From NCBI RefSeq assembly GCF_944388875.1, contig NZ_CALXKQ010000027.1, positions 1 through 36,245 on the forward strand: a stretch of 36,245 nucleotides of DNA, in the 5' to 3' direction. Shown piece after piece: positions 1 through 36,245 of this stretch (position 1 is the stretch's first letter; every line of letters starts with the position of its first letter). The notes under the pieces were generated by a model. It searched no databases and was not told the origin of the DNA. It saw only the letters and a program-made list of their open reading frames with translations. The position numbers were made by a program, and so were the translations under genes. Origin of the DNA: an uncultured Brachyspira sp. Lineage in GTDB: Bacteria; Spirochaetota; Brachyspiria; Brachyspirales; Brachyspiraceae.

Positions 1-3
1 AGC

Positions 4-36
4 AAATTTATACTTTAGTATAAATTTAGTTTTTGC
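4..36 (+). terminator. Hairpin, probable terminator of a gene left of the window
   Basis: Perfect 11-base arms, AAATTTATACT (4-14) and AGTATAAATTT (17-27), are followed by a short T run (31-35, after AG). There is no gene to its left inside the window, so it probably ends a rightward transcript from outside. The arms are all A/T apart from one G/C pair, so it would be a weak terminator. Confidence 0.45.
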
Positions 37-119
37 GGAGTAATTTTTATAAATAATAAAATGATTTTAGATTTAAAACAACAAATACAATAGCTATAAA
101 TTTATTTTAATAAAAACTA

Positions 120-147
120 TTGACTTAAATTATAAATTTATTATAAT
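120..147 (+). promoter_or_regulatory. Promoter of the first tandem paralog
   Basis: TTGACT (120-125) and TATAAT (142-147) are separated by 16 bases and lie about 50 bases before the ATG at 200. A similar TTGACT/TATAAT pair precedes the neighbouring paralog, which supports the call. Confidence 0.6.
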
Positions 148-199
148 GATGATATACTTGACACTCGGTTATTAAATAATAATAAAGAGGTTATTTATT

Positions 200-628
200 A
201 TGAATGACTCAAGAGATGATTTTTATACTAACGTAATAAATAACTATGATGAATATCTAAAAATAGTAGATATATGTCATAATTTATCATCTATTAGAAT
301 TAACCATTTAATAAGAACATTCGGCGGATATAATTATGAGAATGAATGCTACTATAATGAATTTAAAAATAAAGAAATATCATATTCTATAGATATATAT
401 TGCGACAGAATAGATTCTACATGCTTAATAATTCATTCCAGCAGAGGAATTAAAGATTTGGAACAGTTATTAATAGATGAAGAGTGCATGTACGGCTTCA
501 GTAAATCCAGCGATGAAGATACTTTGTATAGAAAATTTGCATTTCCTAAAGAAGAGAAAAAATTATTCTTTATAACAGAAAAATTAATAAAAATTTTTAA
601 AGCTAGAACTATGAGTTTAACTCAGTAA
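200..628 (+). CDS. Hypothetical protein, first of two tandem paralogs
   Basis: This 142-residue protein belongs to no family I recognise. It is soluble-looking: no signal peptide, no membrane segment, many charged and aromatic residues. Roughly half its residues match the next gene at 734-1144, with shared blocks NNYDEY/KNYDEY near the N-terminus, FGGYNYE, ECYYN, YSIDIYC, DSTCLII and DEDTL followed by FPK. The ATG at 200 is preceded by AAGAGG at 185-190. It has its own promoter at 120-147. The C-terminal extension after IFK (about ten residues) is not shared with the paralog. The compact alternation of predicted strands and helices and the tandem duplication would fit a small immunity or adaptor protein, but nothing in the context identifies a partner. 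Confidence 0.8.
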   Translation: MNDSRDDFYTNVINNYDEYLKIVDICHNLSSIRINHLIRTFGGYNYENECYYNEFKNKEISYSIDIYCDRIDSTCLIIHSSRGIKDLEQLLIDEECMYGFSKSSDEDTLYRKFAFPKEEKKLFFITEKLIKIFKARTMSLTQ

Positions 629-646
629 TTTTTTTTGATTTTACTA

Positions 647-675
647 TTGACTAAATTTTATAAATTCAATATAAT
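647..675 (+). promoter_or_regulatory. Promoter of the second tandem paralog
   Basis: TTGACT (647-652) and TATAAT (670-675) have a 17-base spacer. The surrounding bases resemble the promoter of the first paralog (TATTGACT, then ATAAATT, then TATAATTT), suggesting that promoter and gene were duplicated together. Confidence 0.6.
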
Positions 676-733
676 TTTAATCCATATCAAATAATTTTTA
701 TTATGAATACTGATAATCAGGAATTTATTAATT

Positions 734-1144
734 GTGATAAAATCATACAGAGAACTATATTTTGATATATTAAAAAATTATGATGAATATATAAAAATGC
801 TTAATACATACAAAAATTCTTCTTCTATAATGATAAATTACTTAATTGAGAAATTCGGCGGATACAATTATGAAGATGAATGCTATTACAATATTTTTAA
901 GAAATCAGACGGTTCATACTACTCCATAGACATTTACTGCAATAAATTTGATTCAACTTGTTTAATAATATATTCAAGCAAAGGTTCTAATGAATTAAAC
1001 AATATATTAAAAGAAAATAATATAATCGGATTTAATATGTCTGAGGATGAAGATACATTATTTATGAAGCTTAATTTTCCAAAAGATGAAAACAAACTCT
1101 ATTATATAACAGATAAGCTAATTAATATATTTAATTCTATATAA
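734..1144 (+). CDS. Hypothetical protein, second of two tandem paralogs
   Basis: This 136-residue protein is the paralog of the gene at 200-628, sharing the blocks KNYDEY, FGGYNYE, ECYYN, YSIDIYC, DSTCLII and DEDTL. The start is a GTG at 734, preceded by AGGA at 719-722. The ATG at 703 is out of frame and ends after about 20 codons. The conserved N-terminus aligns with the first paralog when the GTG is used. No known domain, signal peptide or membrane helix is visible. Its stop codon is immediately adjacent to the stop codon of the convergent deacylase gene at 1145, leaving no intergenic base and no room for a separate terminator. Function unknown. Confidence 0.78.
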   Translation: MIKSYRELYFDILKNYDEYIKMLNTYKNSSSIMINYLIEKFGGYNYEDECYYNIFKKSDGSYYSIDIYCNKFDSTCLIIYSSKGSNELNNILKENNIIGFNMSEDEDTLFMKLNFPKDENKLYYITDKLINIFNSI

Positions 1145-1642
1145 TCAAATATCTATAATTTCTATATTATTATTATTTGTCTTTTTTACTAACTTTATTA
1201 AATCAGCATATTCAAGAAAAACAGTTGCCGTATTATCGCATGGATGTATGCCTATTATATTATTAGTTTCAGGAGATGTTAAATCTCTGTCTATTATAAA
1301 ATTAACTTTTCCTTCTTTATCGTATAGAAGTCCGAATGGAGATACTGCTCCTTTAGTGAGATTAAGATATTTTTGTAAATCCTCTTCGCTTGCAAATGTG
1401 AGTTTAGCTTCTAATTTTGAACTTAAATCTTTCAAATTAAGTCTTTTAGCTTCTTCCATTATAACTAGAAAATATCTTTTAGTTTTTCTGCAAAATAAGA
1501 ATATATTTTTTATTATTCTTCCTTTCTTATCTAGTTCAAGTTCAAGCATCTCTTCCATAGTATAAACAGCTTTATGTTCAACTGCTTCATATTTAATATT
1601 ATTTTCTTTTAAAATATTATAAATTTCTTCTTTATTGCTCAT
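1145..1642 (-). CDS. YbaK/PrdX-type aminoacyl-tRNA deacylase
   Basis: The 165-residue protein matches the YbaK/ProRS-associated (INS) editing domain, especially the stand-alone PrdX (ProX) branch. These proteins hydrolyse misacylated tRNA such as Ala-tRNA(Pro) in the cytoplasm. Visible marks are the early EAVEHKAVYTMEE segment, the KNIFLFCRKTKRYFL strand carrying the lysine expected at the active site, the GAVSPFGLL loop and the C-terminal HPCDNTATV motif, all typical of PrdX. Length is normal for a single-domain PrdX. A TATAAT-like box lies about 25 bases upstream on the minus strand, with a possible TGGACT -35 that overlaps the terminator of the preceding GTPase cluster, so it probably has its own promoter. 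The exact tRNA substrate is inferred from family only. Confidence 0.87.
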   Translation of the reverse strand: MSNKEEIYNILKENNIKYEAVEHKAVYTMEEMLELELDKKGRIIKNIFLFCRKTKRYFLVIMEEAKRLNLKDLSSKLEAKLTFASEEDLQKYLNLTKGAVSPFGLLYDKEGKVNFIIDRDLTSPETNNIIGIHPCDNTATVFLEYADLIKLVKKTNNNNIEIIDI

Positions 1643-1691
1643 AATAAATCCAATTTTTTTAATGAATATTATAATATCTTTTTATTAAAAG

Positions 1692-1723
1692 TCCATAGCA
1701 ATATATAAAAATACTGCTATGGA
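1692..1723 (-). terminator. Terminator of the dynamin-like GTPase cluster
   Basis: Nine-base perfect arms, TCCATAGCA (1692-1700) and TGCTATGGA (1715-1723), enclose a 14-base loop. Read on the minus strand the hairpin is followed by CTTTTAATAAA. It starts 14 bases beyond the stop codon of the 738-residue GTPase, so it should separate the GTPase cluster from the deacylase gene. Confidence 0.65.
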
Positions 1724-1736
1724 TTAATATAATTTT

Positions 1737-3953
1737 TTAAGATAAATAACTATTTTTAATATTATTTAAATCTTCTATGGCATTTTCATAAAGTGATTTA
1801 TATTTTTCTTTATTCTCCAACTCTTTGCGAAGTTTTTCAGATTCTTCTTTTATATTATTAGTAAGTTTTTCTATTAATGTTCCTGCTTCAGAATCTAATT
1901 TGGAAGTTATTTCAGAAGACCTAGACCTTATTATATTGCCCATATCCCTAACTATTGAAGATAAAACTCTTCTCAAAGCATTCTGCAATTCGCTTACAGA
2001 AGTTTCGCTTTTTCCAGACACTGCACTAATTACATCTTCTGCATAATCTTTGCTTATATCAATATTTGGAAGAGAAATGCCTCTTAATACTTTTTTAAGA
2101 GGATATATAATATCATCAACATCAAAATCTTTGTCGCCTAAGTCAAATACGCCAGAAACAGACTGTATTATTTCTACAGGGAAAGTTTCATGGTCTATAA
2201 TATTTTTACAAGTTTCATTAATTAATGTTCTTGACTTTTTCAAAGCCTGATTTACATTTTCTATAGCATCATGAGTGGAGGCATAGGAAATATTCCTTGT
2301 TCTTGTTTGTTCCTCTGTTCCTCCTATACCTAAAAACCTTGCTATTCCGCTTAAAATTCCTCTTTTTTTTACAGTTACCGTATGTTGCTCTGTTCTAGTT
2401 CTCTCCTGTACATTTGCAAAATCATTTGCTAAATCATCTATTTCATTAATCAAGTCATAGAATTTTACCTTTACTTCATGTATCTTAGAATCATAAATAT
2501 CCTCTATTCTTCCTTTTAATTTAGAAACAACAGAAAGATTTTTTTTAAGCTTTTCATTCAATGTTCCTATATCTGCATTAATGAACTCATTATATCTCAT
2601 ATTGATATTGTCAATTAAACTATTTAAAGCATTATCTATAGATTTTCTTTTTCCTAAAACTAGATCATTTATTTTATCTTGAAATATTTTTTCAGCTCTT
2701 GCAACTAAACTAGGTATAACTTCTTTATTAAATACATCAATATTAGCTAATTCCATAAGACCGTCTTTAGATAAATCAGCTTTAGGATATGCCCTTTGAA
2801 GCTGTTTTTTAGTATGTTCTTCTTCTTCAGATAAATTATCATAATGCTTGGCAATATTATAGCACATAGAACTTATTAAATATGTTTTGGCGTTCTCTAA
2901 AGATTTTTTTCTATCATCATCCTTTGTCATATATTTACCTATCAGACCTCTGTACTGAGAATCTAATTTCGATGATATTGCTGATACAGCTACATTAATA
3001 TCTTCATTATATTTTTTTGCTTCTCCTATTAATCCGTTATCAAATTTGCTTCCTATAACAAATACTTCTCTAATTCCATTTTCAGGCAGATGCTCTGTAA
3101 ATAATGAAACATCCTGAGAATCAAAAAACTGAGATGACTGAGATAATAAAAATACCGCATCGCATTTGCTTAAAAAAGTACGTGTTAGATTACCGCGGCT
3201 TATAACAGGGTCATTTAATCCTGGAGTATCTACTATATCAAAATCTTTTATAGCATCTATATTCAAAAATAATTCTACATATTTTACTATAGCAGTGTAT
3301 GCTCCGTTAGCTCCTACATAATCTTCTAATCTATTTTTTAAATCATTAGCAGAAGAAATATTATCTAAAATCTCAAAATTATCTTTCTCTGATGAATTGA
3401 TTTTAGATTCAAGTCTGGCGGCATTTTTATTAAAAAGCTCATACATCTCAAAAAAAGCCTTATTGCTCTCTGATACATTATCCATTGATTTTAATAATTC
3501 CATATCGCTTTTATTTACAGGCTCTCTATTTTTCTCTCTTAATTTAGCATTCATTTCTTCTCTTTTCTGATCTATTAAATTTTTTGCTTTTTTAGCACCT
3601 TCTTTAATATTATCCCAATCAGTATTGTTAAAGAAATGAACCTTAGCATAGTTTTTTTCACTGTATCTTATTTTAGTTAAAGCAGCAGTCATAGGAGTTA
3701 CAGCTTTAGGAAGAATATCCTCTCCTTCAAAAAATAATGCATTCAAAAAAGATGATTTGCCTGCCTTTACCTGACCTACTATAGCTATAGTTAAAGTTTT
3801 ATCCTCACTCTCTAATCGCTCCAATCCTTCTGTTAAAGATGAAAAACTATCTTTTATATCAGAAAGAGATATATCATCCAGCAACTCTTTATACGATGAT
3901 GATTCTAATTTTGATATCATATCTTTTACTTTTTGTGAAAAATTATTATTCAT
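1737..3953 (-). CDS. Dynamin-like GTPase (738 aa), third gene of cluster
   Basis: This is a large bacterial dynamin-family GTPase. The G domain shows G1 GQVKAGKSS (residues 60-68), a G2-like VTPMTA with the switch threonine (85-90), G3 DTPG (242-245) and a weak G4-like SKFD (303-306) where N/TKxD is usual. A long charged insert lies between G2 and G3 (about 110-230). The C-terminal half is predominantly helical with coiled-coil character, including a basic/glycine patch near 530-550 that could be a membrane-contacting tip. No clear transmembrane helix is seen. The ATG is preceded by AGGAG. It lies 18 bases after the TPR-GTPase gene and closes the three-gene unit. Family knowledge suggests GTP-dependent membrane remodelling; the actual target is unknown. 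Confidence 0.85.
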   Translation of the reverse strand: MNNNFSQKVKDMISKLESSSYKELLDDISLSDIKDSFSSLTEGLERLESEDKTLTIAIVGQVKAGKSSFLNALFFEGEDILPKAVTPMTAALTKIRYSEKNYAKVHFFNNTDWDNIKEGAKKAKNLIDQKREEMNAKLREKNREPVNKSDMELLKSMDNVSESNKAFFEMYELFNKNAARLESKINSSEKDNFEILDNISSANDLKNRLEDYVGANGAYTAIVKYVELFLNIDAIKDFDIVDTPGLNDPVISRGNLTRTFLSKCDAVFLLSQSSQFFDSQDVSLFTEHLPENGIREVFVIGSKFDNGLIGEAKKYNEDINVAVSAISSKLDSQYRGLIGKYMTKDDDRKKSLENAKTYLISSMCYNIAKHYDNLSEEEEHTKKQLQRAYPKADLSKDGLMELANIDVFNKEVIPSLVARAEKIFQDKINDLVLGKRKSIDNALNSLIDNINMRYNEFINADIGTLNEKLKKNLSVVSKLKGRIEDIYDSKIHEVKVKFYDLINEIDDLANDFANVQERTRTEQHTVTVKKRGILSGIARFLGIGGTEEQTRTRNISYASTHDAIENVNQALKKSRTLINETCKNIIDHETFPVEIIQSVSGVFDLGDKDFDVDDIIYPLKKVLRGISLPNIDISKDYAEDVISAVSGKSETSVSELQNALRRVLSSIVRDMGNIIRSRSSEITSKLDSEAGTLIEKLTNNIKEESEKLRKELENKEKYKSLYENAIEDLNNIKNSYLS

Positions 3954-3971
3954 ATTTTTCTCCTAGTTTTA

Positions 3972-5528
3972 TTATATAGATAAATTAGATGCTCTGTTAA
4001 AAGCAAATAAAGATTCCTTAAATTGTCCGCTTTCACTATAAGCCCAAGCAAGAAGCCTCCAGCTTTCATAATCCTTACTATTTATTTCTACTGCTTTTTT
4101 CAAAGACTCTATGGTTTTTTTATAATTATTAAGACCAGAATATGCAAGACCTAGCTGATACCATAAATTAAAGCTATCAGAATGTGTAGGAATAAGAAAC
4201 TCTAATTCTTTTACAGCATCATTATATTTATGAAGCCTATTGAATTCTACTGCCTTTTTTAATGCTGTTTCATCTATAGTTTTATAAGTTTTATTTGTTT
4301 TTTTCTCTTTTACTGTTTCGCTTGCTTTTTTAGGTTTTAAATTAGGTATTAATTTTAATATAAAAGAATCCATTTCCATACATACTCTTTTTAATTCTTT
4401 TATGATAAAGTCTATATTATTTCTCTGTATCTTTATCTTTGATAAAACTTTATTAATATCACTTATTTTATCGCTGGATTTTAATCCCAAATGCATTTTA
4501 GCCAAATTAGAAATCTCTGTTTCTAATGACAAATCCTTTTCTATATTACTATAATAACTTTCAAAACTTTCAAATAATTCTTTTATATCTTCTATTCCCT
4601 CATCTTTTACTTTGTCATTAACATCCTTAAAAACTTTGAATAAAATATCAAATCCATCCTGAAAGTCTTCGGGATATTTAGATGAATAAAGATATATTTC
4701 TATATTATCTAAACCCTCATCTTCTAAAGTACTTTTTATATTATCATAAACTTCCTGTGCCTTACTTTTTGTAAGCAAATCAGCCTTATTTAATACTATT
4801 ATCTTAGGCTTATCAGAAGCATAATCCTGAAGAAAATTTATATCATCCTCTTTAATTGTACCATTTGTTATATCTATTACCCATATAACATAATCCGCTC
4901 CCTTTATACCCTCTATAGCCATATTCTTATCATCTTCTTCCAAACTCAGATCCGAACTCTCACCTGTATAACCTGGGGTATCTAATAAAGCTATATTTTG
5001 AAAATTTAATTTTTTGGTATGAAGCGAAACATATCTTATCATGCTTCTTACATTCTGATGATATTCATTAGAAAAACTATGCGTTACAAAATCATATAAA
5101 TCTTCATCTATCTTAGTACGTCCGCTGAAATGATTTCTTATATAAAGAGTGTCATTTTCATCCTTATCATCATAAACTACATAAGTATTTAATGCTGTTG
5201 TAGGCTCTATAGATGTAGGAAGAACATCATTTTTTAGAAAAGAATTTATCATGCTTGTTTTACCAGAACTAAATTGTCCGCATAAAGCTATTACATTTTT
5301 ATGATAATAAAGAGGAAAATTAACTGCATTTTCTACCTTCTCGCATAGCTCTTTTAATCTTTTTAAATGTCCGCCGTTTGGAAGATTTTTCTCATCGCAT
5401 AAATTTACTAAATAATTATAACGCTCCCAAAGGAGTTTTAATATTTTTAATTCATTTGAGTCATCAGGCTGCTTGGATAATATCTCCAAAACCTTCTTAT
5501 GTTTTAATATATTCCCTTCTAAACTCAT
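3972..5528 (-). CDS. Dynamin-like GTPase with C-terminal TPRs (518 aa)
   Basis: The G domain carries G1 GQFSSGKT (84-91), G2 EPTTA (108-112), G3 DTPG (183-186) and a canonical G4 NKAD (247-250), so GTP binding is expected. A helical middle region follows, then a stretch of about 95 residues with tetratricopeptide-like repeats (about 423-518; WYQLGLAYSGLNNYKKTIE and WRLLAWAYSESGQFKESL mark two units). The TPR tail replaces the membrane-binding tip expected in a dynamin, which suggests that this protein docks on another protein, perhaps one of the two flanking GTPases. RBS AAAGGA precedes the ATG. It is the middle gene of the cluster: 75 bases after the membrane-anchored GTPase and 18 bases before the 738-residue one. 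Confidence 0.84.
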   Translation of the reverse strand: MSLEGNILKHKKVLEILSKQPDDSNELKILKLLWERYNYLVNLCDEKNLPNGGHLKRLKELCEKVENAVNFPLYYHKNVIALCGQFSSGKTSMINSFLKNDVLPTSIEPTTALNTYVVYDDKDENDTLYIRNHFSGRTKIDEDLYDFVTHSFSNEYHQNVRSMIRYVSLHTKKLNFQNIALLDTPGYTGESSDLSLEEDDKNMAIEGIKGADYVIWVIDITNGTIKEDDINFLQDYASDKPKIIVLNKADLLTKSKAQEVYDNIKSTLEDEGLDNIEIYLYSSKYPEDFQDGFDILFKVFKDVNDKVKDEGIEDIKELFESFESYYSNIEKDLSLETEISNLAKMHLGLKSSDKISDINKVLSKIKIQRNNIDFIIKELKRVCMEMDSFILKLIPNLKPKKASETVKEKKTNKTYKTIDETALKKAVEFNRLHKYNDAVKELEFLIPTHSDSFNLWYQLGLAYSGLNNYKKTIESLKKAVEINSKDYESWRLLAWAYSESGQFKESLFAFNRASNLSI

Positions 5529-5603
5529 TATAATATTCCTTTCTTAAATCAAAATGCCCTTCCTAAATTATTTATTTTTCATCTGCATAAATGAATTGAT
5601 AAT

Positions 5604-7331
5604 TTATAATAAAGTATTCATTTCTGAAATTATATTATTAACTTTGTTTAAATCTTCCTGCATTTCATTTTTAAGAGCTTCAAATTCACTTTCTTTTTGT
5701 TTTTTCTCTTCCAAAAGAGAATTTAAAGTTTCTTCTATAGATTTAACATCATCTTCAAATTTAGCTCTTACAGCATCTATAAAGTTTCCAGTCTGCTCTG
5801 ACACCATAGCTTCTACCTTGCTTCTAATCTGAGATAATACACTAGGTATAACACTACCTGTAATTTGTGATTTTATCTGTTCATTTTGAGCATTCTCATT
5901 GCCTGATTTGAATAATCCTGATAATAAAGGCAAAGCAGCTATTACCAAAGCTCCAACTATAGGCAAAGCAACAGAGGAAAGAGTAACAGCAGTACTTACA
6001 GCCGCAGTAGCACCCAAAGTACCTGCAACTGTAACACCAGCTGTAGTTAATAATCTTGATTGTATAAACTCCTTTAATATATCAGACATATCATCTACAG
6101 TTTTATGTGCCAAACTTAAATCTCCTACATTAGGAGAAGCTACAAGTAAATCGCCTAATGCAGAATCAAAGCTTAACTGAAGTCTTGCATAAATATCTCC
6201 TAAAGCCTTATTTAAATTTCTATCGCTGCTTGATACTATAACAGGTCTTACAATCTGATTAATAGCATCTCCTAAACCAGAAGAATTTTCTTTCACCTTT
6301 GAAACAAGCATATCCGCATTAGAGCTTAAAGCATTAGATATATCAGAAATTATATTTGAAACTACTTCTCCATTAACTTTATTTTTTATATTTATAATTT
6401 CTCTGTCTATAATATTTTCTATTTCCTTTTTTTTATTTTTTACTGAATTTATATTCTCATTTATTTCTTTAGCATCTAAAAAACTATATTTAATTTTTCT
6501 ATCTAATTCGCTTTTTAATTCATTTTCTATTAAATATGCTATATGATTTTTTATAAACTTCTTAACTATAGAATCAACTTCTACATTCCTTATAACATTA
6601 TCAAAATCTGCTAAATCATCATTTATAGAAGAAACCGCCCCTACAAAAACTTCCTCTCCTATATTATCATATATAACATCTCTTGAATATTTTTTTATAT
6701 CCTCTATATCTTTAGACATTTTTAAATCTGATTTTGTAATAATTAAAGCAAAGTTAAGCTTATATAATTCAAGTTCTTTCAAAAAGGATAAAAGAGAATC
6801 TTTAGGTGTTCCCTGTGCTGCATCCATAATTACTATAAAAAATGAGGCGTCATTTAGATAATTTTGTATGGCTTTATTATGCTGCTCATAACCTGAATCA
6901 AGTCCTGGCATATCTACTATTGTAATATCTGTCAAAGTTTTTAATTTACTGCTGTTAATATACATTTTAACATACTGACAGGAATTTGATGTTAATTCAG
7001 ATAAATGCTCTATAGTATTTTTTGAAACATTACCATTATTATCAACTATTTCTAAATAATTCTCATCAGAATAATATAATTCACATGCAACAGCAGTTAA
7101 TGGAGTTATATCTTCAGGTAAATACTTAAAACCAAAATACTTATTTAATAATGAACTTTTACCAGAACTAAATAATCCTATTAAGGGAGCATTAACCTTG
7201 AAATTAGAAATGATGTTTTTTTTAGCTTCCAATAATTCTTTAGTCTTGCTGAAGTCATACTTTGAAGCTATATCTACGCAGGAATTTACAATAGATATTG
7301 ATTTTTCTTTAATAATATTTACAGATGACAT
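5604..7331 (-). CDS. Dynamin-like GTPase with membrane hairpin (575 aa)
   Basis: This is a bacterial dynamin-like protein. It has G1 GLFSSGKSS (52-60), G2 DITPLTA (74-80), G3 DMPG (140-143) and G4 TKSD (199-202). A long helical stalk with coiled-coil character follows. Residues about 428-473 are almost wholly hydrophobic and rich in Ala, Gly, Val and Thr, which would form a membrane hairpin or paddle like those that anchor other bacterial dynamins. A charged C-terminal coiled coil (about 530-575) ends the protein. It is the promoter-proximal gene of the cluster, with a TTGATT/TATTAT promoter at 7366-7394 and an AAAGGA ribosome binding site. It is inferred to act at the inner face of the cytoplasmic membrane with the next two gene products. 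Confidence 0.86.
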   Translation of the reverse strand: MSSVNIIKEKSISIVNSCVDIASKYDFSKTKELLEAKKNIISNFKVNAPLIGLFSSGKSSLLNKYFGFKYLPEDITPLTAVACELYYSDENYLEIVDNNGNVSKNTIEHLSELTSNSCQYVKMYINSSKLKTLTDITIVDMPGLDSGYEQHNKAIQNYLNDASFFIVIMDAAQGTPKDSLLSFLKELELYKLNFALIITKSDLKMSKDIEDIKKYSRDVIYDNIGEEVFVGAVSSINDDLADFDNVIRNVEVDSIVKKFIKNHIAYLIENELKSELDRKIKYSFLDAKEINENINSVKNKKKEIENIIDREIINIKNKVNGEVVSNIISDISNALSSNADMLVSKVKENSSGLGDAINQIVRPVIVSSSDRNLNKALGDIYARLQLSFDSALGDLLVASPNVGDLSLAHKTVDDMSDILKEFIQSRLLTTAGVTVAGTLGATAAVSTAVTLSSVALPIVGALVIAALPLLSGLFKSGNENAQNEQIKSQITGSVIPSVLSQIRSKVEAMVSEQTGNFIDAVRAKFEDDVKSIEETLNSLLEEKKQKESEFEALKNEMQEDLNKVNNIISEMNTLL

Positions 7332-7365
7332 AATATATCCTTTATAAAAAAATTATAATAAGCAT

Positions 7366-7394
7366 ATAATATCATACAATAAAATATAAATCAA
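7366..7394 (-). promoter_or_regulatory. Promoter of the dynamin-like GTPase cluster
   Basis: On the minus strand TTGATT (7394-7389) and TATTAT (7371-7366) are 17 bases apart, about 35 bases before the start codon at 7331. It lies just beyond the V-ATPase terminator, so the GTPase cluster can be transcribed independently. Confidence 0.6.
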
Positions 7395-7415
7395 ATATAA
7401 CATGTAATTATCAAT

Positions 7416-7450
7416 AAAAAATCCGTAAGAGTATTATCACTCCTACGGAT
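7416..7450 (-). terminator. Terminator of the V-ATPase operon
   Basis: Twelve-base arms, ATCCGTAAGAGT (7421-7432) and ACTCCTACGGAT (7439-7450), pair fully when a G.U is allowed on the minus-strand transcript, with a 6-base loop. A T run (A5 at 7416-7420 on the plus strand) follows. It lies about 35 bases after the stop of subunit K. Confidence 0.88.
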
Positions 7451-7483
7451 TTCTATTTATTCACTTTTATTAATTTTACTTAA

Positions 7484-8014
<531 letters not shown>

Positions 8015-9883
8015 TTAAGCCGCTTTTTTTAGAGGCTTATACTCTTTACCGCCGCCCTCAAAGCCAACATTGTTGTAGAACTCTACGAATGTTAATCTCA
8101 AAGGGTGTACCAAAGCACCAAGTATGTTCAATGCGAATATAGCTATATGTCCGAATACTAGGAATACAACCATTATCACCATTCCAACACCAGGTATAGC
8201 TTTGAAACTCATACCTATTTGGTTTATTACCAATGCTAATATAGAACCAGAAGCACCTAATGCAAACAAACGTATGTATGAAAGCGTATCACCCATTATA
8301 CCAGTAGCAGCAAAATATACGCCAAGTATAGAGTTTAATACATCTGGTTTTTTACCAACATTAGAAAGTATTACCAAGAATACCAATCCAACTAATATTA
8401 AGGCATAATATATAGTGCTGAATTGTTTGATAACCTGCATTTTCTGCATATCACCCAAGAACCATAAAACAAGTCCTGGTATGAATAAAAGTTTACCAAT
8501 AGCACCAAGTATATCACCTATAGGGCTGGTTTTTATTCTGTCTATAACACCAACTACCAAAGCGAAGCATATATGAAGTACTCCTATAAGTAATGCTGTA
8601 TTAAATGGTGTTAAGAACCAATTTTCTTTGATATCAGTAATTATCAAATATTTACTTAAAGTAGCAAATATAGGAATTTGTGTATTAGAAGGTATGCTTA
8701 CACCAAAGAAACTTCCTCCATTTATAACACCCATAATAGCAGTACATATACCCAATGTTAAAGCAAGTATTCCTATACCTCTTAAACTTCCCTTTAATAC
8801 AGTAAATAAACCTATCAAAGCTATTATAGTTAATACCAAACCATAACCAGAATCACCGAAACAATAAGCAAAGAACAAAGGATAGAAAACTGCTATCATA
8901 GGAGTTAAATCTATCTCAAAATAATTCGGTAATTGGAATAATTTTGTAATAAGCTCATAAGCACCAGAATATTTATTATTTTTAAGTTCAACTGGTACTT
9001 TATCATCCCTTGTAGGATCTTCAAGTATATAAGCTATTTTTTTGTTATCTAAGAAAGTTTTAACTTCAGCCTCTTTATCTTTAGGAACATAAGCCTCTAC
9101 ATAAAGAATCTTACCTTCTGTAACTTCGCTAGCTATAAAGCTCTCTTTAGCCTCTTCAAAATTATTTTGTATATTTAAATTATCTATCTCTTTATTGATA
9201 GCTTCTATATATACCTGATTTTTAATAATTTCAGTATCATTAACTTCAATTTCTTTATCAAGTTTAGCTATCTCGCTGTTTATCTCATCATAAGATTTAG
9301 AAGGCATATTGATAACATCAAAAGGAATAGTTTCTTCAGAACCCTCTTTTTTGAAAGCAGCAAAATAAACTTTTCCAGCCTCTTCTTTTACAGCATAAGT
9401 AAATATATCATTAACTTTAGAGAAATCATAATCATTATACTCTTTAACAGCACCTGAATAGAAAATAATATTATAACCAGTATTTTCTTTTAATTTATTA
9501 ACTTTATCAAAGCTAAAATTACCAAAAGGAGCTATAATAGATAATTCTTTTCTTAAAACTTCTCTTTCAGCTTTTAATTTATCAGAAGTCTGAGATGTAT
9601 TAATAACAGCTTCTATAACTTCACTAGCCTTTTTAGATACTATTTCAGCTTTCACATTAGAAACATCTTTTTTAGCTTTTTTAGCATCAGCCAAAGCAGT
9701 ACTAATAATATTTTTAGCTCTTAAAGCATCATGTTTTTTAGCGGATATATTATCTATATTTTCACTAGAAACACCGCCTGCGATTTCTATATGAACAAGT
9801 CCAAGTGATGCCAAATCGCTTAAAGTTTTTTCCTTATCCTCATGAAAGACAAAGAGAGAGAGTTTCTTCATTTTTCTAATCAT
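8015..9883 (-). CDS. atpI: V-type ATPase subunit I (stator, a-subunit like)
   Basis: The 622-residue protein is the membrane stator that forms the ion half-channels against the K ring. The N-terminal ~310 residues are hydrophilic and rich in coiled coil (the cytosolic arm). The C-terminal half has about seven to eight transmembrane helices, with YPLFFAYCFGDSGYGL marking the first and TLSYIRLFALGASGSIL carrying the arginine that faces the rotor. Its start codon overlaps the stop of subunit D as ATGA, so translation is coupled. Length is in the usual range for spirochaete subunit I. Confidence 0.94.
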   Translation of the reverse strand: MIRKMKKLSLFVFHEDKEKTLSDLASLGLVHIEIAGGVSSENIDNISAKKHDALRAKNIISTALADAKKAKKDVSNVKAEIVSKKASEVIEAVINTSQTSDKLKAEREVLRKELSIIAPFGNFSFDKVNKLKENTGYNIIFYSGAVKEYNDYDFSKVNDIFTYAVKEEAGKVYFAAFKKEGSEETIPFDVINMPSKSYDEINSEIAKLDKEIEVNDTEIIKNQVYIEAINKEIDNLNIQNNFEEAKESFIASEVTEGKILYVEAYVPKDKEAEVKTFLDNKKIAYILEDPTRDDKVPVELKNNKYSGAYELITKLFQLPNYFEIDLTPMIAVFYPLFFAYCFGDSGYGLVLTIIALIGLFTVLKGSLRGIGILALTLGICTAIMGVINGGSFFGVSIPSNTQIPIFATLSKYLIITDIKENWFLTPFNTALLIGVLHICFALVVGVIDRIKTSPIGDILGAIGKLLFIPGLVLWFLGDMQKMQVIKQFSTIYYALILVGLVFLVILSNVGKKPDVLNSILGVYFAATGIMGDTLSYIRLFALGASGSILALVINQIGMSFKAIPGVGMVIMVVFLVFGHIAIFALNILGALVHPLRLTFVEFYNNVGFEGGGKEYKPLKKAA

Positions 9884-10479
9884 AAAGATGCCTCCTTAGC
9901 TCTGTTTCTTTCTTTAACTATTTTTTGAGAAGACTTACTTAAATTGTCCTCGTCTTCCATATACCTTTTAATCTTGATTATAGCTGTTTTATACTCAGGT
10001 ATTTGAACTTTCTCATAAAGGTTAACTTTCTGAGTAGTTTTTTTCCTAGCATAAGCCAAAGCATTTAATCTAGCCTCAGTCATTTCAATTTTTACTTGAA
10101 TAGTCATAAGGCGTTCAAACATGCTTATAGCAAGTCTTATCCAAGAAGGCATATTAAAGAGGCTGACATTTTCAATAGCAAAATCTATGTCAGAAAGAAT
10201 AGCAACTTTAACACCAGCAATATTTTTTTGTTCTGAATTAATCTTTTTGATTTTAACAATCTCTGGGAATTCAGTCCAAAAGCCGTTGTAGTTTTGATTC
10301 TCTTTAACTAATTTTTGATATTCCTCTTTAAGTAATTCAATCTCAGCGGTAATCTTTCTAACCTCAAGACGAAGTGCTGCCTCTTTACTTTTTAAAGTAG
10401 GCAAAGCTTTCTCACGAATAGTAAGCTGGCGTCTTAGGTTTTGAAGAGCCGTTTTATTGTATTGAAACTTTAATGCCAT
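9880..10479 (-). CDS. atpD: V-type ATPase subunit D (central stalk)
   Basis: This 199-residue protein is the central rotor shaft of the V1 part. It is almost entirely helical, with a long N-terminal helix (about 5-75: FQYNKTALQNLRRQL onward) and a second long C-terminal helix ending in a basic tail, as expected for the antiparallel coiled coil of subunit D. TEARLNALAYARKKTTQKVN matches the conserved C-terminal block of the family. It lies 15 bases after subunit B and overlaps subunit I by four bases. Confidence 0.93.
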   Translation of the reverse strand: MALKFQYNKTALQNLRRQLTIREKALPTLKSKEAALRLEVRKITAEIELLKEEYQKLVKENQNYNGFWTEFPEIVKIKKINSEQKNIAGVKVAILSDIDFAIENVSLFNMPSWIRLAISMFERLMTIQVKIEMTEARLNALAYARKKTTQKVNLYEKVQIPEYKTAIIKIKRYMEDEDNLSKSSQKIVKERNRAKEASL

Positions 10480-10494
10480 ATTTTTACCTACTTT

Positions 10495-11817
10495 TTAGTT
10501 TTTCCATTTTCCAAATTGTTCTACTAAAGAATCTTTAATACCTACTTCTGCTTTACTGAAGTATTTACCCATTAATTCCCAGCCTGTTTCCAACATCTCA
10601 TCAATTTTGATGTTAATGTCTATAGCAAGTAATCTTTCAGAATATTCAGCAGCATATTTTAAACATCTTTCATCATATTCAGTCAAGTCAAAACCATTTT
10701 CTTTTTTCATTTTAGCATTAGCAGCATCTGAATAAAGACGAACCAAAGTGTTCATTACAGCAGGGTGATCTTCTCTAGTTTTCTTACCTATAACCAACTG
10801 TTTCAAACGTGAAAGACTTCTGAATGGGTCAATAATTGTTTTACCTATATCAGAGTCACGTCTTAAGTAAAGCTGACCTTCAGTGATGTAACCAGTGTTG
10901 TCTGGTACAGCATGAGTAATATCACCTTCGTTAAGAGTAGTAACAGCAATAATAGTAATAGAACCTCCGTCTGGGAACTGAGCTGCTTTTTCATATATTT
11001 TAGCTAAGTCAGAATATAAAGAACCAGGCATAGAGTCTTTAGAAGGTATTTGGTCCATTTTGTTAGATACTATAGCCAAAGCATCCGCATAAAGCGTCAT
11101 GTCTGTAAGAAGAACAAGAACTTTTTGTTTATGCTCAACTGCGAAATATTCAGCAGCTGTACAAGCCATATCTGGAACTAAAAGTCTTTCTACTGGAGGG
11201 TCATCTGTAGTATTGATGAAACATATAATTTTATCCAAAGCTCCAGCTTCAGTAAATGTGTTTTTAAATGATAAGTAGTCATCGTTAGAAAGTCCCATAC
11301 CTCCAAGTATGATCTTATCAGCTTCAGCTCTTAAAGCTACCTGAGCAAGTACTGCGTTGTATGGCTGGTCTGGGTCTGCAAAGAACGGTATTTTTTGTCC
11401 TGTAACAAGAGTATTGTTAAGGTCAATTCCAGCAATACCAGTAGCAATAAGTTCAGAAGGCTGTTTTCTTCTTACTGGGTTTACGGAAGGACCGCCTATT
11501 TCTACCTCTTTACCTTCTACTTCAGCACCGCCGTCAATAGGCTCTCCGTAAGCATTGAAGAATCTTCCTGCAAGAAGTTCGCTTACTTTAAGTCTAGGAG
11601 GTCTGCCTAAGAATACTACTTCAGCATTAGTAGGTATACCTTCAGTACCTTGGAAAACCTGAAGTGTAACAATATCTCCTATCATCTTTACAACCTGAGC
11701 AGGTCTGCCTGCTACAAGAGCCATCTCATCGTTGCCGACATTTTCTGCTCTTAAAGATACAGTTGCTTTAGTAATCTGTACTAATTTTGTATATACTTTT
11801 TGAAATGCTTTAGGCAT
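10495..11817 (-). CDS. atpB: V-type ATPase subunit B (non-catalytic, nucleotide-binding)
   Basis: This is the 440-residue regulatory B subunit of the V1 hexamer. It lacks a true Walker A motif (the GQKIPFFADPDQPYN region stands in its place), as is normal for B subunits. The conserved GIAGIDLNNTLVTGQKIPFF and ITEGQLYLRR-type segments are present, and SRLKQLVIGKKTREDH closes the nucleotide domain. The start overlaps the end of subunit A by eight bases. It alternates with subunit A in the A3B3 head. Confidence 0.95.
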   Translation of the reverse strand: MPKAFQKVYTKLVQITKATVSLRAENVGNDEMALVAGRPAQVVKMIGDIVTLQVFQGTEGIPTNAEVVFLGRPPRLKVSELLAGRFFNAYGEPIDGGAEVEGKEVEIGGPSVNPVRRKQPSELIATGIAGIDLNNTLVTGQKIPFFADPDQPYNAVLAQVALRAEADKIILGGMGLSNDDYLSFKNTFTEAGALDKIICFINTTDDPPVERLLVPDMACTAAEYFAVEHKQKVLVLLTDMTLYADALAIVSNKMDQIPSKDSMPGSLYSDLAKIYEKAAQFPDGGSITIIAVTTLNEGDITHAVPDNTGYITEGQLYLRRDSDIGKTIIDPFRSLSRLKQLVIGKKTREDHPAVMNTLVRLYSDAANAKMKKENGFDLTEYDERCLKYAAEYSERLLAIDINIKIDEMLETGWELMGKYFSKAEVGIKDSLVEQFGKWKN

Positions 11818-13579
11818 GTGTTATACTCCTTTCAGCAAATATTGATTCCATCTCAGCTGTGTATTTTTTATGATCATCAGACTGATATACAGAATAGTTC
11901 ATCTGTTTGAATGCGTTAATAAGTCTTTTGAAATAAGTACCTACTTCGCTGTAATCATCAAATCTGTAATCTGCTTCTACAACTTTCATAACCTGATTTA
12001 ATAATTCTTTTTGCCTTTCTATAGGGCAGTTCTTATCTACTTTATCAAAAGCATCCTGCTGTAAGATAACGAAGTCTATAAGCTCAGCTTTCCATAAACG
12101 CTGATGGTATTCAAGAGGTACTGCGTCATCACCAAGAATGCTTATTTGGTCATTAGCTTCCTGTCCTCTTCTAGCAATATCTTTTGCTTTAGTTACTTTA
12201 TCTGCCCAGCCTTTTTCTATATTAATATTTGAGAACTCTACAAATTCAGGATATTCTATATATTTAGAATAAGAATCTAATGGGTCAACAGCAGGATATC
12301 TTTTACTGTCGGCACGTTTTTGTGATAAAGCGTAGAAACATCTAGCAGCTTTACGTGTAGATTCTGTTACTGGTTCTTTTAAGTTACCGCCTGCAGGAGA
12401 TACTGTACCGATAAATGTAATAGAACCTGTTTGTCCGTTATTTAAGTATACGAAGCCTGCTCTTGCATAGAAGCTTGAAATAATAGCAGGCAAGTCAATA
12501 GGGAACGCATCAGGACCAGGTAACTCTTCAAGACGGTTAGACATCTCTCTTAATGCCTGTGCCCAACGTGATGTAGAGTCAGCAAGAAGAAGAACTTTAA
12601 GTCCCATTGATCTGTAATATTCAGCTATAGTCATACCTACATAAACTGAAGCTTCACGGGCAGCTACCGGCATGTTTGAAGTGTTACAGATGATAGTAGT
12701 TCTTTCCATCAAGCTTCTTCCAGTTCTTGGGTCTATAAGTTCTGGGAACTCAGTGAATATTTCTACTACCTCATTAGCTCTCTCACCGCATGCTGTCATT
12801 ATAATCAAGTCAGCATTTGCGTTAGTAGCTAAAGCGTGCTGTAATACTGTTTTACCAGCTCCGAAAGGACCAGGAATAAATCCAGTACCGCCTTCTGTTA
12901 TAGGGTTAAATGTATCTATAGTTCTAACACCAGTTTCCAACAATTTAAATGGTCTTGGTTTTTCTCTATATGATTTAATAGTTAGTTTTACAGGCCAAGT
13001 TTGTATCATAGTTACATTAACTTTTTCGCCGTTAGCTGCTTTTATTACAGCTAGTGTATCCTGTAAATGATAAGTGCCTGCTGAAGCTACGCTTTCAACC
13101 ACACCTTTGCCTTCAAATTTGAAAGGAACCATTATTTTATGGTCAATCCAACCCTCTTTAACAGCACCAATCCAATCTCCAGCTTGTACTTCTTCTCCAA
13201 CTTGAGCTATTGGAGTAAAGTCATATTTTGATTCTTTATCTTCAGAAAGATTATTATATTTTCCTCTTTCCAAGAATACGCCTTGTAATTTATCAAGGTC
13301 ATTTTGTAATCCGTCAAAGTTTTTACCTAAAAGTCCAGGTCCTAATTCAATTTCTAACATTGAACCAGTAAACTCTACGGCATCACCTAATTTTACACCC
13401 CTAGTAGATTCAAATACCTGAGCACTAGCACTAGTACCTGATATTTTAATTACCTCAGCCATAAGTTTTGTATCACCGTTTCCGCATGATACATAACATA
13501 TTTCGTTTTGAGAAACAGGTCCGTCTACCTCTATGGAAATTAGGTTTGATATAATAGCAGTTACATTACCTTTAGTCAT
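11810..13579 (-). CDS. atpA: V-type ATPase catalytic subunit A
   Basis: The 589-residue catalytic subunit hydrolyses or makes ATP in the cytosolic V1 head. Walker A is GPFGAGKTV (237-245); the catalytic glutamate lies in GERANE (266-271). The SLMERTTIICNTSNMPVAAR block and LLADSTSRWAQALREMSNRL are hallmark A-subunit sequences. The ~90-residue non-homologous insert that distinguishes A from B is present between about 110 and 200. Length is normal. It follows the DUF2764 gene by 28 bases and overlaps subunit B. Confidence 0.96.
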   Translation of the reverse strand: MTKGNVTAIISNLISIEVDGPVSQNEICYVSCGNGDTKLMAEVIKISGTSASAQVFESTRGVKLGDAVEFTGSMLEIELGPGLLGKNFDGLQNDLDKLQGVFLERGKYNNLSEDKESKYDFTPIAQVGEEVQAGDWIGAVKEGWIDHKIMVPFKFEGKGVVESVASAGTYHLQDTLAVIKAANGEKVNVTMIQTWPVKLTIKSYREKPRPFKLLETGVRTIDTFNPITEGGTGFIPGPFGAGKTVLQHALATNANADLIIMTACGERANEVVEIFTEFPELIDPRTGRSLMERTTIICNTSNMPVAAREASVYVGMTIAEYYRSMGLKVLLLADSTSRWAQALREMSNRLEELPGPDAFPIDLPAIISSFYARAGFVYLNNGQTGSITFIGTVSPAGGNLKEPVTESTRKAARCFYALSQKRADSKRYPAVDPLDSYSKYIEYPEFVEFSNINIEKGWADKVTKAKDIARRGQEANDQISILGDDAVPLEYHQRLWKAELIDFVILQQDAFDKVDKNCPIERQKELLNQVMKVVEADYRFDDYSEVGTYFKRLINAFKQMNYSVYQSDDHKKYTAEMESIFAERSITHA

Positions 13580-13607
13580 TTCTATCTCCTAATTAATTAT
13601 ACAAAAC

Positions 13608-14444
13608 TTACATAGCAGACGCTTTACTTTTTAAAGATTCTATAAGCGTCTCCAAATGTTTCTTACCTTCCTCTTCATTCCTTCCATTTATACTAACAGC
13701 ATAAGTGAGATTTATATAATAAGCAAAAACATTATCTGTGGTAAAAGATTTAATAGAAGTTGCTTTATCCAAAAAGTCTTTTACTAAAGAACATTCTATA
13801 TTTTCCATGTTATATGGATCTGCTTTATCTGATGAATTGAATGTTTCTATAATAGAATTTATATACGGTATCTCTCTGCCAACTCCAAAATCCTGTGCTG
13901 TTGATTTTGTTAAAGCTGATATCAAAGAATAATCGCCTATTAACTCTTTTGCTATCTCCTCACTTGAGAAACCTAAAGCTCTTCCATTTAAAGCTGCCAA
14001 AACATTTTTCAAATCACGCATAAATAAGGCATAAGATTTTATAAATGAATTGCCGCATTGTATCATCTCTTCATAATACAAATTGAGAAGAGTATTTTCT
14101 ATATGTCTTACACTATCCCATTCAACATTCTTATTATCTTCTAAAAACTTATTCATATATTTAGGCAAATTAGAAATAGTGGAAAATTTCTGCATCTCTT
14201 CTTTACTGAATGTTGATGGCTCTATATGTTCAGCATAAGGAGTAAATAATCCCTTTTGTTTAGCTATAGCACTTACTAAATTTTTATTATCATTCTGATA
14301 TATAAGATAGCCAAAAAGTTTTGCATCTTTAGCACTTAAACTTGATAATATGCTTTGAGTAATTTCATTAATATCATACTTAGCCTTAGCGTCAGAAAGT
14401 TTTACTTCGGGAAGACCTGAGATAAGATAATAATATGATCCCAT
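13608..14444 (-). CDS. DUF2764 family V-ATPase operon protein
   Basis: This 278-residue protein belongs to the DUF2764 family found in V-ATPase operons of spirochaetes, chlamydiae and Bacteroidetes. I chose the ATG at 14444 (MGSYYYLISGLPE), which has GGAAGGGG just upstream and gives the family-typical N-terminus YYYLISGLP. The longer frame to 14504 would overlap subunit E by 47 bases. It is helical and soluble, with a WDSVRHIENTLLNLYYEEMI helix and a C-terminal helix. The operon has no recognisable C or F subunit. This gene sits where C and F lie in archaeal-type operons, so it may act as the connector between rotor shaft and ring; that is inference. Confidence 0.88.
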   Translation of the reverse strand: MGSYYYLISGLPEVKLSDAKAKYDINEITQSILSSLSAKDAKLFGYLIYQNDNKNLVSAIAKQKGLFTPYAEHIEPSTFSKEEMQKFSTISNLPKYMNKFLEDNKNVEWDSVRHIENTLLNLYYEEMIQCGNSFIKSYALFMRDLKNVLAALNGRALGFSSEEIAKELIGDYSLISALTKSTAQDFGVGREIPYINSIIETFNSSDKADPYNMENIECSLVKDFLDKATSIKSFTTDNVFAYYINLTYAVSINGRNEEEGKKHLETLIESLKSKASAM

Positions 14445-14457
14445 ACTCGCCCCTTCC

Positions 14458-15072
14458 TTATTTATTAAAAATAACTTCTTCCGTTTTTGCTTTAATGTAA
14501 TCACTAAAGAATGCTACAAAATCTTCATCTGTAAACTGAAGCTGATAATTGCCGCCTTCAGGTACAATTTTAAAACCGTTTGATAATTTTTTATCAAAAT
14601 TAATAGTAGCATTTCTGATGGCACTTTTTATAGATTTTTCAAATGCTGAATCTATATCGCCTTTTTTAGATTCTGGGAAATATACTGTTACATCTGAATC
14701 GCCTGAAGATATATCCCATTTTTTTACTACTTCAAGGATTAAGTTTTTTAAAAAATCAGCATCAGCAAAAGCACCTTTTAAACCGTCTTCTAATACTTTA
14801 GCTGTTACCAATTCTTTTACTCTTTGCTTTAAAGCACTGATTGATTGCTCGCCTGCCATACGTACATCTGTAATTGTGTTCTTTTTAAGCTCTTCTGACT
14901 TTCTTTCTGCTTCTTTAATAATTTCTTCTGATTTAGCTTCTGCTTCTTTTACTATTCTTTCAGCTTCACTTTTAGCATTTGAGATTATTTCATCTGCTTT
15001 CTTGTTAGATTTTTCAACACCATCCTGATATATACGTTCAAGAAGGGAGTCAAGTTTTTTGTCCTCAGCCAT
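14458..15072 (-). CDS. atpE: V-type ATPase subunit E (peripheral stalk)
   Basis: This 204-residue protein is the peripheral stalk subunit that holds the A3B3 head to subunit I. The N-terminal ~90 residues are a charged Lys/Glu/Ala-rich helix (ADEIISNAKSEAERIVKEAE), typical of the E stalk. The C-terminal half is a mixed alpha/beta globular domain with GGNYQLQFTDEDFVAFFSDY, matching the family end. It is the first gene of the operon, with a candidate promoter at 15147-15174. No separate subunit G/H, its usual coiled-coil partner, is encoded nearby. Confidence 0.92.
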   Translation of the reverse strand: MAEDKKLDSLLERIYQDGVEKSNKKADEIISNAKSEAERIVKEAEAKSEEIIKEAERKSEELKKNTITDVRMAGEQSISALKQRVKELVTAKVLEDGLKGAFADADFLKNLILEVVKKWDISSGDSDVTVYFPESKKGDIDSAFEKSIKSAIRNATINFDKKLSNGFKIVPEGGNYQLQFTDEDFVAFFSDYIKAKTEEVIFNK

Positions 15073-15146
15073 AATAACTCCTTAACTTTTTATAAATTAA
15101 TTTATAGAAATTTAAAAAATTTTCTCCGTACACTATATATTAACGT

Positions 15147-15174
15147 ATTTTATCAATATTTTTAAAAAAATCAA
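15147..15174 (-). promoter_or_regulatory. Candidate promoter of the V-ATPase operon
   Basis: On the minus strand TTGATT (15174-15169) and TAAAAT (15152-15147) are separated by 16 bases, 75 bases before the first start codon. The region is so AT-rich that chance matches are likely. Confidence 0.4.
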
Positions 15175-15358
15175 GCAAAATACACAAAATATAACATGCT
15201 ATATTAATTTTTTTAAATTAAAAATTAAATAAATGTTAATTATATGTACAAAAATGTTATTCATATATAAAAAAATAAACATTAACAAAAACTTTAAAAT
15301 TATACATATATGTTATATAATAAATCATAATTATCTTTTAAATAAAGGAATAAGCTAA

Positions 15359-15889
15359 ATGAAAAAAGATGATAATATATATAAAATATTAATCGAAGAA
15401 AATACCATAAATGAAAAAGTTAAAGAACTAGCACACAAAATCACAAATGATCTTAAAGATAAAGATAATATACCATGTCTAATAGGACTTTTAAAAGGTT
15501 CTTTTATCTTTATAGCCGATCTGTCAAGATATATAGACATACCTATAGAAATTGATTTTATGATAGTATCAAGCTATGGAAACAATAAAATTGGATCTGA
15601 AATAAAAATACTTAAAGATGTTGATGTGCCTTTAACTGGAAGGGATGTAATCATAGTAGAAGATATTATTGATACTGGATACACTTTAGAAAAAATATGC
15701 GAAATACTAAAGACTAGAAATGCTGCTTCTATAAAAATATGCACTCTTCTAAATAAGCCTTCAAGAAGAAAAGTTGATATAAAAATAGATTACAACGGCT
15801 TTGATATTGAGGATGAGTTTGTTGTAGGTTATGGTATTGATTATGCTCAGAAATATAGAAATCTTCCTTATATTGGAGTTGTTAAATAA
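15359..15889 (+). CDS. hpt: Hypoxanthine phosphoribosyltransferase
   Basis: The 176-residue enzyme joins hypoxanthine (and usually guanine) to PRPP, giving IMP or GMP in purine salvage. LLKGSFIFIADL is the pyrophosphate-binding loop region. VIIVEDIIDTGYTL is the PRPP motif with the paired acidic residues. The C-terminal DEFVVGYGIDYAQKYRNLP is the purine-binding and closing segment of the HPRT family. Length is normal. RBS AAAGGA at 15344-15349 precedes the ATG. It is a single gene divergent from the V-ATPase operon; a hairpin at 15891-15916 follows. Confidence 0.95.
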   Translation: MKKDDNIYKILIEENTINEKVKELAHKITNDLKDKDNIPCLIGLLKGSFIFIADLSRYIDIPIEIDFMIVSSYGNNKIGSEIKILKDVDVPLTGRDVIIVEDIIDTGYTLEKICEILKTRNAASIKICTLLNKPSRRKVDIKIDYNGFDIEDEFVVGYGIDYAQKYRNLPYIGVVK

Positions 15890-15890
15890 A

Positions 15891-15916
15891 TTTACTTTAT
15901 AAAGATTTAAAGTAAA
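15891..15916. terminator. AT-rich hairpin after hpt
   Basis: TTTACTTTA at 15891-15899 pairs with TAAAGTAAA at 15908-15916. No T run follows on the plus strand, so termination is uncertain. It lies between two converging genes. Confidence 0.3.
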
Positions 15917-16071
15917 TAAAAAACATAAATTCCAATTGGGCTAAGAATTTTAAATATATATGATGTTATAATTAAATGCTCTTTACAAGTATTTATTGAA
16001 AGAATACATACTAATTTTAGTATATTAAAATTACTACAATTAATAAGACAGTTTATAGATTTAATAATATT

Positions 16072-16727
16072 TTATTTAAACATTGTGCTTAAAAAATTAA
16101 TTAAATCTTCTAATATTAAAGAATCTAAATAATCATTACAATCCTGAAATAATCCTCCTATAGTGTTTCTCTTTTTACACTTTACAGATATGAATGCAAG
16201 TATTTTAGATTTTAATAAATGTGCTTCATTATCTCCCTGATTTATATAATTATTAGCACAATCAAAAAGACTATTAACACAATTATTATACAAATCTTTA
16301 TCTTTCTCCAAAAAATTTTTTCTACTAAATGCTCCAAACAGCCTGAAGTTTTATCATAAGTTTTTGATGTTAGAAATAACCCTTTATCATAGTAATAATA
16401 AATATTTTGATTTTTATTGTATTCACATTTTATAATATCATTAAAAATATTAAATCTTTTTTGGGCATTATTTTCTGCATCAACTACAATAGCAAGTTTT
16501 TCTATATTATTATAGTTGGAAGTTTTTATAAATGAAGTAATATTATTTTTATTATCAACCTCATTGATTGTAATTATTTGAATGATGTTATCATCTTCTA
16601 TAAATTTAGATACATTTTTATTTTCAACATTTAATCCTAATTTTTTATTAATTAAAAGAGAACATAAATCCCTCTCATCATTTCCTTCAACAAGAAGAAC
16701 TTTTTTAGCCATAGGATTATTAAGCAT
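16072..16727 (-). pseudogene. TOPRIM (DUF3226-like) gene, frameshifted
   Basis: Two overlapping frames together make one DUF3226/TOPRIM-type protein of about 218 residues. The first frame (from 16727) has VEGND (13-17) and VVDAE (81-85), which carry the acidic residues of a TOPRIM metal site, and then SGCLEHLVEKIF as in the DUF3226 family. After AAAAAATTTTTT (16310-16321) the family sequence continues in another frame (LEKDKDLYNNC to NFLSTMFK, ending at 16072). One extra T in the coding strand, or a -1 slip on the run, would join them. Without it the product ends at 16242 with an unrelated hydrophobic tail. The start has GGGAGG ten bases upstream, inside the end of the ATPase gene. It may be a broken gene, a phase-variable one, one read by slippage, or a sequencing error. 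Confidence 0.75.
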
Positions 16728-16730
16728 TAT

Positions 16731-17801
16731 TTATCTTACCTCCCAATTATCCATAGCATTATTTAATTCTTCATTATTATATATTATAGCTTGATACTTA
16801 TACTTTTCTTTTTTGTCAGCCTCTATTCTTATGCCTTGAATATCATTATTTGAATTGTATTCATTTTTTACTTCATTATAAACATCATTAAAAGCCTTTA
16901 TGCATTCATAAGAGTGAGTAGTAGCAAAAAGCTGAACATTATTTTTATAACATACTTTAAATAAAGAAATCCATAAATTTCTTAAAGAACTATAATGAAA
17001 TCCATTATCAATTTCATCTATAAATAAAACTCCATTTGGAATAAATGATGTATTAACTATATAACTAAATATTTTATATATTCCGGCCCCTAATGCATTT
17101 ATAGGTAAATATCTGTCAAGCCCTATATCTGCCTCACAAATTTTATTTGATGATATTCTAATTGCTTCTAAATCAGGTATTATAGGTTTTAGACAGTCTA
17201 TAATAATTTTATCTTGTTTTAAATTTTGAATACTATTAAATACATTTATAGTATGTTTTTTAGCACTTTCTTCTATAAAAAATAAATCATTAATAAAGCT
17301 ATAAAGTAATGATATATTTTTATAAACTGAAAAATATATTATATTTTGATTATATACTTCAAGCTTACTATTGATTGGTTCAAAACTATTGTCAAGCTGT
17401 ATGTTATTATTTATGAGCATCGGAAGTTTTATAGTTTGTCCATTATCATTTTCTACTTGATAATAAATACCATCTAAGGCATTTTCTGTTAATGATTTTA
17501 TAGGATATATATTTAATTCTTTCTTTGAAGTTTTTATATTTATAGGATTAGAATAATCAAAATTATTGAAAATCAATTCTAAATTATTATTTAAAGGTAT
17601 ATCTCTTTGAAAAAATGAAGAAGATAAAACTGTGTTGCTTCTATACATATTACAATATAAAAACAATGCCTCTAAAAGATTGCTTTTTCCCACACTGTTT
17701 TTACCGAATATTAAATTAAATCTTTTAAAACTGTCAATAGAAAATTCTTTGAAGCATTTAAAATTACTTATACTAATATTTGGTATTTGAATCTTATTCA
17801 T
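16731..17801 (-). CDS. OLD/SMC-type AAA ATPase of a predicted defence pair
   Basis: This 356-residue ATPase has an ABC/SMC-type head without a long coiled coil, as in the AAA_15/AAA_21 families. The N-terminal ISNFKCFKEF strand leads to Walker A GKNSVGKS (33-40). PINALGAGIYKIF (233-245) occupies the signature position, FIDEIDNG (260-267) is Walker B, and ATTHSYE (293-299) holds the switch histidine. The next gene encodes a TOPRIM protein three bases downstream with its RBS inside this gene, so the two are co-translated. Such ATPase plus TOPRIM pairs occur in OLD-like and PARIS-type (AriA/AriB) anti-phage systems. It has a strong promoter at 17836-17864. Role in defence is inferred from family and pairing only. 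Confidence 0.85.
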   Translation of the reverse strand: MNKIQIPNISISNFKCFKEFSIDSFKRFNLIFGKNSVGKSNLLEALFLYCNMYRSNTVLSSSFFQRDIPLNNNLELIFNNFDYSNPINIKTSKKELNIYPIKSLTENALDGIYYQVENDNGQTIKLPMLINNNIQLDNSFEPINSKLEVYNQNIIYFSVYKNISLLYSFINDLFFIEESAKKHTINVFNSIQNLKQDKIIIDCLKPIIPDLEAIRISSNKICEADIGLDRYLPINALGAGIYKIFSYIVNTSFIPNGVLFIDEIDNGFHYSSLRNLWISLFKVCYKNNVQLFATTHSYECIKAFNDVYNEVKNEYNSNNDIQGIRIEADKKEKYKYQAIIYNNEELNNAMDNWEVR

Positions 17802-17835
17802 AATTTTATTCCATTATTAATTTAATAGTAAAAAA

Positions 17836-17864
17836 ATAATATACTAAAATCAATATATTGTCAA
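17836..17864 (-). promoter_or_regulatory. Promoter of the ATPase-TOPRIM pair
   Basis: On the minus strand TTGACA (17864-17859) and TATTAT (17841-17836) are spaced by 17 bases, 34 bases before the start codon of the ATPase. This is one of the best consensus matches in the window. Confidence 0.65.
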
Positions 17865-17877
17865 AAATATAGATAAT

Positions 17878-17906
17878 AATATCATTATGAAATTGATAAT
17901 GATATT
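17878..17906. promoter_or_regulatory. Perfect 11-bp inverted repeat above the ATPase promoter
   Basis: AATATCATTAT (17878-17888) and ATAATGATATT (17896-17906) are exact reverse complements around a 7-base loop. The repeat begins 13 bases upstream of the -35 box of the ATPase-TOPRIM promoter. No T run follows on either strand, and secF already has a terminator at 17983-18011, so a regulator-binding site is more likely than a terminator. Confidence 0.45.
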
Positions 17907-17982
17907 TTGTATATACTGAAAATTTTTAAGTTTGTAAAAAATAATTTTTATATTGTTACAAAACTTCTATATTGCAAATAAA

Positions 17983-18011
17983 AAGAGTACACATTATAAA
18001 TGCATACTCTT
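17983..18011 (-). terminator. Terminator of yajC-secD-secF
   Basis: AAGAGTA (17983-17989) pairs with TACTCTT (18005-18011), with an inner CAT/ATG extension after a 2x2 internal loop. On the minus strand it is followed by TTTATTTG. It lies 24 bases after the secF stop. Confidence 0.7.
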
Positions 18012-18035
18012 ATTAATAATCATTCAATATTAATT

Positions 18036-18995
18036 TTAATCTTTTTTAGTTTTCATAAATAATATTAAAAGTCCGCTTGCTATAAAGTTACTAGCATAAG
18101 TACCTATAACAACACCGCAGAAGAATGTAAATGCAAAATCATAAAGTATGAATCCGCCCCATATCATTATAGCTAATACCGCAAGAAGAGTAGAAACACC
18201 AGTAATAATAGTTCTTCCAACAACATTATTCAAACTTACATTAACAATCTCTTTAAATGGTCTTTTAACATCAGAATTTTCTCTTATTCTATCAAATACT
18301 ACTATTATGTCATTAATTGTATAACCTATTAAAGTAAGCATTGAAGAGAGAACAAGTACAGAAAACTCTTTATTTAAGAAAAGAAGTATACCAAATACTA
18401 TAACTACATTATGTATAAGTGTAATTATAGCAGGAAATGCATATCTATAATTGAATCTTATAGTAATGTAAATCATAATTATAATCCAAGAAACAATTAT
18501 AAGTATGAAAGCTAATTTCAAATTATCAGCAGAAACTACACCGCTTATAATATTACTTCCTATTAGATTAACTTTTTCCTGAGTATATTTATCATAAAGA
18601 ACCTTCATAGCTTTATCAGATTCTTCATTAGAGCCTCTGAATCTTAAAAGAAAAGCATTTATATTATTGTCGCCCTCAAGCTCCTGTATATTAACAGTTT
18701 CAGTACCGAAATTATTATATAAAGCTCTTATCTCAGCAATATTAATAACTTCAGGATTATCTATCTTTACCTTTAATTCCACACCGCCTGCAAAGTCAAT
18801 GCCCATATTAAAACTATTATTATTAAGCTTACTTACAAATAAACCAATAGATGCTATAAATAGTATAGCAGATATAACAGCAGCAATAGGCATAAATTTA
18901 ACAAAAGGTATTTTATTTTTTGTTAAATCATTATTCTCTTTTTTATCCGTATTATTTTTAACTGTATTTTCTTTTTTAATTTCTTCACTCATCAT
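18036..18995 (-). CDS. secF: Protein translocase subunit SecF
   Basis: The 319-residue SecF works with SecD and YajC to pull exported proteins across the membrane after SecYEG, using the ion gradient. After a charged N-terminal ~30 residues there is one membrane helix, then MGIDFAGGVELKVK, the conserved SecF box. A periplasmic segment follows and then five membrane helices. GYTINDIIVVFDRIREN is the hallmark transmembrane 4 motif. Length is normal. It lies 26 bases after secD and is followed by a terminator. The N-terminus begins with ATGATG; either could be the start. Confidence 0.96.
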   Translation of the reverse strand: MMSEEIKKENTVKNNTDKKENNDLTKNKIPFVKFMPIAAVISAILFIASIGLFVSKLNNNSFNMGIDFAGGVELKVKIDNPEVINIAEIRALYNNFGTETVNIQELEGDNNINAFLLRFRGSNEESDKAMKVLYDKYTQEKVNLIGSNIISGVVSADNLKLAFILIIVSWIIIMIYITIRFNYRYAFPAIITLIHNVVIVFGILLFLNKEFSVLVLSSMLTLIGYTINDIIVVFDRIRENSDVKRPFKEIVNVSLNNVVGRTIITGVSTLLAVLAIMIWGGFILYDFAFTFFCGVVIGTYASNFIASGLLILFMKTKKD

Positions 18996-19021
18996 AAAAT
19001 CCCAATCAATTTTTCATTATA

Positions 19022-20533
19022 TTATATAAAGAAGAACCCTGCTTTCTTTACCACCTTAGTACGTATTAACTCTTCATAAATATATCTAGTAATAAACACA
19101 GCAGTAAATAGGTTTATCAAAATACCAAAGAATAAAGTAATAGCAAAACCTTGTACTGGACCGCTTCCGAATATCCATAATATTAAAGCTACAATAATAG
19201 TAGTAATGTTGGAGTCAAATATTGTAGCAAAAGCTCTGTCATAACCAGAAATAATAGCATCAGCAACATTAGATTTAATTTTTAATTCATCTTTGATACG
19301 CTCAAAAATGATAACATTGGCATCAACCGCCATACCTATAGTAAGGATAAGTCCAGCAATACCAGGTAAAGTTAAAGTAAATCTTAATGGAGATAATACT
19401 GCTATAATAAGTATTACATTTACAAGCATAGCAATTGTAGCTAAAACTCCAGAAAGTCTGTAAACTGCTATCATAAATACAGCAACTAAAATAGCTGCCA
19501 TAAGTAAAGCTGTAGCACCGCCTTTAACAGAGTCAGCACCTATAGACTGACCTACAACCTCTTCTTCTACAATAGTTACATTAAGAGGTAAAGCACCTTC
19601 TTTTAATATTCTAGCTAAATCCTGAGCTTCTTCTAAAGTAAATCTTCCAGTGATAACACCACGTCCGCCTCTAATCTCATCATTGATATTAGGGGCACTT
19701 ATAACTTTATCATCCAATACTATAGCAAGCATTCTGTTTTTATTTTGTGCTGTAACTTCGGCAAACTGAGTAGAACCTTCTCCATTAAGCTCAAACTCAA
19801 CAGTAACCTCTCCGAACTCGCCTCCTCCTACTTGGGCATTAATCAAAGCACTTCCCTCAAGCGAAGGCTCTTTATTAACAATAACAGGAGCTCCTCTAAC
19901 TCTTCTCCCAAAATCATCTTTTTCACTGTAGAAATAAAGCTGTTTTCCGTATTCAGGAACTTTAGCTGTATTTGTAAATACACCCATTAACATATCATTA
20001 GTAGTTAAATTGGCTGTAGCCTCTTCATCAACTAAATTGAATGTCAAAGCTCCCTGACTTAATACCACACTTTTTATTCTATCTGGATCCCTTGCCCCAG
20101 GAAGTTCTACAACTACTCTGTCTTCACCCTGCTTTCTTATTCCAACCTCACTAACTCCGAATTGGTCAATCCTTCCTCTAAGTCTTGATATAAGTCTGTC
20201 CATAGCATCATTTTTCTCCTCTGCTGTAAGAGATGAAACACTTCTTTCAAGTCTAGCAGCATACTCTTCAAAATCAGCCTGAAGTACTATTCTTATACCG
20301 CCTTGTAAATCCAAACCCATATTCACAGATTCACCTCTTAAACGCTTAAGAGATTGAACACTATCTATCTGTTCCTTACTATATCCTTTAGCTATCATCT
20401 CATCTAAAGACATGTTGCTTTCTTCTTTTTTGTCTTCAGATGTAAAGAAATACCATCTTACCGTAGGAGTAATAAACCAAGCCATTACGCCAAGTCCTAT
20501 AATGATGAATGCCAGTCTTAAATTATGACTCAT
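19022..20533 (-). CDS. secD: Protein translocase subunit SecD
   Basis: The 503-residue SecD is the partner of SecF in the accessory translocase. The N-terminal membrane helix (about 7-29) is followed by MGLDLQGGIRIVL, the conserved D1 box, then the P1 periplasmic head with RIDQFGVSEVGI. The last ~180 residues contain five membrane helices, with GMAVDANVIIFERIKDEL as the RND-like motif carrying the functional aspartate. The ATG is preceded by AGGAAA and lies 32 bases after yajC. Length is typical of short spirochaete and Gram-positive SecD. Confidence 0.97.
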   Translation of the reverse strand: MSHNLRLAFIIIGLGVMAWFITPTVRWYFFTSEDKKEESNMSLDEMIAKGYSKEQIDSVQSLKRLRGESVNMGLDLQGGIRIVLQADFEEYAARLERSVSSLTAEEKNDAMDRLISRLRGRIDQFGVSEVGIRKQGEDRVVVELPGARDPDRIKSVVLSQGALTFNLVDEEATANLTTNDMLMGVFTNTAKVPEYGKQLYFYSEKDDFGRRVRGAPVIVNKEPSLEGSALINAQVGGGEFGEVTVEFELNGEGSTQFAEVTAQNKNRMLAIVLDDKVISAPNINDEIRGGRGVITGRFTLEEAQDLARILKEGALPLNVTIVEEEVVGQSIGADSVKGGATALLMAAILVAVFMIAVYRLSGVLATIAMLVNVILIIAVLSPLRFTLTLPGIAGLILTIGMAVDANVIIFERIKDELKIKSNVADAIISGYDRAFATIFDSNITTIIVALILWIFGSGPVQGFAITLFFGILINLFTAVFITRYIYEELIRTKVVKKAGFFFI

Positions 20534-20565
20534 ATTATTATTTTCCTATTATTAATTTTTTGTTA

Positions 20566-20994
20566 TTATTCTTTTTTATCTTCTGCCTGAGCTTTTTCTA
20601 AATCTTCTTTTATTTGATTCTTATCCTCTATAGCTTTTTTATCCTCTTTTTTCTTTTCTTCTTTTTTAGGAGGATTAAGCATTTCTTCTGTAACCACAGC
20701 TGATATAGAAGATTTGATTATTTCCATTTTTGTATTTTCGCCTACTTTTACTATTGCTATTCTTCCGCCCTCTTTATCTGAAACATATTCAGCTACTATT
20801 CCGCCTGCTATTATTATTTTATCGCCTTTTTTTAATTCAGCTATACTTTGTGCTAATTTTTTTTGCTGCTGTTTTTGCGGTCTTATTAGTAAGAAATAAA
20901 ATATAGCAAATATTGCTATCATCATACCTATTGATACCAACGGATTGCCTGCCTGACCTTGTGCTCCTTGTGCATATAATGTAGCTGTGAACAT
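20566..20994 (-). CDS. yajC: Preprotein translocase subunit YajC
   Basis: YajC is the small accessory protein of the SecDF complex. The 142-residue protein has one membrane helix near residues 18-38 (IGMMIAIFAIFYFLLIRPQ), with the invariant FLLIRPQ[KR]Q at its end, then GDKIIIAGGI and the rest of the YajC core. The C-terminal ~35 residues are an unusual Lys/Glu/Asp-rich extension, making the protein somewhat longer than the usual ~110. The start has AAGAGG upstream. It is the first gene of the sec operon, behind a consensus promoter at 21041-21069. Confidence 0.94.
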   Translation of the reverse strand: MFTATLYAQGAQGQAGNPLVSIGMMIAIFAIFYFLLIRPQKQQQKKLAQSIAELKKGDKIIIAGGIVAEYVSDKEGGRIAIVKVGENTKMEIIKSSISAVVTEEMLNPPKKEEKKKEDKKAIEDKNQIKEDLEKAQAEDKKE

Positions 20995-21040
20995 TCTTTA
21001 ATTACCTCTTAATTTTTTAGATTTCTTTTGATAGTACATC

Positions 21041-21069
21041 ATATTATCAATAATTTATACTTATGTCAA
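21041..21069 (-). promoter_or_regulatory. Promoter of yajC-secD-secF
   Basis: On the minus strand a full-consensus TTGACA (21069-21064) is followed after 17 bases by TAATAT (21046-21041), 46 bases before the yajC start. Confidence 0.65.
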
Positions 21070-21176
21070 TATTCTTTTATTCTATTACAAATAAAAATTT
21101 ATATTACTATCAATTATAATATAGCATAAAAATTAATTATTCATACTTATTAATTTATAGTAAATTCAAAATCTAT

Positions 21177-21266
21177 TTAACGCACGGTAAATAAATTTTT
21201 TAATATAGTAAAATTTGAATTGCAAATAAATTTATATTTTTCGCCTAAGTTCTGCGTGCGGACAGT
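21177..21266 (+). repeat. ~89-bp intergenic element bounded by CGCACG/CGTGCG, copy 1
   Basis: The stretch starts TTAACGCACG and ends TTCTGCGTGCGG, so its ends are inverted repeats of each other around CGCACG. By eye about four fifths of its bases match the reverse complement of 35912-36000, including the shared blocks TTTTTTAATATA, AAAATTTGAAT and ATTTATATTTTT. Confidence 0.7.
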
Positions 21267-21287
21267 AAAAATTATAAATTTAAAAAA

Positions 21288-21402
21288 AACTTGGGTGGGC
21301 AGTGCTATAATAGTTCTAAAATTAAAAAGAAAAACGGCATTAAAATGACTGTAAGTTTAGAAAACCTATAGGGCGGGTGGATGTAAGTAAATTTTTAAAA
21401 TT
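21288..21402 (+). repeat. Two-block G-rich repeat unit, copy A
   Basis: CTTGGGTGGGCAGT (21290-21303) and GGGCGGGTGG (21371-21380) are followed by ATGTAAGTAAATTTTTAAA. The same order and near-equal spacing occurs at 36021-36130, and inverted at 36142-36231. The 14-base block CTTGGGTGGGCAGT is identical to the complement of 36216-36229. Confidence 0.7.
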
Positions 21403-21509
21403 AAAAAACTAGTATTTTTTGCAGCTTTAATGAATTCTGATTTAGAAGAGCAGCAAAAAAACTGATATTTTATATATAAAAATATTTCTATCAAATGATT
21501 TTATAATAA

Positions 21510-21568
21510 AAATTGTTAGCTGATACAATCATAAAATAATTATGTATGAATGTAAAAACTAACAATTT
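21510..21568 (-). terminator. Long hairpin, possible terminator of the ABC operon
   Basis: Perfect 10-base arms AAATTGTTAG (21510-21519) and CTAACAATTT (21559-21568) enclose 39 bases that contain further partial pairing. On the minus strand the hairpin ends in TTTTTATTATA. It lies 25 bases after the stop of the substrate-binding protein. The loop is long for a simple intrinsic terminator. Confidence 0.5.
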
Positions 21569-21593
21569 CTATTTTTAGAATTTAAAATTATTA

Positions 21594-22568
21594 TTATTTT
21601 ATTATCAAATCATCTATATTCACTTCAGTTTCTATCATATTATTATTTCTCATAAACTCCTCAGTTTTTTTCATAGATGCTATATCATTATCAGTAATAT
21701 CTATACTAAAGTCATACATAGTATACATCTCTTTTACAGCCTCATCGCTAAGTCCTGTTTCTTTTGCCGAAATTGCCATAGCCTCATCATAATTATTTTC
21801 TATATAGCTTAAAACCTCTCTTTGAGCATTGATAAACTCATCAACCAATACTTTATTACTGTTGTAGAAACTTTCGCTTGTAGCAACTGCTATAGTGGCA
21901 TCAACCAAACCCTCCCCTGTAGTTACAACATTATAACCGTCTTTTATCATATTATAAGCAGAAGGACCAGCAAGCAAAGCCATATCAACAGAACCTCCAG
22001 CTAAAGCAGCCTGAGATTCTGGTATGCCCATTGATATAAACTCTACATCGCTTTCTTTTAATCCTAATGTATTTAAATATGCTGTCAAAAGCTCATGTAA
22101 TATTGTTCCTTTTGGTCCTGCTATTTTCTTTCCTCTAACTTCATCTGCTGTTTTAAAAGATGTACCTTTAGCAGAAAATAATGTAAAAGCCTTTGGAGAT
22201 CTGCTGTACATGTTTATAATTTTTATATCAGCATCATTTGCTTTAGCTAGTATTACAGAAGTAGCTCCTACAGCATACAAAAATTGAATATCGCCTGATG
22301 CTAATGCCTGAGTTTGTTCAGGACCTGTTGTAAGTTCTGAATATTCTACTGGAATACCGTATTTACTGAATGCATTGCTGAATATTGATTTTTCCTTTTC
22401 AACTATTGAAGGAACATTTAAAGGTGCTTTTACATAAGTAACTGCTATTTTCTTAGCGGTAAAATTTGTTGAAGAAGTATTTGATGATGAAGCTGCATTA
22501 TTACCGCATGAAATAGCAAAAACAGATAAAGCAGCTATAGTAAATACTAATTTAATAGTTTTAAACAT
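21594..22568 (-). CDS. ABC transporter substrate-binding lipoprotein, NitT/TauT type
   Basis: This 324-residue lipoprotein has a signal peptide ending in a lipobox (VFAISC, Cys21) and a Ser/Asn linker, so it is anchored outside the cytoplasmic membrane. The fold is the SsuA/TauA/THI5-like type: AVTYVKAPLNVPS first strand, TTGPEQTQALASGDIQF, DEVRGKKIAGPKGTILHELL and PESQAALAGGSVDMALLAGPSAY are all family landmarks. These proteins bind sulfonates, nitrate, taurine or thiamine precursors; the sequence does not tell which. It is the last gene of the operon, 36 bases after the ATPase. RBS is AAGGAG. Confidence 0.9.
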   Translation of the reverse strand: MFKTIKLVFTIAALSVFAISCGNNAASSSNTSSTNFTAKKIAVTYVKAPLNVPSIVEKEKSIFSNAFSKYGIPVEYSELTTGPEQTQALASGDIQFLYAVGATSVILAKANDADIKIINMYSRSPKAFTLFSAKGTSFKTADEVRGKKIAGPKGTILHELLTAYLNTLGLKESDVEFISMGIPESQAALAGGSVDMALLAGPSAYNMIKDGYNVVTTGEGLVDATIAVATSESFYNSNKVLVDEFINAQREVLSYIENNYDEAMAISAKETGLSDEAVKEMYTMYDFSIDITDNDIASMKKTEEFMRNNNMIETEVNIDDLIIK

Positions 22569-22604
22569 TTTAGTTCTCCTTAAAAAAAATTATATATTTA
22601 ATTT

Positions 22605-23318
22605 CTAATTTTTAATAGAAAATAAAATATCCTTTTTAATCTCTATAAAATAATTATCTAATATATTTCTTTTATACGGCTTATCAGATAAATCATATTC
22701 TTTTTTTATTCTGCCGTTTTCAAATATTATAATCTTACCTCCTAAAATAAGAGCCTCATCAATACTATGCGTTACAAATATAATAGATTTTTTATTTTGC
22801 TTATAAATGTTAATGGTTTCATTTTGCAAAGTTTCTCTGGTAAAATAATCTAAAGATGCAAAAGGCTCATCCATTAATATAATATCTACGTCATTGGCTA
22901 AAGCACGGGCAATAGAAACTCTCTGCATCATACCAAGAGAAAGCTCAGATGGATAAGCCTTATCAAAACCATTTAGCCCTATCATATTTATAAGACTGTA
23001 TATTTTATCTTTATATATGTTTTTTTCTTTCTTATTTAGAGAAAAAGCAATATTATCAAATACATTAAGCCAAGGCATAAGTCTAGGCTCTTGAAAAACT
23101 ATTGATATCTTAGCATTATTTTCTATAATCACATTTCCTGTGTCTGCCTTTTCAAGTCCTGATAGCAATCTTAAAAAAGTAGTTTTACCGCATCCGCTTT
23201 TACCCAATATTATAGTAATAGAATTATCTGCTGATTCAAAGTTCATATTATTAATAACATTTATTTTTTTATTATCTATAATAAATGATTTTGAAAGATT
23301 TTCTGTTTTAATTTTCAA
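22605..23318 (-). CDS. ABC transporter ATPase, NitT/TauT type
   Basis: The 237-residue ATPase energises the importer. Walker A is GKSGCGKTT, the Q-loop is FQEPRLMPW as in SsuB/TauB, Walker B is [11 protein letters not shown], and the switch histidine is in FVTHSID. The signature is LSLGMMQR rather than the usual LSGGM, a mild variation. The start is a TTG at 23318, eight bases after AAAGGAG and overlapping the end of the permease gene by 11 bases, so translation is coupled. Confidence 0.92.
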
Positions 23319-24063
23319 TATAAACTCCTTTAGAATAAGGAAGCTTTTTTATTATATATGAAAATAATATATCAAACAAATAACCTAATAAACCTATGGT
23401 AATAATTCCAGCTATAACCTTATCTGACCTTGAAAGCTGCTGAGAGTCGAGTATCATATAACCTAAACCGCTTGATGCTGCTATCATTTCTGCTCCTATT
23501 ATAGCTCTGAAACTATATCCAAGTCCTATTTTCATGCCCGCAAGTATGCTTGGTAATGCATTTGGAAGCACTATATAAAAAAAAATTTTTAACTTTGAAA
23601 ACCCAAAAGATTTTCCAACTTCTATTAATTTTTTGTCAGCCGAACATATTGCCTGCCTTATATTAATAAATATTGGAAAAAAAGCAGCCAAAACTATAAT
23701 TATTATCTTAGGCTTCTCTCCTATTCCAAACCATAATATCAATATAGCTATCAAACTTATAGGAGGAACATTTCTCATAAACTCTATTATATTTCTAAAG
23801 TATTCAAATCTTTCCGCTCTTACTCCAAGAATCATTCCGAATATAAAAGCAAAAATAAAAGCTATAGAAAACCCTATTACAACTCTCAAAAGACTTACAT
23901 ATATATTTTTTATTAAATTGCCGTTCATTACTTCTATATAAAAAGCCCTAATTACTCGCTGAGGCGAAGGCAGAACATAAGAACTACATATATGACTTTC
24001 ACTTGCTATAAACCAAAGTATTAAAATTAATACCAATATAATATTTTGCTTTAGAATCTTCAC
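23308..24063 (-). CDS. ABC transporter permease, NitT/TauT type
   Basis: The 251-residue membrane protein forms the importer channel. It has about six transmembrane helices. The N-terminal [11 protein letters not shown] and the cytoplasmic EAA-like loop, [27 protein letters not shown], mark the SsuC/TauC family, as does [25 protein letters not shown]. It is the first gene of a permease-ATPase-binding protein operon. A perfect inverted repeat lies 54-81 bases before its start. Confidence 0.93.
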
Positions 24064-24116
24064 ACTATTATTAAACTATTTATTTTATAATAAACTTTAT
24101 AAAAATTAATAAATTC

Positions 24117-24144
24117 ATATATGTTAAAAAACCCTAACATATAT
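24117..24144. promoter_or_regulatory. 10-bp inverted repeat upstream of the ABC operon
   Basis: ATATATGTTA (24117-24126) and TAACATATAT (24135-24144) are exact reverse complements around AAAAACCC. A TTGACA lies just upstream on the minus strand (24158-24153), but no good -10 is present at 16-18 bases. The repeat occupies the place where a -10 would be, so it could be an operator or a leader hairpin of the ABC operon. Confidence 0.4.
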
Positions 24145-24215
24145 AAATAATTTGTCAATACATATTTTATTATAATTATTTAGGAGTGTAAGTTTTTGTA
24201 ATTCTTTTTATCAGA

Positions 24216-24244
24216 TTGATTTATTTATTCGTATATATTACAAT
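24216..24244 (+). promoter_or_regulatory. Promoter of the DUF4234 gene
   Basis: TTGATT (24216-24221) and TACAAT (24239-24244) are 17 bases apart and about 60 bases before the ATG at 24303. Confidence 0.5.
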
Positions 24245-24302
24245 CAAAAAATATTACATAATAAAAAAGCAGAATATATAACTTAATTAAGGTTATAATA
24301 AT

Positions 24303-24863
24303 ATGAATATAGGTGCTGTAAGATCAATTCCTGCAATGTTTCTTTTAAACTTTATCACTTTAGGAATATATCATTATTATTGGATTTACTATATTACTTT
24401 AGAAGTTGTGAAGTTTACAAAAAGAAAAGAGATATCTCCTGTTTTGGAGCTTTTACTTTCTGTTATGACTTGTAATCTTTATACAATATATTGGTATAAT
24501 AAATACGGAAATATTATTCATAAAGAAATAGCTTTAAAAATAGATGAAAATGATAAAGACAATAAAACCCAAATAGTTATGACAGCAAGTATTATTGTAT
24601 TATCCATTGGCATTCCTATTATAGGAGTTTTAATATTTGCTTTTGTTACAGGAGTACTTGTAAGCGGTATGTCTTTAGCTTATAGAGATTTTAATGTTAT
24701 TGAATTAATTGATTATAAGCCTAACGTATTATTAGTATTTGCAGGTACTATATTAGTTGGTTTTATTATTCTTTTTGTAATTACCGCCTCTTTACTTATT
24801 CCAGACATTATTATGCAGAAAAAATTAAACTCTATATGGGAAAAAATTAGAAATAAAAAATAA
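24303..24863 (+). CDS. DUF4234 membrane protein
   Basis: The 186-residue protein matches DUF4234 at its N-terminus: RSIPAMFLLNFITLGIYHYYWIY is the typical first helix with the LGIY.YYW signature, and a second copy-like segment CNLYTIYWYNKYG follows. Two more long hydrophobic segments lie at about 95-125 and 140-165, so four membrane helices are likely. Function of the family is unknown. The start is preceded by TTAAGG. It stands alone between two leftward operons. Confidence 0.85.
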   Translation: MNIGAVRSIPAMFLLNFITLGIYHYYWIYYITLEVVKFTKRKEISPVLELLLSVMTCNLYTIYWYNKYGNIIHKEIALKIDENDKDNKTQIVMTASIIVLSIGIPIIGVLIFAFVTGVLVSGMSLAYRDFNVIELIDYKPNVLLVFAGTILVGFIILFVITASLLIPDIIMQKKLNSIWEKIRNKK

Positions 24864-25015
24864 TTTATTTTAATAATTATCTTCTTAATTTTAGTTTTTT
24901 TAATCTGTATATTGTATGAATTATAAATTGATATTTTATCCATAATAAAGTTATATTTAATTAGGATTATTAAATCTTCCGCTATTTATCAAACTAGATA
25001 TTATATTATTTATAA

Positions 25016-27082
25016 TTAATCTTTATATTTAATATATAGCTCATCTTCCATATCAAATTTTTCTATCAAATATTTAATTAAATAAAATTTTCTTTCACTG
25101 CTGTAATTATTTTCTGCAAAATATATATCGTCCATATCTATTGGATATTCTGTTCTAAGCTCATCTTTATTTTTCGTAATTTGAATTAAACTTTGAATTT
25201 CTTCTGTAAAAAATAATTCTTTATTTTGTTTATAATAATATTTCAATATAAAAGAAAATAATTTAGAAACATCAGTTATTTTATCAATTTTTTCTCCATT
25301 AAATATGGCATAATCTAATTTTTTACCTGTAGGGTCTCCTGCTTCAAATATATTTATCTCTTCATTAATTACATTGTTAATTTTATCAATTTTAATATCT
25401 GGATATTTCCATACTAATAGAAATCTTTCACTTAATATTTTAAAACGTTTTTCTAAGTTTTTTACATTCCACTCATTTATTTTTTTCAAATATTCATTAA
25501 TCCAAAGATGACTATATTTATAACCTTGTTCTTTATTATCTATATTCATATTTTTCTTTTCTAAAAATGTTTTATTTGAAAGTTCTTTGTTATTAGCTGA
25601 TATTGTTAAATTTGCGATTAAGTGAAGTTTATTTTGCATTATTTTGTATTCTTCATCTGTTAAATCTTTCTTCCATTCTTTAACAGGGTTTTGAGGAAAA
25701 ATATGCTCTATTTCAAAATCTGTTTTTGAAAAATCAATAATAGTTTTTCCAATTCCCATTTCTAATTTACTGAATAAATACATTTTTCTTTTTGAATTCA
25801 TAGCATTATAAATATCTTTTTCTTTCAATTTATTAATTATTTCATCATCATTTGGAAATCTTTGAACATTTTTCAATTTGCATAAATATTCTTCTAGTGA
25901 CTGATAATAATTATTTTTATCTATTTTACTATATAATATCATAAATATTTTATTCATGGCATTACTGAATACATCGCATATAAATCTTCTAAATACAAAA
26001 GATTCTATTAAATCAATAATTTTAAAAAAAGTCTTATTATCTATAATTTTATAATGATAATCTTTATAAACTTTTAAAAAGAATGGATATGATACATTTA
26101 CTTCTATAGTTTTTATATTTTCAAGTTTTATTGATATATTTTTATCAATTTCATTTTTAGGATTAATCAATTTATTATAATATATTGAGTATTCTTTTAG
26201 TTCTTCTAAATATTTTTTTATTTCATCCAAATTATTTATGGAATATTTATCTTTAAATTCTTCATATATTCTATTTTTATTTGGTATTTTATTATATTCG
26301 GATGTCATAAAATCTCTTATGAAATCTGATACCATATCTTTATTAAGGCTTTCATCTCTTGCATTTTTTTCAATATGTTCCCAGTAGTTTTCGTATATAT
26401 ATTTTTGATCTTTAGAATTTAGCTTCATTAGTATATAGTTTCTTATTAAATCTCCCTGAGATAATGCTAATCCTGTAGAATTTAAACTCTCAAATATACG
26501 CTGTGGATCATCATTATTTTTATCTAAAGACATATTTATGAATACTAACTTTTTTAACCCATTTAAAATATCCAAATAATTATCTTTATTAATTTCTTTT
26601 TCAAAAAAATTAAAATTATCTATTATATTTGATTTTTCTTTAAATTGAATATTTAAAAAAATAGATTTTAATACTTTATCATTATTTTCTGTAGGCTTTA
26701 ATTTAATTTTATCTTCTTGTGAACTAACTTTTGCATATTTATTAACTAAATATAGGTCATGTATTTCATTTTTTAATTCAACATCTTTTAAATCATCAGC
26801 CAATTTATATATTCTTAAATAGATTAATATTATTGTTGTTATCCTTTGCTGTCCGTCTACTATTATTAATTCTTGTACGCTAGTTATTGGAGCATTATCA
26901 TTAACATATACAATACTTCCTATAAAATGCTCTCTGTTTAATTTACCTGCTTCTTTTATATCATTGAGTAAAATCTTACATTCTTTTATAGTCCAATCAT
27001 AATTTCTTTGGTATACTGGAATTACAAATTGTATATTACTTGTTGTTATAAACCTATTTAAATTTTCTTCGTTTGCTTTCAT
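25016..27082 (-). CDS. GmrSD-type restriction protein (DUF262-DUF1524 fusion)
   Basis: This 688-residue protein fuses the two halves of a type IV, modification-dependent restriction enzyme. The N-terminal DUF262 (GmrS-like) domain shows YQRNYDW (24-30), VDGQQR (75-80; the NTPase-type motif), RIFESLNSTG (195-204) and DLIRN (211-215). The DUF1524 (GmrD-like) HNH-family nuclease shows IEHIFPQNP (458-466) with catalytic H460 and NLTISANNKELSNKTF (491-506). A C-terminal ~100 residues contain a separate helical module (NGEKIDKITDVSKLFSFIL) found behind many DUF262 proteins. Family members cut DNA with modified (for example glucosylated) cytosine. Lies 18 bases after the isochorismatase-like gene and is probably co-transcribed. 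Both catalytic motifs appear intact. Confidence 0.9.
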   Translation of the reverse strand: MKANEENLNRFITTSNIQFVIPVYQRNYDWTIKECKILLNDIKEAGKLNREHFIGSIVYVNDNAPITSVQELIIVDGQQRITTIILIYLRIYKLADDLKDVELKNEIHDLYLVNKYAKVSSQEDKIKLKPTENNDKVLKSIFLNIQFKEKSNIIDNFNFFEKEINKDNYLDILNGLKKLVFINMSLDKNNDDPQRIFESLNSTGLALSQGDLIRNYILMKLNSKDQKYIYENYWEHIEKNARDESLNKDMVSDFIRDFMTSEYNKIPNKNRIYEEFKDKYSINNLDEIKKYLEELKEYSIYYNKLINPKNEIDKNISIKLENIKTIEVNVSYPFFLKVYKDYHYKIIDNKTFFKIIDLIESFVFRRFICDVFSNAMNKIFMILYSKIDKNNYYQSLEEYLCKLKNVQRFPNDDEIINKLKEKDIYNAMNSKRKMYLFSKLEMGIGKTIIDFSKTDFEIEHIFPQNPVKEWKKDLTDEEYKIMQNKLHLIANLTISANNKELSNKTFLEKKNMNIDNKEQGYKYSHLWINEYLKKINEWNVKNLEKRFKILSERFLLVWKYPDIKIDKINNVINEEINIFEAGDPTGKKLDYAIFNGEKIDKITDVSKLFSFILKYYYKQNKELFFTEEIQSLIQITKNKDELRTEYPIDMDDIYFAENNYSSERKFYLIKYLIEKFDMEDELYIKYKD

Positions 27083-27100
27083 TATAATAACTCCTAAAAA

Positions 27101-28003
27101 TTATATTTCTATTAACTTTATTCCATATTTACTGGATAATTTTTCAAATTTTTTATTAGCTTCATCATTATCAAATATGGCACTGCAGCAGTTCATCATA
27201 ACATTGATTTTTTTAATTGTATTTTTATCATTAGAATACATTTCGCAAAGCTGACGGACTGTTTCATAAACTCCGAAATCTTTAGACTCTCCGCATATAT
27301 AAATTTCATTATAATTTTTAAGTCCGTATACCCAAGCCATATCGCAGAATCTTGTTTCATTAGTTATTACCTCAGGAGCAACAGCACCGTACATATCAGA
27401 AAACTGCTCCTTTCCTTTCATAATCTTATTTATTCTGTTTTCCTTCGCTCTCTCATAAAATAAAAGCATATTGTTTAATTGCTTATCCAACAGCCATCCG
27501 TCTGTAGCATATATGCAATGATAAGGCCATATTATTATATTCTGTTTTCCTAAACTATCCAGCTTTTCTAAGTATTCTATTTGTTCTTTTTTATTTAACG
27601 GCACAATTTCATTTTTTATTATCTTGTCCAATGTTATTTCTGTAAACGGTTCTATTTCATCTCCATTTCTTTTTCTCCATAAAAACGGATGAAATATAAA
27701 ATTGTATTCATGCGTATCAAAAGTTGTATATATTGCAGATATATATTCCAGCTTTTCAAAAATAAATCTTGTTATTCTTTCTATATCTTTAACAGCACCC
27801 TTAATAGGCAATACTCCTTTTTTTGTATCTATAAAATCTCTTTGGGCATCAACTATAATTAATGCTATGCCGTTATTCGTATGCTTTACTTTTATCTCTT
27901 TTGAGTAATTAGATGCTAATTCAAATATTTCTTTCTGATTTATAGGATTTCTTTCATCTCCTATATATTTTTCATTCACTATTTTTTTGTATAAATCTTC
28001 CAT
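27101..28003 (-). CDS. Isochorismatase-fold protein lacking the catalytic cysteine
   Basis: The 300-residue protein has the nicotinamidase/isochorismatase fold. VDAQRDF places the catalytic aspartate at D52; D96, H98 (FDTHEY) and H105 are the metal-site type residues; WPYHC (159-163) and KG in IMKGKEQF (K196) fit the larger cysteine hydrolase branch. The nucleophile position, normally G-x-x-x-x-C-V, reads GESKDFGV (238-245), so the cysteine is a glycine (codon GGA). It may be inactive as an amidohydrolase, or bind a ligand such as an NAD breakdown product. RBS AAAGGA overlaps the end of the sulfotransferase gene 11 bases upstream, indicating one transcript. Confidence 0.85.
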   Translation of the reverse strand: MEDLYKKIVNEKYIGDERNPINQKEIFELASNYSKEIKVKHTNNGIALIIVDAQRDFIDTKKGVLPIKGAVKDIERITRFIFEKLEYISAIYTTFDTHEYNFIFHPFLWRKRNGDEIEPFTEITLDKIIKNEIVPLNKKEQIEYLEKLDSLGKQNIIIWPYHCIYATDGWLLDKQLNNMLLFYERAKENRINKIMKGKEQFSDMYGAVAPEVITNETRFCDMAWVYGLKNYNEIYICGESKDFGVYETVRQLCEMYSNDKNTIKKINVMMNCCSAIFDNDEANKKFEKLSSKYGIKLIEI

Positions 28004-28014
28004 CTTTTAATCCT

Positions 28015-29607
28015 TTAAAAAGAAGCATCTTTATTATACTCTCTGTTTTCCTCATAATATAAAGGCATTTTATCAATTCTGTAAATTCCCCAAGTCCTTA
28101 TTCCAAATCTTAAATGATAATATACTTCTTTAGTATCTTTATTAACTTCCATTATCTGTGAATTGTTGCCGAAATCAAGCAGCATATTTCCATTGGTTAA
28201 AAAATCTATATCGGATATATAATGAGAATATAATTTATTTTCTGTTTTATACTCATATATTTTTTCTGCTTTCCAATTTCCATGAGAACCAGTTATTTTA
28301 TATTCTACATACCTTGATCCATTAGGATTTTGTTCTTCATCTCCCTGATTATCAAACATGCCTATTACATTAGTTGATATTAAAAATAAAGCATGCTGAC
28401 TTTTAGGTCCGTCAGTATTTCCATCCCCAAGTACTTTATAAGGATCGAATGATCTTAAATCTTTTAAATATCTGCCGTAAGGATTGTAGGATTCCATTGT
28501 GTCTAATGTATCATCAGCCATATACCATATAAGCTCCCATTCGCTGTAGTCTACCGCCATAACTGCTAAACTTCTCACTGATAAATAAAGTATATCATTG
28601 GCTTCATCATATACAAGAGAGTTGCAATGAGCCCAATCCATAGGAAAATATTTTTTTCTCCCTATGCTGTAATATTTATTATCCTTATCAAATATAAGTT
28701 TTTTTAAATATTCTTTTTCTGCCTCATCTCCGTTTTTATTAACTATCTTTTTTATCAAATCTCCGACATATAAATCTCTAATCATATTGCCGCTGCTGTC
28801 AACTTCGCAAACTCTATCCTCAACTCCCCAAGCAGAATTGGCAAGCATTATATAATTGCTGTCAGACTTTTTTCTTATAGTGTCATGATGAACGCCTATA
28901 TCAAGTTTTGTAACATCTAATTTGGCATTCCCAAGCAAATCGCTTACTCCCATAGTATCATAAATAACAATATCATTATCTTCATTGATAACTTTTGCTA
29001 TTTCATTAGTAAGATAAAAATTAGAATAATTCACATAACGCAGATTTCCATTTCTGCTTACTCCCATTAAGAAAAGTCCCTTCCAGCTTCTATTTATAAC
29101 AGGGCTTGCAAAATATATCTCTTCATTATTATCCTGTAAATTGCTTACAGCATTTTCATCATTTATATTAGAGAAATGAATATTCTCCTCGGGTCTTAAG
29201 TCTTTTATAACTCTATTCGTAGCTGGTATATAAATTCCATCTATAGATAATTTTTCTACTACTATATTAGTTGATATTCTATTCGTTCCGTTAATTATAT
29301 GAATAGTATTTGTATTTTCAGAGTACATTCCATGTATTGCAAAATTAGAGCCGTAATTTTTAGGATAAGTATGTATTATATCATTATCTCCAAGCCTTCC
29401 TTCAACAATAACTGTAACAGGATAATTATTATTAGTTTCTGTTTTATACACTAATGACAATGGAGTTTGTCCGTTTGGATTTAATATAAGTTCTCCTATT
29501 TTATCATCAGGAAGCGTAGCAATTTTATTTGAGCATGATAATAAAATAAGCGGTATAATTGCTAATGATAATCTCTCATAATAGGTAGATAATAATTTAT
29601 TTTTCAT
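28015..29607 (-). CDS. Aryl-sulfate sulfotransferase-like lipoprotein
   Basis: This 530-residue exported protein resembles bacterial ASST enzymes, which move sulfate between phenolic molecules. It has a lipoprotein signal (LILLSC, Cys25) in place of a cleaved signal peptide. Active-site motifs are all visible: HHDTI (240-244), DWAHCNS with H327 (324-330), SVRS with R345, and SQHALF with H405. H327 to R345 is 18 residues apart, the same as H356 and R374 of the E. coli enzyme, and H405 matches its sulfohistidine H436. RBS GGAGG precedes the ATG. No DsbL/DsbI pair lies next to it. It heads an apparent operon with the isochorismatase-like and GmrSD genes. Confidence 0.87.
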   Translation of the reverse strand: MKNKLLSTYYERLSLAIIPLILLSCSNKIATLPDDKIGELILNPNGQTPLSLVYKTETNNNYPVTVIVEGRLGDNDIIHTYPKNYGSNFAIHGMYSENTNTIHIINGTNRISTNIVVEKLSIDGIYIPATNRVIKDLRPEENIHFSNINDENAVSNLQDNNEEIYFASPVINRSWKGLFLMGVSRNGNLRYVNYSNFYLTNEIAKVINEDNDIVIYDTMGVSDLLGNAKLDVTKLDIGVHHDTIRKKSDSNYIMLANSAWGVEDRVCEVDSSGNMIRDLYVGDLIKKIVNKNGDEAEKEYLKKLIFDKDNKYYSIGRKKYFPMDWAHCNSLVYDEANDILYLSVRSLAVMAVDYSEWELIWYMADDTLDTMESYNPYGRYLKDLRSFDPYKVLGDGNTDGPKSQHALFLISTNVIGMFDNQGDEEQNPNGSRYVEYKITGSHGNWKAEKIYEYKTENKLYSHYISDIDFLTNGNMLLDFGNNSQIMEVNKDTKEVYYHLRFGIRTWGIYRIDKMPLYYEENREYNKDASF

Positions 29608-29643
29608 AAATAAACAATGCCTCCATAATCATATTATTTTTTT

Positions 29644-29672
29644 ATTCTAAATAATAATATAATTTAATGCAA
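29644..29672 (-). promoter_or_regulatory. Promoter of the sulfotransferase operon
   Basis: On the minus strand TTGCAT (29672-29667) and TAGAAT (29649-29644) have a 17-base spacer, 36 bases before the start codon at 29607. Confidence 0.5.
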
Positions 29673-30009
29673 TAAAAAATTACATAAAATTTACAATAAT
29701 ACAGTATATATTTTTATATAGTATAACAATTATTTATAGTCTTTATTGTATATTTACTTTTATTAACATTATATTTTGATATTGTATAAAAAAATACCAA
29801 AATGAACAAATAGTATATGTTATTTGTATTATTTGTTTAATATTAATTAATATGTAATATTATAATAGTAATTTTTATCTTTTTTATATAAAAATGGTTA
29901 TATTATATATTGTAAAAAATATTTACAATATATATAATGATTATATATGTATATGGGAACTATTTTCATAGATATTCGTCTAATTATTAGAGTTTATACA
30001 TATAATGGG

Positions 30010-30074
30010 TTGATATTTTTTACTCTAAGTTTATAATATGAATTTACATAAGTGTAAAAATTAATATAAACTTA
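30010..30074 (+). promoter_or_regulatory. Promoter and overlapping dyad of the RND efflux operon
   Basis: TTGATA (30010-30015) and TATAAT (30032-30037) form a promoter with a 16-base spacer. TAAGTTTATA (30026-30035) and TATAAACTTA (30065-30074) are exact inverted arms, with further partial pairing between them. The left arm covers part of the -10 box and the right arm ends just before the ribosome binding site. This is a good layout for a repressor operator or a leader hairpin. Confidence 0.6.
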
Positions 30075-30088
30075 CCTAGGAGCGGATA

Positions 30089-31462
30089 GTGAGATTTTAT
30101 GCTACTTTAGTTTTAAGTTTATTATTTAGTTTTGTCTTATATTCTCAGGATACGAATTTAGCACAGGAAGAAGCTGTAACTAATAATAGAATTTCAATAA
30201 CATTAGAAGACGCTTTAGATATAGCCTTTGATAATGATAAAACATTGAAGCAGGCAGAATATAATGTACGAATAGCTCAGGTTCAGAAAGATGCTTCATT
30301 TTCAGATTTATTTATGCCTTCTTTGAGTATAAGCGGAGGATTAAATCTATCAGAATCTCAGGAATATACCGTTAATGATGTTGGTACTGGTATTTACACA
30401 AGCCCTGATAGTTGGTCTGCAAGTGCTACTTTATCAAAAACTCTTTTTACTGGATTTAGGAATTGGAATACTGACAGGGCAAGAGATGTTAATTTAAAAA
30501 TGCAGAAAGAAATTTACTATGATGAGATGAAAAATGTTGATCTTAATACAAAGTTAAATTTCTATAATACTTTTGTAGCACAGGAGAATTACAGGGTATA
30601 TTTGCAGCAGCAGATGAATTACAGCAATAGGATGAGAGAAACTTATGTAAAGTACAGAAATGGACAGGTTTCAGAATACGAATATTTAAATGCTAAAGTT
30701 CAGTATGAAAGTACTAAGCCTCAGGTGGTAACATTAAGCAATCAGTATCAGAGCTTAAAATTAACTTTTATACGCCAAATCGGAATTACAAATTCTTCTG
30801 ATGATGTTGATTTAATTGGAAGCATACTGGATGCAACTAATATTACACTCCCAGATATGCCTTATGATGATTTGCTTACTATTATAATGAATAATAATAT
30901 AGAATTAAAAAATATGAGCAGCAATTTGGAAATGCTTGAATATAACAGAAAGGTTGCCAGAAGTTATTTATGGCCTACTTTTTCTGCTAATGCTAATGTT
31001 GGAATATCTACAGTAGATAAGATAAAGATGAACAATAATAGGGAATTTTATAAAGATAGAACAGGAGAGTTTAATTGGGGAGTAGGATTTTCTTTAAGCT
31101 ATGCTCTTGATTCTTTGCTTCCATTCTCATCTACGGCAAAAGGTGCTGAGGAAATAGAATTAAGTATAAGACAGATGGAAGTAAATTATGAACAGCTGAG
31201 AGATACTATAGAGGTAAGCAGCAGAGATTTGATTTCTACAGCTAAATCTCAGGCTCTCAATTTACAATCGCAGGCCGAGAATGCAAGGACAGCAGCCTAT
31301 GCTTTACAGATGGCTCAAAGGCAGTACAGAGGCGGTACATTATCAATGCTTGAGGTTAATGACGCCGAGGTAACTTACTTGAATGCACAGCTTGCATATT
31401 TACAGGCTATATATGAATATTTTTCAAGCACATTGCAGGTATTAAAACTTTTAGGTGCTTAA
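30089..31462 (+). CDS. TolC-family outer membrane efflux protein
   Basis: The 457-residue protein forms the outer membrane channel of the tripartite pump. A signal peptide (residues 1-19, ending near LYSQD) is followed by TLEDALDIAFDNDKTLKQAEYN, the typical start of the outer membrane efflux protein (OEP) domain. A second OEP repeat begins near residue 268 (PYDDLLTIIMNNNIELKNM). Long helical segments for the periplasmic barrel lie between. The start is a GTG at 30089 preceded by AGGAG at 30078-30082. It is the first gene of the efflux operon, 10 bases before the adaptor gene. Confidence 0.94.
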   Translation: MRFYATLVLSLLFSFVLYSQDTNLAQEEAVTNNRISITLEDALDIAFDNDKTLKQAEYNVRIAQVQKDASFSDLFMPSLSISGGLNLSESQEYTVNDVGTGIYTSPDSWSASATLSKTLFTGFRNWNTDRARDVNLKMQKEIYYDEMKNVDLNTKLNFYNTFVAQENYRVYLQQQMNYSNRMRETYVKYRNGQVSEYEYLNAKVQYESTKPQVVTLSNQYQSLKLTFIRQIGITNSSDDVDLIGSILDATNITLPDMPYDDLLTIIMNNNIELKNMSSNLEMLEYNRKVARSYLWPTFSANANVGISTVDKIKMNNNREFYKDRTGEFNWGVGFSLSYALDSLLPFSSTAKGAEEIELSIRQMEVNYEQLRDTIEVSSRDLISTAKSQALNLQSQAENARTAAYALQMAQRQYRGGTLSMLEVNDAEVTYLNAQLAYLQAIYEYFSSTLQVLKLLGA

Positions 31463-31472
31463 ATAGGAGATA

Positions 31473-32693
31473 ATGATGAGATTTGAAAGAATAATTATTT
31501 TAATGTTATGTTTATCTATATTTTTTGCTTCATGTAATAGAAATAAAGCAGATTTAAAGAAAAAAGAGAATCCTATAAGTGTATTGGTGGCAGCCCCTAT
31601 AAAACAGCATTTGGATGAATATTTAGAGCTTTCTGCAGAAATTAAGGCTATAAAAGAAGTAGAAATTTCTTCTGATGTACCTGGAAAAATAGCTAATATA
31701 TTAAAATATGAAGGAAGTTTTGTTAATAAAGGCGATACTATAGCATTAATAGACAGATTCGTTATAGGTGCAAATTATGCTTATGCCCCAGCAAGAACTC
31801 CTATATCAGGATATGTTACAACTACATACATGGCTGTAGGAGCTTCAATAGCCGCATCTACTCCTATAGCAAATGTTGCTGATATAAGCCAATTAGAAGT
31901 TGAAATACAGGTTCCCGAACGTTCTATTGCAGGTATAGAATTAGGGCAGAAAGTTTTTATAAGAGTTCCTTCTTCTCCTAATAAAGAAATAGAAGCTGTC
32001 ATTACAAAAAGAGATTATGCTGTTAATCCTTCTACACGTACTTTAATGGTTAAAGCTTTAATAGATAATAAAGATAAACTTTTACTTCCGGGTATGTTTT
32101 CTGACGTATCAATATTACTTAATTCTGCCGATAATGTATTTGTTATACCTAACAGTTCTGTCTTTAGCGATGATTTAGGTAAAAATTATATATATGTAGT
32201 AAAAGAGGATAATTCTAATAATCCTCCTACAGAAGGCAAAGCATCAGATAATACAAACACTCAATACAGAGCATATACAAGAGAAGTTAGCGTATTATTT
32301 ACTTCCAAAGATAAAGTTGCTTTAAGCGGAGGACTTGAAGAAGGCGAAGAGGTGGTAATGTTTGGACGTGAATTCTTAAAAAACGGCTCTCTAGTTAATA
32401 GAATAGAAAATGACCCTACAATATTAGAATATATTACTCCTCCTACAACATTAGCATCTGCTCAGACTAATATAACTAATACTGCTAATCAAACATCTGC
32501 TGTAAAAAATACAAATACAACCGCAGTAAAGAATACTAATACCTCTAAACCTGCAGCAAATGTAAAACCTGCAGCGACTGTAAAAAATACAAACAGCACT
32601 ACTACTAAGCCTTCTCCTGCAAAACAACAAAATAATAACAATAATAATACACAAAATAATTCTAGCGATACTATTTACTCAGTAGGCGGCTGA
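31473..32693 (+). CDS. RND efflux periplasmic adaptor lipoprotein
   Basis: The 406-residue adaptor (membrane fusion protein) bridges the RND pump and the TolC-like channel. It is a lipoprotein (FFASC lipobox). VEISSDVPGKIANILKYEGSFVNKGDTIALID is the first biotinyl-lipoyl half and ARTPISGYVTTTYMAVGASI the second. They are only about 25 residues apart, so the helical hairpin is nearly missing. A beta-barrel and membrane-proximal domain follow. The last ~75 residues (about 330-406) are a low-complexity Asn/Thr/Lys/Pro tail with repeated KNTNT units, not typical of the family. ATG codons at 31473 and 31476 are both possible; the second sits better behind AGGAGA. Confidence 0.92.
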   Translation: MMRFERIIILMLCLSIFFASCNRNKADLKKKENPISVLVAAPIKQHLDEYLELSAEIKAIKEVEISSDVPGKIANILKYEGSFVNKGDTIALIDRFVIGANYAYAPARTPISGYVTTTYMAVGASIAASTPIANVADISQLEVEIQVPERSIAGIELGQKVFIRVPSSPNKEIEAVITKRDYAVNPSTRTLMVKALIDNKDKLLLPGMFSDVSILLNSADNVFVIPNSSVFSDDLGKNYIYVVKEDNSNNPPTEGKASDNTNTQYRAYTREVSVLFTSKDKVALSGGLEEGEEVVMFGREFLKNGSLVNRIENDPTILEYITPPTTLASAQTNITNTANQTSAVKNTNTTAVKNTNTSKPAANVKPAATVKNTNSTTTKPSPAKQQNNNNNNTQNNSSDTIYSVGG

Positions 32694-32726
32694 TTTATAT
32701 ATAGTTTTAATTAAGGAGCGATTTTT

Positions 32727-35700
32727 ATGAGAAGTTTTATTGAACTAATAGTAAAAAGACCCGTTGCAGTATTTATGGGTATAGTTGCTGTTATAATACT
32801 TGGGGCTGTAAGTTTATCGAGACTCCCTGTTGATTTTTTGCCTGATATGGAACTGCCTTATATCAGTATTAGAACTACTTATGATAATGCAGGTCCTGAA
32901 GAAGTTGAAAAATCAGTTTCAAAGATCATTGAGGGAGCTGTTTCATCTGTTAATAATATTAAAGAAGTAAGTTCATCTTCTGAGGAGGAAGATTCAAGGG
33001 TCTTTGTAGAGTTTAACTGGGGAAGTGATTTAGCTTCGGCTACTGCTGATATTAGAGAGGCTATAGATAGAATCAGAAAATCATTGCCTGATGATGCAGA
33101 AAGCCCTGCTGTTTATAAATTTTCTACTGATAATATACCTATTATGGAAGTATCTTTTTATGGTACAGAAAACCTATCAGCATTATATAACTTGGTAGAT
33201 AATCAGGTATTAACCAGTATAGAGCAGGTAGGCGGCGTTGCTATGGCTGAGATTAGAGGAGGACTTAAAACTCAGGTAAAAGTGGATGTTGATATGAACA
33301 GACTTCAGGCTTATGGGCTTGATATAAACTCCATTGTAAATACTTTGGCATTAGAGAATCAGAATATATCAGGCGGCGAAACTTATGAAGGTGTTTATAA
33401 ATATACTTTAAGAACTACTGGAGAGTTCAAAAATGTTAATGATATAGGCAATGTTGTTGTAGCATTAAAAACCAACAGCACTCCTATAAGACTTAGGGAA
33501 TTGGCTACTATTTATGAAGGATATGATGAGGACGGAGATGTTATTAAAGTTAATGGTACTCCTGCTGTTACTGTTTCTATAAATAAAGAATCTGGTGCTA
33601 ATACTGTTGCTGTTTCTGATGGTATTAAAAAAAGACTTGATACTCTCAATTTGCCTGAAGGAATTAAATATGAGGTATTATTTAATAGCGCTGATAATGT
33701 TAATAAAGCTATAAAGGGTGTACTTGATACTGCTTGGCAGGGAGGTTTATTTGCTGTTATAATACTTATGCTCTATTTGTGGAATGTTAGAACTGTACTT
33801 ATTATCGCAATATCAATTCCTATGTCAATTATTGTAACATTTACTCTTATGTATTTCTTCGGAACTACTTTAAATATTATATCGCTTTCAGGGCTTGTAC
33901 TTGGTATTGGTATGATGGTTGATAACTCTATTGTCGTGCTTGAAAATATATTCTTTTACAGAAATAACGGATACGGTAAATATTCTTCAGCCATAGACGG
34001 AACTTCTACTGTGGCACTTGCAATATCTGCTTCTACTCTTACAACAATAGCTGTATTTTTGCCTTTCTTATTTGTTGAAGGTCAAACTGGTCAGATGTTC
34101 AGAGATTTATGTATAACAGTTACAGTTTCTATGATAGCTTCTTTGGCTGTTGCTTTAACTATAGTTCCTATGCTTGGGGCTAGACTTGTAACTACTAAAA
34201 AATCTAAACATTTAATTAAATTTGAAAATTTCTTTGATAAGCATTTTCACTCTAAAGTTAATTATGTTTATGAAAAAGTATTAACCTATTCTGTAGGACA
34301 TAAAAACAGAGTTCTTATACCTGTTATATGTGTGGTTGTTTCAGTTATTGTTGTTGGTGTTATATTTATAGGTAAAGAGGGGTTTCCTGAGTCTGATGAA
34401 GGACAATTTAGAGCACAGATTACAATGCCTGTAGGCACAAGAAAAGAACAGACTTCATCATTTGTTGATAGAATGAGAAAGGATGTAGAAGAGGTTGTAG
34501 GCAAGGATTTAAGTAGAGTTCAGACTAGAGCAAGATCTGGTTCTGATGCTAACAGAGGAGAGATAAGAGCTCAGCTTATAGATAAATCTCAGGGAAGAAA
34601 ATTAGAAACAGAAGAATATGTTGAGCTTGTAAGAAAAAGACTAGCCAGTTATCCTGCTACTATAAACGTAGACAGTGTTACTAGTATGAAAGGAGGCGGA
34701 AACAGTGATTCTAGCGGTATAGATATAGATATAGTTGGAGAAGATTTAACTAGAGCTAGAGAGCTTGCTAATAATATAATAACAGCATTACAGGATGTTC
34801 CAGGACTTAGAGATGTACGTTTGAAAAAAAGCGATGCAAGTCCAGAGCTTAATGTTACTATTAACAGAGATTTGGCTTCTAAAATGGGACTTAATATAAA
34901 TACTGTTGCCAACTCTATTAAAACAAGTTTCGGAGGGACTACTGCTACTAGAATGACTCCTGAAAACTCTGATGTTACTGATATTGATGTTATAGTTAGA
35001 TTAAATGAAAGAGATAGAATAAATATAGATGATGTTAAAAGAATGCTTATACCTACAACTGCTGGTATGGTTCCAGTATCTGCGGTTGCTAATGTAGATA
35101 AAACTTTTGCTCCTAGCGAGATTAACAGAAAAAATGACAGCAGAATAACATCTATTACTGCCTCAGGCTATGGCAGACCTATGAATCAGATAGTTGAAGA
35201 TATACAGGCTGTTATCAATGAAAAAGTATTCATACCTTCTGGATTTACTATAATTTATTCAGGGGACTATGAAGACATGCAGGAGGCATTCGGACAGCTT
35301 ATACAGGCATTATTATTGGCTTTGGTATTAGTTTATGCTATTATGGCTAGTCAGTTTGAATCATATATTGCTCCTTTTGTTATAGCACTTGCAATACCTT
35401 TTGGTTTTGCTGGTTCTCTTACGCTGCTTCTTATTACAGGACAGACTTTAAGTGTATACAGCGGTATTGGGGTTATAGTTCTTATTGGTATAGTAGTAAA
35501 TAATGGTATTGTACTCATAGACTATATGAATCAGCTTATGCATGAGAAGAAGATTAATGGAGATGCTGCTGCTTTGCTTGCGGGTCCTAGACGTTTAAGA
35601 CCTGTACTTATGACTTCGCTTACAACTATATTAGGGCTTCTTCCAATGGCATTATCAGGCGGAGAGGGTAATGAGATGTATCAGCCTTTATCATTGGCTG

Positions 35701-35864
35701 TACTTGGAGGTTTGACAGTTTCTACTATGTTTACTCTTGTTATAGTTCCTACTGTTTATGCTGCTATTAGAAATAGAATACCTCTTAAAGATTATGAGGC
35801 TAAAGACATTGAGAGCAGAGAAACAGCTGGTATCGATGATGCTTTAAGCACTCCCGGTAAATAA
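32727..35864 (+). CDS. RND efflux pump (AcrB/SwrC-type)
   Basis: This 1045-residue inner membrane pump exports hydrophobic or amphiphilic compounds using an ion gradient. Its layout is standard for the hydrophobe/amphiphile RND class: an N-terminal helix with VDFLPDMELPYI, a large periplasmic domain, helices 2-6 (about 337-480), a second periplasmic loop and helices 8-12. In helix 4, GIGMMVDNSIVV has D399 and N400 where AcrB has Asp407-Asp408. In helix 10, GIVVNNGIVLIDY has Asn where AcrB has Lys940. This is a known branch type rather than damage. ATG follows TAAGGAG. Last gene of the operon, with a terminator at 35884-35910. Confidence 0.95.
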   Translation: MRSFIELIVKRPVAVFMGIVAVIILGAVSLSRLPVDFLPDMELPYISIRTTYDNAGPEEVEKSVSKIIEGAVSSVNNIKEVSSSSEEEDSRVFVEFNWGSDLASATADIREAIDRIRKSLPDDAESPAVYKFSTDNIPIMEVSFYGTENLSALYNLVDNQVLTSIEQVGGVAMAEIRGGLKTQVKVDVDMNRLQAYGLDINSIVNTLALENQNISGGETYEGVYKYTLRTTGEFKNVNDIGNVVVALKTNSTPIRLRELATIYEGYDEDGDVIKVNGTPAVTVSINKESGANTVAVSDGIKKRLDTLNLPEGIKYEVLFNSADNVNKAIKGVLDTAWQGGLFAVIILMLYLWNVRTVLIIAISIPMSIIVTFTLMYFFGTTLNIISLSGLVLGIGMMVDNSIVVLENIFFYRNNGYGKYSSAIDGTSTVALAISASTLTTIAVFLPFLFVEGQTGQMFRDLCITVTVSMIASLAVALTIVPMLGARLVTTKKSKHLIKFENFFDKHFHSKVNYVYEKVLTYSVGHKNRVLIPVICVVVSVIVVGVIFIGKEGFPESDEGQFRAQITMPVGTRKEQTSSFVDRMRKDVEEVVGKDLSRVQTRARSGSDANRGEIRAQLIDKSQGRKLETEEYVELVRKRLASYPATINVDSVTSMKGGGNSDSSGIDIDIVGEDLTRARELANNIITALQDVPGLRDVRLKKSDASPELNVTINRDLASKMGLNINTVANSIKTSFGGTTATRMTPENSDVTDIDVIVRLNERDRINIDDVKRMLIPTTAGMVPVSAVANVDKTFAPSEINRKNDSRITSITASGYGRPMNQIVEDIQAVINEKVFIPSGFTIIYSGDYEDMQEAFGQLIQALLLALVLVYAIMASQFESYIAPFVIALAIPFGFAGSLTLLLITGQTLSVYSGIGVIVLIGIVVNNGIVLIDYMNQLMHEKKINGDAAALLAGPRRLRPVLMTSLTTILGLLPMALSGGEGNEMYQPLSLAVLGGLTVSTMFTLVIVPTVYAAIRNRIPLKDYEAKDIESRETAGIDDALSTPGK

Positions 35865-35883
35865 TTAGATAGAAATATAAAAG

Positions 35884-35910
35884 GCTTGGGTTTAATACCT
35901 AAGCTTTTTT
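35884..35910 (+). terminator. Terminator of the RND efflux operon
   Basis: GCTTGGGT (35884-35891) and ACCTAAGC (35897-35904) pair over eight bases with one G.U and a 5-base loop. T6 follows at 35905-35910. It lies 20 bases after the pump stop codon. Confidence 0.9.
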
Positions 35911-35911
35911 A

Positions 35912-36000
35912 TTACCGCACGCAGAATAAAATTAAAAAATATAAATCTATATGCTATTCAAATTTTGTTATATTAAAAAATTTTGTTCAGCGTGCGTTAA
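35912..36000 (-). repeat. ~89-bp intergenic element bounded by CGCACG/CGTGCG, copy 2
   Basis: The stretch begins TTACCGCACGCAG and ends GCGTGCGTTAA. Its reverse complement matches 21177-21266 over its length with only one or two gaps. Relative to the G-rich unit that follows it, it is inverted compared with copy 1. Confidence 0.7.
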
Positions 36001-36020
36001 TGAATTTTAAATCTAATAAT

Positions 36021-36130
36021 AACTTGGGCGGGCTTGCTTTTTTTATTAAACAGAAAAATTAATTAGAATGCTTTTTTTATAAAAGCAGTAAATTTATAAG
36101 GGCGGGGTATGTAATTAATTTTTTAAATTT
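36021..36130 (+). repeat. Two-block G-rich repeat unit, copy B
   Basis: CTTGGGCGGGC (36023-36033) and GGGCGGGG (36100-36107) are 77 bases apart start to start, followed by ATGTAATTAATTTTTTAAA. It corresponds block by block to 21288-21402. Confidence 0.7.
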
Positions 36131-36141
36131 AATTATATTTT

Positions 36142-36231
36142 CCCACCCTTTAGATTTTTTGTTTTTATCCATATTTTTGTACTACTTTTCTTTTTTATTT
36201 TATTCTGTTATTTTAACTGCCCACCCAAGCA
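36142..36231 (-). repeat. Two-block G-rich repeat unit, copy C (inverted)
   Basis: Read on the minus strand, CTTGGGTGGGCAGT (36229-36216) precedes GGGTGGG (36148-36142) by 81 bases start to start, the same as in copy A. It faces copy B, so the two converge on an AT-rich palindromic centre near 36110-36141. No gene is seen between 35865 and the end of the window. Confidence 0.68.
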
Positions 36232-36245
36232 TTTTTTAAATTTGA

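Follow-up and report, generated by a model that had tools for sequence, protein, structure and literature searches.

A clade of Cys-less, nicotinamidase-like proteins in Brachyspira: a candidate pseudo-nicotinamidase

Results

Genes at the locus and family assignment

The DNA analysed here, referred to as the window, is a stretch of 36,245 nucleotides from an uncultured Brachyspira sp. (contig NZ_CALXKQ010000027.1 of assembly GCF_944388875.1). The gene under study lies between an arylsulfotransferase (ASST) gene and a restriction-like gene, all three on the minus strand. The features are as follows.

25016 to 27082, minus strand: GmrSD-type (GmrSD_N/GmrSD_C) restriction-like gene, 18 bases downstream of the gene under study, which it adjoins in the window genome only
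27101 to 28003, minus strand: putative pseudo-nicotinamidase paralogue of the Cys-less clade, an open reading frame of 300 aa with an ATG start
27272 to 27274, minus strand: Gly244 codon (GGA) at the catalytic-Cys position, in the motif GESKDFGV, placed by profile alignment
27416 to 27418, minus strand: Lys196 codon (AAA), catalytic-type Lys, kept in 12/12 Cys-less copies
27515 to 27529, minus strand: Trp159-Pro-Tyr-His162-Cys163, with the metal-type His and the pocket Trp, kept in 12/12
27710 to 27718, minus strand: Asp96-Thr97-His98, with the metal-type ligands D96 and H98, kept in 12/12
27848 to 27850, minus strand: Asp52 codon (GAT), catalytic-type Asp, present in the window copy and Asn in 3/12 orthologues
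28015 to 29607, minus strand: ASST gene, 11 bases upstream of the gene under study and its commonest conserved neighbour (9/12 loci)

The window protein scored 13.8 bits against the Pfam Isochorismatase model (PF00857) in a single-sequence search, below the cut-off of 27, while a distant Cys-bearing relative (L027) reached 28.2 bits. In NCBIfam, its sole match below an E-value of 0.001 was the nicotinamidase model PRK11609, scoring 20.3 bits (cut-off 174), and PADLOC returned no match for it. Despite the sub-threshold Pfam score, the protein was assigned to the isochorismatase family by profile and fold. Its AF2 model (pLDDT 93.7, pTM 0.92) yielded 108 PDB matches at E≤0.001, with nicotinamidases ranking first; the nearest solved folds were those of Pnc1 (3v8e, Z 23.2, and 2h0r, Z 23.0; 212 residues, rmsd 2.7 Å), and the predicted structure has the fold of the isochorismatase-like/cysteine hydrolase superfamily. 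The structure alignment took in the window protein plus 50 of the 80 relative loci kept from the genome scan described below, and the AF2 model of the Cys-bearing paralogue likewise had a pLDDT of 93.7. No DNA-binding domain was recognised in the window protein by family search, residues 1 to 40 being barely covered by the fold search.

The original prediction held that glycine occupies the nucleophile position of an otherwise retained active site, and our alignments agree with this on both counts. In the family profile alignment, residue 244 lies opposite the catalytic Cys of yeast Pnc1 (2h0r) and of nicotinamidase 29iv, in a column that is Cys in 84/84 Cys-bearing family members (25 from the genus and 59 from outside it), and no other Cys of the window protein aligns there. 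The window copy keeps D52, K196, D96, H98, H105 and H162. The metal-type residues D96, H98 and H162 are present by alignment in 12/12 orthologues, the metal itself being putative. Checked against the features of a nicotinamidase, the window protein has the Asp, the Lys and the metal-type ligands and lacks the nucleophilic Cys. The window copy carries Asp-Lys-Gly at the site; across the clade, the Asp is gone in 3/12 copies and Ser stands instead of Gly in 6/12.

The further suggestion that C237 or C163 might take the place of the lost thiol did not hold up. C163 belongs to the motif WPYHC and is present in all 84 Cys-family members; C237 is found in all 37 genus copies, including the 25 with a normal nucleophile, and outside the genus the position is Ala, Val or Gly. 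As both residues coexist with a normal nucleophilic Cys, neither compensates for its loss. C237 was also considered as the counterpart of the cis-peptide Cys133 of OiNIC, described as lying two residues after the conserved Gly131 (PMC3581539); this was dropped, C237 sitting just before Gly238.

Distribution of Cys-less and Cys-bearing copies

The family was present in 29 of 100 related genomes, including all 26 of the genus. Twelve of these 26 carry one Cys-less copy each, with Gly at position 244 in six (G000, which is the window genome, G024, G017, G018, G011 and G008) and Ser in the other six (G004, G009, G013, G021, G005 and G014). The remaining 25 genus copies have Cys at this position without exception. 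Asp52 is replaced by Asn in G024, G017 and G018. A Cys-bearing copy was also found in 11 of the 12 Cys-less carriers, the exception being G021, which is 85% complete. The Cys-less copies form one clade (support 100/99, and present in 100% of 200 bootstrap trees), so the absence of the Cys is conserved in a clade, and a mutation restricted to a single strain, which would have refuted the original prediction, is ruled out.

The tree contained six outside rows, and the base of its genus part is not fixed; the window copy forms a long branch (0.37), which was flagged, and the duplication may have come before or after the B. pilosicoli split. G011 groups with G017, G018 and G024 in the Cys-less gene tree, but not among the Cys copies. 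The GGN and AGY codons at position 244 would fit, on this tree, a single change from Cys to Gly and a single later change from Gly to Ser. The window copy is 61-66% identical to the Cys-less gene of the 11 other carriers and 48-57% identical to Cys copies (52% to the one in its own genome, C4:93846-94721).

An intact Cys-less copy was not found in 14 of the 26 genus genomes, some of which are incomplete. In one of them, G012, a frame-broken remnant with several stops (L041, G012:C68) lies right after the arylsulfotransferase gene, where others carry the intact gene. The role of the Cys-less gene is therefore dispensable.

A scan of named genomes kept the best 80 of 529 relatives, namely 21 Brachyspira-type sequences, one of which bears only the title Spirochaetes, and 59 from elsewhere. 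Every one of the 59 outside relatives among these best 80 has Cys at the nucleophile position, and Asp52, Lys196, Asp96, His98 and His162 are likewise kept in 59/59. Loci L027 to L029 were left out of the 84-member counts and of the tree, although the L027 gene is in both as L092. Among the 84 Cys-family members, 40 positions are conserved at 95% or more; 31 of them are unchanged in all 12 Cys-less copies, eight vary in part of the Cys-less clade, and 244 alone is lost in 12/12. The window copy itself deviates at five of the 40 (67, 156, 203, 240 and 244). Judged from these alignments, the loss of the Cys from an otherwise kept site is apparently more than chance, with 12/12 copies lacking it and 31 of the 40 conserved positions unchanged in all of them.

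Among the matches listed from 392 genomes of the phylum, no member of the Cys-less clade was seen beyond Brachyspira. A single clear outside match (G051) scored as high as the Brachyspira copies (455 bits) and keeps the Cys; the next outside matches from the phylum, among those listed, scored 219 bits or less. The five outside Spirochaetota genes for which the residue was read (L027 to L029, L174 and L175; L150 is the same as L027, and L173 the same as L028) all have Cys. Rarer Cys losses may occur elsewhere, the outside sample being drawn from the best 80 of 529.

Selection on the Cys-less copies

Pairwise NG86 omega ranged from 0.059 to 0.297 within the Cys-less clade (21 of 66 possible pairs, mostly close) and from 0.045 to 0.267 among the genus Cys copies (16 pairs). 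The codon-bootstrap maxima stayed below 0.5 in the ten Cys-less pairs tested. Three of these include the window copy, and their omega values of 0.17-0.26 are rougher, dS to the window copy being large (1.1-1.4). The reading frames are intact in 12/12 Cys-less copies. The argument of the original prediction against neutral decay is thus borne out for the 12 intact copies, with omega well below one; decay is real in G012. The Cys-less gene evolves faster than its arylsulfotransferase neighbour, with 61-66% versus 85-88% identity to the window copy across the 11 other carriers.

Genomic neighbourhood

The ASST gene lies directly upstream in 9/12 Cys-less loci. It is missing only at the three Asp52Asn loci, probably as the result of one event. 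Counting the window's own, 18 of 26 genomes carry this arylsulfotransferase (80-89% identical to the window's), among them all 12 carriers of the Cys-less gene. Downstream neighbours differ: a zinc alcohol dehydrogenase gene at five loci, a DUF819 membrane protein gene at four (one of them short and sharing its locus with the dehydrogenase gene), and the GmrSD-like gene in the window only. In G014, several arylsulfotransferase-like copies stand side by side at C139:61-3977; they are complete or partial, and some contain stops.

A sensing role had seemed attractive in the original prediction since the gene stands directly in front of a restriction gene. However, the GmrSD-like gene adjoins the Cys-less gene in just 1/12 loci. 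Six other genomes carry a GmrSD-like relative (78-84% identity) that is full-length or nearly so, and in G013 and G022 it is broken. No Cys-less paralogue is present in four of these six genomes (G025, G019, G016 and G015), all with a full-length relative. In G016, the GmrSD-like gene directly follows the ASST gene with no trace of a Cys-less gene between them. A conserved functional pairing is therefore ruled out, leaving the restriction-sensor idea without comparative support. The adjacency looks incidental, although the two genes may be co-transcribed in the window genome alone.

The GmrSD-like gene (25016-27082) matches the PADLOC models Orf5 and HEC-06; in the genus it is patchy, occurs at different sites and is broken in some genomes. 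Beyond it, on the same strand, positions 21594-24063 encode an NMT1/THI5-like ABC importer (binding protein, ATPase and permease).

At the loci of the Cys copies, a secreted protein with a PepSY-like end is encoded upstream in 12 of the 19 genomes covered; it scored 26.2 bits against PepSY_like, below the cut-off of 28.3. The Cys-less and Cys genes lie about 135-290 kb apart on one contig in G024, G009, G013 and G017, and on different contigs elsewhere.

Probable ancestral function

Neighbourhoods of the outside relatives (from the best 80 of 529) were read at 57 of the 59 loci, within four genes. The neighbours included an NtrR-like Nudix protein (14 loci), NAD synthase (10), a PRPP-synthetase-like protein (8), nicotinate-nucleotide adenylyltransferase (6) and nicotinate phosphoribosyltransferases of two types, at nine loci each. 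In each case the name comes from an NCBIfam search with a single representative. NAD synthase (nadE), both phosphoribosyltransferases and the adenylyltransferase (nadD) passed the curated cut-off; the NtrR-like Nudix (164.8 against 400) and PRPP-synthetase-like (95.3 against 113) proteins fell below it. Part of this NAD-salvage signal comes from one genus, Sphingobacterium. Most likely, the Cys-bearing family is a large (~300-aa) nicotinamidase. As this family often stands beside NAD-salvage genes outside the genus, the ancestor of the Cys-less clade was probably a nicotinamidase.

A short PncA-like gene is present in 26/26 genus genomes. In the window's own genome its product retains DYCV and scores 37 bits with Pfam, above the cut-off of 27, but 96.8 bits with NCBIfam, where the cut-off is 174. 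With such a gene in every genome, the duplicate would have been free to lose its activity.

In about ten relatives, mostly Clostridia (L065, L067 to L070, L075, L079, L080, L092 and L096), a conserved run of one vWA-like, one phosphatase-like and one kinase-like gene follows downstream of the nicotinamidase-like gene. These names are our reading of the sequences, the three representatives having no match in NCBIfam.

Discussion

The window protein is likely a nicotinamidase duplicate, one that, among the genomes searched, was seen in this genus alone. The thiol step of nicotinamidase catalysis is impossible with Gly and at best poor with Ser. We propose that: a duplicate of a ~300-aa nicotinamidase would have lost its nucleophilic Cys, to Gly and then, in one sub-lineage, to Ser; the thioester intermediate could then no longer form; a nicotinamide-like ligand might be held at the putative metal without being hydrolysed; and the protein may serve as a ligand sensor or buffer, or as the partner of another protein. 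As no DNA-binding domain was recognised, the output would be through protein contacts. Such a retained pseudo-nicotinamidase, holding its ligand without hydrolysis and acting via protein contacts, is our best explanation, and we are about evenly divided between believing and doubting it.

In nicotinamidases, the pyridine nitrogen of nicotinamide is reported to bind the metal while the Cys attacks the amide, giving a thioester (PMC6271260). The C136S form of SpNic (PDB 3O94) was crystallised with nicotinamide, according to the same report (PMC6271260), so a Ser form can hold the ligand. Other members with Cys changed to Ser or Ala are described as solved with substrate-type ligands (6xjm, 6xje and 4l08). 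The nicotinamide-sensor role raised by the original prediction is plausible, and is favoured by the descent from a probable NAD-salvage nicotinamidase. Against a binding function, the loss of Asp52 in 3/12 copies could weaken binding as well as catalysis, and the arylsulfotransferase usually encoded next to it has no obvious connection with nicotinamide. It is conceivable, though we think it rather unlikely, that Brachyspira has fixed the kind of Cys-to-Ser/Gly substitution that is made in crystallography to capture nicotinamide. The product would be a nicotinamide binder that depends on a metal, acts as a sensor or buffer of NAD breakdown and is co-expressed with the arylsulfotransferase.

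Compared with nicotinamidases (PncA/Pnc1, 2h0r/3v8e; SpNic, 3o90-3o94), the window protein shares the fold (Pnc1 aligns over 212 residues with Z 23), the Asp and Lys, and also the metal-type Asp-x-His and a WPxHC-type motif. It differs in that its clade carries Gly or Ser for the nucleophilic Cys, in its additional residues at the N-terminus and an insert (~300 aa in all), and in being 20-27% identical to the 17 top-listed nicotinamidase entries. The Cys paralogue of the genus is of similar length, has the same motifs and is 52% identical in the window's own genome, but it carries Cys in 25/25 copies and has other neighbours.

Three alternatives have to be weighed, each of which we regard as improbable. 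The Cys-less copy might be a regulatory subunit that hetero-oligomerises with the Cys paralogue or the short PncA and modulates its partner. This would be consistent with the presence of a Cys paralogue in 11/12 Cys-less genomes (all but G021) and with the oligomerisation of fold members, SpNic being reported as homotetrameric (PMC6271260) and CrcA and PhzD as dimeric (PMC10213629). It remains unlikely, however, given that the two genes are not neighbours and that the window copy has diverged so far from the Cys copies (48-57% identity, 52% to its own).

The protein might instead be a Cys-free enzyme with different chemistry. It would then rely on Asp and Lys, like the isochorismatases, or on a Ser nucleophile in the six Ser-bearing copies. 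EntB and YecD are reported to have Asp-Lys-Gly triads (PMC12553813), PhzD likewise has Gly for Cys (PMC10213629), and in our clade D52 is kept in 9/12 copies and K196 in 12/12. Yet Asp52 is Asn in the other three, Gly and Ser alternate at the site, no metal-type ligand has been lost and nicotinamidases give the best fold matches: YecD (1j2r) gave Z 15.0 versus 23, placing the window protein nearer the nicotinamidase fold. It also differs from EntB, PhzD and YecD in its metal-type ligands and in its recent descent from a Cys-bearing family; isochorismatases are not known to use a metal. We thus give this alternative little credence.

Equally hard to favour is a protein-binding regulator that no longer needs its pocket, like CrcA (PA1677) of Pseudomonas aeruginosa. 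CrcA is a superfamily member of isochorismatase fold with Ser for Cys, described as antagonising Crc and as binding it (PMC10213629), although in that account the CrcA-Crc complex was not shown by crystals or SEC-MALS. Its structure (8cib) matched the AF2 model at Z 16.4, and the Asp52 loss in three genomes fits a pocket not required for catalysis. CrcA is distant (14% identity to the window model). On the other hand, the 31 of 40 family-conserved positions unchanged in 12/12 copies, metal-type ligands included, go beyond what a scaffold would need. A neutral relic on its way out, to which the 14 genomes without an intact copy and the remnant in G012 might point, is scarcely credible, being largely refuted by the signs of purifying selection, with omega well below one also in the window-copy pairs, and the intact frames in 12/12 copies.

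The literature searched contained no paper joining nicotinamidase with pseudoenzyme, nor Brachyspira with nicotinamidase; one paired isochorismatase with pseudoenzyme. The Cys-less state is clade-wide and under selection, yet it is precedented by Gly or Ser at the site in EntB, YecD, PhzD and CrcA. If nicotinamide is indeed bound by the proposed pseudo-nicotinamidase, it would let gut spirochaetes read their NAD turnover at the protein level. The family offers a clean case of passage from an enzyme to a probable non-enzyme inside one genus, with a Cys-bearing sister copy present in 11 of the 12 genomes concerned; the same genus shows both the Gly and the Ser state, one lineage that has further lost the Asp and another in which a decayed remnant is left.
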